Shown piece after piece: positions 1 through 64,000 of a stretch of DNA of 64,000 nt. The stretch comes from Erysipelotrichaceae bacterium NK3D112. GTDB lineage: Bacteria; Bacillota_I; Bacilli_A; Erysipelotrichales; Erysipelotrichaceae. The translations under genes and the position numbers were made by a program. The stretch is taken from NCBI GenBank assembly GCA_000701725.1, contig JNJQ01000005.1, positions 62,001 to 126,000 on the forward strand, written 5' to 3'. The notes beneath the pieces are model-generated. The model did not search any database and was not told the origin of the DNA. It saw nothing but the letters and a program-made list of their open reading frames with translations. Every line of letters begins with the position of its first letter. Positions within the stretch are counted from its first letter, which is position 1.

Positions 1-1
1 A

Positions 2-490
2 TGGCCGCGCTCCTTCATGCCGACCATGCAGACAAAGCGTGATCTGATCGCGAAGATGAAGCTGATCCCGGTTCATGAGCTGATCAACAACCAGAGACTT
101 CTTCTGATTGATGACAGTATCGTCAGAGGCACCCAGCTGCGCGAGACAACCCAGTTCCTCTATGAGAGCGGTGCGAAGGAGGTCCATGTCAGACCTGCCT
201 GTCCGCCGATCATGTTCGGCTGCAAATACATCAATTTCTCCAGATCAACCAGTGACATGGAACTGATCGCCAGAAGAATTATCGCTGAAGAGGAAGGCGG
301 AGATGTCGAAAGAGATATTCTCGAGGATTACTGCAATCCGGACAGCGACCGCTATCACAAGATGCTCGACAGAATGTGCAAGCAGATGAATTTCTCCTCA
401 CTCAAATTCAACCGCATGGATGATATGGTCAAGGCCGTCGGCCTCCCTGAGGAAAATCTTTGCACTTATTGCTGGAACGGCAGAGAGTAA
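2..490 (+). CDS. purF: Amidophosphoribosyltransferase, C-terminal part (5' end outside window)
   Basis: This is the C-terminal part of glutamine PRPP amidotransferase, the first committed enzyme of de novo purine synthesis, which forms phosphoribosylamine from PRPP and glutamine in the cytoplasm. The frame is open from base 2. The PRPP-binding loop LLLIDDSIVRGTQ, typical of type I phosphoribosyltransferases, is clear, followed by the PurF-like segment ACPPIMFGCKY and a conserved tail. The N-terminal glutaminase domain with its catalytic cysteine lies upstream of the window, so the true start cannot be seen. A terminator hairpin follows directly, so purF ends its transcription unit here. Confidence 0.95.
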   Translation, partial: WPRSFMPTMQTKRDLIAKMKLIPVHELINNQRLLLIDDSIVRGTQLRETTQFLYESGAKEVHVRPACPPIMFGCKYINFSRSTSDMELIARRIIAEEEGGDVERDILEDYCNPDSDRYHKMLDRMCKQMNFSSLKFNRMDDMVKAVGLPEENLCTYCWNGRE

Positions 491-523
491 ACAGTAAAGG
501 AGGCTTCGGCCTCTTTTCTGTTT
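489..523 (+). terminator. Intrinsic terminator of purF
   Basis: A GC-rich stem with a TTCG tetraloop (aaaggaggc/gcctctttt, one G-T wobble) is flanked by an outer AAACAG/CTGTTT pairing and contains the T run on its 3' side. It lies immediately after the purF stop. Confidence 0.8.
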
Positions 524-575
524 GTGCATGAATGGTGTAACATTAAGGAGGCAGTTCAACTGCCTCAATCAGGAT

Positions 576-748
576 AGTTTCAGGTGCAGCGGGATATGAA
601 AATATCGGCCGCTTGTGAAAAGGGAAACAGGTGAAAGTCCTGTACGAACCCGTCACCGTGAACGGAGGGTGTATGCCATCATGCCATTGGGAAACTGAGA
701 AGGCGCGCATGCACAATGCTCCGCAAGCCGGGAGACCTGCCTGAAGCT
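576..748 (+). promoter_or_regulatory. Cobalamin (B12) riboswitch
   Basis: The B12 box GCCGGGAGACCTGCC lies at 727-741, and the conserved core GGGAAACAGGTGAAAGTCC, followed by the ACxxxCCCGTCACCGTGA element, lies at about 620-665. The closing P1 stem can be drawn as TTCAGG (579-584) with CCTGAA (740-745). The downstream segment to about 860 would be the expression platform; I do not see a clear T-tract terminator there, so control could be at translation. A separate perfect hairpin (GAGGCAGT/ACTGCCTC, 549-567) sits just upstream. The genes that follow fit cobalamin uptake. Confidence 0.93.
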
Positions 749-877
749 GTGCGATAGTCACGGGATACTGACTGCACGGGTGTTGTCCATGAACAGGGTT
801 GTGAAATACTCTTTTTCGTGTGTACGCTCTTTGGTCAATCCCGGAGAGCTTTTATTTTTTCAGGAGGAATGGAAAGT

Positions 878-1303
878 ATGAAAAACAGAAAACCGCTGGT
901 ATGGATTGCAGGACTTCTGGTCGCTGCCCTGCTCATGTTCGGCCTTTACAAGGCATTCGGCCCCAAGCCGGCTGAAGGCTCAAAATCCGTTGTTGTCGAA
1001 GTTGAGAATGACAAGGCGGAAGTCAAGACATACAACGCGAAAACCGATGTTCAGTATCTCAGCGAGCTCATGGATGAACTCAAGGCATCCACCGATTTCA
1101 CTTATGAAGGCACTGGCGGAGAGTATGGTCTGTATATCAATTCGGTCAACGGACTGACTGCGGATTATGACAAAGACGGTGCGTATTGGGCACTGTATGT
1201 CAACGGCGAGTACGGCCAGTACGGTGCGGATCAGCAGCCGGTGAACGACGGGGAAACCTATCGCTTCAAGTACGAGATTTACGACGAATCCTATGACGGA
1301 TAA
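878..1303 (+). CDS. DUF4430-domain membrane-anchored protein, B12-riboswitch controlled
   Basis: This is a 141-residue protein with an N-terminal membrane anchor (residues 5-25, hydrophobic, no lipobox cysteine) and an extracellular domain ending in a DUF4430-type fold with GGEYGLYINSVNG and YWALYVNGEYG segments. DUF4430 resembles the C-terminal cobalamin-contacting domain of transcobalamin/intrinsic factor, so a cobalamin- or corrinoid-binding role at the cell surface is plausible given the riboswitch just upstream; that role is inference. ATG 878 was preferred over ATG 869 because AGGAGG at 862-867 lies only one base before 869. The gene overlaps the next ORF by 11 bases, which suggests translational coupling. 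Confidence 0.8.
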   Translation: MKNRKPLVWIAGLLVAALLMFGLYKAFGPKPAEGSKSVVVEVENDKAEVKTYNAKTDVQYLSELMDELKASTDFTYEGTGGEYGLYINSVNGLTADYDKDGAYWALYVNGEYGQYGADQQPVNDGETYRFKYEIYDESYDG

Positions 1304-1814
1304 CGGACTTGCGGTCCGCCGGCTGGTTTACATAGCTGTCATGACCGCTGTCCTGGAAACCGCTAAATTTGCGCTGAATTCAATCGCCAATGTCGAGCTT
1401 GTCACGCTTCTCGTCATTATATTCACCCGGCAGTTCGGATGGAAAATGACATTGCCGACGGTATTGATTTTCTCATTTATTGAATGCCTTTATTGGGGCT
1501 TTGGAACCTGGTCCATTGTATATTTCTATATGTGGCCTCTTCTGGTTCTGTTTGCCCATCTTTGCCGCAATGGAGATTCAGTGCTTTATTATGCGGTTCT
1601 TTCCGGTGCCTTCGGTCTGGCATTCGGGGCATTCTGTTCCGTCTTTACGATTTTCATCGGCGGATGGAAAGCGGCATTCTCGTTCTGGATCGCGGGGATT
1701 CCCTATGATCTGGTTCATGGCATTGCGAATTTCATCATCTGTCTGGTGCTGTTTGGACCGCTGGACAGGGCGCTTGAAATCATGAGACGCAAAAGCGGAC
1801 TCAGTTTTGAGTAA
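1293..1814 (+). CDS. ECF transporter S component, probably for cobalamin or a precursor
   Basis: This is a 173-residue, very hydrophobic protein with about five to six membrane segments and the look of an energy-coupling-factor substrate-binding (S) component, including an early RLVYIAVMTAVLET helix and small-residue-rich helices. S components are captured by a shared EcfAAT module encoded elsewhere; none is encoded here. Because it follows a cobalamin riboswitch and overlaps the DUF4430 gene, the likely substrate is cobalamin or a related corrinoid (a CbrT-like role). The substrate is inferred from regulation, not from a binding-site motif. Confidence 0.78.
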   Translation: MTDNGLAVRRLVYIAVMTAVLETAKFALNSIANVELVTLLVIIFTRQFGWKMTLPTVLIFSFIECLYWGFGTWSIVYFYMWPLLVLFAHLCRNGDSVLYYAVLSGAFGLAFGAFCSVFTIFIGGWKAAFSFWIAGIPYDLVHGIANFIICLVLFGPLDRALEIMRRKSGLSFE

Positions 1815-1842
1815 AAAAAGAAACAGGCCGAAACCTGTTTTG
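1813..1842 (-). terminator. Terminator between convergent genes
   Basis: A perfect stem AAACAGG/CCTGTTT (1821-1827 with 1834-1840) has a seven-A run on its left side, so it is a good intrinsic terminator for the minus-strand metH. The short TTTT on the right may also help end the cobalamin operon. Confidence 0.8.
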
Positions 1843-1849
1843 TGGATTG

Positions 1850-4255
1850 TTAAGATTCAAGGAAGATGCTGTCGGCATATCTTACGGATGCCATGGCATC
1901 TTTTCCATATGCGTCCGCACCGATCTGATCCGCATATTCCTGGGTCAGAACAGCACCGCCGACAATGATCTTCGTATCGGGCTTCTGCTGCCTGAGCAGT
2001 TTGATTGTCTCCTCCATCGAAACCACGGTGGTGGTCATCAGGGCGGACAGACCGACCAGCCGGATATTCTCTTTGATGGCCGTATCGACGATTGTCTGAG
2101 GAGGCACATCCTTGCCGAGATCGATCACTTCATAGCCATAGTTTTCCATCATGACTTTGACAATGTTCTTGCCGATATCATGGATATCTCCTTTGACAGT
2201 CGCAAGAATGACCCTTCCTTTGATCTGCTGGGCACTGCCGGACAGTTTTTCCTTGATCACAGCGAAGGCGGCCTTGGCAGCGTCCGCGCTCATTAACAGC
2301 TGGGGAAGGTAAACGGTGCCGGCTTCGAAGCCTTTGCCGACTTCATCCAGTGCCGGAATGATCAGCTCGTCAATCACCTGTAGCGGCTGCTTTCCGCTGT
2401 TCAGCGCATCCTGAGCGGATTCTTTGGATTGAGGGGCGAGTCCTCTGACAATGCATTCGTGAAGATTCATGCCGGAAGATTTTCCTTCCGGTTTTTCTTC
2501 TGCCTTTTTCACGCTCTGCACGGTTTTGATTTCCTGGGTGCCCGCATAGGCGGAAATATAATCCATGCAGTTGGAATCCCTGCCAAGAAGTGCATTGGCA
2601 CTGCGGTAAGCGGCCATGATCTGATCATTGTTGGGATTGATGATGGCAGCATTCAGGCCATTGTTCATTGCCATGGCCAGGAAATATGCATTGACCATAC
2701 CTCTCTGTGGAAGGCCGAAGGAGATATTGGAAACACCGAGAATCGATTTCACATGCAGCTCATCACGGGTGCGTTTGACGGTTTCAAGGGTTGTCAGTGC
2801 GGATTGATCATTGGCGGAGACTGTCATGCAGAGACCGTCAATGATGATATCCTTCTCATCAATTCCGTATTCCTTTGCGTAAGAGAGAATCTTCTTTGCG
2901 ACATTGATGCGTCCGTCTGCGGTTTCGGGGATTTCCTCATCCAGGCAAAGACCTACCAATACACCGCCGTACTTCGCAACTAACGGCATGATGTTCCGGA
3001 TTACTTCATCCTTGCCGTTGACCGAGTTGATCATCGGTTTGCCGTTGTAAAGACGCATCGCCTTTTCAAGCGCCTGCGGACTGGAGGAATCTAACTGCAG
3101 CGGCAGAGCGCAGACCGCCTGAAGCTTCTGCACCACTTCGCTCATCATTGCGGTTTCATCGATTTCCGGCAGGCCGACATTGACATCGAGAATGTGCGCG
3201 CCGGCATCCTCCTGTTTCAAGCCTTCGCCGATGATGTAATCGATGTTATGGCCACGCAGCGCCTGCTTGAACAGTTTCTTGCCGGTGGGATTGATTCTCT
3301 CACCGATGATCACCGTTTTGTCTTCGATCACAACCTCTCTGGAATAGGAGGTCACCACCGTCCGGTTTTTCTTCACGGGAGCTTTGAATTCCTTCTTTGA
3401 AATTGTCTCAATCAGTTTTTCAATGTGCTTCGGGGTTGTTCCGCAGCATCCGCCGCATGCCTGGATGCCAAGATCCGCAATCTCAGACATCAGTGAGGCG
3501 AATTCATCCGGTCCAACCGGATAGACGGTCATTCCGTGCTGTGTCACGGGCAGTCCGGCATTGGGATTGACGATGACGGGAACGGATGCGGCCTTGCATA
3601 AGCGCTCCACGATCGGTTTCATTTCACGCGGGCCCAGTGAGCAGTTGACGCCAAGCGCATCAACCCTGAGACCTTCAAGCATTGCCACGATGTTTTCCAC
3701 CGAGGCGCCGGTCAGAAGCTTGCCGTTTTCATCAAAGGTCACTGTGATGCATACCGGCAGATCGCAGCTTTCCTTTGCGGCAATCACTGCCGCTTTGGCT
3801 TCATAGCTGTCATTCATCGTTTCGATCAATACAAGATCAGCGCCTGCTTCTGCGCCGGCTCTGATCGCTTCGGAGAAGATATCCACCGCCTCTTCGAATG
3901 AAAGATCGCCGAGCGGTTCAAGCAGTTTTCCGCTGGGACCGATGTCAATGGTGATGAAGGCATCCTCTCTGCCTGCTTCGGTTCTTGCCTCTTTGGCAAG
4001 GTTAACCGCGGCAGTGATGATTTCCTTCACATTGCCGGGATAATGAAGCCGGTTGGCACCGAAGGTGTTCGCGTTGAACACATCGGCTCCGGCATTGAGA
4101 TAGCCTTTGTATAATTCCTTGATTCTTTCAGGATGGATGAGATTCCAGGTTTCGGGAAGTTCGCCTCCGCGCAGGCCCATCTTCTGCAGAACCGATCCGG
4201 TTCCGCCGTCGAAGAACAGCCATTCCTTTCCGAGACGTTCTCTGAATGTTTTCAT
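1850..4255 (-). CDS. metH: Cobalamin-dependent methionine synthase, short form without reactivation domain
   Basis: This 801-residue enzyme transfers methyl from 5-methyltetrahydrofolate to homocysteine via cobalamin. In order it shows an N-terminal homocysteine domain (about 1-300) with the zinc motif ACGGCCGTTP, a pterin-binding domain (about 315-580) with GERINPTGKK, a cap region and a B12-binding Rossmann domain carrying DIHDIGKN (the cobalt-ligand His). It stops there: the AdoMet-binding reactivation domain of full-length MetH (about 1200 residues) is missing and is supplied by the adjacent upstream gene. ATG 4255 has GGAGG eight bases upstream; the in-frame TTG just before it is less likely. 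Its start overlaps the stop of the activation gene by one base. Confidence 0.95.
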   Translation of the reverse strand: MKTFRERLGKEWLFFDGGTGSVLQKMGLRGGELPETWNLIHPERIKELYKGYLNAGADVFNANTFGANRLHYPGNVKEIITAAVNLAKEARTEAGREDAFITIDIGPSGKLLEPLGDLSFEEAVDIFSEAIRAGAEAGADLVLIETMNDSYEAKAAVIAAKESCDLPVCITVTFDENGKLLTGASVENIVAMLEGLRVDALGVNCSLGPREMKPIVERLCKAASVPVIVNPNAGLPVTQHGMTVYPVGPDEFASLMSEIADLGIQACGGCCGTTPKHIEKLIETISKKEFKAPVKKNRTVVTSYSREVVIEDKTVIIGERINPTGKKLFKQALRGHNIDYIIGEGLKQEDAGAHILDVNVGLPEIDETAMMSEVVQKLQAVCALPLQLDSSSPQALEKAMRLYNGKPMINSVNGKDEVIRNIMPLVAKYGGVLVGLCLDEEIPETADGRINVAKKILSYAKEYGIDEKDIIIDGLCMTVSANDQSALTTLETVKRTRDELHVKSILGVSNISFGLPQRGMVNAYFLAMAMNNGLNAAIINPNNDQIMAAYRSANALLGRDSNCMDYISAYAGTQEIKTVQSVKKAEEKPEGKSSGMNLHECIVRGLAPQSKESAQDALNSGKQPLQVIDELIIPALDEVGKGFEAGTVYLPQLLMSADAAKAAFAVIKEKLSGSAQQIKGRVILATVKGDIHDIGKNIVKVMMENYGYEVIDLGKDVPPQTIVDTAIKENIRLVGLSALMTTTVVSMEETIKLLRQQKPDTKIIVGGAVLTQEYADQIGADAYGKDAMASVRYADSIFLES

Positions 4256-4905
4256 CAAGATACCTCCTCATCGCGGTATTCGCATGTCGGTGAAAGCTCA
4301 CAGCTTTCACATCCGCTTTTCTGATTCGAAACAAAAGGGGACAGACCGATGAAAGCAGTCACGGATTTGAACGGTGACATCAATAAAGAGCTGTTCAGGG
4401 TCAGTCCGATTTCCTTCGGAAGATTGATCAGTGAAAATATCAGTTTCTGTGTTTCCAGTGAAAGATCCCCATAGCCCGGAGAAAACCGTGCTCTGGTATA
4501 CAGGCGGTCTTTTTCCGCCTCCTTGCGGATCAATGCATTGACATGATCGCAGACTTCTTCGGTCATTGCGGCTGCGGCTGCCTGAAGCACCGCTGCTTTG
4601 GACATCGAAAGAAATTCATATTTCTGAATCAGCCGGTCCACATCCGCGCCAAGCGTGACCGCCATGATGCATACCTCGCGGCAGCCGGAAAGATTGGCGC
4701 CAAGGTTTTTACTGCGGATCACATGGGATTCGATGCACGGGAAACCGTCCGCAAAAATCAGCGGAAAACGGGCATAGGTAAAACGCGGATGAGCAGCCTC
4801 CTCAAGCAATGCGACGCACTCCTCGATGAGATCGTCTGTATGCGTATGTGCATCCGCTTTCATCATGCCGAGATATCTTCTGATTTCGCTTCTGCTGATA
4901 TTCAT
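4255..4905 (-). CDS. Stand-alone methionine synthase activation (reactivation) domain protein
   Basis: This 216-residue protein corresponds to the C-terminal AdoMet-binding domain of MetH, split off as its own gene. The segment RFSPGYGDLSLETQK matches the RxSPGY region that binds AdoMet in MetH, and LLMSPFKSVTAFIGLS matches the family's conserved tail. It ends with a cysteine cluster (CESCELSPTC) that could bind a metal, seen in related split proteins. The expected role is reductive methylation of inactive cob(II)alamin bound to the neighbouring short MetH. The gene overlaps metF by four bases (ATGA) and metH by one, so the three should be co-translated. Confidence 0.88.
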   Translation of the reverse strand: MNISRSEIRRYLGMMKADAHTHTDDLIEECVALLEEAAHPRFTYARFPLIFADGFPCIESHVIRSKNLGANLSGCREVCIMAVTLGADVDRLIQKYEFLSMSKAAVLQAAAAAMTEEVCDHVNALIRKEAEKDRLYTRARFSPGYGDLSLETQKLIFSLINLPKEIGLTLNSSLLMSPFKSVTAFIGLSPFVSNQKSGCESCELSPTCEYRDEEVS

Positions 4906-5762
4906 CTTAATATTTCCGAAAGATTGTTCAGGATTCCTGCCGCCACATCCGGCTTGTTCATGGAGTAGACGTGGATATGTTTCACGCCGTTGGCGATCAG
5001 ATCGATGATCTGTTCCGAGGCATAGACAATGCCGGCCTGTTTCATGGCTGCTGGGTTGTCGGCGAAGGTGTCAACGATCGCTCTGAAACGCTCCGGCACA
5101 TTGGTGCCCGAAAGAGCGACCGAACGGGAGAGCTGCTTTGCGTTGGTGATGGGCATGATGCCGGCCAGCACCGGAACACGGATACCGGCCTCGCGGGCAC
5201 GGTATAAAAAGTTATAGAAGATGTTGTTGTCGAAGAACATCTGGGTGGTCAGAAAATCGCATCCGGCGTCAACCTTGGCCTTGAGATATTTCAGGTCCGC
5301 ATTTTTATTGACGCTTTCAATATGTCCTTCCGGATAGCATGCCCCGCCGATGCACAGATCGGTTTTTTCCTTGATATAGGCAATCAGATCGGACGCATGG
5401 GCAAAGTCCTGCTCGATGATGCCGTCAGAAGGGATGTCGCCTCTGAGCACCATGATATTGTCGATGCCTTCCCTGATATATGTGTCAATCATCCTGTCCG
5501 CATGTTCTTTTGAGGAGCCGACACAGGTCAGATGGGGCAGCACCGGCACACCGGTGTCTTTTTTCAGCTCAGCCGCAAGCTCCGCCGTAAAACCGGCCGT
5601 GCTTCCCCCGGCGCCATAGGTGACGCTCATGAAATCGGGATGAAGCTGTGCGATCTGTTCCGAAGCTGTTTTGACCGCTTCGAATTTTTCCGCTTTTTTG
5701 GGCGGGAACACTTCGAAGGAAATGGTGATTTTATCCTGTTCAAGAAGTCTGCTGATCTTCAT
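4902..5762 (-). CDS. metF: 5,10-methylenetetrahydrofolate reductase
   Basis: This 286-residue FAD-dependent TIM-barrel enzyme makes the 5-methyltetrahydrofolate used by MetH. Early ISFEVFPPK carries the catalytic glutamate region; [27 protein letters not shown] and [10 protein letters not shown] are all standard MTHFR motifs, and the length is that of the bacterial form. ATG 5762 was chosen because MKISRLLEQ aligns with family N termini; it lies inside the end of metA (23 bp overlap). The order metA-metF-activation-metH places the whole homocysteine methylation route in one operon. Confidence 0.95.
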
Positions 5763-6717
5763 TTTCCTGCACCTTCTGCGCCTTTCTTCTGGCATTGAAC
5801 TGTTTCAGTTCGCTCAGATCATACGGTGTCTCCTGATAAACGAAGTAATTGAGCCAGTTGGAATAAAGCAGATTGGCACTGGATCTCCATGTGCACACAG
5901 GCCGCTTTGTGTCATCGTCATCGGGGTAGTAGTTGTACGGCACATGAATCGGCAGACCTGCGTTTTTATCGCGCAGGTATTCTTTCTCCAGGGTGTCCGG
6001 ATCATATTCGGAATGTCCGGTGATGAAAATCTGTCTGCCCTGGTCGGTGGAAATCGCATAGACACCGGCTTCCTCGCTTTCGGCAAGGATTTTCAGCTCC
6101 GGTGTGTTAAGCACATCCTCTTTGCGGATGGCGGTATGGCGGGAGTGGGGAACCATGAAGGTGTCATCAAAGCCGCGGAACAGAATGGAACCCTTATGGG
6201 TGACCTGGTGCGGGAAGACACCGAACATCTTTTCCGGCAGAGGAATCTTTTCGATTCCGTAGTGATAATAAAGCGCTGCCTGGGCACCCCAGCAGATGTG
6301 GAAGGTGCTGTGCACATGGGTGGTGGACCATTCCATGATTTCGCATAATTCATCCCAGTAATCCACTTCCTCAAACGGCATGTGCTCAACCGGGGCGCCG
6401 GTGATGACCATACCGTCGAAATTTCTGTCCTTCACATCCTCAAAGGTCTGATAGAAGGCAAGCATATGTTCCTGCGGTGTGTGCTTGGGCTGTCTGCCGC
6501 TGATTGTGAGCAGTTCCATCTCCACCTGAAGCGGCGTGTTGCCAAGCAGTCTTGCCAGCTGGGTTTCCGTGACAATCTTCAGCGGCATGAGGTTGAGAAC
6601 GAGAATGCGCAGCGGTCTGATCTGCTGGCTTTCAGCTCTTGTCTCTCTCATGACGAAGATATTCTCATTTTCAAGAATTTCGGCTGCGGGCAGCTCATTG
6701 GGAATTCTGATTGGCAT
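5740..6717 (-). CDS. metA: Homoserine O-acetyltransferase (MetA family)
   Basis: This 325-residue enzyme activates homoserine for methionine synthesis. Counting from ATG 6717, the catalytic cysteine falls at Cys142 (FHICWGAQ) and the partner residues at His235 and Glu237 (GHSEYD), the positions known in the family. Residue 111 is glutamate (TGAPVEHM). In MetA proteins Glu111 is associated with acetyl-CoA and glycine with succinyl-CoA, so an acetyltransferase is predicted rather than the enterobacterial succinyltransferase. GGAGGT precedes the ATG by about nine bases. It is the first gene of the methionine operon and is preceded by a long structured leader. Confidence 0.94.
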
Positions 6718-6739
6718 AATACCTGACCTCCATATAATC

Positions 6740-6890
6740 AATAACCGGTGCCATTTCTGCGGCACCGGTATGTTTCAGCTCATTGTGATCTGTGCAAACA
6801 TACGAAAGGATGCCGTTATTCACCGCGGCATGGGCATTCGCATGTTTTCGGCTGCATACTTTCTGATCACGCTGTATTCCTTCCGATATT
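6740..6890 (-). promoter_or_regulatory. Structured 5' leader of the metA operon, class not recognised
   Basis: About 170 bases separate the predicted transcription start from metA. They contain several perfect inverted repeats: gtgatc 6785-6790 with gatcac 6865-6870, gaaag 6804-6808 with ctttc 6859-6863, atgccg 6810-6815 with cggcat 6826-6831, gtatgttt 6768-6775 with aaacatac 6796-6803, and accggtgcc 6744-6752 with ggcaccggt 6761-6769. The first three nest like a multibranch aptamer. The fourth competes in space with the first. The last lies close to the metA ribosome site. I do not see the conserved bases of SAM-I, T-box, cobalamin or THF riboswitches. Confidence 0.5.
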
Positions 6891-6896
6891 ACCAAT

Positions 6897-6925
6897 ATAT
6901 TAATGATTTGCATGCATAAAAGCAA
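6897..6925 (-). promoter_or_regulatory. Promoter of the metA operon
   Basis: On the minus strand, TTGCTT (6920-6925), a 17-base spacer and TAATAT (6897-6902) form a good sigma-A type promoter. Transcription would start near 6890. On the other strand, towards the LysR gene, there is an extended -10 (TGC TAAAAT, 7067-7075) and a TATAAT at 7026-7031, so this 386-base gap holds divergent promoters. Confidence 0.6.
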
Positions 6926-7103
6926 ATCGTAAAAATATGGAAACATAACCATTTTAACCGATCCGCGCCGGTTTTTGTATCGGCGCATGTAGCTGAATTA
7001 CTGATAATCAGTTATAGCCTGAATCTATAATAAAATTACTTGTTCATGCATGCGGAGCCTGAAATCTGCTAAAATCGGAATGTATATAAAAAAGAGGTGT
7101 CTT

Positions 7104-8045
7104 ATGACCATACAGCAGATCTTATATGCGATTGTCATCGCGGAGAAAGGCTCCATCAACAAAGCGGCGGAAACCCTCTACATTTCCCAGCCCTCTCTGA
7201 CCAGCGCCATCCAGGAACTTGAGAAATCCATCGGCATCCGTATTTTCAACCGCACCGGAAGAGGTGTGACGCTGACCAATGACGGCAAGGAGTTTCTTCT
7301 GTACGCACGCCAGGTGTATGCGCAGTATGAAAATCTGGAAAACAGATATTCCGGCAATACGGACATCCGCAAGAAATTCGCCGTATCCACCCAGCATTAC
7401 TCCTTTGCGGTCAAGGCGTATGTGGAGATGGTCAAGAAGTTTGACACCTCTGAATATGAATTCGCGATCATGGAGGAAAGAACACGGGAAGTGATTCTCG
7501 ATGTGGCAAATCTGCGCAGTGAGATCGGCATTCTTTATCTTTCCGATTTCAACCGCAGCGCCATCACAAAACTGTTAAGGACCAATCATCTGGAATTCCA
7601 TCACCTGATTGACTGCCAGGCATATGTTTATATCTATAAGGATCATCCTCTGGCAAAGCGGAAATTCATCCGCCTGGAACAGCTGGCGGAATATCCGTGT
7701 CTGCAGTTTGACCAGGGCGATGACACCTCGTTCTACTTCGCGGAGGAGATCCTTTCCACCAATGAATATCCCCGCATCATCAAGGCGAATGACCGTGCGA
7801 CCATGCTCAATCTGATGGTCGGACTAAACGGCTATACATTATGTTCGGGAATCATCTGCGAAGAGCTCAACGGTGATGATTATATTGCGGTTCCCTACAA
7901 AGGCGATGAGAGCAATCCCAACGCATATATGGAAATCGGCTATATCACAAAGGCGAACACTGTTCTTTCCGAAGTCGGTTCAATGTATATCGAGGAGCTG
8001 AAAAAATATCTGGCGGATGTGAAACCGGTCAAAAGAAAAAAATAA
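7104..8045 (+). CDS. LysR-family transcriptional regulator
   Basis: This 313-residue regulator has the N-terminal winged helix of LysR proteins (residues about 1-60; MTIQQILYAIVIAEKGSINKAAETLYISQPSLT is the usual helix-turn-helix region) followed by a periplasmic-binding-protein-like effector domain. GAGGTG lies a few bases before ATG 7104, and this start gives the canonical LysR N terminus. It is transcribed divergently from metA, so control of the methionine operon (a MetR- or MtaR-like role) is the natural guess. The effector cannot be read from the sequence. Confidence 0.87.
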   Translation: MTIQQILYAIVIAEKGSINKAAETLYISQPSLTSAIQELEKSIGIRIFNRTGRGVTLTNDGKEFLLYARQVYAQYENLENRYSGNTDIRKKFAVSTQHYSFAVKAYVEMVKKFDTSEYEFAIMEERTREVILDVANLRSEIGILYLSDFNRSAITKLLRTNHLEFHHLIDCQAYVYIYKDHPLAKRKFIRLEQLAEYPCLQFDQGDDTSFYFAEEILSTNEYPRIIKANDRATMLNLMVGLNGYTLCSGIICEELNGDDYIAVPYKGDESNPNAYMEIGYITKANTVLSEVGSMYIEELKKYLADVKPVKRKK

Positions 8046-8070
8046 TCCTCTTTGCGGTCCAAAGAGGATT
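8044..8070 (-). terminator. Terminator between convergent genes
   Basis: A ten-base perfect stem AATCCTCTTT/AAAGAGGATT (8044-8053 with 8061-8070) has an A-rich left flank, giving a U-tract to minus-strand transcripts of the PHP phosphatase gene. It may also act on the LysR transcript. Confidence 0.75.
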
Positions 8071-8091
8071 GGTGAATATATGATATGGGTT

Positions 8092-8955
8092 TCAGAGCTG
8101 ATGGAACACCGGCTTCATATGATCGAAGGTGCAGATTTCACTGAAACCGATCTCTTCTTTGAGAATGCGGTATCCTTCATCCAGATGATCGGCGAGCTGC
8201 TTGGTATTATGGGCATCGCTGCCGACTGTAATGATCTTTCCGCCAAGGTCCTTATAAAGCTTCAGAATCGCACGGGAAGGCTGGGTGTCGGCAAGACCGT
8301 ACTTCCAGCTTGAGGTGTTGAGCTCGATTCCCTTGCCGTCTTTGATGGCCTGCTTCAGGATTTCGGCGATCATATCTTTGACATTTTCAAACGGATAAAC
8401 ACCGTTTTCATCATAGCGGACAATGAGATCCAGATGGGCAAGGCAGGAATAGTCCCTGAAGATCTTCTGGACTTCATAGATCTCACGGTAGTATTCCTCA
8501 TTGTATTCCTTCTGTGTCTTTCCTCTCTGGAAGTCCTGGGTCCAGAATTCCAGATTGTTCACCTGATGCATGGAAAGCAGCACAAAGTCCAGCTCATCTT
8601 TGTAACGGTTATAAAGATTCTGGAACAGATCGGCGGTGATGGTCTGGATGCCGAATTCCAGTCCCTTGCGGATTGTGATGTTTTTATAGGTTTCTCTCAT
8701 ACGGTCAATTTTTGAGAAGTATTCCGGATAATTGACATTGGCCAGCGGGTCCATCTTGACGACGCCGGAGCTTTTCGCATCGCCTCCGCGCCAAACGATA
8801 TTGCCTTCGCTCCAGTCTTTCTTGATACCGTAGTCGACATGGTCGGTAAAGCAGATCTCATCGAGTTTCAGCTCAATGGCCCGCTCAATCTGATCTTCCA
8901 TTCTCTCGGAAGAATCATCGGAAAATTCACAGTGCAGATGATAATCAGCTCTCAT
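8092..8955 (-). CDS. PHP-family phosphatase, histidinol-phosphatase type
   Basis: This 287-residue protein belongs to the PHP (polymerase and histidinol phosphatase) metal-dependent hydrolases. The metal-binding signatures are present: DYHLHCEFSDDS near the N terminus, CFTDHVDYG, a GLEFGIQ glutamate, LLSMHQV, LAHLDLIVRY and the C-terminal VGSDAHNTKQLADHL. This is the HisJ/HisK subfamily that removes phosphate from histidinol phosphate in histidine synthesis, but no his genes are nearby, so another small phosphate ester is possible. ATG 8955 is preferred to an upstream TTG because GGGAGG lies about eight bases before it. The gene stands alone between two regulators' transcripts. Confidence 0.85.
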   Translation of the reverse strand: MRADYHLHCEFSDDSSERMEDQIERAIELKLDEICFTDHVDYGIKKDWSEGNIVWRGGDAKSSGVVKMDPLANVNYPEYFSKIDRMRETYKNITIRKGLEFGIQTITADLFQNLYNRYKDELDFVLLSMHQVNNLEFWTQDFQRGKTQKEYNEEYYREIYEVQKIFRDYSCLAHLDLIVRYDENGVYPFENVKDMIAEILKQAIKDGKGIELNTSSWKYGLADTQPSRAILKLYKDLGGKIITVGSDAHNTKQLADHLDEGYRILKEEIGFSEICTFDHMKPVFHQL

Positions 8956-9031
8956 AATCAAAGCCTCCCGGACATATTATATCGGAACATGAGGGCACAT
9001 GATATGATGAGAAAAAAGGAAAGTGAACAAT

Positions 9032-9613
9032 ATGGACAGCAGAGATCTGAAAATTCTGGAGCGGGCGATTGAATATACAAGAGAACTGTCAGAAGGCGTG
9101 AATCCCCTGGATCACACACGTGTCTCGCCGCAGGATGTCATCAATCAGGAGAAGATCAGAATCTATCTGAAATATGTCGAACAGACATTGAGAAAATACA
9201 AAGAGGAACAGCTGCATCCGAAAGTGATTGTCAAAGGCAGTGTTCCGTTCGCAATTACGCCGGAACAGTTAAGCGGCTATCAGTATTCCGAAGAACCGCT
9301 CAGTGCGTCTGAACTATGCAGAAGAATCACGGACCTTTGCGGCAATCCCGCCATGAAGCCGATGAAAGCGACAGATATCAACGCGTGGCTGATGAAGAAT
9401 GGCTATCTCATGGAAATTCCATACGGAGAAAAGACCATGAAGGCCCCGACGCAAAAGGGCACACAGGCAGGCATCACAGCGGCGGAGGCTTCCGGAAGAG
9501 ACGGTGACATGTACATCCGTCTGAGCTTCAATGCCAATATGCAGCGGATCATCATCTCAAATCTTTCACAGGTGATCGGCAGCTATGTGAGAAAGAGCGA
9601 TCAGAATGAATAA
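9032..9613 (+). CDS. Conserved-looking protein of unknown function with antirepressor-like tail
   Basis: I do not recognise this 193-residue protein. It is soluble and charged at the N terminus (ERAIEYTRELSEGVNPLDHTRV). The middle has an ITPEQLSGYQYSEEPLSASEL stretch followed by a helical segment MKATDINAWLMKNGYLME and then PTQKGTQAGI. The last part resembles the winged-helix tail found in KilA-C/antirepressor proteins and in some small Bacillota regulators, but the similarity is short and I would not assign a function from it. ATG 9032 with an AAAGGA site upstream is preferred over GTG 9023. It is a single-gene unit ending in a hairpin. Confidence 0.6.
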   Translation: MDSRDLKILERAIEYTRELSEGVNPLDHTRVSPQDVINQEKIRIYLKYVEQTLRKYKEEQLHPKVIVKGSVPFAITPEQLSGYQYSEEPLSASELCRRITDLCGNPAMKPMKATDINAWLMKNGYLMEIPYGEKTMKAPTQKGTQAGITAAEASGRDGDMYIRLSFNANMQRIIISNLSQVIGSYVRKSDQNE

Positions 9614-9618
9614 AAAGG

Positions 9619-9664
9619 AAAAGGCTCCGCGGTTCAGAGAAATCTGAATATGCGGAACCTTTTC
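9619..9664 (+). terminator. Long terminator hairpin
   Basis: An outer stem AAAAGGCTCCGC/GCGGAACCTTTT (9619-9630 with 9652-9663, one mismatch) encloses an inner TTCAGA-GAAA-TCTGAA hairpin. It sits between convergent genes and can serve both. Confidence 0.7.
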
Positions 9665-9695
9665 AAACAGAAAGAACAGTACCGTTCAATGATGA

Positions 9696-11549
9696 TTAAG
9701 CGGCCTTTTTGACTTCCTTGAATTCAGCGCCGTTGGTGATCACGACGATGACTGTGTCAGGATGACCTGCCTTTTTGATTTCGGCTCTGTCAAAATGAAG
9801 CAGCTTGTCACCGGCATGGATGACCTGATCCGGTTCAACATAAGCTTCAAAGCCTGTGCCGTTCATGGAAACGGTGTCGATACCGACATGGATCAGCACT
9901 TCAATGCCGTCATCAGAAGTGACACCGACCGCGTGCTTTGTCGGGAACAGCATGGTCACCTTTCCGTCAAACGGCGCGTAGACTGTTTCGCCAGAAGGAA
10001 CGATGCCGATGGAAGGACCCATGGTCTCTGCCGCAAACATCGGATCTGCGATTTCGGAAGCGGGGATCATCTTACCGGCAACCGGCTGGATGACAACGCC
10101 TTTCTCAGTGGAGATGGCGGTTTCATAAGGAACAGTTTCAGTCACAGGCTTTTCGACATCATCCGGGTCTTCTTTCCAGAGCACCCATGTCAGAGCGAAA
10201 GCGATGCCTGCGGAGACAAGCAGAACGATTGTATAGCCAAGCGGGTTCTTTGCGATCAGATAGCCCGGGATACCGGTGACGCCGTTGGAGACAGCGCCGA
10301 TGTGGAAGATCGCACCGATCAGAGCACCGACCGCACCGCCGGCTGCCGCGAAGATGAACGGCTTCATGAATCTCAGGTTGACACCGAAGATAGCCGGTTC
10401 CGTGATACCCAGGGAAGCGGAAAGGGCGGAAGGAATGGCAACCTGTTTTGTCTTGTTGGATTTAGCCTTGAGACCGACAGCCAGACATGCGCCGAACTGG
10501 GCGAAGTTGGCAGCGGAAGCGATCGGCATCCAGGTGTTGAGGGCGCCTTCATATGCGCCGAGCATGCCAAGTTCGATGGTGTTGTACATATGGTGAAGAC
10601 CCATGACAACGGTCAGCGGATAGATCGCACCCATCACGCATGCGCCGATCGGGTTGGCAACCAGCGCGGTTGCCGCGTTAAGCACGATTGTTTCAAGTCC
10701 GGAGAAGATCGGGCCGATGATCATGAATGTCAGCAGGGCTGTGATCAGAACGGTGGACAGCGGTGTGACGAACAGGTCAATCACTTCCGGAACAACCTGG
10801 TGGAGTTTCTTTTCAATCTTGGCCATCATCCAGATGGAGATGACAACCGGGATGACGTGACCCTGATAGCCGAGCTGGTTGATCTGACCGATGACATATC
10901 CGCCGATCCTGAAACCTTCGCCGAAGAGATACCATTTCTCATAGCCCGCAGCTGCGTTCCAGCCGTTGGTCAGAGCGGAATGCACCATCATCAGGCCCAT
11001 GACCGCGCCAAGGAATTCATTGGCTCCGAAGACCTTTGCGGAGCTGATCGCAACGAGAACAGGCAGATATGCAAACGCCGTGTTGGCGGCCATATCGAGG
11101 AAGCCGAACCAGTCGGATCCCTTGAAGGAGGGAATCGCGTTACCAAGGGCCTCGACAAGACCCATCATGAGACCTGCCGCAACGATTGCCGGCAGAATCG
11201 GAACGAATACGTCGCCGAGTGTTTTGACCAGACGCTTCCACCACGGCATGTTGGCGGCTGCGGCTGCCTTGACATCGTCCTTGGAGCCGGCGGAGACGCC
11301 GCTGACATCAATGAATTCGTCGAACACCTTGTTGACGGTGCCGGTACCGATGATGATCTGAAGCTGACCCGCGTTGGAGAATACCCCCTGTACTCCTTCC
11401 ACATTTTCCAGTTTTTTCAGGTCAACCTTGCCGTTGTCGACAATTGCCAGACGAAGACGTGTTGCGCAATGAGCGGCGGAAGCGATATTATCCTTTCCGC
11501 CAAGTGTCGCGAAGATTTCCTCCGCGCACTTTCTGTAATCCAGTGCCAT
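9696..11549 (-). CDS. scrA: Sucrose-type PTS transporter, fused EIIB-EIIC-EIIA
   Basis: This 617-residue fusion imports and phosphorylates a disaccharide using phosphoenolpyruvate. The N-terminal IIB domain has the phosphocysteine site SAAHCATRLRL (residues about 20-30); a IIC domain with roughly ten membrane segments follows (about 105-460), including GITEPAIFG; the C-terminal IIA glucose-type domain has the phosphohistidine site VLIHVGIDTVSMNG. The N terminus ALDYRKCAEEIFATLGGKDNI is typical of sucrose permeases, and the divergently transcribed fructokinase supports sucrose. Trehalose-type transport is the main alternative. ATG 11549 gives the family N terminus and has AAGGAGG about 12 bases upstream. 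Confidence 0.9.
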   Translation of the reverse strand: MALDYRKCAEEIFATLGGKDNIASAAHCATRLRLAIVDNGKVDLKKLENVEGVQGVFSNAGQLQIIIGTGTVNKVFDEFIDVSGVSAGSKDDVKAAAAANMPWWKRLVKTLGDVFVPILPAIVAAGLMMGLVEALGNAIPSFKGSDWFGFLDMAANTAFAYLPVLVAISSAKVFGANEFLGAVMGLMMVHSALTNGWNAAAGYEKWYLFGEGFRIGGYVIGQINQLGYQGHVIPVVISIWMMAKIEKKLHQVVPEVIDLFVTPLSTVLITALLTFMIIGPIFSGLETIVLNAATALVANPIGACVMGAIYPLTVVMGLHHMYNTIELGMLGAYEGALNTWMPIASAANFAQFGACLAVGLKAKSNKTKQVAIPSALSASLGITEPAIFGVNLRFMKPFIFAAAGGAVGALIGAIFHIGAVSNGVTGIPGYLIAKNPLGYTIVLLVSAGIAFALTWVLWKEDPDDVEKPVTETVPYETAISTEKGVVIQPVAGKMIPASEIADPMFAAETMGPSIGIVPSGETVYAPFDGKVTMLFPTKHAVGVTSDDGIEVLIHVGIDTVSMNGTGFEAYVEPDQVIHAGDKLLHFDRAEIKKAGHPDTVIVVITNGAEFKEVKKAA

Positions 11550-11659
11550 AAAAAATAAAATCCTCCTTATATAACACCTGCGGCCGGTATCCCAGAAAAT
11601 GAAAAAAAACGGTGAAATACAACGATTCATGACCTGAAGATGCCGGATCTGATATTTCC

Positions 11660-11792
11660 ATTATAGACTTTTTATCCGGCTGGTAAATTCAGTAAATGAA
11701 TTATCCTGGAATATATAAGAATGTCTTTTTAAATGGAAATTAAGTGAAACGTTTCATTATTTAATGCCAAAAATATACAGATTTGCTACAAT
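11660..11792. promoter_or_regulatory. Divergent scrA/scrK promoters with LacI-type operator
   Basis: The perfect 12-base palindrome TGAAACGTTTCA lies at 11745-11756 and has the central ACGT core of LacI/ScrR-type operators; it is two bases shorter than a CcpA cre site. Towards scrA a minus-strand TATAAT lies at 11660-11665. Towards scrK an extended -10 TGCTACAAT ends at 11792. One operator can therefore control both sucrose genes, but no scrR-like gene is next to it. Confidence 0.65.
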
Positions 11793-11870
11793 AAAAACAG
11801 TGAGAATCCGCGGGCGGCGGATAGAAAGGAAAGCATGTCCGTCAGGGATATGCAAGAGGAAAAGACTACA

Positions 11871-12749
11871 ATGCTTTATGGAACATTAGAAGCGGGCGGA
11901 ACAAAAATGCTCTGCGCAGTCGGCAACGAAAAGGGAGAGATTCTTGATCGTATTTCCGTTCCGACACAGACACCTGAGGAGACAATGCCTCCGATCATCG
12001 AATACTTCAAGTCCAAGGAAATCGCGGCGCTCGGCATCGCATGCTTCGGACCGATCGATCTGCACAAGGATTCCGAAACATACGGCTACATCACATCCAC
12101 ACCGAAACCGGGATGGGGCTACTATGACATCGTCGGCGCTCTGAAGAAAGAGCTCAACATTCCGATCGGCTTTGACACCGATGTCAACGGATCGCTGCTT
12201 GGCGAAATGACATGGGGATGCGCACAGAGTCTGACAGACGCTGTCTATCTGACCATCGGCACAGGCGTCGGCGCAGGCGTCATGACAAACGGAAAGATGC
12301 TGCACGGCATGCTGCACCCGGAAGCGGGACACATCCTGCTCAAGATCCGCGAGGATGACAACTATAAGGGACACTGCCCGTTCCACGGCAACTGCCTTGA
12401 AGGCATGGCAGCCGGACCTGCGATCCAGGAGAGATGGGGCAAGCCGGGCAAAGACCTGACCGACCGTCCGGAAGTCTGGGATCTCGAAGCTTATTACATC
12501 GCTCAGGCGCTGGTTGACTACATCATGGTTCTCTCCCCGCAGAAGATCATTCTCGGCGGCGGCGTCATGCACCAGGAAAGCCTGTTCCCGCTGATCAGAA
12601 AGTATGTCGCGGAAATGATGAACAGCTACCTCAAGACAAAGGAACTCGAGAACCTTGACACATACATCGTTCCGGCAAGCCTGAATGATGATCAGGGTCT
12701 GATGGGCGGCCTCAAGCTCGCCATGATGGCAGAAGAGGAAGAAGCTTAA
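11871..12749 (+). CDS. scrK: ROK-family fructokinase
   Basis: This 292-residue kinase phosphorylates fructose (from sucrose 6-phosphate hydrolysis) with ATP. The N terminus YGTLEAGGTKMLCAVGN is the ROK phosphate-binding loop, VYLTIGTGVGAGV is the second ATP motif, and the zinc-binding sequence HILLK...CPFHGNCLEG with its His/Cys residues is the ROK signature of the fructokinase branch. Starts at 11835 (with AAAGGA upstream) and 11871 are both possible; 11871 gives the family-typical MLYGTLEAGG N terminus. It is divergent from the sucrose PTS gene and monocistronic, ending in a clear terminator. No sucrose-6-phosphate hydrolase is in the window. Confidence 0.88.
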   Translation: MLYGTLEAGGTKMLCAVGNEKGEILDRISVPTQTPEETMPPIIEYFKSKEIAALGIACFGPIDLHKDSETYGYITSTPKPGWGYYDIVGALKKELNIPIGFDTDVNGSLLGEMTWGCAQSLTDAVYLTIGTGVGAGVMTNGKMLHGMLHPEAGHILLKIREDDNYKGHCPFHGNCLEGMAAGPAIQERWGKPGKDLTDRPEVWDLEAYYIAQALVDYIMVLSPQKIILGGGVMHQESLFPLIRKYVAEMMNSYLKTKELENLDTYIVPASLNDDQGLMGGLKLAMMAEEEEA

Positions 12750-12760
12750 TCTATAATCTG

Positions 12761-12786
12761 AAAAGCGGACACGATCCGCTTTTTCT
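12761..12786 (+). terminator. Intrinsic terminator of scrK
   Basis: The stem AAAAGCGGA/TCCGCTTTT (12761-12769 with 12775-12783) is followed by a T run. Confidence 0.88.
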
Positions 12787-12815
12787 ATGCCCGTTCATGC
12801 GTGAAAACATGCATT

Positions 12816-12911
12816 TATGAAAATATTTACATAAATTGTTTCATAATTTTGTGTAAATAATTTTCATTTTTATCTGAAAAGGCTTGCAAATCTGAAACCA
12901 CCATTTATAAT
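12816..12911 (+). promoter_or_regulatory. Arginine operon promoter with two ArgR-like sites
   Basis: TTGCAA (12884-12889), a 16-base spacer and TATAAT (12906-12911) form the promoter. Upstream lie two AT-rich imperfect palindromes resembling ARG boxes: TATGAAAATATTTACATA (12816-12833) and TGTAAATAATTTTCA (12852-12866). Their spacing of about 35 bases fits two helical-phase operator sites for an ArgR/AhrC hexamer. The ArgR assignment rests on consensus similarity only. Confidence 0.6.
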
Positions 12912-12917
12912 GGCGCT

Positions 12918-13156
12918 AAAGCTGAGAAAGGAAGTAGTATTTCCGCAAAAGCTTTCAAGCGAGCCCTGGATGGTGGAAGAGGGTAAAGGAAAGCGGAGAG
13001 AACGTGTCCCGGAGCAGGATTTGCGAAGCGCAGGCCGAGTGAATTCCCGTAGAAACCGCGTTAAGGGAAAGAGTGTCCGCCAGGCATATGGCGGGAATCA
13101 AGGTGGCACCGCGATGATATCGTCCTTTGAGCATACGCTCAGAGGACGTTTTTAGT
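12918..13156 (+). promoter_or_regulatory. T-box leader, arginine specifier CGT
   Basis: The T-box sequence GGTGGCACCGCG is at 13102-13113, followed by the terminator stem GTCCTTTGAGC/GCTCAGAGGAC with a T run (13122-13156). In stem I the AGTA element (12932-12936 area) is closed by TTTCCGC pairing with GCGGAGA; the opposite side reads GAA-CGT-G, so the specifier is CGT (arginine, 13003-13005). The acceptor-end triplet TGGC pairs with a tRNA ending GCCA; the tRNA-Arg gene in this window indeed has a G discriminator. The riboswitch would let the operon be read when tRNA-Arg is uncharged. Confidence 0.9.
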
Positions 13157-13172
13157 TAACGGGGAGGCAGAG

Positions 13173-13259
13173 ATGAAACAGCGACGAAGAAACCAGGAGA
13201 TAAACACTGCAGGCACTACACAGAACATTCATAAGAAAGAAGAGGAGAAAACAATATGA
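13173..13259 (+). CDS. 28-codon upstream ORF with three arginine codons, coupled to argG
   Basis: Between the T-box terminator and argG lies a 28-codon ORF with a strong ribosome site (GGGGAGG, 13161-13167). It begins MKQRRRNQ, so codons 4-6 are CGA-CGA-AGA, all arginine, and it ends with TGA at 13257-13259, overlapping the argG ATG as ATGA. The predicted peptide has no known domain. A role as leader peptide that senses arginyl-tRNA by ribosome stalling, or simply as a coupling cistron, is inference; chance is possible, but the strong site and exact overlap argue against it. Confidence 0.5.
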
Positions 13260-14485
13260 ATAAGGAAAATATCAAAAAAGTCGTACTCGCTTACAGCGGC
13301 GGTCTGGATACATCGATCATCATCCCCTGGCTCAAGGAAAACTACAACAACTGTGAAGTCATCGCTGTTTCCGGCAATGTCGGCCAGAATGACGAACTCG
13401 AAGGACTTGAGGTAAAGGCTCTGAAGACAGGCGCTTCCAAACTTTATATTCTCGATCTCACCGAAGAATATGCGGATGATTACATTCTGCCCTGCCTCAA
13501 GGCAGGCGCAGCCTATGAAGGCTATCTGCTCGGCACCAGCCATGCAAGACCGTTAATTGCCAAGGGACTGGTTGAAATCGCTCTGAAGGAAGGCGCTGAT
13601 GCCATCTGCCATGGCTGCACAGGCAAAGGCAATGACCAGGTCAGATTCGAACTGGCAATCGCGCACTTCGCACCGAACATGCCCATCATCGCTCCCTGGA
13701 GAGAATGGGATATCAAATCAAGAGATGAGGAAATCGACTACGCGGAGGCGCATAACATTCCGCTGAAGATTTCCAGAGAGACAAACTATTCCAAGGACAA
13801 GAACATGTGGCATCTGAGCCACGAGGGACTTGACCTTGAAAATCCCGCCAACATGCCGGCATATGACAAGCCGGGCTTCCTGGAAATGAGCGTTTCCCCG
13901 ATGCAGGCGCCGGATGAGCCGACAGAAATCGAAATCGACTTCGAACAGGGCAAGCCGGTAGCGCTCAATGGCGAAGCGATGAGCTTCAAGGAAATGATTC
14001 TCAAGCTCAATGAGATCGGCGGAAAGAACGGCATCGGTCTTCTCGATCTGGTGGAAAACAGACTGGTAGGCATGAAGAGCAGAGGCGTTTATGAAACACC
14101 GGCAGGAACTATTCTCTATGAGGCGCACTCCTATCTGGAAAGCATCACACTGGATAAGATGACCGCCCATAAGAAAGCGGAACTGGCTCTGACCTATGCG
14201 GATCTTGTCTACAACGGACAGTGGTTCACACCGCTCAAGGAAGCGCTTGACGCATTTGTGAACAAGACACAGGAAACCGTCACCGGCAAAGTGAAGCTGG
14301 TTCTCTATAAGGGCAATGTCATCAAGGCAGGCGTCTGCAGCGATTATTCCCTCTACAACGAGGATCTCGCCTCCTTCGGCGAATCCGATTATGATCAGAC
14401 CGATTCACAGGGCTTCATCAGACTCTACGGTCTGCCGATCAAAGTTCAGGCGATGCTTGACGCAAAGCTGAAAAACAAACAGTAA
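13256..14485 (+). CDS. argG: Argininosuccinate synthase
   Basis: This 409-residue enzyme condenses citrulline and aspartate with ATP. The N-terminal pyrophosphatase motif AYSGGLDTS, the citrulline/aspartate-binding [13 protein letters not shown], and SPMQAP and [10 protein letters not shown] regions are as in the family, and the length is usual. AGAGGAG lies about seven bases before the ATG, which also overlaps the stop of the upstream 28-codon ORF. It is the first of nine arginine/carbamoyl-phosphate genes in one direction, behind an arginine T-box and ArgR-like sites. Confidence 0.97.
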
Positions 14486-14513
14486 ACAAAAAGAAAGAAA
14501 CGAGGTATGTGCC

Positions 14514-15887
14514 ATGGCAAAGATGTGGGCAGGAAGAACAGACGGAACAACCGATCAGATCGCGGATGATTTCAATTCATCCATCCATTTTGACTGCCGT
14601 TTGTTTGAAGAGGATATCACCGGATCCATCGCGCATGCCTCGATGCTTAAGAAACAGGCAATCATCCCGGGCGAGGCAGCGGATCATATCATCGAGGAAC
14701 TCAAAGTGATCCTTTCCGATCTGAAGAGCGGAAAACTTGAAATCGATCTGTCATGCGAGGATATCCACATGTTTGTCGAACAGGTGCTGACCGAGCGGAT
14801 CGGCGATGAGGGAAAGATGCTGCATACGGCAAGAAGCAGAAATGATCAGGTGGCTCTGGACATGCGGATGTACATGCGCAAAAAGGGCAATGAGATCATC
14901 GCCCTGATCAAAGAGCTGATTGAGGTCCTCAATGAATCCGCTGAAAAGTATACCGATGTCATCATGCCCGGTTACACCCATCTGCAAAGAGCGCAGCCGG
15001 TCTTCTTCGCCCAGCATCTGCTGGCATATGAAATGATGCTGCTGAGAGATGTGTCAAGACTTGAGGACGCGCTGGAAAGAATGGATGAGTCGCCGATCGG
15101 CGCATGCGCTCTGGCCGGCACAACCTATGACACCGACCGGATGTATGAAGCTGAACTGCTTGGTTTCTCCGGCATTTCAGCCAACAGCATGGATGCGGTC
15201 AGCGACCGTGACTTCTGTCTGGAATTCCTCAGCTGCTTCTCCATCCTGATGATGCATCTGTCCAGATTCTCCGAAGAGCTGCTGTTATGGACCAGCTGGG
15301 AATTCCGTTTTGTGGAGCTTTCCGATTCCTATACCACCGGCTCCTCGATCATGCCGCAGAAGAAAAACTCCGACATGGCAGAGCTGGTCAGAGGAAAAAC
15401 CGGGAGAGTCTATGGCGATCTTGTGAGCCTGCTGACTGTGATGAAGGGAATTCCGCTTGCCTACAACAAGGACATGCAGGAAGACAAGGAACCGGTATTC
15501 GATGCGATTGACACGGTGATCATGTGTCTGAAAGTATTCACACCGATGATCGCCACCATGAAAGTCAATTCAGACAATATGCATCAGGCAGCCAGGGAAG
15601 GTTTCATCAACGCGACCGATCTGGCTGACTACATGGTGAAGAAGGGGCTTCCGTTCAGAAGCGCCTATAAGATTTCCGGCCTGATCGTGGCGGAATGCAT
15701 CAGAAGCGGACAGGTATTGGAAACCCTTCCGCTGGATGAATATAAAAAATACTGGGATCAGTTTGAAGAAGATCTCTATGAAGCGATCGATCTGAAAAAC
15801 GCTGCGGATACGCGCACCAGCAAAGGCGGCACATCCAGGGCGTCAATCAGAGAACAGATTGAGCTTGTAAAGAAAAAACTCGGCTAA
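14514..15887 (+). CDS. argH: Argininosuccinate lyase
   Basis: This 457-residue enzyme splits argininosuccinate to arginine and fumarate. The superfamily signature GSSIMPQKKNSDMAE is present near residue 280, together with ARSRNDQVALD and GYTHLQRAQP, the three conserved regions of the aspartase/fumarase superfamily that build the tetramer active site. The start has GAGGT upstream and yields the standard MWAGRTD N terminus shortly after. It follows argG by 28 bases and is followed by argC after 19, consistent with one transcript. Confidence 0.97.
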   Translation: MAKMWAGRTDGTTDQIADDFNSSIHFDCRLFEEDITGSIAHASMLKKQAIIPGEAADHIIEELKVILSDLKSGKLEIDLSCEDIHMFVEQVLTERIGDEGKMLHTARSRNDQVALDMRMYMRKKGNEIIALIKELIEVLNESAEKYTDVIMPGYTHLQRAQPVFFAQHLLAYEMMLLRDVSRLEDALERMDESPIGACALAGTTYDTDRMYEAELLGFSGISANSMDAVSDRDFCLEFLSCFSILMMHLSRFSEELLLWTSWEFRFVELSDSYTTGSSIMPQKKNSDMAELVRGKTGRVYGDLVSLLTVMKGIPLAYNKDMQEDKEPVFDAIDTVIMCLKVFTPMIATMKVNSDNMHQAAREGFINATDLADYMVKKGLPFRSAYKISGLIVAECIRSGQVLETLPLDEYKKYWDQFEEDLYEAIDLKNAADTRTSKGGTSRASIREQIELVKKKLG

Positions 15888-15906
15888 GTCAAAGGAGGAG
15901 ACATAT

Positions 15907-16833
15907 ATGGCGAAAGTATTCATTGACGGCAGTTCCGGAACGACCGGACTCAGAATCAGAGAGCGCCTTTCAGAACGAAAAGACATTGAGCTGATCAGTG
16001 TTCCCTATGAAGAACGCCATGATCCTCTTGTCAGAAAAGACGCGATGGCAAAGGCGGATATCGCCTTCCTGTGTCTGCCGGATGATGCCGCGAAAGAATC
16101 GGCGGCGCTGGCGGAAGATCTCGATACCGTGATCATCGACACTTCCACAGCCCACCGTGTGAGCGAAGGCTGGGTTTACGGCCTGGCGGAACTGGAAGGA
16201 CAGAAGGAAAAGATCGCAAAGGCAAAACGGATCGCAAATCCGGGATGCCACGCGACCGGTTTCATTGCATTGGTTGAGCCGCTTGTCAAAGCGGGCATCA
16301 TCAAGGCGGATCAGTTTCTGCAGTGCACATCGCTGACCGGCTATTCCGGCGGCGGAAAAAAGATGATCGCCCAGTATGAGGATGAAAACAGGGATCCTCT
16401 GCTGGATGCTCCGCGTCTTTATGGTCTGACCCAGACCCATAAACACCTGAAGGAAATGAAAGCCTTATGTTCCCTTGAACATTTCCCCGCTTTCTCTCCG
16501 GTTGTGGCGGACTTCTACAGCGGCATGGAAACAATCATTCCTCTGTTCAAAGAGGAGATTAACGGTACAGCGGAAGATATCATTCAAGTTTATCAGAAGC
16601 TGTATCAAGGAAACATCATCCGCTATGCGGATATTTCCAAAGACGGCATGATCTCGGCCGCATATATGAAAGACCGCGATGACATGATTGTCCATGTGGA
16701 AGGCAATGAAGACAGAATTGTATTATGCGCAGTCTTTGACAACCTCGGCAAAGGGGCGTCCGGAGCTGCCATCCAGAATATGAATATCGTGCTTGGCATT
16801 GATGAGACAGAAGGTCTTGTCATCGGAGAATGA
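15907..16833 (+). CDS. argC: N-acetyl-gamma-glutamyl-phosphate reductase, short form
   Basis: This 308-residue NADPH-dependent reductase makes N-acetylglutamate semialdehyde. It has the N-terminal FIDGSSGTTGLRIRERL nucleotide loop, FLCLPDDAAKES, and the catalytic cysteine in RIANPGCHATGF. At about 308 residues it matches the less common short ArgC type rather than the roughly 345-residue Bacillus type. AAAGGAGG precedes the ATG. It directly precedes argJ, two bases away, so translation is probably coupled. Confidence 0.94.
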   Translation: MAKVFIDGSSGTTGLRIRERLSERKDIELISVPYEERHDPLVRKDAMAKADIAFLCLPDDAAKESAALAEDLDTVIIDTSTAHRVSEGWVYGLAELEGQKEKIAKAKRIANPGCHATGFIALVEPLVKAGIIKADQFLQCTSLTGYSGGGKKMIAQYEDENRDPLLDAPRLYGLTQTHKHLKEMKALCSLEHFPAFSPVVADFYSGMETIIPLFKEEINGTAEDIIQVYQKLYQGNIIRYADISKDGMISAAYMKDRDDMIVHVEGNEDRIVLCAVFDNLGKGASGAAIQNMNIVLGIDETEGLVIGE

Positions 16834-16834
16834 C

Positions 16835-18058
16835 ATGGTGAAGATGATTGAAGGCGGTGTAACTGCCGCAAAAGGATTCAAAGCCGGCGGCATCAATGCC
16901 GGTATCAGAAAAGGAAAAACAAAAAACGATCTGGCTCTGATCGTTTCAGAATGTGAATGCGCCGCAGCCGGACTGTTTACCAGAAACAAGGTCAAGGCGG
17001 CTCCGGTGCAGCTGGATATTGAAACCGTGAAAAGCGGAAAGGCAATGGCAATTATCGCCAATTCCGGCAATGCCAACGCATGTGCTCCCAATGACATGCT
17101 CAATGCGAAGAAAATGCAGAAGTGCGCCGCGGATGCCTTAGGCATCGATGCGGATCTGGTTCTGACCGGCTCCACCGGTGTGATCGGACAGGAGCTCAAC
17201 ATCGCCGCGGTTGAAGAGGGCATGGATGCCCTGATCGCTTCCTTAAGTGACAGTGCAGCCGGTTCGGATGAAGCCGCCAAGGCGATCATGACCACCGATA
17301 CAGTCAAAAAGGAACAGGCAGTGCAGGTTGAAATCAACGGCACAACAGTGACAGCCGGCGGCATTTCCAAAGGCTCCGGCATGATCCATCCCAACATGGG
17401 CACAATGTTATGTTATATCACCACGGATTGCGCCATAGACGCGGTGACATTGAAACAGGTATTGAAGGAAGTCTGCGATGTGACCTTCAACCGGATTTCG
17501 GTGGATGGCGACACCTCCACCAATGACTCCCTGATCATTCTGGCAAACGGAATGGCAGGCAATGAACCGGTTGAAATCAATACCGAAGCTTATCAGACAT
17601 TCAAAGATGCGCTGCTTGCGTTATGCACGGATCTGGCAAGAAGGATGGCTGCGGACGGCGAAGGCGCAAAACATCTGATCACCTGCACAGTGAGCGGATG
17701 TGAGGGTGAGAAGAAGGCGGAAACACTTTCCAAATCCGTCATCGGCTCTTCCCTGACCAAGGCGGCGGTCTTCGGATGCGATGCCAACTGGGGCAGAGTC
17801 ATTTGTGCGCTGGGCTATTCGGGATGTGATTTTGATCCCCTGAAAGTGGATATTTCCTTTTCCTCAGAAGCGGGAAAAGTCGATGTGTGTGAAGAGGGCA
17901 AGGGACTTGCCTTTGATGAGGATCTGGCTTTGGAAATCCTCAAACAGCCGGAAGTCATCATCAGTGTGAATATGAACGAAGGAAACGCATCCGCGACATG
18001 CTGGGGATGCGACCTGACATACGATTATGTGCAGATCAACGGAGATTACAGAACATGA
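16835..18058 (+). CDS. argJ: Glutamate N-acetyltransferase / amino-acid acetyltransferase
   Basis: This 407-residue Ntn-fold enzyme recycles the acetyl group from N-acetylornithine to glutamate and, if bifunctional, also makes N-acetylglutamate from acetyl-CoA. The self-cleavage site lies in GSGMIHPNMGTMLCYITTD, where the conserved threonine of the TML motif becomes the nucleophile of the beta chain. No argA or argE is seen in the operon, which fits an ArgJ-based cyclic pathway. ATG 16835 has GGAG upstream and gives the family N terminus (MIEGGVTAAKGF follows). The stop overlaps the argB start (ATGA). Confidence 0.95.
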   Translation: MVKMIEGGVTAAKGFKAGGINAGIRKGKTKNDLALIVSECECAAAGLFTRNKVKAAPVQLDIETVKSGKAMAIIANSGNANACAPNDMLNAKKMQKCAADALGIDADLVLTGSTGVIGQELNIAAVEEGMDALIASLSDSAAGSDEAAKAIMTTDTVKKEQAVQVEINGTTVTAGGISKGSGMIHPNMGTMLCYITTDCAIDAVTLKQVLKEVCDVTFNRISVDGDTSTNDSLIILANGMAGNEPVEINTEAYQTFKDALLALCTDLARRMAADGEGAKHLITCTVSGCEGEKKAETLSKSVIGSSLTKAAVFGCDANWGRVICALGYSGCDFDPLKVDISFSSEAGKVDVCEEGKGLAFDEDLALEILKQPEVIISVNMNEGNASATCWGCDLTYDYVQINGDYRT

Positions 18059-18921
18059 AGATGGATAATGTGACAAACAGTATGAGAGCCCATGTGCTCG
18101 TGCAGGCTCTGCCTTATCTGCAGCGTTATTACGGCAAGACAATCGTCGTCAAATACGGCGGCAACGCCATGACCAGTGAAGATCTCAAGGAACAGGTCAT
18201 GGAGGATATCGTTCTGCTTTCCATGGTCGGCATCCGTGTGGTGCTGGTGCATGGCGGCGGACCTGAACTGTCCGGTCTGATGCAGAGACTCGGCAAAAAG
18301 CCCGAATTCATCGACGGCTTAAGAGTGACTGACAAGGAAACGATTGATATGGCCCAGATGGTTCTGGCCGGCAAAATCAACAAGTCACTGGTCAATCTTC
18401 TGCAGATGAAAGGCGGACAGGCCATCGGTCTTTCCGGCATGGACGGCAGACTGATCGAAGCCAAGATCCGCGATCCCAAATACGGCTATGTGGGCGATGT
18501 GACAAAGATCAACGGTGACGTTGTCACAACCCTTCTGGACAGCGGCTATATTCCGGTCATTTCCACACTCGGATGTGATACGGAAGGAAATACCTACAAC
18601 ATCAACGGCGACACCGGTGCAGGCAAAATCGCCTCTGCCATCGGTGCGGAAAGACTGATCATGATGACCGATATCGAAGGCATCATGCGTAACCGTGAAG
18701 ACCCAGATTCCCTGATTTCCTCCCTGACCATTGAAGAGGCTGAACAGCTTACACAGGAAGGCGTTATTTCCGGGGGAATGATTCCGAAGGTAAGATGCTG
18801 CACAGATGCCCTTAACGAAGGTGTCAAGGCAGCGGTCATCATCGACGGACGTGTGCCTCATGCGGTACTGATGGAAATCCTGACCGACGAAGGCGCGGGA
18901 ACATTGTTTACAAAGGAGTGA
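18055..18921 (+). CDS. argB: Acetylglutamate kinase
   Basis: This 288-residue amino-acid kinase phosphorylates N-acetylglutamate and is commonly the arginine-feedback point of the pathway. VVKYGGNAM near residue 25 and VLVHGGGPELSGLMQRLGK carry the ATP and substrate glycine loops; GLSGMDG and the later GDTGAGKIASAIGAE are standard. An N-terminal extension of about 20 residues before the kinase core (MRAHVLVQALPYLQRYYG) resembles the helix that makes arginine-sensitive hexamers, so feedback inhibition is likely but not proven. ATG 18055 overlaps argJ by four bases. Confidence 0.95.
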   Translation: MKMDNVTNSMRAHVLVQALPYLQRYYGKTIVVKYGGNAMTSEDLKEQVMEDIVLLSMVGIRVVLVHGGGPELSGLMQRLGKKPEFIDGLRVTDKETIDMAQMVLAGKINKSLVNLLQMKGGQAIGLSGMDGRLIEAKIRDPKYGYVGDVTKINGDVVTTLLDSGYIPVISTLGCDTEGNTYNINGDTGAGKIASAIGAERLIMMTDIEGIMRNREDPDSLISSLTIEEAEQLTQEGVISGGMIPKVRCCTDALNEGVKAAVIIDGRVPHAVLMEILTDEGAGTLFTKE

Positions 18922-18924
18922 ACC

Positions 18925-20106
18925 ATGAACGAGATTATCAGACTGGATCAGGAATATGTCGCTTCCACTTATGCGAGGTTCCCGCTCAATATCGTCAAGG
19001 GCAAAGGATCGATTGCCGTTGATGATCAGGGTGATGAATACATTGACATGGGCAGCGGCATCGCCGTCAATCTGTTCGGCTATTGTGATGAAACCTGGAG
19101 CAACGCTGTCACACAGCAGCTGTTCACGCTTCAGCACACCTCCAATCTTTATTACACCGGCCCCTGCGCGAAACTGGCGCAGATGCTCTGTCAGAAAACC
19201 GGCATGAAGAAGGTTTTCTTCTCCAATTCCGGCGCTGAAAGCAATGAATGCGCGATCAAGGCGGCCAGAAAATATGCAGCTGAGACAAAAGGGCCTGAAT
19301 ACACTACGATCATCACACTGGAAAACAGTTTTCACGGCCGCACGCTGACAACCCTTGCGGCAACCGGTCAGGATCATTTCCATGAATTGTTCCAGCCGCT
19401 GACACCGGGCTTTGTCCATGCGGCGGCGGATGACTGCGAAGGACTGGAAAAGCTGGTCAAGGAAAACAAAACCGCCGGCATCATGATCGAATGCGTGCAG
19501 GGAGAAGGCGGTGTCAAAGCCCTCTCAAAGGAATTTGTTTCCTGCATCGCGAAACTGCAGAAGGAATATGACCTGGTCATCATTGATGATGAGGTGCAGG
19601 CCGGCAACGGACGCACCGGAAAGCTCTATGCCTTCATGAATTATGATCTGATCCCCGATGTGGTCACCACCGCAAAAGGCATCGGCGGCGGACTTCCGAT
19701 CGGCGTTACAATGCTCGGCGAAAAAGTCAAAGATATCTTTAAGCCCGGAGACAACGGCTCAACCTTCGGCGGCAATCCCGCGGTCTGCGCCGGTGCTTTA
19801 AGCAATCTTTCACGTCTGGATGACGCATTCCTCAAGGAAGTCAGTGAAAAATCCGCATATCTGTTCAAACAGCTTGAACATGCGGAAAATGTGAAGCTTG
19901 TCAGCGGCATGGGCCTGATGATCGGCATCGAGCCGGAAAAGGGCAAGGCAGCCGATATTGCGAAGGAATGCATGAAGAATCATGTGCTTGTTCTGACTGC
20001 GGGCGGCAACAAAGTCCGTCTTCTGCCGGCTCTGAACATTCCGATGGAGCTGCTTGAAAAGGCTGTCGATGTCATCAAGGACGCATTTGCGAAGGCAGGT
20101 GAGTGA
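18925..20106 (+). CDS. argD: Acetylornithine aminotransferase
   Basis: This 393-residue class-III PLP aminotransferase converts N-acetylglutamate semialdehyde to N-acetylornithine. It shows [19 protein letters not shown], the HGRT motif, [15 protein letters not shown] and the PLP lysine in [14 protein letters not shown]. The length and motif order are normal. It starts three bases after argB and is followed one base later by argF, so it is inside the tight argBDF block. A dual role in lysine synthesis (succinyl-DAP aminotransferase) is known for some ArgD proteins and could matter here because a DapF domain is fused downstream. Confidence 0.93.
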
Positions 20107-20107
20107 C

Positions 20108-21094
20108 ATGATCGATCTCAAAGGAAGGGATTTCCTCAAGCTCAGCGATTTCACGCCGGAAGAGATTCTCGGTCTGATTGATTTTGCGCAAGAGCTTAAA
20201 GCGAAAAAGAAAGCAGGGATACCGCACCGCCTTTGCGAAGGAAAAAACGTCGCACTGATCTTTGAAAAGACCAGCACCAGAACCCGCTGCGCTTTCGAAG
20301 TGGCGGCTGCTGATCTCGGCATGAGCTCCACATATCTTGGACCGACCGGTTCGCAGATGGGCATCAAGGAAACAATTGCCGATACAGCCAGGGTTCTTGC
20401 CGGCATGTATGACGGCATTGAGTACAGAGGCTTCGGTCAGGAAATTGTTGAAGAGCTCGCACGGTATTCTTCCGTGCCGGTCTGGAACGGACTGACCGAT
20501 GAATATCATCCCACCCAGATTCTCGCGGACATGTTAACCATACGGGAGCACTTCGGAAAGCTCAAAGGCATCCATATGGTCTATATGGGTGATGCCCGTT
20601 TCAACATGGGCAGATCATTGATGCTGGGCAGTGCCAAGCTCGGTCTTCACTTCACCGCCTGCGCGCCGGAAGGCTATTATCCGGATGACGAATTTGTGGC
20701 GATGTGTCAGAAGATTGCGTCAGAAACCGGTGCCATCATTGATCTTTCCCATGACCCGGATACCGCTGTCAAAGGCGCCGATGTCATCTATACCGACATC
20801 TGGGTTTCGATGGGCGAGCCGGTGGAGGCCTGGGATGAGAGAATCCGTCTGATGAAGCCTTACCAGGTCACTCAGAAATTAATGGACACAGCAGGGGAAC
20901 AGTGCATCTTCCTGCATTGTCTGCCCAGCTATCACAACCTCGGCACCAAAATCGGCAAAGAGGTCGGTGAGCGCTATGGCATGGATGCGCTGGAAGTCAC
21001 AGATGAAGTATTTGAAGGAAAACAGTCGCTTGTTTTCCGGGAAGCTGAAAACCGCATGCATACAATCAAGGCGGTCATGGCGGCAACATTATGA
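20108..21094 (+). CDS. argF: Ornithine carbamoyltransferase
   Basis: This 328-residue enzyme makes citrulline from ornithine and carbamoyl phosphate. The carbamoyl-phosphate loop [16 protein letters not shown] ([11 protein letters not shown]), and the ornithine-side motif [10 protein letters not shown] are all present; an SMG motif (WVSMGEP) distinguishes it from aspartate carbamoyltransferase. ATG 20108 lies just after the argD stop and gives [12 protein letters not shown], the standard N terminus. Its stop overlaps the carA start, which links carbamoyl-phosphate production with its use. Confidence 0.96.
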
Positions 21095-22161
21095 AAAAAC
21101 ATGAGAAAGCATATCTTGTGCTTTCGGACGGGACCGTTTATGAAGGGAAGCGCTTCGGCGCTTCCTGCAACCGGACCGGCGAGCTGGTATTCACCACCGG
21201 CATGTGCGGATACATTGAAACACTGACTGACCCGAGCTATGGCGGCCAGATTGTGATCCAGACTTTTCCGCTCATCGGCAATTACGGAATCATTCCCGAT
21301 GATTTCGAAGGTGAACCGGCTCTTTTCGGTTACTGCGTCCGGGAGTACTGTGAAAAACCATCCAATTTCAGATGTGAGAAAACACTCGATGACTATCTGA
21401 AAGAAAAGAATATCCCGGGAATCTACGGAATTGATACCCGCGCACTGACCGTGAAAATCCGTGAATCCGGAGTGGTGAACGCCGGGATTTTTGATCATGT
21501 TCCTCAAAGCCTGGATGAGATCGTTTCCTATCGTGTCGCAGAGGATGTCGTTTCGCAGCTCAGCACAGACAGGATCATTGAAAAGGATACGGAAAATCAG
21601 AAATATCACGTTGTCCTGATGGATTTCGGAGCCAAGAAAAACATCATTGAAGAGCTGCGCAGACGCGGCGTCCATGTCAGTGTTGTGCCTGCGGACACAT
21701 CCGCCGAAAACATTCTGGCGATGAATCCGGACGGCATCATGTTAAGCAACGGACCGGGTGATCCGGCGGACAATGTGCAGGTGATCGCACAGCTGAAAAA
21801 ACTGATCGGGGTAAAACCTGTTTTCGGCATCTGCCTGGGTCATCAGATGGCAGCCCTCGCTTTGGGGGCTTCCACCTACAAACTCAAATACGGCCACCGC
21901 GGCGCCAATCAGCCGGTGAAGGATCTTCTTGAGGGAAGAACTTATATCACTACGCAGAACCATGGTTATGCGGTGGATACGGACACACTTCCCGAAGAAG
22001 CGGAGCTGCGCTATGTCAATGCGAATGACGGCACATGCGAAGGCATTGATTATCCGAAATCGAAATGCTTTACCGTTCAGTTTCATCCGGAAGCCTGCGC
22101 GGGTCCCAAGGATACCGGCTTCCTGTTTGACCGTTTCATACAGATGATGGAGGAGGGATAA
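21091..22161 (+). CDS. carA: Carbamoyl-phosphate synthase small (glutaminase) subunit
   Basis: This 356-residue subunit hydrolyses glutamine and channels ammonia to CarB. The class-I amidotransferase triad is visible: the nucleophile in [12 protein letters not shown] and the His-Glu pair in [11 protein letters not shown]; the N-terminal CPSase domain carries [10 protein letters not shown]-like [14 protein letters not shown]. The stop-start overlap with argF (ATGA) and a one-base gap to carB place it firmly in the operon. The single carAB here must serve both arginine and pyrimidine synthesis unless another copy exists elsewhere. Confidence 0.96.
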
Positions 22162-22162
22162 T

Positions 22163-25100
22163 ATGCCGAAGGATCATTCAATCAGAAAAGTCCTTGTGAT
22201 CGGCAGCGGCCCGATCATCATCGGCCAGGCGGCGGAATTTGATTATGCCGGCGCCCAGGCATGCCGCGTGCTGAAACAGGAAGGCGTCAATGTCGTGCTG
22301 GCAAACTCCAATCCGGCCACCATCATGACCGATCATCATCTCGCCGATGAGATTTATCTGGAGCCGATGAATGCGGATACGATCAAGCGGATCATCGAAA
22401 AGGAAAAACCCGATTCTCTTCTGGCCGGATTAGGCGGTCAGACCGGTCTGACCCTTGCCATGGAACTGTGCAAAGACAACTGGCTGAGCGAGCACGGCGT
22501 GCGGATGCTCGGTTCGGATATCAATGCCATTCAAAGAGCGGAAGACCGTGAGCTTTTCCGTGAGGCAATGCAGAAGATCAATCAGCCGGTGGTTGCCAGC
22601 GAAATCGCGGTGACCGAGGATGAGGCGGCAGAGGCTGCTAAGCGCATCGGCTATCCGGTGATCATCCGTCCTGCCTATACACTCGGCGGCAGCGGCGGGG
22701 GAATCGTTTATGATGAGCAAGAGCTGAGAACGGTTGTCCATACCGGTCTTGAGCTTTCACCCATCACCCAGGTGTTGGTTGAAAAATCCATTGCCGGCTG
22801 GAAGGAAATCGAATTTGAAACAATGCGCGATGCGCTGGGCAATGTGATCGCGGTCTGTTCCATGGAAAATCTTGATCCGGTGGGCATTCATACCGGCGAC
22901 TCGATCGTCGCGGCGCCATGTCTGACCCTTGCGGACAAGGAATTCCAGATGCTGAGAAAGGCATCGCTGGATATTATCAGTGAGCTCGGAATTATCGGCG
23001 GCTGCAATGTGCAGATCGCCCTGAATCCGGAAAGTTTTGAATATGCCGTCATTGAGGTCAATCCGCGTGTTTCCAGATCCAGTGCCCTGGCATCCAAGGC
23101 AACCGGCTATCCGATTGCCAAGGTGACCGCGAAAATCGCGCTCGGCTATACACTCGATGAAATCACCAATGAAATCACCGGACAGACCTGTTCGTGTTTT
23201 GAGCCTGCCCTTGATTACGTGGTGGTCAAATTCCCCAAATGGCCTTTTGATAAATTTGCCGGCTCCTCAAGACAGCTTGGCACCCAGATGAAAGCGACCG
23301 GTGAAGTGATGGCGATTGCCAATAACTTTGAGGCGGCGCTGTTGAAAGCGGTGCGCGGGGCTGAGATCGGTCTTGATACCCTGAATCTGACAGCAGATGA
23401 TGAGCGTGATATTCTGGAACGGCTTCATGATCAGAATGACAGAAGACTCTTCACCATCTTTGAGGCATTGAAGAAAGGCGTCAGTGTGGAAACCATCCAT
23501 GAAATCACCATGATCGATGAGTGGTTCCTTTACAAAATCGCCAATCTGGCATCATACGAGCAGAGCATTGCGCAGCATTTTGATGAGGATGATTATCTGG
23601 AAGGAAAGCGTCTTGGCTACACGGATGAGGCATTGATGCGCCTCAGCGGTGCGAAGAGTGTTCCGTCCATTGATCTTTCATACAAGATGGTTGATACCTG
23701 CGCGGCTGAATTCGCGGCTGAAACACCTTATTTCTATTCAACCTCAGACAAAGAGTGTGAATCCAGATCATTTAAGCGCAGCGGAAAAAAGGTCATCATG
23801 GTACTCGGCTCCGGCCCGATCCGCATCGGACAGGGCATCGAGTTTGATTATTCTTCTGTTCACTGCGTATGGACTTTAAAAGAAATGGGCTATGAGACAG
23901 TCATCGTGAACAACAATCCGGAGACGGTCTCCACCGACTATGACACTGCGGACAGGCTGTATTTCGAACCTCTTTGTCCCGAGGATGTCATGCATATCAT
24001 CAAGGCGGAACGGCCCGAGGGAGTCGTTGTGGCCTTTGGCGGCCAGACTGCCATCCGTCTGACCTCATTCCTTGACTCACACGGAATCAGAATCCTCGGC
24101 ACAACCGCTGACAGCATTGACCTCGCCGAAGACAGAGAGCGCTTTGACGCATTGCTGGAGGAGCTCCATGTCTTAAGACCCAAGGGCACAGCCGTCAGAA
24201 CCATGCAGGAAGCTTTGAATGCCGCGCGTGAAATCGGCTATCCGGTATTGTTAAGACCGTCCTATGTCATCGGCGGCCAGAATATGTGCATCGCCCATGA
24301 AGAGGCGGATACGGTTGAGTATATGGGAAGAATCCTTGAACAGAAAGAGGAGAATTCCGTGCTCATCGACCAGTATCTGCCCGGTGTGGAGCTGGAAGTC
24401 GATGCCATCTCGGACGGAAAAGACGTATTGATTCCGGGCATTATGGAACATATTGAACGGGCAGGTGTCCATTCCGGCGACTCGATCGCGGTATATCCTG
24501 CGTTCAATCTAAATGACCGTGATCTTTCCAGGATCATCCGTGTATCTGAAAAGCTGACCCTGGCAATGAAGACAAAAGGTCTCGTCAATATTCAATACCT
24601 GATGTTCGGCGGCAGGCTTTATGTGATTGAGGTCAATCCCAGAGCCAGCCGTACGGTTCCCTATATTTCCAAGGTGACCGGTGTTCCGATGGCGGACCTT
24701 GCCTCAAAGGTGATGCTGGGTATGGCTTTGAAAGATCTCGGCTATGGCACAGGTCTGTACAGAATTCCGCCTTACAGCTGTGTCAAGGTGCCGGTGTTCT
24801 CCTTTGAAAAGCTCAGCGATGCCAATTCGATCCTCGGACCGGAAATGAAATCCACCGGGGAGGCGCTCGGCATCGGGAGAACCCTTCCTGAAGCCCTTTA
24901 CAAAGGACTCAGCGCGGCCGGCTTTACTGTTCCGGATCTCAGAAGACCCGAAAAGAACGGTGTGCTGATCAGCGTTGACAGTTATGATTACCAGGAAATC
25001 CTGGATGTGGCAAAGAAATTCAGCGATCTGGCCATGAAGCTTTACGCGACCAAAGGCACTGCCGAAACCATCCGCACAATGGGCATCGAGGTCACATCCG

Positions 25101-26194
25101 TCGACAATGTCACGGACAGCGATCAGATTGTGAATCTCATGGAGGACGGAAAGCTCAGCTATATCATCTATACCGGAGCCGTCAAGGACGCCACCATGGG
25201 CGATTACACCGCTCTGCACAGAAAAGCGATGCAGCTGGGAATACCATGCCTGACAAGCGCTGATACAGCTAATGCTCTGGCGGATATGATCGAAAGCCGC
25301 TATGGCACGCATAACACGGAACTTGTTGATATCAATCACATGCGTGAAAGCCATGAACAGATCCGTTTCACAAAGATGCAGGATTGCGGCAATGATTACA
25401 TCTTCATTGACAACATGGAAGGCCATATCACTTCGCCTGAATCCTTATGCGTCACCCTTTGCGCGCGCCATTATTCCATCGGCGCCGACGGCATTGTTCT
25501 GGTTGAAAAATCAGACATTGCCGATGCGAAAATGAGAAGCTTCAATCTTGATGGCACCGAAGGCCATATGGCCGGCAACAACCTCCGCTGCATCGGCAAA
25601 TATCTTTATGACAAGGGAATTGTCAGAAAGGATGCCATGGACATTGAAACGATGGAAGGCGTCCGCACCATTCATGTCTTTACCAGAAACGCAAAAGTCG
25701 GTACGGTATCGGCGGATATGGGAGAGATTGAATGGAAGGCGGAAAAGATTCCGGTGATCTCTGATCGGTCTGAGGTGGTTGATCAGCCGGTCATGATCAA
25801 AGATCAGGAGTACCGGATCACATGCCTCTCCGTGGGCAATCCGCATTGCGTTGTCTTTGCGGATGCGGTGGATCAGATCGATCTGGAAAAGACCGGCCCG
25901 CAGTTTGAATATCATGAGATGTTCCCGGACAGAATCAACACCGAGTTTGTCAGAATCGTCGATCCGTGCACGCTCAGAGTCAGGGTGTTTGAACGCGGCA
26001 ACGGGGCAACCCTTGCCTGCGGCACAGGCGCCTGCGCGGCGGCAGCGGCAGCTGTCAGGCTGGGATACTGTGAAGAAAACACGGATATCACGGTCAAACT
26101 GCCCGGCGGCGATATGTCCGTACGGATTGAAGAGGGAAGGGTTACCCTCACCGGCGGGGCATCGATTGCCTTTGAAGGCACATTTGAATACTGA
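22163..26194 (+). CDS. carB: Fusion of carbamoyl-phosphate synthase large subunit with diaminopimelate epimerase-like domain
   Basis: The reading frame is 1343 codons, about 275 more than a normal CarB. Residues 1 to about 1058 are a complete CarB: two ATP-grasp halves (the second begins near GKKVIMVLGSGPIRIGQ) and the C-terminal MGS-like regulatory domain (KLYATKGTAETIRTMGI). After a short linker, residues about 1062-1343 are a full-length DapF: FTKMQDCGNDYIF, FNLDGTEGHMAGNNLRC, SVGNPHCVVF and FERGNGATLACGTGAC. The second catalytic cysteine (Cys1286, ACGTGA) is kept, but the position of the first, in the usual CGNG motif, is Ala1137. No stop or frameshift separates the parts; an internal ATG at 25340 has no good ribosome site. 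Whether the DapF part is active for lysine/peptidoglycan synthesis is open. Confidence 0.92.
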   Translation: MPKDHSIRKVLVIGSGPIIIGQAAEFDYAGAQACRVLKQEGVNVVLANSNPATIMTDHHLADEIYLEPMNADTIKRIIEKEKPDSLLAGLGGQTGLTLAMELCKDNWLSEHGVRMLGSDINAIQRAEDRELFREAMQKINQPVVASEIAVTEDEAAEAAKRIGYPVIIRPAYTLGGSGGGIVYDEQELRTVVHTGLELSPITQVLVEKSIAGWKEIEFETMRDALGNVIAVCSMENLDPVGIHTGDSIVAAPCLTLADKEFQMLRKASLDIISELGIIGGCNVQIALNPESFEYAVIEVNPRVSRSSALASKATGYPIAKVTAKIALGYTLDEITNEITGQTCSCFEPALDYVVVKFPKWPFDKFAGSSRQLGTQMKATGEVMAIANNFEAALLKAVRGAEIGLDTLNLTADDERDILERLHDQNDRRLFTIFEALKKGVSVETIHEITMIDEWFLYKIANLASYEQSIAQHFDEDDYLEGKRLGYTDEALMRLSGAKSVPSIDLSYKMVDTCAAEFAAETPYFYSTSDKECESRSFKRSGKKVIMVLGSGPIRIGQGIEFDYSSVHCVWTLKEMGYETVIVNNNPETVSTDYDTADRLYFEPLCPEDVMHIIKAERPEGVVVAFGGQTAIRLTSFLDSHGIRILGTTADSIDLAEDRERFDALLEELHVLRPKGTAVRTMQEALNAAREIGYPVLLRPSYVIGGQNMCIAHEEADTVEYMGRILEQKEENSVLIDQYLPGVELEVDAISDGKDVLIPGIMEHIERAGVHSGDSIAVYPAFNLNDRDLSRIIRVSEKLTLAMKTKGLVNIQYLMFGGRLYVIEVNPRASRTVPYISKVTGVPMADLASKVMLGMALKDLGYGTGLYRIPPYSCVKVPVFSFEKLSDANSILGPEMKSTGEALGIGRTLPEALYKGLSAAGFTVPDLRRPEKNGVLISVDSYDYQEILDVAKKFSDLAMKLYATKGTAETIRTMGIEVTSVDNVTDSDQIVNLMEDGKLSYIIYTGAVKDATMGDYTALHRKAMQLGIPCLTSADTANALADMIESRYGTHNTELVDINHMRESHEQIRFTKMQDCGNDYIFIDNMEGHITSPESLCVTLCARHYSIGADGIVLVEKSDIADAKMRSFNLDGTEGHMAGNNLRCIGKYLYDKGIVRKDAMDIETMEGVRTIHVFTRNAKVGTVSADMGEIEWKAEKIPVISDRSEVVDQPVMIKDQEYRITCLSVGNPHCVVFADAVDQIDLEKTGPQFEYHEMFPDRINTEFVRIVDPCTLRVRVFERGNGATLACGTGACAAAAAAVRLGYCEENTDITVKLPGGDMSVRIEEGRVTLTGGASIAFEGTFEY

Positions 26195-26200
26195 TCCTCG

Positions 26201-26230
26201 TTGACAAAGTTCCCGAATCGTTGTTATATA
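26201..26230 (+). promoter_or_regulatory. pyrBI promoter
   Basis: TTGACA (26201-26206), a 17-base spacer and TTATAT (26224-26229; TATATA one base later) form a near-consensus promoter seven bases after carB, giving pyrBI its own transcript. Confidence 0.8.
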
Positions 26231-26257
26231 AGTTAGGTTTAACCGATTGGAGAACGC

Positions 26258-26344
26258 ATGAAAAACATCAAGGCTTTGAAAAACCCGAATGCTTTCATGA
26301 ATCAGACGATTGATTTTGTTATTTCAGGTTTCCTTTGTCAATGA
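26258..26344 (+). CDS. pyrL: pyrBI leader peptide (28 codons)
   Basis: A short ORF with GGAG upstream starts at ATG 26258 and encodes a 28-residue peptide ([13 protein letters not shown] at the N terminus) that ends with TGA at 26342-26344. The stop lies in the loop of the terminator hairpin in front of pyrB, so a translating ribosome would cover the ascending stem and prevent the terminator from forming. This layout is that of enterobacterial pyrBI attenuation, where low UTP slows RNA polymerase in a U-rich leader so that the ribosome catches up; the second half of this ORF is U-rich too. The peptide sequence itself is not recognisable. The symbol is by analogy of position. Confidence 0.65.
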
Positions 26345-26360
26345 CAGGGAAACCTTTTTT
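26326..26360 (+). terminator. pyrBI attenuator (intrinsic terminator in leader)
   Basis: The stem AGGTTTCC/GGAAACCT (26326-26333 with 26348-26355), extended by an inner TGTC/GACA pairing, is followed by six Ts, 22 bases before pyrB. No PyrR-binding anti-antiterminator sequence is evident. Confidence 0.88.
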
Positions 26361-26381
26361 GAAGAAAGAGAGGAAGGCTGT

Positions 26382-27305
26382 ATGAGAAGTATTATTGACA
26401 TTCTGGATCTCTCCGTGGAGGAGATCGACGAACTTGTCGCAACCGCGCAGGACATCATCGCGGACCCGAAAAAGTACGCGGAAGTCTGTCACGGCAAGAA
26501 GCTTGCCACCCTGTTTTTTGAACCGAGCACACGTACCCGCCTGAGCTTTGAGGCGGCGATGTATGAGCTCGGCGGCAATGTGCTGGGCTTTTCCGAGGCG
26601 CAGAGTTCATCCGCTGCCAAGGGCGAAAGCGTGGCGGACACCGTCAAGACCGTATCCTGCTATGCGGATATCATTGCCATGCGCCACCCCAAGGAAGGTG
26701 CGCCGCTCGTCGCTTCAAGAGCCGCTTCCGTACCGGTGATCAATGCCGGTGACGGCGGTCACAACCATCCCACCCAGACAATGGCTGACCTTCTGACCAT
26801 CAGCCGTGAAAAGGGAACATTTGAAAACCTGACCATCGGTGTGTGCGGCGACCTCAAATTCGGCCGTACCGTCCATTCCCTGATCAACGCGATGAGCAGA
26901 TACAAGGGACTCAAGATGGTGCTGATCTCACCGGAGGAACTCAAGGTTCCCAGCTACGTCAAAAAAGATGTGCTGGTGAAAAACAATATTCCCTATGTGC
27001 AGACGACTGATCTGGAAGGCGCGATGAGTGAGCTGGATGTGCTCTATATGACCAGAGTGCAGAGAGAGCGCTTCTTCAATGAAGAGGATTACCTGCGTCT
27101 TAAGGACAGCTATATTCTGACACCGGACAAGCTGAAAAATGCGCGTAAGGATATGATCATCATGCATCCGCTGCCCCGTGTCAACGAAATCTCCGTCGCC
27201 ATCGACGATGATCCGCGTGCCTGCTACTTCAAGCAGGTGCTCAACGGCAAATACATGCGCATGGCCCTGATCATGAAACTTCTCAAGGAGGCTGGAACAA
27301 TATGA
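26382..27305 (+). CDS. pyrB: Aspartate carbamoyltransferase catalytic subunit
   Basis: This 307-residue subunit condenses carbamoyl phosphate and aspartate in the first committed step of pyrimidine synthesis. The motifs [25 protein letters not shown] and [10 protein letters not shown] are those of the family. ATG 26382 with AGGAAGG upstream gives the usual start ([11 protein letters not shown]). The stop overlaps the start of pyrI by four bases, so catalytic and regulatory chains are made together. Expression is predicted to depend on the leader-peptide attenuator just upstream. Confidence 0.96.
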
Positions 27306-27715
27306 ATATCGACTCAATCCAGAACGGAATCGTCATTGACCACATCAGCGCCGGCAACGGCATGAAGCTCTACGAGCTGCTTGATCTCAACCGTCTTGAC
27401 TGCTCGGTGGCTCTGCTCAGAAATGTCTCCTCTCAGAAACTGGGCAGAAAGGATATCATCAAGATTGACCAGGAATTCGATCTGAACCTGGATCTCGTCG
27501 GTTTTGTGGATCCCCAGGCAACCGTCGTTGTGATCAAAAACGGCGAGATCGTCGAGAAGAAAAAACTCGACCTTCCCGAAGTTCTGATCAACGTCATCCG
27601 CTGCAAGAATCCCCGCTGCATCACCCAGACGGAACAGGAGATCGTTCATGAATTCCGTCTCAGTGACAGAGTCAACCGCATTTACCGCTGCATCTATTGC
27701 GAAACAAAAGCTTAA
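27302..27715 (+). CDS. pyrI: Aspartate carbamoyltransferase regulatory subunit
   Basis: This 137-residue chain binds allosteric nucleotides and a structural zinc that contacts PyrB. The N-terminal allosteric domain ([20 protein letters not shown]) is followed by the zinc domain with CKNPRC and CIYC, the four-cysteine cluster of the family. A separate PyrI is known from enterobacteria, archaea and some clostridia but is absent from Bacillus, so its presence here argues for a clostridia-like allosteric enzyme. It ends the pyr transcript; a hairpin follows. Confidence 0.95.
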
Positions 27716-27723
27716 AAGAAAAA

Positions 27724-27751
27724 CAACGGCATTCCGGATGGAGTGCCGTTG
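27724..27751 (-). terminator. Terminator between convergent genes
   Basis: The stem CAACGGCATT/AGTGCCGTTG (27724-27733 with 27742-27751, one wobble) has an A-rich left flank that gives minus-strand transcripts (galE operon) a U-tract; it can also act on pyrI. Confidence 0.75.
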
Positions 27752-27757
27752 TGCCTT

Positions 27758-28363
27758 TCAGCGTATGTATTTTTCCCAGTATTCAGTGCCGTTTTCAAGC
27801 AGACCGCAATAAACCTGAATCACGGTATCACGGAAGAGCTGACATTCGCTTTCCAGACTGAATCTTGATGGAATGATCCGGGTAACAAGATCGATTTCAG
27901 CCGCGATCTTAAGGGCGGATTTCTCATCATTCAGATGAATCAATCCGAAACCGACAGAGCGGTAGCTGGATGATTCGCAGCAGATGATCAGATACTTCAT
28001 GGCAAAATCACGCCATTCCGCGATCAGCTCATCGCTCATCTCATGATTCAGAATACAAAGTGCTTCGAGATTTTGCCGCAGTTCCTTTTCCTTGCCTTTG
28101 CGGTTGAAAAAGCCGATGTGGTCATTCTCGCAGATGCGGATCATCATCCATGCCCGCACAAACCGGTCGGCCGGTTCTTTTTCACTGCAGTCAAACCGTT
28201 TTTCGTGAAGCGCTTTTCTTCTTTGATCCCCGGAGGAATCAGGCTGTCTGCGCAGCTGTTCGGAAAGATATTCTCTGCGCTTGAGCGGATTGTCCTCACG
28301 GTAATAAGACGCGGGCCAATCCTCAAAGATGTTTTCAGCTGTATCTCTGCTTTGCGCAAGCAT
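27758..28363 (-). CDS. Protein of unknown function downstream of galE
   Basis: I do not recognise this 201-residue protein. It is soluble, mostly helical by composition and rich in charged residues, with a RVxAWMMI-type helix near the middle (FVRAWMMIRICEND) and a conserved-looking LIICCESSSYRSVGFGLIHL segment. It has no signal peptide or membrane segment. ATG 28363 lies two bases after the galE stop and has no strong ribosome site of its own, so translation is probably coupled to galE; earlier in-frame starts would overlap galE. Its pairing with galE does not by itself indicate a function. Confidence 0.6.
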   Translation of the reverse strand: MLAQSRDTAENIFEDWPASYYREDNPLKRREYLSEQLRRQPDSSGDQRRKALHEKRFDCSEKEPADRFVRAWMMIRICENDHIGFFNRKGKEKELRQNLEALCILNHEMSDELIAEWRDFAMKYLIICCESSSYRSVGFGLIHLNDEKSALKIAAEIDLVTRIIPSRFSLESECQLFRDTVIQVYCGLLENGTEYWEKYIR

Positions 28364-28365
28364 GC

Positions 28366-29382
28366 TTATTCGCCGTATCCGTCCGGATTCTGACTCTGCC
28401 ATCTCCAGGCATCGCGGCACATGTCCTCAAGATTCTTTTCAGCCTTCCAGCCAAGCACCTCATATGCCTTGGAAGGATCGGAATAACATGTGGCGATATC
28501 GCCGGGACGTCTTGGATCGATGACATAGGGAATCTCTTTTCCGCATGCCTGAGAGAAAGCCTTGATGATATCAAGCACGGAATAGCCTGTGCCTGTGCCG
28601 AGGTTGAAGATATTCACACCGTCGAGCTTTTCCATTCCTTCAATTGCCTTGACATGTCCCTTGGCCAGATCCACCACGTGGATGTAGTCTCTGACACCTG
28701 TTCCGTCCGGTGTGTCATAGTCATTGCCGAAGACATGGACCATTTCAAGCTTTCCGCCGGCAACCTTTGCCACATAGGGAAGCAGGTTGTTGGGAATGCC
28801 CTTGGGGTCTTCACCGATTAATCCGCTCTCATGCGCACCGATGGGATTGAAATATCTGAGCAACATGACTTTCCACTCATTGTCCGATTTCCAAATGTCC
28901 GTCAGGATTCTTTCCTGCATGGATTTGGTTTCGCCATAAGGGTTGGTAGTAATTCCCTTGGGACATTCCTCTGTGATCGGAATGAAGGCGGGATCGCCAT
29001 AGACAGTCGCGGAGGATGAGAAGACGATCTTCTTACAGCCATGGTTTCTCATGACATCGGTGAGAACCAGAGTGGAAACCAGGTTGTTGTAATAATATTC
29101 AATCGGCTTGCGGGTGGATTCACCGACTGCCTTGTATCCGGCAAAGTGAATCACGGCATCAATGCTTTCTTTATCAAACAGATCGTTCAGAGCCTCTCTG
29201 TCACAGACATCGATCTCATAGAACTTCGGGCGTTTTCCCGCGATTTTCTCAATGCGGTCAATGACCAGGGCTTTGGAATTATAAAGGTTGTCGGCGACGA
29301 TGACATCATAGCCGCTTTCAATCAGTTCAACACATGTATGGCTGCCGATGAAGCCGGCACCGCCAGTTACCAGAATACTCAT
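28366..29382 (-). CDS. galE: UDP-glucose 4-epimerase
   Basis: This 338-residue short-chain dehydrogenase-type enzyme interconverts UDP-glucose and UDP-galactose. It shows the NAD-binding VTGGAGFIGSHTC, the SSSATVYGDP segment with the catalytic Ser, YGETK with the Tyr-Lys pair, and RDYIHVVDLAKGH; the length is normal. GAGGAG lies upstream of the ATG. No galK or galT is adjacent, so supply of UDP-galactose for surface polysaccharide is as likely as galactose breakdown. A small inverted repeat (ATCAC-ctgatca-GTGAT, 29413-29429) sits in its promoter region. Confidence 0.95.
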   Translation of the reverse strand: MSILVTGGAGFIGSHTCVELIESGYDVIVADNLYNSKALVIDRIEKIAGKRPKFYEIDVCDREALNDLFDKESIDAVIHFAGYKAVGESTRKPIEYYYNNLVSTLVLTDVMRNHGCKKIVFSSSATVYGDPAFIPITEECPKGITTNPYGETKSMQERILTDIWKSDNEWKVMLLRYFNPIGAHESGLIGEDPKGIPNNLLPYVAKVAGGKLEMVHVFGNDYDTPDGTGVRDYIHVVDLAKGHVKAIEGMEKLDGVNIFNLGTGTGYSVLDIIKAFSQACGKEIPYVIDPRRPGDIATCYSDPSKAYEVLGWKAEKNLEDMCRDAWRWQSQNPDGYGE

Positions 29383-29501
29383 AGTTAGTTTCTCCTCTTT
29401 TACAGAACAATGATATCACCTGATCAGTGATAATCCCCGAATTCTTCGCCAATTTTGAAAAGAATAATGAACGGCGGATGTTTTTTTAGTATACTGTCTT
29501 T

Positions 29502-30257
29502 ATGGTTATCGAAAAACTGGAAGAAATACTGAGCCGCGAAGAAAAAAACAGCGCTGATTACAAAACAGCCCTCTGGCTCAAAGATCACTTATCCGTGATT
29601 TCATCACAAACACTCAAGTCCACGGCTGAACAGTGCGGTGTCTCAGCAACAATGATTTCAGGACTGGTTCATTCAATGGGATACGGGGATTACCGTGAAT
29701 TCCGTGAAGACTGCCGCAGTTTTGAACCCGCGGCTGCCTCATACCGCAGAATTCTGTTCTCGGATGAAAAGAGTCTGGCGGACAACATCGAAATGATGTC
29801 TAAGAAAAAGATCGAGAACATTCTCTACTGCACGGAAAGACTCGGTCAGGACCGCATGCGTGAGCTTGTGCGCGCCATTATGAAGGCAAGAAGAATTTAT
29901 ATCTTTGCCCAGGGCTACACACGTCCGCTTGCCCATTATCTCAGAACCGAACTGCTGCTGTACAACAAGGACGTTGAGATCACAGACCGGCAGATGGAAA
30001 ATGATTACCGCCCGGCGGCGGATGATCTGTTCATCTTCCTGAGTATTATAGGTCAGGCTTTCCGCCTGAACCCGGAGATCGCAGTCAGGGTCAATTCCAT
30101 CCGCGCCAACAAATGGCTGATCACCTGCAATGAGGACCTCGAATTCAGCGGCGAGCGCTGGGTGGTTCCGACAAAGGACAGCGATTACAGTGAGTTTGCG
30201 ATCAGACATGCGCTTGATCTCATGCTCGCCCTGATTCAGAAACAGGAAAACGAATAG
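29502..30257 (+). CDS. MurR/RpiR-family transcriptional regulator, possibly leaderless mRNA
   Basis: This 251-residue regulator has the N-terminal RpiR helix-turn-helix (residues about 1-75, SQTLKSTAEQCGVSATMISGLVHSMG) and a C-terminal SIS sugar-phosphate domain (KARRIYIFAQGYTRPLAHYL). No ribosome site precedes the ATG. Instead a TATACT -10 box lies at 29490-29495, which would put the transcription start at or next to A29502, the first base of the start codon; the mRNA may be leaderless. It is divergent from galE, so a link to amino-sugar or hexose-phosphate metabolism is possible. The effector is unknown. Confidence 0.82.
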   Translation: MVIEKLEEILSREEKNSADYKTALWLKDHLSVISSQTLKSTAEQCGVSATMISGLVHSMGYGDYREFREDCRSFEPAAASYRRILFSDEKSLADNIEMMSKKKIENILYCTERLGQDRMRELVRAIMKARRIYIFAQGYTRPLAHYLRTELLLYNKDVEITDRQMENDYRPAADDLFIFLSIIGQAFRLNPEIAVRVNSIRANKWLITCNEDLEFSGERWVVPTKDSDYSEFAIRHALDLMLALIQKQENE

Positions 30258-30263
30258 TCAGCT

Positions 30264-30298
30264 GAAGACTGTGATCCCGATGGGCTTGCAGTCTTTTC
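30264..30298 (+). terminator. Terminator of the RpiR-type gene
   Basis: AAGACTG (30265-30271) pairs with CAGTCTT (30289-30295) around an inner CCC/GGG stem and ends in a short T run. A second hairpin, TCCGCG/CGCGGA, follows at about 30302-30323 without a T-tract. Confidence 0.6.
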
Positions 30299-30341
30299 AT
30301 ATCCGCGCTCTTTCTTTCGCGGACACGCTGAATCGTGTATG

Positions 30342-30372
30342 ATATTTTACGCTGTTCGGTATTGTAAAATAT
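30342..30372 (+). promoter_or_regulatory. Inverted repeat upstream of ald
   Basis: ATATTTTAC (30342-30350) and GTAAAATAT (30364-30372) form a perfect nine-base inverted repeat with a 13-base spacer, about 50 bases before the alanine dehydrogenase start. It has the look of an operator for a dimeric regulator; which one is unknown. Confidence 0.45.
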
Positions 30373-30421
30373 AATCAGAATAACGCATATGCGAAAGTAA
30401 CGGAAAAGGAGGTAACAATCC

Positions 30422-31540
30422 ATGAAAATCGGATGTGTCAGAGAAATCAAAAACAACGAATACAGAGTCGGCCTCACTCCCGACAATGTGAAAAGCTATA
30501 TCGCCGCGGGCCATACCGTGATGATCGAAAAAGGCGCAGGCGTCGGTTCCGGATTTGAGGATGCGGAATATATCGAGGCCGGTGCGGAAGTCATTGAAAA
30601 CGCAAAGGATGTCTGGGAACAGGTTGAAATGATGGTCAAGGTCAAGGAGCCGCTGCCTGAGGAATACGGATATTTCCGGGAAGGCCTGATTCTTTACACC
30701 TATTTCCATCTGGCCGCAGACCGTGAGCAGATGGACGCGCTGCTGGCGGGAAAAGTCACCGCCGCAGCTTATGAAACACTGAAGGAAACAGACGGCAGTC
30801 TGCCTCTGCTGGCACCGATGAGCCAGATCGCGGGCCGTCTTTCCATCCAGGAAGGCGCAAAATATCTGGAAAAGAGATTCGGCGGAGCCGGAATCCTTCT
30901 GGCCGGCGTGCCGGGAACTCCCAAGGCGCACGTGGTGATTCTGGGCGGCGGCACCGTCGGTGCAAACGCATGCAGAATCGCGGTCGGCATCGGCGCGGAT
31001 GTCACCATTCTTGACATCAATCTGAAACGTCTTGAACAGCTCGACAACATGTTCGGTGCGAGAATCCAGACGCTGGTTTCCTCTGAATCCAACATCGAAA
31101 AAGCGGTCAGAGACGCGGATCTTGTCATCGGTTCTGTTCTGGTTCCGGGCGGATCGACTCCCAAGCTGTTTAAAAAGAAGTATCTGAAAGAGATGAAGCA
31201 GGGTTCCGTGTTTGTCGATGTGGCCATTGACCAGGGCGGCTGCGGTGAGTCCAGCAGAGTGACCACCCATGATGATCCGGTCTTTATCGAGGATGGGGTT
31301 GTGCATTACTGTGTCGGCAATATGCCCGGTGCGGTTCCCCGCACTTCCACGATTGCTTTGACCAATGCGACGGTGCGCTATGGTCTTGAGCTCGCTTCAA
31401 AGGGCGTTGAGAAGGCATGCATGGAAAGCGATGTGATCGCTTCCGCCATCAACACATACAAAGGCAAAGTGACCTGCCGCGCACTGGCGGAAAGCTTTGA
31501 CGATGTGGAATACACGGATCTGAAAACCATGATCGGCTGA
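30422..31540 (+). CDS. ald: Alanine dehydrogenase
   Basis: This 372-residue NAD-dependent enzyme interconverts alanine with pyruvate and ammonia. The substrate residues fall at the expected positions, Lys75 (VKVKEPLP) and His96 (YFHLAAD), and the Rossmann loop is VVILGGGTVGANA. VDVAIDQGGCGESS and NMPGAVPRTST are further family motifs. AAAGGAGG lies shortly before the ATG. The gene appears monocistronic. An inverted repeat upstream may be its operator. Confidence 0.96.
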   Translation: MKIGCVREIKNNEYRVGLTPDNVKSYIAAGHTVMIEKGAGVGSGFEDAEYIEAGAEVIENAKDVWEQVEMMVKVKEPLPEEYGYFREGLILYTYFHLAADREQMDALLAGKVTAAAYETLKETDGSLPLLAPMSQIAGRLSIQEGAKYLEKRFGGAGILLAGVPGTPKAHVVILGGGTVGANACRIAVGIGADVTILDINLKRLEQLDNMFGARIQTLVSSESNIEKAVRDADLVIGSVLVPGGSTPKLFKKKYLKEMKQGSVFVDVAIDQGGCGESSRVTTHDDPVFIEDGVVHYCVGNMPGAVPRTSTIALTNATVRYGLELASKGVEKACMESDVIASAINTYKGKVTCRALAESFDDVEYTDLKTMIG

Positions 31541-31633
31541 TCGTGACCGTATTGCCGGACGAAGATCCGGATTCTTCAATACCGCGTAAGCGGCATCTAC
31601 AAAACTGCAGATTCATATACCGGAGGTGAAGTC

Positions 31634-32422
31634 ATGAAAATCATGACCGTTGATAATGAAAAACTCGCCCTTGACGGCCTGGGAAGAACGATTGCGAAAG
31701 TGGTTCCCGATGCGGAGATCACGGCATTCCGCGATCCTCAAAAGGCGCTGGAATACGGCAGAAACGAAATGATTGATATCGCTTTTCTGGATATCAACAT
31801 GTTTCCGCTCAATGGCGTGGAGCTGGCGAAACAGCTGAAAAAAATCAATCCGGCGGTCAATATCATCTTCACCACCGGATACAGTGAATACACCGGAGAA
31901 GCCATGAAACTGCATGCCAGCGGCTATATCATGAAGCCGGTGACCATGGAAAAGGTAAAGCGGGAAATCGAGGATCTCAGATACCCCGTCAGAAAGCCCG
32001 CCAAACCCAAGCTCACAGTGCAGACCTTCGGCAATTTCGAGGCGTTTGCCAACGGGGAGCCCATCCATTTCGGATATACCAAGACCAAGGAGCTGCTTGC
32101 CTATCTTGTCGACCGCAGAGGCTCATTGTGCACAAACGGTGAGATCATGGCGATCCTCTGGGAGGATGATGCCAATGAGCGTCACACCTCCTATCTCAAA
32201 AACCTGCGCAAGGATCTCAAGAATACCCTGGAAGGACTTGATCTCTCGGATGTCCTGATTCAAAGGCGCGGCATGATCGGCATTGTGCCGGATGAGATTG
32301 AATGTGATTATTATGACTGCCTTGCCGGCAAGCAGGAAGCGATCATGAGCTATGGCGGGGAATATATGGCCCAGTACTCCTGGGCGGAATACACCCATGG
32401 CGAACTTGAAAGACTGATATGA
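31634..32422 (+). CDS. Orphan response regulator with SARP/BTAD-like output domain
   Basis: This 262-residue protein has a receiver domain (1-120) with the acidic pair near D7, phosphoacceptor Asp53 (AFLDINM), a T in TTGYSEY and Lys (YIMKPV). The output half starts LTVQTFGNFEAFANGEPIHF and continues to a winged-helix-type segment (TKTKELLAYLVDRRGSLCTNGEIMAILW) and a BTAD-like end, as in SARP-type activators. No histidine kinase gene is adjacent. The mix of receiver plus SARP-like domain is seen in scattered Bacillota regulators; the target is unknown. GGAGG precedes the start. Confidence 0.8.
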   Translation: MKIMTVDNEKLALDGLGRTIAKVVPDAEITAFRDPQKALEYGRNEMIDIAFLDINMFPLNGVELAKQLKKINPAVNIIFTTGYSEYTGEAMKLHASGYIMKPVTMEKVKREIEDLRYPVRKPAKPKLTVQTFGNFEAFANGEPIHFGYTKTKELLAYLVDRRGSLCTNGEIMAILWEDDANERHTSYLKNLRKDLKNTLEGLDLSDVLIQRRGMIGIVPDEIECDYYDCLAGKQEAIMSYGGEYMAQYSWAEYTHGELERLI

Positions 32423-32430
32423 AAAAAAAC

Positions 32431-32467
32431 GGAATTTCATTCCTTTTCGGGAACGGAATTCCATTTT
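32431..32467 (+). terminator. Terminator overlapping the end of the PAP2 gene
   Basis: GGAATT (32431-32436) pairs with AATTCC (32457-32462), with an inner ATTCC/GGAA pairing, followed by five Ts. The convergent PAP2 gene ends inside the hairpin at 32437. Confidence 0.75.
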
Positions 32468-33393
32468 TCTTCTGCTTTGGTGAAGAGGAAGGGATGAACC
32501 AGCACGGCATAGAATCCCATCAGCATACCTCTGATCAATGCGTTGGCGAGGACCGGAGTGAATGAGGCACTCAGCTTTGTGATCAGATAGATGAGGGCGA
32601 TCATCGCCAGACCGCTGATCACGCGGATGACTTTGCGCTGCATCGTGCATTCGGTACTGAAGCGGATGGTGCGGTGTTCAATGATGCCGCCGATGATCAT
32701 CGAGACGGACAGACCTGCCGATAACATGAAGTCCTTGATCATCTCCTGCGGATCGACCAGCAGCTGCCCATCCACATAATCCATCGGATAATTCTTGGTC
32801 AGGGCGAATGTGATGGCAGCCGCGGCGGCGAATACAAACACAGCCGCAAAGACGAATTCCTGCTCATCATGTTTTGAGATTTTCTCAAACACGAAGGAGC
32901 ACACGGGAATCATCAGCAGCGCTGACAGCATTCCCACCAGAATGTCCTGGGGTGTATGCACACCGAGAAACATTCTCAGCACACCTGCCAGAATGATCAG
33001 GGCGAAGTAGATCACCGCCCGTCCGGGATGGCTTGTGCGGTTTTCAATTGCCAGATCGCCATAAGCGGTTGCGGCGATCTGCGTATGGGTGCTCGGGAAT
33101 GAATAGCCGGTCGCGCTGCGCCTTGCGAAGGAAGGCGGATTGATGCGCGCATCCCGCACCCATGGCCGATAGACGGCGGCCGCGAGCTTGATGATCTGAT
33201 TGAGCATGAGACTGCCCGCCAGAACGGCGAGCATAACCTGTCCTCTGCGCTTGTTCAGACACCAGTAGGTGACAAAGGGAATCACGATCGCAACTGCCGT
33301 GATTCCGTCGGAAGCGTATGCGGCAATCCGGGAAAACAGAGGACCGAGCGCTTCCCTGATATTCTGCAGAAACAGAAGGATTTCAATATCCAT
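32437..33393 (-). CDS. PAP2-superfamily membrane phosphatase
   Basis: This 318-residue integral membrane protein has the three parts of the PAP2 signature: KLAAAVYRPW, the PSGH variant SFPSTHTQ and RMFLGVHTPQD with the catalytic histidines. About nine membrane segments are apparent, more than the six of a minimal PAP2, owing to a C-terminal extension of four helices after residue 190. Substrates of such enzymes are lipid phosphates such as undecaprenyl pyrophosphate or phosphatidate; the choice cannot be made here. ATG 33393 has GGAGGT five bases upstream. Confidence 0.85.
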   Translation of the reverse strand: MDIEILLFLQNIREALGPLFSRIAAYASDGITAVAIVIPFVTYWCLNKRRGQVMLAVLAGSLMLNQIIKLAAAVYRPWVRDARINPPSFARRSATGYSFPSTHTQIAATAYGDLAIENRTSHPGRAVIYFALIILAGVLRMFLGVHTPQDILVGMLSALLMIPVCSFVFEKISKHDEQEFVFAAVFVFAAAAAITFALTKNYPMDYVDGQLLVDPQEMIKDFMLSAGLSVSMIIGGIIEHRTIRFSTECTMQRKVIRVISGLAMIALIYLITKLSASFTPVLANALIRGMLMGFYAVLVHPFLFTKAEEKWNSVPEKE

Positions 33394-33443
33394 AGGGTAC
33401 CTCCAGACATGAGCCGCCAACCGGAAAACGTGATCTTTTCGAA

Positions 33444-33508
33444 AGAAAACGCTTACTTTGAAAATTTCTCAAAAAAGGTGTTGACGTAATTTTTTATAGT
33501 GCTATATT
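33444..33508 (+). promoter_or_regulatory. Promoter of the hairpin-array RNA, with cre-like site
   Basis: TTGACG (33481-33486), a 16-base spacer and TATATT (33503-33508) predict transcription from about 33515. Upstream at 33444-33457, AGAAAACGCTTACT matches 12 of 14 positions of the CcpA cre consensus, though only loosely at the ends. Confidence 0.65.
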
Positions 33509-33514
33509 CATTCG

Positions 33515-33728
33515 TGCTGAGAACAAACCGGATGAATCATCCGGGCGAAATACAGCGACAAACTGATCCATGTGATCAGGCGAAATACAGCGTCAAACTG
33601 ACCCGGAAGGGTCAGGCGAAATACAACTGCAAATCGATGGCTCAGCCATCGAGCGAAATACAACGCCGAACCGGTGATCATCACCGGGCGATATATAACT
33701 GATACAGGAACCCGCGGGTTCCTTTTTT
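33515..33728 (+). ncRNA. Small RNA built of six hairpins on exact 18-base linkers
   Basis: In this gap with no credible gene lie five hairpins plus a terminator: 33528-33544, 33563-33579, 33598-33615, 33634-33652, 33671-33687 and 33706-33723 (then TTTTTT to 33728). Stem sequences differ completely (for example ccggat/atccgg, ctgaccc/gggtcag, tcgatggc/gccatcga), but pairing is kept. Every linker is exactly 18 bases. The first ten bases of four linkers are identical, GCGAAATACA, and three linkers end in CAAA; the fifth is a degenerate copy. A promoter stands directly upstream. The pattern (variable stems, conserved single strands, terminator in register) points to a structured RNA with repeated binding sites. 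I do not recognise the class. Confidence 0.72.
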
Positions 33729-33732
33729 GTGC

Positions 33733-34671
33733 TTAATAGCCGAGTTTCTTGTTCACCACGTTTTCAAGCGGTTCATTGTTCAGATAGCGCACAAGATTGT
33801 CTTTCAGAATATTCAGCACAAGGTCGTATGTGAGCGCGGCGTTGAATCTGCCTGAAATATGCGGTGTGATGTAAACATGTTCCGTATTCCAGAGCGGATG
33901 GTTTTTCGGCAGCGGCTCAGGATCGGTCACATCCAGACATGCGCCGGCAAGATAGCCTTCTCTCATGATTTTCAGAAGATCTTCGGTCACGATTGCACTG
34001 CCTCTGCCGACATTGACCAGGATCGCGCCTTTTTTCATCTTTCTCAGGCGGGCTTCGTCAAACAGATGAACGGTCTCCTCTGTTTCGGGCAAAGAGAGGG
34101 CAACGATATCGCATTCGGGAAGAATCTCATCCATGTTTTCCATGGTATACATGCCTTTGCAGTAATCAGGGGTTTCATGCACACCGCGTCTGACACCATA
34201 GACTTCGGCACCGAGCGCGTTCATCTTTTTCGCGAAATTCGATCCGATGTCGCCCATGCCGACACTGAGCACCTTTGATGAGACGATGGTATTGACAGAG
34301 CCGAGATTGGTGAATTCATGTTCCTTCTGGATATCCAGATAGCGGGCAAGGTTCTTCATTACCATCAGCACGCATCCGATCATATGTTCCGAGATGGCGG
34401 TTCCGTAGGCTCCGGATGCGTTGGTCAGTATAATATCTTCCTTAAGTGATGAATATGTGTTGGCTCCGGCGGAATCCAGCTGAATCCATTTCAGGTTTTC
34501 ACACTGTTTCACAAGGGAAAGGGGAAGATTGCCGAGAATCACTTCGGCGTCTTTGATATCATCGATGGTTATATTGGTTCTGTCGATAAAGGTGATATCC
34601 GCACCTTCGACGGATGTGAACAGCTCTTTGCGGTTTTCGGGGACGGGTGTCGCAACGATAACTTTTGTCAT
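33733..34671 (-). CDS. D-2-hydroxyacid dehydrogenase family protein
   Basis: This 312-residue protein is an NAD(P)-dependent 2-hydroxyacid dehydrogenase. It has the Rossmann loop VLSVGMGDIGSNFAKKM, the VNVGRGSAIVTEDLL segment, the conserved acid in LDVTDPEPLPKNHPLW and the active-site histidine in ITPHISGR. The conserved substrate arginine is expected in the SLPETEET region's neighbourhood and family members of this length reduce hydroxypyruvate, glyoxylate or branched keto acids, so the substrate is open. AGAGGT precedes the ATG. It ends five bases from the T run of the hairpin-array RNA, to which it is convergent. Confidence 0.87.
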   Translation of the reverse strand: MTKVIVATPVPENRKELFTSVEGADITFIDRTNITIDDIKDAEVILGNLPLSLVKQCENLKWIQLDSAGANTYSSLKEDIILTNASGAYGTAISEHMIGCVLMVMKNLARYLDIQKEHEFTNLGSVNTIVSSKVLSVGMGDIGSNFAKKMNALGAEVYGVRRGVHETPDYCKGMYTMENMDEILPECDIVALSLPETEETVHLFDEARLRKMKKGAILVNVGRGSAIVTEDLLKIMREGYLAGACLDVTDPEPLPKNHPLWNTEHVYITPHISGRFNAALTYDLVLNILKDNLVRYLNNEPLENVVNKKLGY

Positions 34672-34785
34672 TTGATTTACCTCTTGTGCACAATCTTAAC
34701 ATGCTTTTCAGAATCTGACTTCATATGCGATATAATGTGGATATCAGCTTCATCCAATTAACAATCAAAAAAAGAGGGGAATACA

Positions 34786-35568
34786 ATGTTGAAACAAATC
34801 AAATGGGGCGCACTCGGAATCGCGGCCTCGGAAATCGCCGCCGGCATCCTGCTGGTGATGTTTCCGGCCTTAAGTTCCGATGTGATCTGCTATCTCGTCG
34901 GAGTCGGCGCATGCATCTTCGGAATCGTCAATCTGGTTCAGTATTTTCTCATGAAACTCGAGGACAGTTTCTTCCGCAATGAATTCCTGATCGGTGTGAT
35001 GTCCCTGCTGTTTGGCATCATTGTCATGGTCAAGAAGGATCTCATCATCAATCTTGTGCCGATCGTGCTTGGAATGATCATCGTCTTAAGCGGCTTTGTC
35101 AAACTGCAGCGGGCGGTTGTCGCCTTCCGCATCCATTATGACAAGGCATGGTGGTATACGGGTCTGGGCGCCATCTCAATCGCTGCCGGTCTGATCGTTA
35201 TGTTTGTCATCAGTCCGAGACAGACCCAGGAAGTACTGTTCAAGGTCATCGGAGGCAGTCTGATTTACTGCGGCGTCAGCGATCTGGTGACAGTTTTGTT
35301 CCTTGCCAATAAATTCCATCATTACATCCAGGAATTCAAGGCCGGCCATATTGTCATCCAGCCCAAACCCAAGCCCGAGCCCGCACCTGCTGTACAGCCT
35401 GAACCGCAGCCGGTACCGGAACCTGTTTCACAGCCTGCGCCTGAGCCTGTGCAGACACCGTCCCAGCCGGTTTCAGAAGGTCTTGTTCTGCCGGAAACAA
35501 AACATAAATATGAGCCGGAAGAGATTCAGCTTACCCTGCCGGATGAGACTCCCGAAGAAACCGAGTGA
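34786..35568 (+). CDS. DUF308 (HdeD-like) membrane protein with proline-rich tail
   Basis: This 260-residue protein has six membrane helices in three pairs (residues about 5-185), the pattern of DUF308/HdeD-like proteins, e.g. SSDVICYLVGVGACIFGIV. After residue 195 it changes to a cytoplasmic or external tail of about 65 residues dominated by Pro, Glu and Gln in PEP/PQP units and ending in acidic residues. The tail is low complexity and probably unstructured. A TATAAT at 34731-34736 with TTCAGA upstream is its likely promoter. Function in this family outside enterobacterial acid resistance is not defined. Confidence 0.75.
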   Translation: MLKQIKWGALGIAASEIAAGILLVMFPALSSDVICYLVGVGACIFGIVNLVQYFLMKLEDSFFRNEFLIGVMSLLFGIIVMVKKDLIINLVPIVLGMIIVLSGFVKLQRAVVAFRIHYDKAWWYTGLGAISIAAGLIVMFVISPRQTQEVLFKVIGGSLIYCGVSDLVTVLFLANKFHHYIQEFKAGHIVIQPKPKPEPAPAVQPEPQPVPEPVSQPAPEPVQTPSQPVSEGLVLPETKHKYEPEEIQLTLPDETPEETE

Positions 35569-35628
35569 GAACAAATCGCTTTGCCTTTGTGATCAAAAGG
35601 CTTAAAATAGTCAGCACGGAGAAAAAGT

Positions 35629-36399
35629 ATGTATAACGACTGGTTCAGCATCGGTCCAATCACCGTCCATGGCTATGGCGCCATGATCGCAATCGGTATT
35701 CTCGCCGCCTTCTGGCTGGGAGAGAAACTCGCGAAGAAACACGGTCTGGACGCGGATAAAATTGATTCATTTATCTTCTTTGTCATCATCTTCGGATACG
35801 CATGTTCAAAGCTTCTCTATACGATCACCGTATTCGATCAGTTTCTCAAAGACCCGCTTTCCGTTCTTGGCAGCGGCGGCTGGGTTGTCTACGGCGGTGT
35901 GCTGGGAGGCATCCTTGGCGCTTATCTCTGGTGCAGACGCATGGGATGGGATTTCCGCAAATATTTCAATGTGCTGATTCCCTGTGTGGCGCTTGCCCAG
36001 GGCTTCGGCAGAATCGGATGCTTCTTTGCGGGATGCTGCTACGGAATCCAGACAGACAGTGTGATCGGAGTCAGCTTCCCGGTGAATTCGCTCTGTCCGG
36101 TCGGCCATCCGGTCATTCCGACCCAGTTGATCATGTCAGCCGGAGACTTCATCATCTTCGCGATTCTGCTTTACAATCTGGAAAAGGGAAAATATCCCGA
36201 TTCCAATGCCGCTCTGTATCTGATGCTTTACAGTGCCGGCAGATTCGCAGTCGAGTTCATCCGCGGAGATATCAACCGCGGCTTTGTGGGAATTCTTTCC
36301 ACATCCCAGTTCATCTCCATCTTCGCCTTTGCACTGGGCCTGTATATCTTCATTTCCGGAAAAAACCGGAACAGTCTTGAAGAAAGCACAAAAGTATGA
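35629..36399 (+). CDS. lgt: Prolipoprotein diacylglyceryl transferase
   Basis: This 256-residue membrane enzyme attaches diacylglyceryl from phosphatidylglycerol to the lipobox cysteine of prolipoproteins. The Lgt signature GRIGCFFAGCCYG is present near residue 128, with the N-terminal VHGYGAMIAIGIL containing the essential histidine region, and about seven membrane segments. Several of its likely substrates are encoded in this window (two binding proteins, the DUF4349 protein, the alpha-amylase). It follows the DUF308 gene by 60 bases and ends in a strong terminator that overlaps its stop codon. Confidence 0.95.
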   Translation: MYNDWFSIGPITVHGYGAMIAIGILAAFWLGEKLAKKHGLDADKIDSFIFFVIIFGYACSKLLYTITVFDQFLKDPLSVLGSGGWVVYGGVLGGILGAYLWCRRMGWDFRKYFNVLIPCVALAQGFGRIGCFFAGCCYGIQTDSVIGVSFPVNSLCPVGHPVIPTQLIMSAGDFIIFAILLYNLEKGKYPDSNAALYLMLYSAGRFAVEFIRGDINRGFVGILSTSQFISIFAFALGLYIFISGKNRNSLEESTKV

Positions 36400-36421
36400 C
36401 CAAACATGTCATACTTTTTTT
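36389..36421 (+). terminator. Intrinsic terminator of lgt
   Basis: A perfect stem AAAGTATGAC/GTCATACTTT with loop CAAACAT is followed by an eight-T run; it includes the lgt stop codon. Confidence 0.9.
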
Positions 36422-36469
36422 GTAAGCAATTCTCTGAAGCATACACCTTATAAGGTGAAGGGAGGAAAG

Positions 36470-37027
36470 ATGGAAGACAACGGAATCATTGAGCTCTATT
36501 TCCGCAGGGATGAGAACGCGATCCGTGAGACAGATCAGAAATACGGGCATTACTGCTTTACGGTTGCCTGGAATATCCTCTTCGACAATGAGGACAGCCA
36601 GGAATGCGTCAGCGACACCTGGCGCAAAACCTGGGATTTGATCCCTCCGCAAAGGCCTTCCGCCCTGAAATTCTTTCTGGCAAAGATCACAAGGGGATTC
36701 GCCATGAACATGCTGAGAACAAAAACCAGGGTCAAGCGCGGATCCAATCAATATGAGGCAGCTCTTGATGAGCTTGAAAATGTGCTCTCATCCGGCTCCT
36801 CACCCGAGCAGGATTTCGATGCGAAACTGCTTGGCGAAGAGATCAGCCGGTTTCTGAAAACGTTAAAGCAGAAAGAGCGGAATGTGTTTGTCAGAAGATA
36901 TTTCTATCTGGAAAGCGGAAGCGCGATCGCAGAACGGTACGGATTCAGTGAATCAAATGTGAATGTGATTCTCAGCCGGACACGAAACAGACTGAAGGAA
37001 CATCTGGGAAAGGAGGGATGGCTATGA
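36470..37027 (+). CDS. ECF-type RNA polymerase sigma factor
   Basis: This 185-residue protein has sigma region 2 (GHYCFTVAWNILFDNEDSQECVSDTWRKTW, residues about 25-55) and region 4 (LKQKERNVFVRRYFYLESGSAIAERYGFSESNVNVILSRTRNRLKEHL, about 130-178), with no region 1 or 3, so it is an extracytoplasmic-function type factor. GGGAGG lies six bases before ATG 36470. The stop overlaps the next gene, a single-pass membrane protein, by four bases, the usual arrangement of sigma factor and anti-sigma. The signal sensed is not clear; the third gene encodes a DUF4349 lipoprotein. Confidence 0.87.
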   Translation: MEDNGIIELYFRRDENAIRETDQKYGHYCFTVAWNILFDNEDSQECVSDTWRKTWDLIPPQRPSALKFFLAKITRGFAMNMLRTKTRVKRGSNQYEAALDELENVLSSGSSPEQDFDAKLLGEEISRFLKTLKQKERNVFVRRYFYLESGSAIAERYGFSESNVNVILSRTRNRLKEHLGKEGWL

Positions 37028-37551
37028 AACTTTCGGAAGCAGTGCTTGAATCAATGAGCTATATCGATGAATCAATTCTGGCTGAAAGCGAAGCGGAAAA
37101 GAAAACATCCTTTTCATGGAAACCGTTCCTGTCCTTTGCGGCGGTGTGCATGCTTGTGATGGCGGTGGTGTTCAATCCGTCAAAAACAGCGGACAGCGCA
37201 GCCCCGGCAGAAGCGAATCAGGAAAGCACAGTGGAAGTCACTGAGGAGGAATCTGCTTTTGATGGACTGGCACCGTCTGAAGTTCTTCTGGATCAGAAAC
37301 TGACCGATCTGCTGAGTCAGCTCAATGACGGCGATCTCGTCAAAGTCCGCATTGAAACGGTTGTTTCCGCTGATTCTGAGTCTTTGAATTACAATCAGGA
37401 ACAGAAGAATACGCAGGCTGCGGAAACCGACACTGCATCTGCCGCTTCTGACGGTTATGTGGAAATGAGCAAAGCGGAAATCCTTTCCTTTGAAGGAGAG
37501 GAAGGAGTCACATATATCTTCCATCTGTATGAAGCAGATGAAACAGAATAA
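37024..37551 (+). CDS. Probable membrane-bound anti-sigma factor
   Basis: This 175-residue protein has a short cytoplasmic N-terminal part (about 35 residues), one membrane helix (PFLSFAAVCMLVMAVVF) and an acidic, low-complexity extracellular domain. There is no zinc-binding HxxxCxxC motif, so it is not a ZAS-type anti-sigma; the assignment rests on topology and on the ATGA overlap with the sigma gene. ATG 37024 is preferred to ATG 37018 because AGGAGGG ends directly before 37018. The gene overlaps the DUF4349 gene at its end. Confidence 0.65.
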   Translation: MKLSEAVLESMSYIDESILAESEAEKKTSFSWKPFLSFAAVCMLVMAVVFNPSKTADSAAPAEANQESTVEVTEEESAFDGLAPSEVLLDQKLTDLLSQLNDGDLVKVRIETVVSADSESLNYNQEQKNTQAAETDTASAASDGYVEMSKAEILSFEGEEGVTYIFHLYEADETE

Positions 37552-38479
37552 GAAAACATGGATGATCATTCCGGCGGTATTGCTGGTGGGTTTATGCGGA
37601 TGCAGCTCCGCATCCTCCGGCAGCAGTTCCTACGTTGAAATGGCGTCATATGATGAGGCAAAAGCCTCCGCGGATACTACTGCTGAAACAAACGGCGCAG
37701 GCATCAATTACGGATATCAGGCGGAAGAAGCCGATATGGAAGCGGAGATTTCACCGGAACAGACAAGTGAAAAACTGGTTTACCGGGGTTCTCTTTCCAT
37801 CCAGACCCGCGCATATGAAGAAAGCGCCGCAAAGCTCAGAGAGATGGTCAAGACATACAATGGCATCATTGAAAATGAGAATGAATATACCAATGGCGGC
37901 TATTATGACAATGGATCAGAGAAGAATCTGAGATCCCTGAACATGACGCTCAGAATTCCGACCGAAAAGTTTGAAGAGTTTATGAGCGGCGGCGGTGAGA
38001 TCGGCAATGTGATCTCACGCTCCTCCTCAGCCGAAAACATCTCCAGAGTTTACAATGATGTTACGGTTCAGATCGAAGCACTGGAAAAGCAGCAGAAAAG
38101 ACTGCTGGAAATGATGGACCAGGCAAATACCATTGAGGATATGATCGCGGTGGAGGACAGACTTTCCCAGGTGCAGTATGAACTCAATTCTCTGAAGACA
38201 CACCGGCAGTCGATGGATACGGATGTCGCCTATTCCACCATCAATGTCAGTCTCAATGAAGTCAGGATTTACAGTGAGACGGATGAAGGCTTCTTCACAA
38301 AACTGTCCAACCGTTTTGTCAACGGATTCAGAGGCTTCGCCGACAACATGGCGGATCTGATCCTGGCAGCTGTCTATGCCCTTCCGTATCTTCTGATTGG
38401 CGCGCTGGTGATCTTCGGAATCGGAAAGAGCGGAATGATCGCGAAGATTCGCAGCCGGGGAAAGAAAACAGAAGAATAA
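37529..38479 (+). CDS. DUF4349 lipoprotein
   Basis: This protein of about 316 residues has a signal peptide with a cysteine-rich end (LLVGLCGCSS), fitting lipoprotein processing. The middle is a DUF4349 domain (KLVYRGSLSIQTRAYEESAAKL through DVTVQIEALEKQQKRLLEMM), including a coiled-coil hairpin, and there is a C-terminal membrane helix (AAVYALPYLLIGALVIFGIG). DUF4349 proteins often lie next to sigma/anti-sigma pairs and may take part in envelope stress sensing. The start is uncertain: 37529 and 37538 are possible and neither has a strong ribosome site, so coupling to the upstream gene is likely. Confidence 0.78.
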   Translation: MKQMKQNKKTWMIIPAVLLVGLCGCSSASSGSSSYVEMASYDEAKASADTTAETNGAGINYGYQAEEADMEAEISPEQTSEKLVYRGSLSIQTRAYEESAAKLREMVKTYNGIIENENEYTNGGYYDNGSEKNLRSLNMTLRIPTEKFEEFMSGGGEIGNVISRSSSAENISRVYNDVTVQIEALEKQQKRLLEMMDQANTIEDMIAVEDRLSQVQYELNSLKTHRQSMDTDVAYSTINVSLNEVRIYSETDEGFFTKLSNRFVNGFRGFADNMADLILAAVYALPYLLIGALVIFGIGKSGMIAKIRSRGKKTEE

Positions 38480-38493
38480 CTGAAAACAAAAAG

Positions 38494-38530
38494 ATGTCCG
38501 GAAACATCGCATTGCGGTGAATCCGGACAT
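38494..38530 (-). terminator. Terminator between convergent genes
   Basis: ATGTCCGGA/TCCGGACAT (38494-38502 with 38522-38530) encloses an inner CATCGC/GCGGTG stem. The A-rich left flank makes it a terminator for ftsH; it may also stop the sigma operon. Confidence 0.75.
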
Positions 38531-38539
38531 TTCATGTTG

Positions 38540-40381
38540 TTATGCCTTGAGGAAGGGGACGGTGTTGTCGTCCTCTTCTTTCTGATGGAGGATATTCATG
38601 AATTCCTCGCCGGTGATTGTCTCCTTCTCATAAAGATAACGGGAAATCCGGTCGAGATCATCCTTGTGCTCCTCAAGCAGCTTTCTTGCCTTTTCGTGCT
38701 GCTGTCTGACCAGTCTGACCACCCGGGCATCGATTGCCGCGGCAGTGCGGTCGGAACATGCCAGTGAGGCATCATCGCCGAGATAGCGGTTGTTGATGCT
38801 TGCCATTGCCACCATGTCGAAGTCATCCGACATGCCGTACATGGAGATCATCGCACGGGCAACCTTGGTGGCCTGCTCGATATCGTTGGAAGCGCCGGTG
38901 GAAATGGTTCCGAACTTCACTTCCTCAGCGGCTCTGCCGCCGGTCAGGGTGGCGATTCTGTTTTCAAGCTCCTCTTTGGTATAGAGGTAGTGGTTGCCTT
39001 CCTCCACCTGCATCGTATAGCCAAGGGCGCCGGAAGTACGCGGAATAATGGTGATCTTCTGAACCGGAGCGCTGTCTGTCTGCAGGGCTGCCACAAGGGC
39101 GTGGCCTACCTCGTGATAGGAGACTCTCAGTTTTTCCGCATCAGTCAGGATCGCATTCTTTTTCTGGTAGCCGGCAAAGACGACTTCGATGCTTTCCTCC
39201 ATATCTTTCTGGGTGACGGTGCTGCGGTTTTCACGGACCGCACGCAGGGCTGCCTCATTGACGATGTTTGCCAGCTCCGCGCCTGAGGCACCGGAAGCCA
39301 TTCTGGCAATCACGTTATAGTCGATATCCTTTGAGGTATTCACTTTCTTCGCATGAACTCTGAGGATTTCCTCACGTCCCTTGAGGTCAGGGAGCTCAAC
39401 CGGTACACGGCGGTCGAATCTGCCCGGTCTCAGAAGCGCGGCATCCAGAGATTCGGGACGGTTGGTCGCGGCCAGAATCACAACGCCGTTGTTTCCTTCG
39501 AAGCCATCCATTTCGGTTAACAGCTGGTTCAGGGTCTGCTCGCGCTCATCATTGGCGCCGCTGAGTGCGCCGGTGTTGCGCTTGCCGCCGATTGCGTCGA
39601 TTTCATCAATGAAGACGATGCACGGTGCTTTTTCCTTGGCGGTCTTGAACAGATCACGCACCTTGGAAGCACCCATACCGACAAACATCTCGACAAATTC
39701 TGAACCGGAAATGGAGAAGAAGGGAACGTTGGATTCACCGGCAACCGCTTTGGCAAGCATGGTTTTGCCGGTTCCGGGAGGACCGACGAGCAGGATGCCC
39801 TTGGGCATCGTTGCGCCGATGGTCTGGTATTTGCTCGGATCATGGAGATAGGTAACGATTTCCTGGAGATTCTCCTTGGCTTCATCCTCACCGGCCACAT
39901 CCTTGAAGCGGATGGACTGTTCGGATCCCTGATAAACTCTCGCATTGGATTTGCCCAGGTTGAACGGATTTCCGCCGCCTCCTGCTCCTCTGTTCATCAA
40001 TACTCTTAAGATGATGGTGGCGATCATGATCGGGAACAGCCAGCTCACCAGCAGTGAGATCCACGGGGATGTCTGCTCGATGATATCAGCTTTGAACTTG
40101 ACATCATGTTCCAAAAGGCGTGCAGTCAGATCCGGATCATTCATCTTGCCGGTGCGGAAGACGGTTTCGTCATTCTTTTTCTGGAAGAGAATCTGGTTTG
40201 ACTGGACCTCGACCTGATCAATTTCATCGTTTTCGATTTCCTTGATGAAGACGTTGTATGTTGTTTCGACAATCTGTGCCTGACGCATCTGCGGCAGCAT
40301 GAACAGATTCATCAAAATCAGTATCAGCATTACCACTGCGTAGTAATAGATGATCGGCTTTTTCGGCTTGTTTTCAGGCAT
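38540..40381 (-). CDS. ftsH: ATP-dependent zinc metalloprotease FtsH
   Basis: This 613-residue membrane protease degrades membrane and regulatory proteins. It has an N-terminal helix ([17 protein letters not shown]), a second helix near residue 115, the AAA module with Walker A GPPGTGKT, Walker [10 protein letters not shown] and the SRH ([20 protein letters not shown]), and the zinc site [15 protein letters not shown] lies upstream of the ATG. A CIRCE element 35 bases upstream predicts HrcA control, so ftsH is probably induced with the heat-shock chaperones here. The gene is monocistronic. Confidence 0.97.
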
Positions 40382-40415
40382 GGAATCACCTCACTTTCCT
40401 GAATATGGAATCATT

Positions 40416-40442
40416 TTAGCACTAAATAGTTAAGAGTGCTAA
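40416..40442. promoter_or_regulatory. CIRCE element (HrcA operator) upstream of ftsH
   Basis: TTAGCACTA (40416-40424), nine bases and GAGTGCTAA (40434-40442) match the CIRCE consensus TTAGCACTC-N9-GAGTGCTAA at every position but one (C to A at position 9). Confidence 0.92.
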
Positions 40443-40460
40443 ACTAATGATCATTCTTAA

Positions 40461-40485
40461 GAAAAAACCTGCATGAAAGCAGGCT
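40461..40485 (-). terminator. Terminator of the DAC-domain gene
   Basis: On the minus strand GCCTGC-tttcat-GCAGG is followed by TTTTTTC. It lies between the DAC-domain gene and the ftsH promoter. Confidence 0.85.
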
Positions 40486-40491
40486 TTCGGA

Positions 40492-41823
40492 TCACGGATT
40501 CAGGTTCAGACGGATGATTCTGCTGTCGGTGACCGCATCGACCGTTCCGTCTTCGGAAACGACAATGCCGACAAACTCCTGGCCCAGCTGAGCCCTTCGT
40601 GTGATGTAGTTGACGGTTGAATTGTAGCGGGCGCCTCTGGCGGTGGAACCGGTGGTGACTGCATCTCCGTCAAGGATTGCGCCGATACATGCGCATGTGC
40701 AGTCATAATCCATGAACATCGCTCCGTCGATGGAGGTCAGATAGGTGAGCAGACCGACCTTGTCGGAAAGATTAGCTCTCTGGATTCCGATCGCATTTTT
40801 GGCTGCGCATAAGCGTTCCGCCTCACTCTGGATATCCTGTGCTCTGCCGAGAATCAGAATGGTTCCATGGCGCTGTCTGACCGCCTGAAGAATCACCGCT
40901 TCCAGCTTATCCGTATTCAGCGGATTCATTTTTGAGGTGAGTTTATGCAATGTGCCAAGATCATTGTCACGTTCTGTATGGAGATGATAGCGGGCATCAT
41001 AATAGGAGATCTTTCCGCCTTCGAAGGTGATCGTCCATGTCAGATGTCCCCATAAGCGGATCACACATTCGGAGAGCAAGGGTGATTCACTGGTCAGACC
41101 GTAGATCCGACCTGCTTTGTTCACAACCAGAGCAACGTATTTGTCTGACATTTCCAGAATCTTGCGCACCTGGCGCAGGTTTTCCACCTGGAAGGGAATC
41201 TGTTCCCGGAAGACAATATCCAGATTGGAACGTCTCTGAAGTTTTTCCCCATCGTTTTCAAATCTTGGCATGAAAACCGTCGCGTTGACATATGCGCTTT
41301 CATAGGTGGAGGCGCTCAGGGTTGTGATCAGATTGATGTCCAGTCTGTAAAAGCTGTAGAAAAAATCCATGACGCCGGTTGCGATCAACGGCTCATACAT
41401 ATATGACATGCGCAGACGGCGGATGCCGAAGGAGCCGAGCTGCTGATACAGCTCATGCCAGAAGGCACGGGTGATGAACAGCAGCGGAGAGCTTGCATCG
41501 GCGCGGTAATCAAAGACGATGAAGATATCATCCTGATACCAGGTGAATGAGTTTTCAAAATTATCAATTTCCGAAAGGTCGCGGATGACACTCTCTGTAA
41601 TCTGTGATGATTTTCTTGTGACGGTACAGACAGGGTAGCCGGTTTCGATGGCATCTTCCTCATTGTGCTGTTCCAGTTCAAAATGAATCCGGAAATCGGG
41701 GATGTTTTTCGGATCATTATATAAATGTTTGAGACAGGCGGTATAAAGATCGCGGACTTTCAGAAAAAGGTCGATCGGCTCAATTGAATTGTCGCCGGCG
41801 AGGTGTTTCCAGTAATCTGTCAT
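40492..41823 (-). CDS. DisA_N/DAC-type nucleotide-binding domain protein with large N-terminal sensor region
   Basis: This protein of about 443 residues ends in a domain resembling the diadenylate cyclase (DisA_N) fold: the DGA motif is in TSIDGAMFMDYDCTCACIGAI, and the expected RHR motif region reads STARGARYNSTVNYITRRAQ, so RHR is replaced by RYN. The following FVGIVVSEDGTVDAV matches the beta-strand VSEE region. The first 320 residues show no motif I can name; they may be a sensor domain of the DACN types. Synthesis or binding of c-di-AMP is possible but unproven given the altered motif. Start 41823 or 41835 is uncertain; a TATACT box lies just upstream. Confidence 0.65.
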   Translation of the reverse strand: MTDYWKHLAGDNSIEPIDLFLKVRDLYTACLKHLYNDPKNIPDFRIHFELEQHNEEDAIETGYPVCTVTRKSSQITESVIRDLSEIDNFENSFTWYQDDIFIVFDYRADASSPLLFITRAFWHELYQQLGSFGIRRLRMSYMYEPLIATGVMDFFYSFYRLDINLITTLSASTYESAYVNATVFMPRFENDGEKLQRRSNLDIVFREQIPFQVENLRQVRKILEMSDKYVALVVNKAGRIYGLTSESPLLSECVIRLWGHLTWTITFEGGKISYYDARYHLHTERDNDLGTLHKLTSKMNPLNTDKLEAVILQAVRQRHGTILILGRAQDIQSEAERLCAAKNAIGIQRANLSDKVGLLTYLTSIDGAMFMDYDCTCACIGAILDGDAVTTGSTARGARYNSTVNYITRRAQLGQEFVGIVVSEDGTVDAVTDSRIIRLNLNP

Positions 41824-41855
41824 AAAACTTACCATTCCTGGAAACAGTATAACAT

Positions 41856-42560
41856 TCAGGAAACTGAATCGACGGTTTTTCTTAGCATCTCAAGGGTATG
41901 AACGGCAGGAATCAATGAGGCCGCTTTGCTGAAATACTCATCCGTTTCCCGGCAGATGATTTTTCTGCATGGAATCTCCGGGATATATCCGCCGCAGCAG
42001 ATCATGATCACCGGAATTGTTCCTGCGGGTATGCGTGATATGGTTGAAGATGCTTCATATGGGTCGGAACGGCCCATGATTTCTATAATCACGGATGCTT
42101 TCTTACGGTTCTCACATCCGTCCTGCTTCAGAAGCCCGGCTTTGCGCAGGGGAGAAGAGAACAGATGCATGCCTGTTTCAAGAACGCATCTGCCATAGGA
42201 ATCTCCGTCAAACAGGATTTCCTTTTTACCCGCAATGAGCGCAGCCGCTTCTTTCACGGAACGCTGATAAGTTTCTGTACGGACGGTGGCTTCAAAGTAT
42301 CTGCTCAGCCTGCAATCTCTTTCTTCTTCCGAGTAAATAATATTTCCGTCCGGCATTGAACGCATCCTGTACTGGAATTCCGCATATCCGGTGAAACCCA
42401 GCTTGCGGATCATCCGTATCACCGAACCGGTTGATGTGTAAGATGCCGAGGCGAGCTGGCGTATAGACATATGTTCCGCCATCGTTGTGTGGTTCTGAAT
42501 ATAATCGTAGACCTGCGCTTCGCTGCAGGTGAACTGTCTGTAGTCAATTCCGCTGTTCAT
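41856..42560 (-). CDS. RpiR-like transcriptional regulator with degenerate SIS domain
   Basis: This protein of about 234 residues begins with an RpiR-type helix-turn-helix (FTCSEAQVYDYIQNHTTMAEHMSIRQLASASYTSTGSVIRMIRKLGFTGYAEFQ). The C-terminal part has a weak SIS-like fold pattern (EILFDGDSYGRCVLETGMHLF and ASVIIEIMGRSDPYEASSTI). Many cysteines occur near the C terminus (MICCGGYIPEIPCRKIICRE), unusual for the family. The start is uncertain; ATG 42560 gives the family N terminus but has no obvious ribosome site. It lies upstream of the DAC-domain gene on the same strand, 32 bases apart. Confidence 0.65.
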   Translation of the reverse strand: MNSGIDYRQFTCSEAQVYDYIQNHTTMAEHMSIRQLASASYTSTGSVIRMIRKLGFTGYAEFQYRMRSMPDGNIIYSEEERDCRLSRYFEATVRTETYQRSVKEAAALIAGKKEILFDGDSYGRCVLETGMHLFSSPLRKAGLLKQDGCENRKKASVIIEIMGRSDPYEASSTISRIPAGTIPVIMICCGGYIPEIPCRKIICRETDEYFSKAASLIPAVHTLEMLRKTVDSVS

Positions 42561-42689
42561 GCCATCATCATAGCCGCGCGGGCGGGCTGTGTCTCTGCAG
42601 AGATTGGCCGATCTGTACAGAAACTGACGGATCTGATTATTTCTGCAGAAAAAACATGAACGCGGACCGCCATGCATCAGGCGGGAAAA

Positions 42690-42720
42690 ATGAAAAACCT
42701 CCGGTCGATCCGGAGGTTTT
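42690..42720 (-). terminator. Terminator of the tRNA operon
   Basis: On the minus strand AACCTCCGG/CCGGAGGTT (42696-42704 with 42710-42718) is followed by a T run. It lies three bases after the CCA of tRNA-Pro. Confidence 0.88.
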
Positions 42721-42722
42721 CA

Positions 42723-42799
42723 TGGTCGGAATGACAGGATTTGAACCTGCGACCCCTTCGTCCCTAACGAAGTGCGCTACCAAACTGCGCTACATTCCG
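42723..42799 (-). tRNA. tRNA-Pro (anticodon AGG)
   Basis: A full cloverleaf can be drawn: acceptor CGGAATG/CATTCCG, D arm GCGC/GCGC, anticodon arm CTTCG-TTAGGGA-CGAAG with anticodon AGG, and T arm GCAGG-TTCAAAT-CCTGT. The discriminator is A and CCA is encoded (77 bases). AGG (read as IGG or AGG) decodes CCU/CCC. Confidence 0.95.
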
Positions 42800-42813
42800 T
42801 TCTGTTTTTCAGG

Positions 42814-42887
42814 CGTCCTCGGGCGGATTCGAACCGCCGACCTTCCGCTTAGGAGGCGGACGCTCTATCCAGCTGAGCTACGAGGAC
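42814..42887 (-). tRNA. tRNA-Arg (anticodon CCT)
   Basis: The acceptor is GTCCTCG/CGAGGAC with discriminator G, the D arm GCTC/GAGC, the anticodon arm TCCGC-CTCCTAA-GCGGA with anticodon CCT, and the T arm GGCGG-TTCGAAT-CCGCC; 74 bases and no encoded CCA. It decodes AGG. It is upstream of tRNA-Pro in the same transcript. Confidence 0.95.
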
Positions 42888-43000
42888 AACTGTGCGGAAA
42901 TAATTATAGCAGAGAATTCCATAAATTCCAGTAAATCTGAATAAAATGAAATGCAGGATTTCAGGCAAATGCATATAATAGGGGTATTCCGGAGGGGAAT

Positions 43001-43162
43001 ATGAAGAAATATCTGATGATTATCGTATTGCTGGTATCGGCAGCTCTGGTGATTCCGTTTATGCAGATCCCGGTTTTCAGCAAGATTCTCGGTGAAGCGG
43101 TTGCCATTGTCACGCTAAGCATCATTTACAACACAATTCAGAACGAGAAGAATGCCAAATAG
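43001..43162 (+). CDS. Small hydrophobic membrane protein of unknown function
   Basis: This 53-codon ORF has a strong ribosome site (GGAGGGG five bases before the ATG) and a TATAAT box at 42974-42979. The product starts MKKYLMIIVLLVSAALVI, a membrane segment, then a Pro-containing turn (PFMQIPVF) and a second hydrophobic stretch (EAVAIVTLSIIY), ending in charged residues. I do not recognise it. It is divergent from the tRNA genes and precedes a T-box leader by about 80 bases. The strong start signals and two-helix layout make a real small protein likely. Confidence 0.6.
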   Translation: MKKYLMIIVLLVSAALVIPFMQIPVFSKILGEAVAIVTLSIIYNTIQNEKNAK

Positions 43163-43239
43163 TTTTGAAAAAACTTTCATAAAATTGTGCATAAATTTAC
43201 ATTGACATTGAAATCGTTAACAAGTATCATCTCCATATA

Positions 43240-43461
43240 AATTCGGTGAACAGAAGAGTAACTTCAGCAGTCCACAAGCGAGCCGGAACAGAGTGTGAGT
43301 CCGGCGGCAACGGCTGAAGCGAAGCGCATCTGGGAGAAGTTCCTCTGAACTCAGTAGGAGGAAACGTGTATCCGCGTTAAGGATTGAGCGGCTGTATTTA
43401 CAGCAACCAGTGTGGTACCGCGATTTTTCAAGTCGTCTCTGGATCAGAGACGGCTTTTTTG
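43240..43461 (+). promoter_or_regulatory. T-box leader, probable arginine specifier CGC
   Basis: The T-box core TGTGGTACCGCG lies at 43411-43422 and is followed by the terminator GTCGTCTCTG/CAGAGACGGC plus six Ts (43432-43460). In stem I, AGAGTAA sits opposite the specifier side, bounded by CTTCAGC/GCTGAAG above and CAGA/TCTG below. Aligned to the argG T-box in this window, the specifier is CGC (Arg, 43325-43327) followed by a purine. The acceptor-pairing TGGT would prefer an A discriminator and reach a G only by wobble, so the amino acid is less certain than the T-box itself. Confidence 0.85.
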
Positions 43462-43502
43462 TTAAAAGCCCACTGAGCGAATCGATATTGGAGGAAAAGA
43501 AC

Positions 43503-44279
43503 ATGAAAAACGGAAAACTCTTCAAAGCAGCGATGGCATCTTTACTGGCATTATCCCTGACAGCCTGCGGCGGCTCAAACGCTGACGGCGGTTCATCTGC
43601 TGAAGGCGGTGAAAAGGCGCAGAACATTATTATTGCGATTTCACCCGACTATCCGCCTTTTGACGATCTGACAACCGATGGACAACTGACCGGCTTTGAC
43701 GTTGAGATGGGCGAATGGATCTTCACATGGCTCAATGAAAACGGCTATAACTTTACACACGAATGGAAACAGCTTTCCTTCGATACAATCATTTCCGCAA
43801 TCCAGGCGGACCAGGTTGATCTCGGTCTTTCCGGCTTTACATATGATCCGGACAGAAAGGTTCTCTTCTCCGATCCTTACTATGGTTCCGCGGAAGTCGC
43901 TATGGTGAATGCGGGCAGTGCGATCTCATCCCTCGATGATCTTGCAGGCAAGACAATCGGTGCGCAGGCAGGCACAACCGGTGAGGAATGCGCCAATGAA
44001 ATCGAAGGTGCAAAGGTCACTGCGATGCAGGATATGGGCATTCTGGTTGAAACTCTGAAGACAGGCGGTCTTGACGCTCTGATTCTGGATGAACCGGTTG
44101 CGAAGAACTATGCGGCAGGCGGACAGTTCACCGTTCTTGAAGGCGCACTGATTGATGAAGAGACACACATCATCGCAAAGGAAGGCAATACAGAACTCAT
44201 GGACGCCGTTAACAAGGCGCTCGCCGCGTTCCTTGAAAGCGATGAATGCGCTGCTCTCAAGGAGAAATACGGGCTCTGA
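43503..44279 (+). CDS. Amino-acid ABC transporter substrate-binding lipoprotein
   Basis: This 258-residue protein is a type-3 extracellular solute-binding protein for polar or basic amino acids. It has a signal peptide and lipobox LTAC with Cys22, a Gly/Ser-rich linker, then IIIAISPDYPPFDDLTTDGQLTGFDVEM, the typical ligand-lobe start, and GKTIGAQAGTTGEE with the conserved substrate contacts. GGAGG precedes ATG 43503. With its permease and ATPase it is a three-gene unit behind a T-box that reads arginine, so arginine uptake is likely. Its stop overlaps the permease start (TGATG). Confidence 0.9.
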   Translation: MKNGKLFKAAMASLLALSLTACGGSNADGGSSAEGGEKAQNIIIAISPDYPPFDDLTTDGQLTGFDVEMGEWIFTWLNENGYNFTHEWKQLSFDTIISAIQADQVDLGLSGFTYDPDRKVLFSDPYYGSAEVAMVNAGSAISSLDDLAGKTIGAQAGTTGEECANEIEGAKVTAMQDMGILVETLKTGGLDALILDEPVAKNYAAGGQFTVLEGALIDEETHIIAKEGNTELMDAVNKALAAFLESDECAALKEKYGL

Positions 44280-44950
44280 TGGCTGATATCTTTACTTATG
44301 ACAATCTGATTTTCATGGCAAAAGGCGCCATGTTCAGCGTTCTGCTCGCCCTTGGGGCGGTTGTGATCGGCTGTATGCTGGGAATCATCTTCTCAATTTT
44401 CAAGCTGTCCAAAAGCAAAATACTGAACTGGCTCGGAAATATCTATGTTGAGATTTTCCGCGGAACGCCGATGTTATTGCAGATACTGTTCTTTTACCTG
44501 GGTGTTCCGGTGATTTACCAGAGAATCACAGGCACGAGAATGAATGCCAATCCGTATATTGTCGGTCTGATCGCGCTGAGCTTCAACTCCGGCGCCTATC
44601 AGACGGAGCTGATCCGCTCCGGTATCCAGGGCGTTGACAAAGGTCAGTGGGAGGCGTGCGAAACGCTTGGCATCAGCTATAAAACGATGATGAAGGAAAT
44701 CATCCTTCCCCAGGCGTTCAAGCAGATTGTGCCGCCGCTGGTTTCGGAATTCATCATGCTGATAAAAGACAGCTCTTTGATTTCAAACATCGGTGCGCTC
44801 GAATTGCTGTATGCCGCGCAGGTGCTTGGCAAGAAGTATTATGACTATCTTGATCCATTGATCATAGCGGCAGTCATGTATCTGACATTGACCATTCTTG
44901 TTTCCTGGCTTTCCAAGAAGGTCGAAAGGAGGCTTGCAATCAGTGATTAA
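44279..44950 (+). CDS. Amino-acid ABC transporter permease (HisM/GlnP family)
   Basis: This 223-residue permease has about five membrane segments and the EAA loop WEACETLGISYKTMMKEIILPQAFKQIVPP that docks to the ATPase. The N-terminal FMAKGAMFSVLLALGAVVIGCML and VEIFRGTPMLLQILFFYLG match the family. A single permease gene implies a homodimer. ATG 44279 overlaps the binding-protein stop by one base, and its end overlaps the ATPase start by eight. Confidence 0.93.
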   Translation: MADIFTYDNLIFMAKGAMFSVLLALGAVVIGCMLGIIFSIFKLSKSKILNWLGNIYVEIFRGTPMLLQILFFYLGVPVIYQRITGTRMNANPYIVGLIALSFNSGAYQTELIRSGIQGVDKGQWEACETLGISYKTMMKEIILPQAFKQIVPPLVSEFIMLIKDSSLISNIGALELLYAAQVLGKKYYDYLDPLIIAAVMYLTLTILVSWLSKKVERRLAISD

Positions 44951-45674
44951 AGTGGAACATCTTCATAAGAGCTTCGGTGATTTCAAAGCTCTTAAGGATA
45001 TCAGTCTTGAAATCAATGACGGCGAGATCGTCTCCCTGATCGGACCTTCCGGCAGCGGAAAGAGCACACTTCTCAGATGCATTCACGGTCTGGAAAAAGC
45101 CGAAAGCGGAAAGATCTGGCTGGACGGGGAACTGATGGATCCCTCCAAAAAAGAACAGTATGCGGCCCAGAGAAAGAAGATGGGCTTTGTGTTCCAGCAC
45201 TTCAATCTCTTCAATAACAAGACCGTTCTTGAAAACTGCATGCTTGCCCAGACAAGCGTGCTTGGCAAAAGCGAAACCGAAGCCCAGGCCACGGCCATGG
45301 AATATCTGACCAAGGTCGGCATGGCGGACAAGGCGTCTTCTTATCCTTCCCGTCTTTCCGGCGGCCAGAAACAAAGAGCTGCGATCGCCCGTGCGTTATG
45401 CATGAATCCGGAGATGATGCTGTTTGATGAACCGACCAGCGCACTTGATCCGGAAATGATCAAAGAGGTTCTCGATGTCATGAAGGACCTCGGCAGACAG
45501 GGAATGACGATGATCGTCGTCACCCATGAAATGGGTTTTGCCCGCAAGGTCGGCAACCGGGTTGTCTTCCTTGAGTCGGGTGAAATCATCGAGCAGAATG
45601 AATCCGAAGCATTCTTCTCAAATCCTTCCTCGGAGAGGGCGAAGGACTTCTTAAGCAAAGTATTCTACGATTAA
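44943..45674 (+). CDS. Amino-acid ABC transporter ATP-binding protein
   Basis: This 243-residue ATPase has Walker A GPSGSGKST, Q-loop FVFQHFNLF, signature LSGGQKQRAAIARAL, Walker B MLFDEPTSALDP and switch histidine VVTHEM. It is of the GlnQ/HisP polar amino-acid class. The start is GTG 44943 with AGGAGG ten bases upstream; no ATG fits as well. The gene ends 15 bases before the aminotransferase, so a four- or five-gene transcript is likely. Confidence 0.95.
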   Translation: MIKVEHLHKSFGDFKALKDISLEINDGEIVSLIGPSGSGKSTLLRCIHGLEKAESGKIWLDGELMDPSKKEQYAAQRKKMGFVFQHFNLFNNKTVLENCMLAQTSVLGKSETEAQATAMEYLTKVGMADKASSYPSRLSGGQKQRAAIARALCMNPEMMLFDEPTSALDPEMIKEVLDVMKDLGRQGMTMIVVTHEMGFARKVGNRVVFLESGEIIEQNESEAFFSNPSSERAKDFLSKVFYD

Positions 45675-45689
45675 ATATGGAGAACATGA

Positions 45690-46778
45690 ATGAGACTGCC
45701 TGATTTCAAAGTTGAACAGTGGATGAATGTCTATGAAAATGACGCGGTGTACAATCTGACCGATACCTGCGTCAGTCCTTTGACATTCGGCGAACTGACC
45801 GCGATGGATTCGGAACAGTCTCTTTCTGATCTGAAACTGGATTACGGAACAATCACCGGTGATGTGCATCTGAAAAAGGAAATCCTTTCGCTTTATCAAA
45901 GCGGAACCATTGACAATATCACCCTGATGCAGGGCTGTCTGCAGGCCAATGAATCCGTGATCTATACGCTGTTGTCTCCCGGTGACAAAGTGATCGTCTT
46001 TGAACCGGGCTATCAGCAGTTTGCGGATCTGCCCCGCAGCATCGGCTGTGACGTGATCTCTTTGAAACTGTATGAGGAAAACGGCTGGCAGCCGGATGTG
46101 AACGAGCTGGAAGAGGCGATGAAGCAGAAGATCAGAATGATCATCGTCAATCAGCCCGCCAATCCCACCGGTGTTCTGTTTGAAAAAGCTTATTGCGAAA
46201 AAATGATTGAACTTGCCACGAAACAGGGCACATACATTCTTTCCGATGAGGTGTACCGCGGTCTTGCGGATGAGGCTTCCATCAGTGATCTTTATGAGAA
46301 GGGCATTTCCACATCCTCTCTCTCCAAGATCTTCTCGCTGGCCGGATTGCGGCTTGGATGGATCAAAGGTCCGCAGGAAGTGATCGATCAGATCAATGTC
46401 AGAAGGGATTATTCCATCATTTCCACGGGACCTCTCGCCGACAGGCTGGCATGCATTGCCCTGAAAAACAAAGAGGCAATTCTCAGCCGCAGCAGAGCCA
46501 TCATCAGCGCAAATCAGAAAGTCATCGCGGCTTTCCTGGACGCGCATCCGCGCTTCCATCTGGTCATGCCCAAAGCCGGCACGGTCGGATTCCTTGGCTA
46601 TGACGCTGAGATTGATGATACAATGCTTGCGGAACAGCTTTTGAAGAAGGAAGGTGTCTTCTTCGTGCCGGGCTCCTGCTTCGGCAGTGAGAAACATCTC
46701 AGGCTCGGCTTCACATGCGATTGTGAAACCATGCGCACCGGACTTGAAAAGCTGAATGAATTCCTGGAGAATCTGTGA
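45690..46778 (+). CDS. Class I/II PLP-dependent aminotransferase
   Basis: This 362-residue fold-type-I aminotransferase has NQPANPTG, the Asp/Tyr pair in YILSDEVYRGL, the PLP lysine in SSLSKIFSLAGLRLGW and an arginine in the C-terminal LRLGFTCD. The N terminus (RLPDFKVEQWMNVYEND) is of the subgroup that includes the capreomycidine-synthase-like enzymes, which act on arginine derivatives, as well as many uncharacterised ones. Its place behind the transporter and the arginine-type T-box makes an amino acid from that transport system a plausible substrate. The substrate is not fixed by the sequence. Confidence 0.82.
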   Translation: MRLPDFKVEQWMNVYENDAVYNLTDTCVSPLTFGELTAMDSEQSLSDLKLDYGTITGDVHLKKEILSLYQSGTIDNITLMQGCLQANESVIYTLLSPGDKVIVFEPGYQQFADLPRSIGCDVISLKLYEENGWQPDVNELEEAMKQKIRMIIVNQPANPTGVLFEKAYCEKMIELATKQGTYILSDEVYRGLADEASISDLYEKGISTSSLSKIFSLAGLRLGWIKGPQEVIDQINVRRDYSIISTGPLADRLACIALKNKEAILSRSRAIISANQKVIAAFLDAHPRFHLVMPKAGTVGFLGYDAEIDDTMLAEQLLKKEGVFFVPGSCFGSEKHLRLGFTCDCETMRTGLEKLNEFLENL

Positions 46779-46785
46779 GGCAAAT

Positions 46786-47412
46786 ATGAAAAAACTGAGC
46801 GCACCGTCTGTGATTTGTGAACCGGAAAAGGGAACCCTTTCCAAAGGCTTTTCAGAATACAGAACCGAGGCGCTTTTGTTTTGCGACGAAGTATGTGAAA
46901 GAGAGCTTTCCCAGCAGGAGTTCTTCGAATGTGTGTTCAGAAATGTCACCTTTCAAAGCGATTGCGACAGCTGCATGTTTGTGGACTGCATCTTTGACCA
47001 CTGCGATTTCTCCAACGCCGATTTCCATGAAACCGTGTTCCGCAGATGCGAAATGAAAATGTGCCGTATGACCGGCACGGATTTCAGCTACGGACGCTTC
47101 CAGGATGTGCTGATGGAAGGCTGTGAATCCTCCTATGCCAACTATGCATGTTCAAAATGGAGAATCGCCTCGTGGAAGGATATGAGTTTTACGGAAGCCG
47201 GATTCATGTCATGTTCATTTGAGGATGTGCGGGTGAAGCGCTGCCGCTTCATCAATGCGGATTTCAATGACACAAAGCTGAAAGACATGGATTTTTCGGA
47301 TTCCGATATCAGCGGCATCTCGCTGAATGTGCAGAATCTCAAAGGGGCTGTCATGAACAGTTCCCAGGCACTTGCCTGCACAAGGCTTCTGGGCATTACA
47401 ATCAAAGATTAA
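46786..47412 (+). CDS. Pentapeptide-repeat protein, Qnr-like
   Basis: This 208-residue protein is made of pentapeptide repeats (A/C/S-[DN]-[LF]-x-x) from about residue 30 to 190, such as CDFSNADFHETVF and CRFINADFNDTKLKDMDF, which form a right-handed quadrilateral beta-helix. Its length and C-terminal QALACTRLLGITI, a dimer-helix motif, resemble Qnr proteins that protect gyrase from quinolones; other pentapeptide proteins do different things. GAGG precedes ATG 46786. It is the last gene of the aminotransferase unit and ends in a terminator. Confidence 0.82.
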   Translation: MKKLSAPSVICEPEKGTLSKGFSEYRTEALLFCDEVCERELSQQEFFECVFRNVTFQSDCDSCMFVDCIFDHCDFSNADFHETVFRRCEMKMCRMTGTDFSYGRFQDVLMEGCESSYANYACSKWRIASWKDMSFTEAGFMSCSFEDVRVKRCRFINADFNDTKLKDMDFSDSDISGISLNVQNLKGAVMNSSQALACTRLLGITIKD

Positions 47413-47415
47413 AAA

Positions 47416-47463
47416 CCGCATGTTCGATCCATGCGGTGTAAGCGTCGAAAAGGCGCTTTTTTC
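47416..47463 (+). terminator. Double-hairpin terminator
   Basis: CCGCATG/CATGCGG (47416-47422 with 47430-47436) is followed by AGCGTC/GGCGCT (47441-47446 with 47452-47457) and six Ts. It ends three bases before the convergent kdpE stop. Confidence 0.82.
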
Positions 47464-47465
47464 TT

Positions 47466-48167
47466 TCAGATGTTTTCGGCGCGGACCATCTGGTAGCCGA
47501 TGCCGATGTGCGTGCGGATCAGATCAGTACCGGTATATGCCTTGAGCTTCTTGCGCAAAGAGGTCATGTAAACACGCAGCGAGACAATATCCGTGTAGAC
47601 GCCTCTGCCCCAGATCCGGTCGATGATCCAGGTGTGGGTCAGCACCTTACCGACGTTTTTTGCCAGCAGACAGAGAAGTTTGTATTCAATGGAGGTCAGA
47701 TGGATTTCATTGCCGTTCAGTGTAACGAGATTGGAGGCGTAATCAATGGACAGCGGTCCGTTGACAAACACCGCGCTTTCATCGGTCTTGGTGTTCAGAT
47801 ACTGCATCCTGCGCTGGGCGGCCCGGATTCTTGCCATCATTTCATCCACCGAGAAAGGCTTGGTCAGATAATCATCCGCGCCTGCGTCAAGGGCTTCGAT
47901 CTTGTCGCTGTCCTCATCCCTGGCACTGATAATGATGATCACGGCGCTGCTCCAGGAGCGCACATTGCGGATCACCTCAATCCCGTCGATATCCGGCAGT
48001 CCGAGATCCAGAAGGATCAGATCGGGATTCAGTGAGGAACAAAGCGAAATCGCCTGGGCGCCGTTGGCTGCCTGTATATATTCATATTCATGGATTTTCA
48101 GGGTTGTGGTGATCAGGTTCATGACCGGACGGTCATCCTCGACAACCAGAATTTTCATGTCATTCAT
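47466..48167 (-). CDS. kdpE: KdpE-family response regulator
   Basis: This 233-residue OmpR-type regulator has a receiver (acidic EDD near residue 10, phosphoacceptor in LILLDLGLPD, Lys in LTKPF) and a winged-helix DNA-binding domain (LTSIEYKLLCLLAKNVGKVLTHTWIIDRIWG, then VYMTSLRKKL). KdpE proteins usually control kdpFABC in response to potassium limitation. Here no kdpFABC is present; the gene ends an operon with Ktr uptake genes, so Ktr genes are its likely targets. It overlaps the end of kdpD by eight bases. Confidence 0.87.
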   Translation of the reverse strand: MNDMKILVVEDDRPVMNLITTTLKIHEYEYIQAANGAQAISLCSSLNPDLILLDLGLPDIDGIEVIRNVRSWSSAVIIIISARDEDSDKIEALDAGADDYLTKPFSVDEMMARIRAAQRRMQYLNTKTDESAVFVNGPLSIDYASNLVTLNGNEIHLTSIEYKLLCLLAKNVGKVLTHTWIIDRIWGRGVYTDIVSLRVYMTSLRKKLKAYTGTDLIRTHIGIGYQMVRAENI

Positions 48168-50118
48168 ACTTGATATCCTCCGCTTTCAGGGTGAATACAA
48201 AGACGCTGCCGTGGGGCACATTGTCATGGACGGATATGGTGCTGCCATGGGCCTGCATGATCATCCGGCACACATTCAGGCCGACGCCCATACTGCGCGA
48301 TGAATCCGCATGCGCGGATTTGCCGGTGTGGAAGAGCTCGAAGACCTGTTCCTTCTCCTCATCGTCGATGCCCTCTCCCTGATCGGCGACGCTGATTTCC
48401 ACGATATCATCTTTTTTCTCTGCCGCAATGATGATTTCCGTATCTTCGGGAGTATATTTGACCGCATTGCTTAACAGATTGACAAGAACCTGGCTGATCA
48501 GCTTTGCGTCCATCAGTGCGAACAGCGGATAATCGGGCAGCCGGACAATGATCTGATGGCTGCTGTGGGAACTGACCCTCCGCAGGCTTTCCTCAATGAC
48601 ATCCTCGACATTCTCGGCGGAAAGATTGATCTTCGGATCGCTTTCCAGTCTTGTGACGGAGAGGATGTTTTCCATTTCATCCACCAGCCATACGGCATCA
48701 TCGCGGATATCCGTATAGACCTTGCGGCGGTCATCCTCACTCATGTATTTCTCATTGGCGGAAAGGTTGGTCGCGTTGCCGTAAATCGAAGTTAACGGCG
48801 TGCGCAGATCATGCGAGATGGAACGCAGGAACGAGGCGCGCATCCGTTCGTTTTCCGCTTTGATTTCCGCGTGCTGTCTTTCCTGTTCGATTCTTTCGTT
48901 TTCCAGGGCCATGGCAAATTCATTGAGAATGGAATGAAGAATCATGTTTTCAAACTCACTGAACGGACCGCCGCTCATATCAATGCCGATGATTCCATAG
49001 CCATATTCATCGGTGTGAATGCTGAGATACTGGCGGGGACAGTCCGGCCATCTGGATGTGTATGCGCCGGCATAATGGCGGTGCTCTTTGACCCAGACGA
49101 TTGTTTCATGGTCCTTTTGCAGTTCCGCCAGTGAAATGGCTTTCGCACTGAGCGGATAGATCTGCGGCTCCCCGCTGATTTCATCTTTTCCATAGAACAG
49201 AACCGTTCTGCTTAAAAGGGTGGCGAGCTGGCGGCAGGAGATACTGATGATCTCATCCGCGCTCTGCGCCTGTTCGAGCTGATTCGAAGTGTCCAGAAGG
49301 ATTTTGGCCTGATATGCGTTTTCAGCTGAACGGCGGGCAATATTTTTGACTCTGACCGCAAGCGTGCCGGTGATCAGGGCGGCTGCCATCGTGACAAAAT
49401 AGGTCATCAGATATTCCGGATCATAGACAAGCAGGGTGAAACGGGGCTCGATGAACAGGAAGTTGAACAGCAGAATATAGAGAACGGAAGCCATGATTCC
49501 GTAGATCTGATGCGATGTCCAGAGCGATGCGATCAATACCGCAAGGATATAGATCGTGATGATATTGGCGTTGGAGTAGCGGGACTGATCCACCCAGAAA
49601 CACATGAAGGTGGCAGCCGCCATAATCGCCAGCACAAGCACGAAGTCATGGATGTTCCATGGTGTTTTTCCGGACTTCTTCTGCATCAGGGGAACCGGTG
49701 AGGAAAGCGGATCGGGAATGACATGGATAATGACATTGGGCAAAGCCTGGGTCAATTGCTCGGATACCGGTCTTTTAGTCTGCAGAAGAACAGGCGGGGC
49801 GGTATAGCCTAGAAACAGATGGGATGCGCTGATCCGCTTGGCATATTCGGTGATGCTGACAAGGATGTCGTCACTCTGAAGGCTGTGGAATTCAAAGCCG
49901 CTCTCTTTGGCCAGCGCGATGTTTTCCTGCAGGCGGGGATTGTCATCCGGGCTGTGATCGTGAGGTGTGATATAGATGGCAATGCCTTCACTGCCTTCAA
50001 CGCGCAGAAATTCAGCGGCTGCCTGAATGACGCGGCGGGAGGACGGAGACGAAGAAAGACACAGCAGAACCACTGTGTTTTTTGCGCTGTTCTTTTCGTC
50101 TTTCCTCATTTCGTTCAT
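48160..50118 (-). CDS. kdpD: KdpD-family sensor kinase, form lacking the N-terminal KdpD domain
   Basis: This 652-residue kinase has a Usp-like domain (about 16-140), four membrane helices of DUF4118 (about 158-260), a GAF-like region, HisKA with the phospho-His in RSISHDLRTPLTS and HATPase (LSNAVKYTPE, DQGEGI, MGVGLNVCRMI). The roughly 250-residue N-terminal KdpD ATPase-like domain of the enterobacterial protein (about 900 residues) is missing, but the Usp part is kept. Truncated KdpDs of this sort occur in Gram-positive bacteria, some responding to c-di-AMP through the Usp domain; whether this one does is unknown. The ATG directly follows the upstream stop. Confidence 0.88.
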   Translation of the reverse strand: MNEMRKDEKNSAKNTVVLLCLSSSPSSRRVIQAAAEFLRVEGSEGIAIYITPHDHSPDDNPRLQENIALAKESGFEFHSLQSDDILVSITEYAKRISASHLFLGYTAPPVLLQTKRPVSEQLTQALPNVIIHVIPDPLSSPVPLMQKKSGKTPWNIHDFVLVLAIMAAATFMCFWVDQSRYSNANIITIYILAVLIASLWTSHQIYGIMASVLYILLFNFLFIEPRFTLLVYDPEYLMTYFVTMAAALITGTLAVRVKNIARRSAENAYQAKILLDTSNQLEQAQSADEIISISCRQLATLLSRTVLFYGKDEISGEPQIYPLSAKAISLAELQKDHETIVWVKEHRHYAGAYTSRWPDCPRQYLSIHTDEYGYGIIGIDMSGGPFSEFENMILHSILNEFAMALENERIEQERQHAEIKAENERMRASFLRSISHDLRTPLTSIYGNATNLSANEKYMSEDDRRKVYTDIRDDAVWLVDEMENILSVTRLESDPKINLSAENVEDVIEESLRRVSSHSSHQIIVRLPDYPLFALMDAKLISQVLVNLLSNAVKYTPEDTEIIIAAEKKDDIVEISVADQGEGIDDEEKEQVFELFHTGKSAHADSSRSMGVGLNVCRMIMQAHGSTISVHDNVPHGSVFVFTLKAEDIKYE

Positions 50119-50120
50119 AC

Positions 50121-50603
50121 TCAGTCGTCGCTCACGGGCACAAGAATTCCCTGGCTGATCATGGAATCCAGTATACTTCTGAAATTGCTGCGGTAGTAAA
50201 TAGTGACATTGTGCGGTTTGTGATTGAGAAGCTGCAGATCGGTGTTTTCAGCCTCGATGGACATGGATGAACTGTAATATCTTCCCGTCATCCTGTGCAT
50301 CAGAGATGCGGCTGTTTTATTCATTGTATCATCAGAGAGAATTAATGCGTCCATTTCGGAAGAAGCGGCTCCGTTCATGATCTCCTCGGTGCTGCCGGTA
50401 TAGAATGCGCAGCTGCCCTGATCCAGAAAAGGATTGATCTCCCGCAGGAAAACAATGTCCTGCACGGCGATCCGGTAATCCGTTTTTGCCTGAACTTCAT
50501 TGTCTGCTGTATAGGGATCAATGCGGTCGGCCATTCTCATGGCACATCTGTAGAGAAGAAGCGCCGCCAGAACAAATCCCCCGATCATTACAAAATCCAG
50601 CAT
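50121..50603 (-). CDS. Membrane-anchored protein of unknown function in the potassium operon
   Basis: I do not recognise this 160-residue protein. It starts with one membrane helix (DFVMIGGFVLAALLLYRCAM) and continues as a soluble domain with two conserved-looking parts, DIVFLREINPFLDQGSCAFYTGS and NVTIYYRSNFRSILDSMISQGILV. It sits between ktrA and kdpD with gaps of nine and two bases, so it is part of the operon and may act in potassium sensing or transport. No domain supports a specific function. Confidence 0.7.
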   Translation of the reverse strand: MLDFVMIGGFVLAALLLYRCAMRMADRIDPYTADNEVQAKTDYRIAVQDIVFLREINPFLDQGSCAFYTGSTEEIMNGAASSEMDALILSDDTMNKTAASLMHRMTGRYYSSSMSIEAENTDLQLLNHKPHNVTIYYRSNFRSILDSMISQGILVPVSDD

Positions 50604-50612
50604 AACCGCTCC

Positions 50613-51257
50613 TTACAATGCAAAGATTTTCTGCACGTTTTCGTATCTGCCAAGCACCAGCATGTTCTGTCCGTAATACAGAACCGTGTCATTGGTGATA
50701 TTCATGTTCATCCGCGGATCCTTGACCCCGAGAATATTCAGATGATATTTCCTGCGGATGTTGATCTCTCCGATCTTTTTCCCGTCCCAGGCTTTGGGGA
50801 CCGCCATTTCGAAAATGGAATAGTCGTCGGAAAGTTCGATGTAATTGGAAATGTTGTCCGAGCTGTAGCGGATGGCCGTCCAGCTGCCCATCTGCCTTTC
50901 CGGATAGACAACCGCCTCGGCCCCATTGCGCAGCAGGAATTTTTCCTGTGAGCCGGTGGTTGCTCTGGCGATCACACGCTTGCAGCCGAGCTCATTGAGC
51001 AGAAACACGGTTTCCAGCGAAGCCAGGAAGTTATCGCCGATTGCCACGATGCAAAGGTCATAATCCCTGACGCCCAGGGTTTCCATGAATTCCTGGTTTG
51101 TGCTGTCGCCGATTCTCGCATCGGACACAAGATTGAGGATTTTGTTGATGCGTGATTCCTCACGGTCAATGACGAGAATCTGATGCCCCATGTCATGAAG
51201 CTTGCGGATTGTATAGCGGCCGAATCTGCCCGCTCCGATTACCAGTACATTTTTCAT
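50613..51257 (-). CDS. ktrA: Ktr/Trk potassium uptake regulatory subunit (RCK)
   Basis: This 214-residue cytosolic subunit has an RCK-N (Rossmann) domain starting VLVIGAGRFGRYTIRKL with the nucleotide glycine loop, VIDREESRINKI and IVAIGDNFLASLETV, followed by an RCK-C domain (about 135-214) that often binds c-di-AMP or other ligands. KtrA gates the KtrB channel according to ATP/ADP. ATG 51257 with AAGGAGT upstream gives the standard start. It follows ktrB by 14 bases. Confidence 0.93.
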   Translation of the reverse strand: MKNVLVIGAGRFGRYTIRKLHDMGHQILVIDREESRINKILNLVSDARIGDSTNQEFMETLGVRDYDLCIVAIGDNFLASLETVFLLNELGCKRVIARATTGSQEKFLLRNGAEAVVYPERQMGSWTAIRYSSDNISNYIELSDDYSIFEMAVPKAWDGKKIGEINIRRKYHLNILGVKDPRMNMNITNDTVLYYGQNMLVLGRYENVQKIFAL

Positions 51258-51271
51258 AAAAACACTCCTTT

Positions 51272-52609
51272 TCAGCCGACAGTCAGTTTCTCCGCCGGAT
51301 AGCGGCTGAGATCCTTCCTGGTGATGGATATCATTGCGTATGCCAGGGTCAGTCCTCCGACTCTGCCGAAGAACATGAACGCGGTCAGGATCAGTTTTGA
51401 AGCGGTGTGAAGGGTGGGGGTGATGCCGGTGGTCAGTCCGACCGTGCCAAGCGCGGAGGCACATTCGAACATGCAGCTGATCACAGGCAGTTTTTCATAA
51501 CCGCTCAGGAAGAATGTTCCGCATAACAGCAGAAGCACATATACGGTGGCAAGCGTCATCGCATTGGCAATGGCCTCATTTTCAATGCGCCTGTGAAAGG
51601 CGTTGACTTCCTTCTTTTTCCCCAGGGAGGACAGTGTCGATACGCCGATGATGAAGGCCGTGGTCAGTTTCATACCACCGGCAGTGGAGCCGGGAGCGCC
51701 GCCGATGATCATCAGCACAATCGTTATCAGCAGTCCGCTCTCACTCATTTTTCCGTAATCAAATGTGTTGAATCCCGCTGTACGCGGAGTCACCGACTGA
51801 AACAGTGACATGAGGATTCTCTCCTTCATTCCGTATGTATCGAATTCGATGAAGAAGAAATACAGAAACGGAACAACCAGCAGCACAGCGGTTGTGAACA
51901 ATATGACTTTGGTCTGCAGACGGTATTGTCTGAACCGGAATTTATGATCAATGAAATCCCTCCATGAGAGAAAACCGATACCGCCAATGATGATGAGCAG
52001 GCAGATGACGATGTTCATCCACGTATGATCCGCATATCCGGTCAAGGAGACGAACGGGGCATCAATGCCCAGAATGTCAAAGCCGGCATTGCAGAAGGCG
52101 GATATGGAATGGAACAGCGCATATCCAAAACCTTTGATCCATCCGAACTGAGGAACGAATTCAAACATCAGCAATACTGTTCCGATCGATTCAATCAGAA
52201 GCGTTCCGCAGAGGAAGAAGATCGTGAAGCGGATGATACCGCCGGTCTGATGGGCGCTGACCGCATCCTGCATGGTGATTCTCTCCATGATGCCGATCTT
52301 TCTGCCGGTCAGGATCATGGTCAGGATCAGGGCTGTCACAACTCCGAGTCCGCCGATCTGGATGAGCAGAAGAATCACGATTCTGCCGAACATTGTCCAT
52401 TGCGTCGCGGTATTGAACACGACCAGTCCGGTCACGCATGAAGCGGAAGCGGATGTGAACAGCGCGTCAGTGAATGACACACTTCCTTCCTTTGATGCGG
52501 CCGGAAGGCACAGCAGAAGCGCACCGAGCAGAATCATCAGGAAGAATCCGGCAATGATTGTGCGGAAGGAATTCTGGTGATTCCGGATTAATAAAAGGAA
52601 CTTCTTCAT
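51272..52609 (-). CDS. ktrB: Ktr/Trk potassium uptake membrane subunit
   Basis: This 445-residue membrane protein is of the TrkH/KtrB family, with four M1-P-M2 repeats. Selectivity-filter-like segments are visible, e.g. SASCVTGLVVFN, FCNAGFDILG, TPRTAGFNTFD and ASALGTVGLTTG, each with the conserved glycine. The length agrees with KtrB. AAGGAGA lies before ATG 52609. It opens the potassium operon ktrB-ktrA-unknown-kdpD-kdpE. Its co-localisation with KdpDE rather than KdpFABC is notable. Confidence 0.95.
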   Translation of the reverse strand: MKKFLLLIRNHQNSFRTIIAGFFLMILLGALLLCLPAASKEGSVSFTDALFTSASASCVTGLVVFNTATQWTMFGRIVILLLIQIGGLGVVTALILTMILTGRKIGIMERITMQDAVSAHQTGGIIRFTIFFLCGTLLIESIGTVLLMFEFVPQFGWIKGFGYALFHSISAFCNAGFDILGIDAPFVSLTGYADHTWMNIVICLLIIIGGIGFLSWRDFIDHKFRFRQYRLQTKVILFTTAVLLVVPFLYFFFIEFDTYGMKERILMSLFQSVTPRTAGFNTFDYGKMSESGLLITIVLMIIGGAPGSTAGGMKLTTAFIIGVSTLSSLGKKKEVNAFHRRIENEAIANAMTLATVYVLLLLCGTFFLSGYEKLPVISCMFECASALGTVGLTTGITPTLHTASKLILTAFMFFGRVGGLTLAYAMISITRKDLSRYPAEKLTVG

Positions 52610-52685
52610 AAACTCTCCTTCTGACACTCATATTTTTGCTTTTGCGCTGTTAATTCGGGATTAAAAACCGGTTCATGAAATTAAA

Positions 52686-52835
52686 ATGGCATTAAGAAAA
52701 ATGATTGAAGACAGCAATGACCAAAAAGGAAATATGGTTTCACAAATCTTTCACAAAGCTTACATTATTCCAACACAGCCGGAATGTATCATTAAGACAG
52801 TCAGAAAACATGTTATTTCTTTCCCTCCCGAATAA
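52686..52835 (+). CDS. Possible small ORF (49 codons) before a terminator
   Basis: In the 427-base gap between ktrB and the esterase gene, an ORF of 49 codons (MALRKMIEDSNDQKGN at the N terminus) ends at 52835, 11 bases before a strong terminator. There is no good ribosome site at ATG 52686; ATG 52701 has only an A-rich upstream stretch. The peptide is not recognisable. It may be a small protein, part of a small RNA, or chance. Nothing else is evident in the gap. Confidence 0.25.
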   Translation: MALRKMIEDSNDQKGNMVSQIFHKAYIIPTQPECIIKTVRKHVISFPPE

Positions 52836-52846
52836 AGAAAGAAAAG

Positions 52847-52873
52847 AGACCCTGTGCCAGCAGGGTCTTTTTT
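52847..52873 (+). terminator. Intrinsic terminator in the gap before the esterase gene
   Basis: AGACCCTG/CAGGGTCT (52847-52854 with 52861-52868) is followed by six Ts. Nothing clearly annotated lies upstream on this strand, so it marks a short unassigned transcript. Confidence 0.85.
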
Positions 52874-53036
52874 CAACCTTTCAGAAAACCGCAGACGATG
52901 ACGGCCGCTGCGAAATAGTTTTTGTTCAGAATATTTCACATTGCACGGGGGAATGCAGGGCAATTTAAAGGTTCACAGGCATGTCTTAATAAAATTGGAT
53001 GTATAATTAAAATTACCTATATGCCGGAGGTGAAAC

Positions 53037-54338
53037 ATGAATACAGTCAGAGTTACAGTTGAACAGGGAACCCTCGAAGGCGAGCTGAAAGGTTCCTGCA
53101 TGATATTCCGCGGTGTACCTTATGCAAAGGCACCCGTCGGTGATCTGCGTTTCAAGGCACCGCAGGCTCCGGAAGCCTGGAACGGAGTCAGAAAGGCTCT
53201 GGAATTCGGTCCGATCTGTCCGCAGATTGAAATTAAGGACGGATTCTATGGAAAGGAATTCTATACCGATCCGAAATATCCGATTCCCGCGCAGAGTGAA
53301 GACTGCCTGTATCTGAATATCTGGGCACCGGAAAAGAAATCCGCAGAGGGATATCCGGTGGCGATGTGGATCCACGGCGGCGCATTTGACCATGGCTTCT
53401 CCAGTGAAATGGAATTTGACGGCGCCCAGTATGCGATGCGTGACACAATCCTTGTCTCCATCAATTACAGAGTCGGTGTGTTCGGATTCATGGCACTTGA
53501 GGATCTTCGCCGTGAGGATCCCAACAGAAGTGTAGGCAACTATGGCATTCTCGATCAGATCATGGCCCTGAGATGGATCAGAAAGAATATCGAAAAGTTC
53601 GGCGGCGATCCTGAGCGCATTACCATATTCGGACAAAGCGCAGGCGCGATGAGTGTGCAGACACTGATCAGTTCCCCGCTCACAAGAGGAATGATTCATT
53701 CCGCCATCATACAGAGCGGCGGCGGTTATGCCAATCCGTTAATCAGGGATGTGACTCCGGAAGCTGCTTATCTGACCGGCAGAAAGATCATGGATCTGCT
53801 CGGCGTCAGATATGTGCGTGAACTGCGCAATGTTCCGGCTGAAAAGCTTGTGTCCATTCTTCCGGATGTATACAAGAATGCCGGTGGACTGGTATTCGGT
53901 CCCATCATTGACGGCTGGGTCATGACGGAAGGATTCCAGGAGTGCATTGACAATGATCATATCCATGACATTCCTTACATGATCGGATGCACAAGAAATG
54001 ATATTTCCATTGAACCGGGAACAGACGGAAGAAAGAGCGCTCTGTTCAAAGGCTGCACGGATTTCGCCGATCAGAGAAATGCGAATTCCGATGAGCCGGT
54101 ATATGTTTATTACTTCGCAAGAGCATTGCCGGGAGATGATGCGGGAGCCTTCCATTCCTCTGAGCTCTGGTATATGTTCGGCACTCTGGACAGATGCTGG
54201 AGACCGATGCAGAGACATGATTTCACATTAAGCATCTCCATGCTTGATATGTGGACGGACTTCATGAAAAAGGCTGATCCGGGCAGAGGCTGGAAAGCAT
54301 ATACTGAAGAGAATCATTTCATCAGACAGCTGATGTAA
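53037..54338 (+). CDS. Carboxylesterase type B family protein
   Basis: This 433-residue alpha/beta hydrolase has the type-B carboxylesterase marks: FRGVPYAKAPVGDLRFKAP at the N terminus, EDCLYLNIW, the oxyanion-hole WIHGGAFDHGF and the nucleophile elbow IFGQSAGAMS. It is shorter than the usual 480-500 residues, with the C-terminal half reduced, although AFHSSELWYMFGTLD (the His region) is kept. Natural substrates are unknown. GGAGG precedes the ATG and no signal peptide is seen. It appears monocistronic, ending near a terminator. Confidence 0.88.
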   Translation: MNTVRVTVEQGTLEGELKGSCMIFRGVPYAKAPVGDLRFKAPQAPEAWNGVRKALEFGPICPQIEIKDGFYGKEFYTDPKYPIPAQSEDCLYLNIWAPEKKSAEGYPVAMWIHGGAFDHGFSSEMEFDGAQYAMRDTILVSINYRVGVFGFMALEDLRREDPNRSVGNYGILDQIMALRWIRKNIEKFGGDPERITIFGQSAGAMSVQTLISSPLTRGMIHSAIIQSGGGYANPLIRDVTPEAAYLTGRKIMDLLGVRYVRELRNVPAEKLVSILPDVYKNAGGLVFGPIIDGWVMTEGFQECIDNDHIHDIPYMIGCTRNDISIEPGTDGRKSALFKGCTDFADQRNANSDEPVYVYYFARALPGDDAGAFHSSELWYMFGTLDRCWRPMQRHDFTLSISMLDMWTDFMKKADPGRGWKAYTEENHFIRQLM

Positions 54339-54361
54339 AACTGATCTGTAAACTAAAAAAG

Positions 54362-54382
54362 GGGAGACCGCATTGGTCTCCC
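54362..54382 (-). terminator. Terminator between convergent genes
   Basis: GGGAGACC/GGTCTCCC (54362-54369 with 54375-54382), with a six-A left flank, terminates the minus-strand GTPase genes and possibly the esterase gene. Confidence 0.8.
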
Positions 54383-54391
54383 TGATGTGTT

Positions 54392-55330
54392 TTAACTGAA
54401 TGTGACAAATTCCTGTGCGGGCTTCTCATAGCGGGCGATTCTGTCCGCATAGAGAACAACTGTCTTCATGCCATTCTCAGTGGGAATGGTTTTTAATTTG
54501 CCCTGGACTTCCACCCAGTCGCCGAGCTTCATTTCCCAGATTTTCACGCCGGTAACGGTAATGCCGCAAAGACTTGTGTCCTGTGCGCAGCATACCATCG
54601 CCCGTCTGCCGAGAATGAATGTCTGCTTATAGCCGGGAATGTTTTCCGCATACATGCCGCGGAGGATGATTTCCTTTCCGTCATACTTGTCCGGATTCTC
54701 CACCGCATCCATATACCAGAGACCGTAGTCCTCATCCCTGATATCAATGACATCGGCATTGATATCGAAGGGGAGCAGACCGCTTTTGAACTGCACCTGT
54801 TCGCCGAAGGGTCCTTCATAGAAGATCTGCGCTCTGGAGTTGATGGCTTTGATATTGCCTCTGAGCATGGTGAATGACATGTCTTCCGTGCAGCGGTTGA
54901 CGATGATCGTGTCAGACCATCTGAGCTGTTCAAACAGCATGGATCTCATCGCATTGATGTAGAGCTCAAAGGTTGTGGCATCCACCGTGGTCAGAATCTG
55001 AACCAGCGGCCAGAATTCAGGCATATCCTTCAGAAGGGTTTCAGATACAACCTCGGTGCCGTTGTATTCAATGAACACCTGGTTGGGATGGTAAATGGTG
55101 TCAAGCTCTTCCATTTTCACACGGGTGAGCTCTGTTGACGCGTCGAGGAACTCGATGAATGTGTTGTGTTCATCCAGGAACTGCTCATCATAGCCGACTT
55201 CTCCCTGTTCAAGGCAGATGATCAGTGTCCTGTCGGTTCCTTCCATGAAACCCGGATCATTCAGTGTGTCTTTGATCAGCGTTGTTTTTCCGCTGTCAAG
55301 AAATCCTGTGAAAAGATATACCGGAGCCAT
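54392..55330 (-). CDS. COG0523-related GTPase without the CxCC metal motif
   Basis: This 312-residue protein has the P-loop FTGFLDSGKTT and a CobW/P47K GTPase domain (about 1-180, with IIVNRC as the base-specificity motif in place of NKxD), then a C-terminal OB-like domain (about 215-300, GKEIILRGMYAEN and LGDWVEVQGKL). The CxCC metal-binding motif of COG0523 proteins is absent; the corresponding stretch reads TLIICLEQGEVGY. The C-terminal part resembles the second domain of TIGR03943-type proteins. It overlaps the upstream gene's stop by one base, so the two GTPases are co-translated and may cooperate. Confidence 0.75.
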   Translation of the reverse strand: MAPVYLFTGFLDSGKTTLIKDTLNDPGFMEGTDRTLIICLEQGEVGYDEQFLDEHNTFIEFLDASTELTRVKMEELDTIYHPNQVFIEYNGTEVVSETLLKDMPEFWPLVQILTTVDATTFELYINAMRSMLFEQLRWSDTIIVNRCTEDMSFTMLRGNIKAINSRAQIFYEGPFGEQVQFKSGLLPFDINADVIDIRDEDYGLWYMDAVENPDKYDGKEIILRGMYAENIPGYKQTFILGRRAMVCCAQDTSLCGITVTGVKIWEMKLGDWVEVQGKLKTIPTENGMKTVVLYADRIARYEKPAQEFVTFS

Positions 55331-56544
55331 TATCTGACCTTGAAGAGTTCCTTGATCTGATTCAAATCAACCTTTTCACCGATGATGGTGATCAGGCCTG
55401 TATAGGCGGGAGAACCCTTGCGGATATCGATGTCGCCGGGAACATAATCGAAGAACAGCCAGCTGCCGTCCTCTGTCGGAACAATACCCTTGGCTCTGAC
55501 AATGTTTTCGTCAAGACCGGCAAGCGCAGTGCGGATTTCATCTTCTGTGTATTTGTTGATGGTTTCGATACCGATGGAATCAAAGATCTCATCCGCATCA
55601 TGCCCATGGTGGTGGTGATGGTGATGATGGTGCGCATGCTCATCTTCGCCGAGATGGATGCGGTTGCCTTCGGAAAGTCCTTCATTCGGGTCTTCCTTGC
55701 CATGGTGATGGTGTTCATGTTCATCCTCATCATCGTCGTCATGATGGTGGTGATGATGTTCGTGCTCATCCTCGTCATCGTCGTCATGATGGTGGTGATG
55801 ATGTTCGTGCTCATCCTCGTCATCGTCGTCATGATGGTGGTGATGATGCTCGTGCTCATCCTCGTCATCATCGTCGTGATGGTGATGATGTTCGTGTTCA
55901 TCCTCATCTTCATCGTCATCATCTTCGAGTTCACCGAGATCTTCGGGGAAACCGTCGGAAGAGCCGACCATCGCGTCGTATACGGTTTTGCCGCTCAGTT
56001 CATCCCACGGTGTGGTGATGATGCGTGCATCCGCATTGAGTTCACGGATGATATCCACATCCGCCTGAAGAGTTTTTTCATCTGTCATCTGTGTTCTGGA
56101 GAGAATGACACAGGCGGCGGTTGCAATCTGATCATCAAAGAATTCACGGAAGTTCTTGTGATAGATCTGGCATCTCTTCGCGTCAACGACAGCGCTGTAG
56201 CTGTTGAGCTCCAGTCCTTCCACGGACTTGATGATTTTCAGAATGTCGGAGAGTTTGCCGACACCGGACGGTTCAATCACGATATGGTCGGGATTGAGTT
56301 CCTCCACAACTTTTTTCAGCGCCTCCTGGAAGTCACCCTGCAGGGTGCAGCAGATGCAGCCGCTGTTGATTTCGGTAATCTCAATGCCTGCCTCCTTGAG
56401 GAAGCCGCCGTCGATACCGATTTCGCCGAATTCATTTTCAACCAGGACAACCTTCTGTCCTGCAAATACGTCTTTGATCAATTTCTGAATCAGAGTTGTT
56501 TTACCGGCTCCGAGAAAGCCGGAAATCACATCGATCTTAGTCAT
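55330..56544 (-). CDS. COG0523 (CobW/ZigA-type) metallochaperone GTPase with long His/Asp repeat
   Basis: This 404-residue G3E GTPase has Walker A SGFLGAGKTT (residues 9-17), the metal motif GCICC (CxCC at 63-66), and C-terminal CobW_C domain. Residues about 205-315 are an insert of repeated DDDDEDEHEHHHHHH units, low complexity, with a later HAHHHHHHHHHGHDAD stretch. Such His-rich loops bind Zn, Ni or Co. The gene is likely for zinc or cobalt allocation; cobalt or B12 enzymes are possible because a B12-dependent pathway is present. ATG 56544 has AAGGTG six bases upstream; GTG 56553 is an alternative. Confidence 0.88.
   Translation of the reverse strand: MTKIDVISGFLGAGKTTLIQKLIKDVFAGQKVVLVENEFGEIGIDGGFLKEAGIEITEINSGCICCTLQGDFQEALKKVVEELNPDHIVIEPSGVGKLSDILKIIKSVEGLELNSYSAVVDAKRCQIYHKNFREFFDDQIATAACVILSRTQMTDEKTLQADVDIIRELNADARIITTPWDELSGKTVYDAMVGSSDGFPEDLGELEDDDDEDEDEHEHHHHHDDDDEDEHEHHHHHHDDDDEDEHEHHHHHHDDDDEDEHEHHHHHHDDDDEDEHEHHHHGKEDPNEGLSEGNRIHLGEDEHAHHHHHHHHHGHDADEIFDSIGIETINKYTEDEIRTALAGLDENIVRAKGIVPTEDGSWLFFDYVPGDIDIRKGSPAYTGLITIIGEKVDLNQIKELFKVR
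55741..55920. repeat. 45-bp tandem repeat encoding the His/Asp-rich metal loop
   Basis: Four in-phase copies lie at 55741-55785, 55786-55830, 55831-55875 and 55876-55920, the first two identical and the others diverged by synonymous or near-synonymous changes. A shorter degenerate copy precedes them near 55700. Each unit encodes HEHHHHHHDDDDEDE. Unequal crossing-over is likely to change copy number between strains. Confidence 0.93.
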
Positions 56545-56629
56545 AGAATTCACCTTCTTTCGCGTTACCTATTATATACCACACGTCAATAACATGCCCG
56601 TGAATGCTCACGAATTGAAGCCTCATACA

Positions 56630-56682
56630 TTGACACATCACTAAAACGGCACTAATATGAAATTAGGTTTGTAAACGTTTAC
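56630..56682 (+). promoter_or_regulatory. Promoter and operator of the LacI-family regulator gene
   Basis: TTGACA (56630-56635), 17 bases and TAATAT (56653-56658) form the promoter. A perfect palindrome GTAAACGTTTAC lies at 56671-56682, at about +5 to +16, where a bound LacI-type repressor would block transcription, so autoregulation is likely. Confidence 0.82.
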
Positions 56683-56730
56683 GGAAACGATAACAACAGT
56701 TTTAAGTCAAAAAGGAGGGAGGAGTCCGCG

Positions 56731-57759
56731 ATGACGACAATCAAAGATATCGCACGTCTGTCCGGTTACAGCATCGGGACTGTTTCCCGTGTGATCAACA
56801 ACCATGCGGATGTTTCAGATGCGGCCAGAGCGAAAATCACGCAGGTGATTCAGGAAACAGGCTTTCAGCCCAATACAAATGCGAAGTATCTGAAGCTGGC
56901 AGGCTCTTCACCGGTCACCATCCTCGTCAAGGGCACCAAGAACTTCTTTCTGGAAACCATTCTCGAGGATATCCAGGAACTGATGAAAAAGAACGGTGAA
57001 CCGGTCACGGTGGTATTTCTGGATGAGCTTTCCAATGAAGTGGAAACAGCAGCGCAGATCGCATCCGAAAGAAAACCGAAGGGACTGATTTTCCTCGGTG
57101 CCAATCTGGACTATCTTCTCCAGTCATTCGGCAATATCAAAATTCCGGCTGTTCTGGTGACCGGCAATGCGTCTGAGCTTGGCTTTGAAAATCTGTCCAG
57201 TTTCTCTACTGATGACTATGAGGCTTCCAAAGCGGCGGTCGGAGTGCTGATCAATGCCGGTCATACAAATATCGGAATTGTCGGCGGTTCCAATGTGAAT
57301 ATCCATGGCAGCGTCGGCACAACCAGACTCATGGGCGGCATGGATGCCCTTAAGAAAAAGGGGATACCGTTTGATATGGAGCGCAGCTATGAGCCAAGCC
57401 GCTTCTCTTCAGAAGACGGCTATCGCGCCGCAAAGAAACTTCTGGAAAGGGAAAAGGGAATCACTGCCATCTTCGCCCTCAGTGACACGATCGCCATCGG
57501 CGCCATGCGGGCAGCGAAGGATCTCGGCCTGCGGATTCCGGAAGATCTTTCCATCATCGGCTTTGACGGCATTGAATATACAAAGTATTCCGTGCCACGT
57601 CTGGCCACGGTCAGACAGAGCTCATCCCTGCTTGCACAGAAGAGCGTGGACGATCTGCTGTTAAGAATGAATTACAGCCGCAAAGCTGTCCATGAAGTCA
57701 TCCCGTTCAAAGTGGAACCGGGCGAAAGTATTCAAAAAAAACATCAAAAAAACTATTGA
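56731..57759 (+). CDS. LacI-family regulator of the maltodextrin-type operon
   Basis: This 342-residue regulator has the LacI N-terminal headpiece TTIKDIARLSGYSIGTVSRVINNHADVS (residues 1-29) with hinge helix, and a periplasmic-binding-protein-like sensor domain. The AGGAGG-rich leader precedes the start. Palindromes with the same ACGTTT core lie in front of this gene and in front of the following ABC operon, and its stop codon overlaps the -35 of that operon, so it most likely represses both. The inducer is expected to be a maltodextrin or related glucoside. Confidence 0.9.
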   Translation: MTTIKDIARLSGYSIGTVSRVINNHADVSDAARAKITQVIQETGFQPNTNAKYLKLAGSSPVTILVKGTKNFFLETILEDIQELMKKNGEPVTVVFLDELSNEVETAAQIASERKPKGLIFLGANLDYLLQSFGNIKIPAVLVTGNASELGFENLSSFSTDDYEASKAAVGVLINAGHTNIGIVGGSNVNIHGSVGTTRLMGGMDALKKKGIPFDMERSYEPSRFSSEDGYRAAKKLLEREKGITAIFALSDTIAIGAMRAAKDLGLRIPEDLSIIGFDGIEYTKYSVPRLATVRQSSSLLAQKSVDDLLLRMNYSRKAVHEVIPFKVEPGESIQKKHQKNY

Positions 57760-57819
57760 AAAATGAAAACGCTTCAATTATTATGAAATTGTGATGGAAA
57801 CGTTTACGGTAACGTTTCC
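57756..57819 (+). promoter_or_regulatory. Promoter with cre-like site and double operator of the sugar ABC operon
   Basis: TTGAAA (57756-57761), 17 bases and TATTAT (57779-57784) form the promoter. TGAAAACGCTTCAA (57764-57777), between the boxes, resembles a CcpA cre site. GGAAACGTTTAC and GTAACGTTTCC (57796-57819) make a near-palindromic double LacI-type operator just after the start. Confidence 0.8.
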
Positions 57820-57850
57820 AAATCCAGAAATAATTACGGAGGAAAAAGAA

Positions 57851-59110
57851 ATGGAAATGAAAAGAGTATTTACAACAAGCCTGGCAGCACTGCTGAGCGT
57901 ATCAATGCTCGCGGGCTGCGGAGGATCACAGCAGTCCGGCGGAGAGAGCTCGGATCAGGGCGGCGAAGAAAAACCCGCTGAAACAGTCGATGCGACAGTC
58001 ACAGTCTGGGGACCTCAGGAAGATCAGTCCAAGGACAACGGTGAATGGCTGCAGACAATGTGCAACCAGTTCAACGAAGCACATCCTGAATGGAATCTGA
58101 CATTCACTTACGGCACATGTTCTGAAGGCGATGCAAAGACAAACGTCGGTACAGACCCGAGCGCAGCTGCGGATGTATATATGTTCGCAAATGACCAGAT
58201 TCCTGATCTGATCAAAGCCGGCGGTATTGCTGAACTGGGCGGAACAAATGTTGACAACATGAAGAAGAACAACTCAGCGACAACTGTCAACACAGTATCC
58301 TACAACGGTTCTGTTTACGGCTTCCCGTTCACATCCAACACATGGTTCATGTACTATGACAAGAGTGTCTTCTCCGATGAAGATATCAAGTCACTTGATG
58401 CAATGCTCGAAAAGGGTAAAGTTGCATTCCCGCTTGAGAACTCCTGGTACATCGCAGCCTTCTATGTTGCAAACGGATGCACACTGTTCGGTGAAGACGG
58501 CAGCAAGGCTGACGCCGGTATCGATTTCTCCGGTGACAAGGCAGTCGCAGTCACAGATTATCTTGTAGACCTGGTCAAGAACGCGAACTTCGCAAACGGC
58601 GATGTCGGCACGGTAGCTGACGCAAAGGCATTCTTCTCCGGCTCCTGGGATTATGAAAAGGCACATGATGCTTATGGCGACAACATGGGTATTGCAGCTC
58701 TGCCGTCCATCACAATCAACGGTGAGGCAAAGCAGATGAAGTCCTTCGCAGGCTCCAAGGCAGTCGGTGTCAACCCTGCTACAGCTCTGTATAAGGAACA
58801 TCCTGAAATCGCAGTCGCACTTGCCGCATGGCTTGGCGGAACAGAAGCTCAGCAGAAGCACTATGAGCTCAGAAACATCATCCCGACAGACTCCAACATC
58901 AACGTCGGCGACGACGCTCTGGCAAAGGCACAGATGGACACAATGGCTAACACATCAATCGTGCAGCCTCTGCAGGATGCGATGGGTCAGTACTGGGGAC
59001 CGGCTGAATCCATGGGTAAGGAAATCGTTTCCGGAACAGTTACTCATGACAATGCGGCTGAAAAGACTGAAGCCATGAATGAATCCATGAACACAGCAGC
59101 TGTTCAGTAA
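57851..59110 (+). CDS. Maltodextrin-type ABC transporter substrate-binding lipoprotein
   Basis: This 419-residue type-1 extracellular sugar-binding protein has a lipobox LAGC with Cys23, a Gly/Glu-rich linker, then VTVWGPQEDQSKDNGEWLQTM and the late motif WYIAAFYVANG-like and FAGSKAVGVN segments typical of maltose/maltodextrin proteins. GGAGG precedes ATG 57851. The two permeases and the alpha-amylase downstream support malto-oligosaccharide uptake. A hairpin after the gene probably keeps its mRNA level above that of the permeases. Confidence 0.88.
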   Translation: MEMKRVFTTSLAALLSVSMLAGCGGSQQSGGESSDQGGEEKPAETVDATVTVWGPQEDQSKDNGEWLQTMCNQFNEAHPEWNLTFTYGTCSEGDAKTNVGTDPSAAADVYMFANDQIPDLIKAGGIAELGGTNVDNMKKNNSATTVNTVSYNGSVYGFPFTSNTWFMYYDKSVFSDEDIKSLDAMLEKGKVAFPLENSWYIAAFYVANGCTLFGEDGSKADAGIDFSGDKAVAVTDYLVDLVKNANFANGDVGTVADAKAFFSGSWDYEKAHDAYGDNMGIAALPSITINGEAKQMKSFAGSKAVGVNPATALYKEHPEIAVALAAWLGGTEAQQKHYELRNIIPTDSNINVGDDALAKAQMDTMANTSIVQPLQDAMGQYWGPAESMGKEIVSGTVTHDNAAEKTEAMNESMNTAAVQ

Positions 59111-59152
59111 TTATTGAATAGACAGACATACGTAAAACTTTGTAAATGAAGT

Positions 59153-59190
59153 AAGCGGCTGAAGATCGGTGAATTCCGCTTCAGCCGCTT
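59153..59190 (+). terminator. Intercistronic hairpin after the binding-protein gene
   Basis: A perfect 12-base stem AAGCGGCTGAAG/CTTCAGCCGCTT (59153-59164 with 59179-59190) is not followed by a good T run, so it is more likely an mRNA-stabilising or partial terminator between binding protein and permease. Confidence 0.7.
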
Positions 59191-59221
59191 TCATTCTATC
59201 GATTGATGAAAGGAGGAACTG

Positions 59222-60583
59222 ATGGCAGGCAAGCTGAATAAAGAAGCGAGTGCGGTTGAAAGTTTTGCCAAAGGAGATCTTTACACGAAACTTTCGGCAG
59301 TATTCATGGGGGCCGGCCTGATCGGCCATAAACAGATTGCCAAAGGCATTCTGATTCTGCTTTGCGAAATTGCATGGGTCATCTATATGATCCGTACCGG
59401 TATTCACAGTATTGCCCTTTTACCGAGTCTTGGCGATTCGGCGCAGGAAAAAGTCTGGAATGAGGCAAAGCAGATTTACGAATACACAGCCGGAGACAAT
59501 TCACAGCAGATTCTGCTGTATGGTGTGGTGGCGCTGTTTGTTGTCGCCGCGATTGTGGTGTTATGGATTCTTCAGATGAAGCATTCATACAAAATGCAGA
59601 AGAAGATTGAAAACGGAGAACATGTGCCGACATTCAAAGAGGATATCATCAGCCTGTTCAACGGCAATCTTCATATCACCCTGATGACACTTCCGTGTCT
59701 GGGTATTCTGATCTTCAACATTGTTCCGCTGGTTTACATGATTTCGATGGCCTTCACGGAATATTCGAAAGAGAATGAAAAACTGATGCTGTTTGACTGG
59801 AACGGTCTGACCCAGTTCCAGCGTGTCCTCAACATGCAGGGCAACATCGGCAGACAGTTCTGGCATGTATTAGCGTGGACGGTCACATGGGCGATCTTCG
59901 CCACATTCCTGAACTACATTCTCGGCATGATTCTTGCGATGGTGATCAACCGCAAGGATACAAAGGCCAAGGGCTTCTGGAGATTCTGCTTTGTATTGTC
60001 CATCGCGGTTCCCCAGTTCGTTTCCCTGATGATCATGAACATCATGCTGCAGCCAAATGGCGCGGTGAATGTTCTTCTGAGAAATCTCGGCTGGATCGGG
60101 GCAGGCGAGTCGCTGCCGTTCTGGACCAATGTCACATGGGCGAGAGTGACAATCATTATCATCAACCTCTGGGTCGGTATACCTTATACCATGCTGCAGG
60201 TGACAGGCATTCTCCAGAACATCCCCAACGAGCTCTATGAAGCAGCGGAGATGGATGGAGCCGGTCAGGTGACGATCTTCTTCAAGATCACTCTGCCTTA
60301 CATGCTGTTTGTCACGACCCCGTATCTGATCACATCGTTTGTCGGCAATATCAATAACTTCAATGTCATCTATCTGTTATCGGGAGGCGGACCGACCTAT
60401 GTCGGCGACACCGCCGGTCAGACGGATCTGCTTGTCACATGGCTGTACAAGCTGACCATCGATCAGCAGTACTACAACCTTGGCGCGGTCATCGGTATTA
60501 TCACCTTCGTGATCCTGACAATTGTTACACTGGTCACTTACCGCAACTCCGCGTCGTATAAGAATGAGGAGGCGTTCATGTGA
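59222..60583 (+). CDS. Maltodextrin-type ABC transporter permease (MalF/MalC-like)
   Basis: This 453-residue permease has about eight membrane helices, including an N-terminal pair separated from the rest by a roughly 100-residue extracellular region, the arrangement of MalF-type proteins. The EAA loop is ELYEAAEMDGAGQVTIFFKITLPYM. GGAGG lies before the ATG. No ATP-binding subunit is in the operon; such systems commonly use a shared MsmX-type ATPase from elsewhere. Confidence 0.9.
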   Translation: MAGKLNKEASAVESFAKGDLYTKLSAVFMGAGLIGHKQIAKGILILLCEIAWVIYMIRTGIHSIALLPSLGDSAQEKVWNEAKQIYEYTAGDNSQQILLYGVVALFVVAAIVVLWILQMKHSYKMQKKIENGEHVPTFKEDIISLFNGNLHITLMTLPCLGILIFNIVPLVYMISMAFTEYSKENEKLMLFDWNGLTQFQRVLNMQGNIGRQFWHVLAWTVTWAIFATFLNYILGMILAMVINRKDTKAKGFWRFCFVLSIAVPQFVSLMIMNIMLQPNGAVNVLLRNLGWIGAGESLPFWTNVTWARVTIIIINLWVGIPYTMLQVTGILQNIPNELYEAAEMDGAGQVTIFFKITLPYMLFVTTPYLITSFVGNINNFNVIYLLSGGGPTYVGDTAGQTDLLVTWLYKLTIDQQYYNLGAVIGIITFVILTIVTLVTYRNSASYKNEEAFM

Positions 60584-60584
60584 T

Positions 60585-61463
60585 ATGAGTACCATGAAAT
60601 TAAAGAAAAACAAAAGAAGCCCCCGTCTTGTGGCTGTGAATGTGCTGGTTCATATCCTGCTCGCTGTTCTTGCCCTGATCTGGGTGCTGCCGATCTTCTG
60701 GATTGTGCTGACCAGCTTCCGTGCGGAACCGGGTGCCTATACAAGCACCTTCCTCCCGCAGGGTTATACGCTGAACAACTATATCAAGCTGTTCACGGAC
60801 AGAAATGTCCTGAACTTCCCGAAGATGTTCACCAACACACTGATCATCGCGATCGTGACATGCATCTTCTCGACATTCTTCGTGCTCTCGGTGGCATATT
60901 CGCTTTCCAGAATGAGATTCAAGTTCCGTAAGCCGTATATGAACATCGCGATGATTCTGGGACTGTTCCCGGGTTTCATGACCATGGTCGCGCAGTACTT
61001 CCTGCTCAAATCAATGGGCCTGACAGAAGGCAGCTCGATCCGCATCGGTCTGATCATTGTTTATTCCGCATGCACGGGTCTTGGCTTCCAGATTGCCAAA
61101 GGCTACTTTGACACGATTCCCCGCTCCATTGATGAGGCGGCGGTGATGGATGGTGCAACCCAATGGCAGGTGTTCACAAAGATCACGATGCCGCTGGCAA
61201 AACCGATTGTCATCTATACGGTATTGACCTCATTCATCGCACCATGGGTGGACTTCATCTTCGCAAAGGTTCTCTGCCGTGCCAATGCCGACCAGTACAC
61301 GGTCGCAATCGGTCTGTGGAACATGCTGCAGAAGGAATATATCTACCAGTGGTATACATGCTTCGCAGCCGGTGCGGTTGTCATCTCCATCCCGATCGCA
61401 CTGCTCTTCCTGTACATGCAGAGATTCTATGTCGAAGGCGTGTCAGGTGCTGTCAAGGGATGA
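60585..61463 (+). CDS. Maltodextrin-type ABC transporter permease (MalG-like)
   Basis: This 292-residue permease has six membrane helices and the EAA loop IDEAAVMDGATQWQVFTKITMPLAKP. The N terminus (residues 1-15) is basic, typical for MalG. It pairs with the MalF-like subunit. ATG 60585 follows the malF stop by one base with a GAGGAGG about 13 bases upstream. The stop codon overlaps the alpha-amylase start by four bases (ATGA), so transporter and enzyme are made together. Confidence 0.92.
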   Translation: MSTMKLKKNKRSPRLVAVNVLVHILLAVLALIWVLPIFWIVLTSFRAEPGAYTSTFLPQGYTLNNYIKLFTDRNVLNFPKMFTNTLIIAIVTCIFSTFFVLSVAYSLSRMRFKFRKPYMNIAMILGLFPGFMTMVAQYFLLKSMGLTEGSSIRIGLIIVYSACTGLGFQIAKGYFDTIPRSIDEAAVMDGATQWQVFTKITMPLAKPIVIYTVLTSFIAPWVDFIFAKVLCRANADQYTVAIGLWNMLQKEYIYQWYTCFAAGAVVISIPIALLFLYMQRFYVEGVSGAVKG

Positions 61464-63093
61464 GAAAGTCTTTTAAACAATTACTCATATGCACATCGCT
61501 CACGGTGCTTGCCCTGGGCGGATGCACGCAGAAAGATCCAGAAGCAGCAGGCAATCCGTCTGCTGCTTCTTCGGTTCAGATGATGGAGCTGAACAAGGAT
61601 CTTGTGCCGCTGAAAGCGGAAGATGATTATCGCAGCGCGTATGAGATTTTCGTCTATTCATTTGCCGATTCGGATCACGACGGCATCGGCGATCTTCAGG
61701 GCGTCATATCAAAGCTGGATTATATCGAGGACCTGGGCTTCAGTGAAATCTGGCTGATGCCTGTCTGTCCCTCACCGACGTACCATAAATACGATGTGAC
61801 GGATTACAAGGCCATTGATCCGGAATACGGAACCATGGATGACTTCGATCAGCTGATTTCAGAATGCAAAAAACGCAATATCGAAGTGATCGTCGATCTG
61901 GTTCTCAATCATACTTCCACATCGCATGAATGGTTCACACAGGCACACGAATATCTGAAAGAACTGCCGGATGACTGGGGTGCTTCCGCAGACTATTGTC
62001 CGTATTTTGACTATTACAATTTCACCAGGGATGCGGGTGACGGCTATTCGCCGCTGGCGGATACCAACTGGTATTACGAGGCGCGCTTCTGGTCGGAAAT
62101 GCCGGATCTGAATCTGGACAGTGAGAAAGTCAGAAGTGAATTCAGCGATATCATGAAATTCTGGCTGGACCATGGCGTGCATGGCTTCCGTCTGGACGCG
62201 GTGACTTCCTATTACACCGGCAACAATGAAAGAAACATTGAATTCCTGGACTGGCTGGTCCATGAAGGCAAGAGGATTGATCCTTCCTGCTATTTTGTGG
62301 CGGAAGGCTGGACGGACCGCAAAACCTTTGCGATGTATTATCAGTCAGGCATTGATTCGATGTTTGACTTCTCCTTCGCAAACAATGACGGTGTGATTGC
62401 CCAGGTGGTCAAAGGCTATGATGCCAAGGCTTATGGCGAATCGCAGGTCAGGGAACAGGAACTGTTCTCCTCATACAGTGAAAACTATATCAACGCGCCG
62501 TTCTATACCAACCATGACATGGCCAGAAGCGCCGGCTATTATCCCGATGACGACGGATCAAAAGTCAAAACAGCGATGGCGATGAATCTGTTCATGAGCG
62601 GAAATGCATTTGTCTATTACGGCGAGGAGCTTGGCATGAAGGGCTCGGGACGCGATGAAAACAAGCGTGCGCCGATGTACTGGAGTTCAGATCCCGAAGC
62701 ACAGGGCATGTGCAGCGGTCCCATTGACATGGAGGAAGTGACCATGATCTATCCTTCTTATGAGGAAAGCAAGGATGATCCGCTCAGCATCTATAACTAT
62801 GTGAAACAGGCACTGAAAATCCGCAATTCCTTCCCGTCGATCAGCCATGGAAACGTGGAAGTGGCATATGACTTATGCCATGACAGAATCTGCGCCTATA
62901 CAAAAGAATATGAAAATGAGAAAGTATTGATTGTATGGAATCTTGGCGGCGCCAAGGCGGATACAGACCTTTCATCCATGGCCGAATTCAACACGCTCAA
63001 GGCAGTGCTCAATACCAATGAGGAGAAGATCACACTGGATGGAAACACGCTCTCTATGCCCGCATGGAGCGTTGCGGTAATCGGTATGGAATG

Positions 63094-63094
<1 letters not shown>
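61460..63094 (+). CDS. GH13 alpha-amylase lipoprotein
   Basis: This 544-residue protein has a signal peptide and a lipobox LGGC with Cys22, so it is anchored on the outer side of the membrane. It is a GH13 (alpha-amylase) enzyme: EIFVYSFADSDHDGIGDLQGV (start of the barrel), DLVLNHTS (region I), GFRLDAVT with the nucleophile Asp (II), VAEGW with the acid/base Glu (III) and TNHDMARS with the transition-state Asp (IV). It would break starch fragments into malto-oligosaccharides for the ABC transporter. It overlaps the MalG-like gene and the HAD gene, so it lies fully in the operon. Confidence 0.93.

Positions 63095-64000
<906 letters not shown>

Follow-up and report, generated by a model that had tools for sequence, protein, structure and literature searches.

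The window, that is the whole stretch of 64,000 nucleotides analyzed here, contains a small RNA gene located between a divergent PAP2 gene and a convergent D-2-hydroxyacid dehydrogenase gene (PF02826), its downstream neighbour. Including its operator, which is also upstream of the PAP2 gene, the RNA gene spans about 33444-33728. Hairpins were assigned by folding and a script parse, linkers by direct reading and a script parse. The features are as follows:

33444-33457, no strand assigned: cre-like operator AGAAAACGCTTACT, centred on C33450|G33451 at a distance of 30 bp to the -35 box
33481-33486, + strand: -35 box TTGACG; homologues keep TTGACA or TTGCAA
33503-33508, + strand: -10 box TATATT with a 16 bp spacer and an extended-10 TG, kept in homologues
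33515-33527, + strand: predicted transcription start, placed from the -10 position, and 5' leader
33528-33544, + strand: hairpin 1, CCGGATG-AAT-CATCCGG (7 bp)
33545-33562, + strand: linker 1, GCGAAATACAGCGACAAA (18 nt)
33563-33579, + strand: hairpin 2, CTGATC-CATGT-GATCAG (6 bp)
33580-33597, + strand: linker 2, GCGAAATACAGCGTCAAA (18 nt)
33598-33615, + strand: hairpin 3, CTGACCC-GGAA-GGGTCAG (7 bp, GGAA loop)
33616-33633, + strand: linker 3, GCGAAATACAACTGCAAA (18 nt)
33634-33652, + strand: hairpin 4, TCGATGGC-TCA-GCCATCGA (8 bp)
33653-33670, + strand: linker 4, GCGAAATACAACGCCGAA (18 nt)
33671-33687, + strand: hairpin 5, CCGGTGA-TCA-TCACCGG (7 bp)
33688-33705, + strand: linker 5, GCGATATATAACTGATAC (18 nt)
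33706-33728, + strand: intrinsic terminator, AGGAACC-CGCG-GGTTCCT (7 bp stem) followed by a T-run

The original prediction had described five hairpins and a terminator hairpin, separated by five linkers of exactly 18 nt, at 33515-33728. This description proved correct to the base, and the coordinates were right. The proposed promoter was confirmed as TTGACG-N16-TATATT with TG ahead of the -10 box, and the identical start noted for four of the five linkers is GCGAAATACA; the remaining linker starts with GCGATATATA. The 5' leader is conserved (GTGCTGAGAACAAA, GCTGAAAGNAA in relatives). Folding, which had been suggested as a check, yielded -85.6 kcal/mol for the array RNA compared to -59.6 +/- 4.9 kcal/mol in shuffled sequences (z = -5.3), and none of 200 shuffles was as stable. 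The predicted fold, obtained by pseudoknot-free folding, is a series of isolated simple hairpins. A two-linker pattern occurs three times in the window and was absent from 100 shuffles. A protein-coding reading was rejected, as the unit length is not a multiple of three and the in-frame translations are not conserved. The array is present as a single copy in its own genome, where a search with the unit revealed no further copies at E up to 10. Hence, if the RNA has target mRNAs, they lack the full element, and no mRNA regulon with the same element was found in this search.

In order to collect homologues, synteny with the downstream dehydrogenase (PF02826) was followed across 70 genomes of the genus (rumen/gut Erysipelotrichaceae), and a covariance model (R1) of one unit, linker-hairpin-linker, was then applied. 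Arrays were detected in 23 of the 70 genomes, with one array locus per genome, which is split between contigs in fragmented assemblies. The covariance search proposed with the original prediction thus recovered homologues with covarying stems in 22 further species. In many relatives the array lies downstream of the dehydrogenase and has other stem sequences and another number of hairpins; in several species it adjoins other genes. Since the neighbour genes vary, none of them is the constant partner of the array, and a partner would be encoded elsewhere. Weak matches in 40 array-less genomes of the genus look like chance (E 0.2-5). Outside the genus no arrays were found, with one of 60 genera in the family and one of 80 in the order positive under strict filters that may lose weak matches. 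A search of about 85,000 species genomes with the two-linker DNA pattern returned 12 records, all of them Erysipelotrichaceae or 'Solobacterium sp.' assemblies, with stated sources that include goat ileum and sheep rumen. Searches of phage records and viral contigs gave no match, and a blastn search of the family with the complete element recovered only the element itself and a 21-nt match in one other genus.

The claim that the array matches no known RNA class was supported. Neither the window array nor 15 homologous loci matched any Rfam family over the gathering score, the only matches being at chance level (E 1.5-7.5). Elsewhere in the window, two T-box leaders (43237-43443 and 12915-13130) and a cobalamin riboswitch (565-758) scored above the Rfam gathering score. 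No description of such an RNA was found in the literature searched, which did not extend to one large RNA-motif survey (doi 10.1093/nar/gkx699); an Erysipelotrichaceae motif is named in only one of the papers found, and that motif is idnO, which is not the same element. The array is a conserved RNA gene of a previously uncatalogued family, found only in one genus, and its existence is solidly established.

The anatomy of the RNA was analyzed in 22 arrays comprising 109 linkers. Seventy-seven linkers are 18 nt long, while 16, 17, 19 and 20 nt were found 5, 22, 4 and 1 times, respectively; many of the 17-nt linkers result from a chance extra pair at the stem foot. The linker consensus is GYGAWAUAYAAMNNCAAA. 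Conservation reaches at least 90% at positions 1, 3, 4, 6-8, 10, 17 and 18. Position 5 holds A and U with equal frequency, positions 2 and 9 are C or U, position 4 is A or G, and positions 12-14 are free. Correlations between linker positions were also considered as a signal and discarded, as they probably reflect shared ancestry and misaligned variants. Across arrays, stem length varies between 5 and 11 bp, loop length between 3 and 12 nt, and the period of the repeat between 31 and 43 nt. Linker length remains steady while stems, loops and period float, identifying the linker as the constant element. The stem feet show a Y-Y-G-R pattern on the 5' side, and GNRA sequences account for 25 of 61 four-base loops, where about 2 are expected for random bases.

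The number of hairpins per array varies from about 3 to 12. Compared with the window array, one relative (L012) carries an additional unit. In another (L015, strand -, about 2470-2883), a three-unit block with the stems CTGACTGC, TCGATGAC and TCGATGGG is present in nearly three copies, a direct sign of array growth by tandem duplication. The longest array, with 12 hairpins, lies at about 1400-1800 of L062 (genome G232). There the standard unit is mixed with a second type, in which the linker GCGTAATATAGCAAGG or GTGATATATGACAAGTG precedes an (A)CCTGA stem.

The original prediction had interpreted variable yet paired stems and constant single strands as compensatory evolution, and covariation in the homologues supports this interpretation. 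In an alignment of 36 units, 97.6% of the cells in seven aligned stem pairs are standard pairs, and all seven pairs have changed on both sides. We counted 77 double-change cells compared to 22 in shuffles, and a slid partner strand pairs at most to 45%. The alignment mixes paralogous and orthologous units, so that these values demonstrate pairing and do not count independent events. Two close relatives (L048 and L054) differ at corresponding stems by a C-G to U-A exchange and a U-G pair. Over all stem pairs, G-U pairs amount to 4%. In the five outermost stem pairs of the 36-unit alignment (A2; window stems such as 33563-33579), G-U is absent and transitions are common.

Upstream of the promoter we identified a helix-phased cre-like operator, which is new here and had been missed in the original prediction. 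A box like TGAAARCGYTTTCA, scoring at least 10/12 against the B. subtilis cre consensus TGAAAGCGCTTTCA, precedes the -35 box in helical phase in 17 of 22 arrays; the other five have no convincing box. Among random windows of equal length, 6% score as high. The distance from the box centre to the start of the -35 box is 20-21 bp in three arrays, 29-30 bp in six, 40-41 bp in four and 51 bp in four. These distances are steps of one helical turn (with close relatives collapsed, Rayleigh p about 2e-5 for a period picked once the data had been seen). Moreover, the operator stays with the array RNA where the neighbour genes differ. Cre sites located upstream of -35 are activating in B. subtilis, and the effect of CcpA depends on the helix face (PMC3463425). 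The phased distances thus predict helix-face-dependent activation by a CcpA-type regulator, and the array RNA is probably switched on by a sugar-sensing regulator. The genome itself encodes a LacI-family protein for which CcpA is by far the best family, at 244 bits for the full model and thus below the curated cut-off of 442. Two further full-score cre-like boxes are located in the window at 57770 and 11750 (ATGAAAACGCTTCAAT and AGTGAAACGTTTCATT). Like the CcpA-controlled sRNAs of Gram-positive bacteria, the array is a stand-alone sRNA gene with a cre-like operator; its operator, however, occupies the activation position upstream of -35 and is in helical phase. In RNA architecture, the array is unrelated to the individual CcpA-linked sRNAs.

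A sponge or scaffold with CsrB-like logic had been proposed for the array. Literal membership in the CsrB/RsmZ family can be rejected, since CsrA (PF02599) was not detected in any of the 70 genus genomes, with the control search positive in E. coli, B. subtilis and T. maritima, and repeated GGA or ANGGA sites are absent: the loops vary, the linker consensus lacks GGA, and GGA occurs only in isolation. Likewise, the CsrB and RsmX/Y/Z models of Rfam were among those without a match over the gathering score in the window array and the 15 homologous loci. The broader sponge idea remains a plausible hypothesis. As in CsrB/CsrC and RsmX/Y/Z, several stem-loops are followed by a terminator and copy number differs by species; repeated sites, expression under a global regulator and a multi-site titration logic are common to both, the first two as predictions for the array. 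In the CsrB/Rsm RNAs the invariant element is A(N)GGA, located mainly in loops (PMC4005645), whereas the array combines variable loops with constant 18-nt linkers.

These data suggest a model in which the array is a stand-alone gene for a trans-acting sRNA of about 215 nt in the window, longer or shorter in relatives. A CcpA-type regulator of the LacI family, bound on one helix face upstream of -35, would activate its transcription when good sugars are plentiful. The stable short hairpins would keep the 18-nt single strands at a set length and serve as insulating, interchangeable spacers, and each linker together with the base of the flanking stems would form one site for the same predicted partner. 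This partner would most likely be an RNA-binding protein touching GYGAWAUAYA at the 5' end of the linker and CAAA at its 3' end. The RNA would then act as a multivalent decoy or scaffold, its capacity set by the number of units and altered by tandem duplication. Indeed, the arrays provide multiple equivalent sites in single strands, in numbers that differ from species to species, as expected for a multi-site decoy. Fixed length, conserved ends, a free centre and variable copy number are best fitted by repeated docking sites whose partner touches both ends, and a protein is favoured over an RNA partner because position 5 tolerates A and U alike and the centre is unconstrained. We regard a sugar-activated decoy or scaffold, with linkers as binding sites for a putative protein and hairpins as spacers, as the preferred reading, at a probability somewhat short of even. 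The more specific proposal, in which the linkers of a catabolite-activated RNA are ruler-like docking sites for a putative RNA-binding regulator and the arrays represent a new class of regulatory ribonucleoprotein, is offered only tentatively.

Alternatively, the linkers could be identical antisense seeds for several mRNAs or for a second small RNA, the hairpins keeping the seeds open. The seeds of sRNAs are typically conserved single strands that are accessible, and C/T at linker positions 2 and 9 as well as A/G at position 4 would preserve pairing to G or U. On the other hand, a position 5 that is half A and half T, and a free stretch at 12-14 within a fixed length of 18 nt, fit poorly to one fixed RNA. 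When the own genome was searched on both strands, no linker match with fewer than 2 mismatches was found outside the array, and pairing of the 16S 3' tail to the linker is weak. Hfq (PF17209) was found in none of the 70 genus genomes, with five control genomes positive, although many Gram-positive sRNAs act without Hfq. We therefore consider base pairing through the linkers unlikely, yet worth keeping in mind.

Similarly, the hairpin-linker-hairpin junction might be a self-folding module in tandem, a tertiary motif or small aptamer, making the RNA a structural or sensing device. A folded junction would likewise be expected to show a fixed linker length and the YYGR pattern at the stem base, and GNRA loops are frequent. 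However, stem lengths vary by about half an A-form turn and loops vary freely, so that there is no fixed geometry between junctions, and folding predicts isolated hairpins. A self-folding device is thus rather improbable.

The main alternative raised in the original prediction, an array of DNA palindromes acting as protein-binding or cruciform sites, was weakened. Template switching can perfect quasi-palindromes without selection on an RNA, and the purely Watson-Crick outermost five pairs of the alignment are what DNA palindromes would show. By contrast, the linkers keep their length, whereas the period varies between 31 and 43 bp, with no helical phasing from unit to unit, and promoter, leader and terminator are conserved together with the array. 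The enrichment of GNRA loops, the G-U pairs, and the U-G pair and C-G to U-A change at matching positions of L048 and L054 likewise speak against it, and we judge this origin very unlikely.

In ToxI, units of about 36 nt are repeated in tandem between a promoter and a terminator, which the 35-37 nt repeats of the array resemble. Nevertheless, a type III antitoxin RNA is the least credible reading, given that the near-identical pseudoknot repeats of ToxI, CptI and TenpI, otherwise alike in repeat length, promoter and terminator, contrast with the simple hairpins predicted here by pseudoknot-free folding, that stem sequences differ between repeats within every array, and that no toxin gene is adjacent: downstream on the same strand there is none, with the convergent dehydrogenase in this place and other genes flanking arrays elsewhere.

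With the multivalent decoy or scaffold as the preferred reading, the arrays would reverse the usual design of decoy RNAs, in that the hairpins are replaceable spacers and the single strands are fixed; conservation is stricter for linker length than for most sequence positions. In the phased cre-like operators, evolution may have left a natural record of how a CcpA-type regulator activates from one face of the helix. The array would provide a direct handle on a putative RNA-binding partner in the Erysipelotrichaceae, in which searches detected neither CsrA nor Hfq. If the more specific proposal of ruler-like docking sites is true, a lineage without detected CsrA or Hfq has its own titration system for carbon control.
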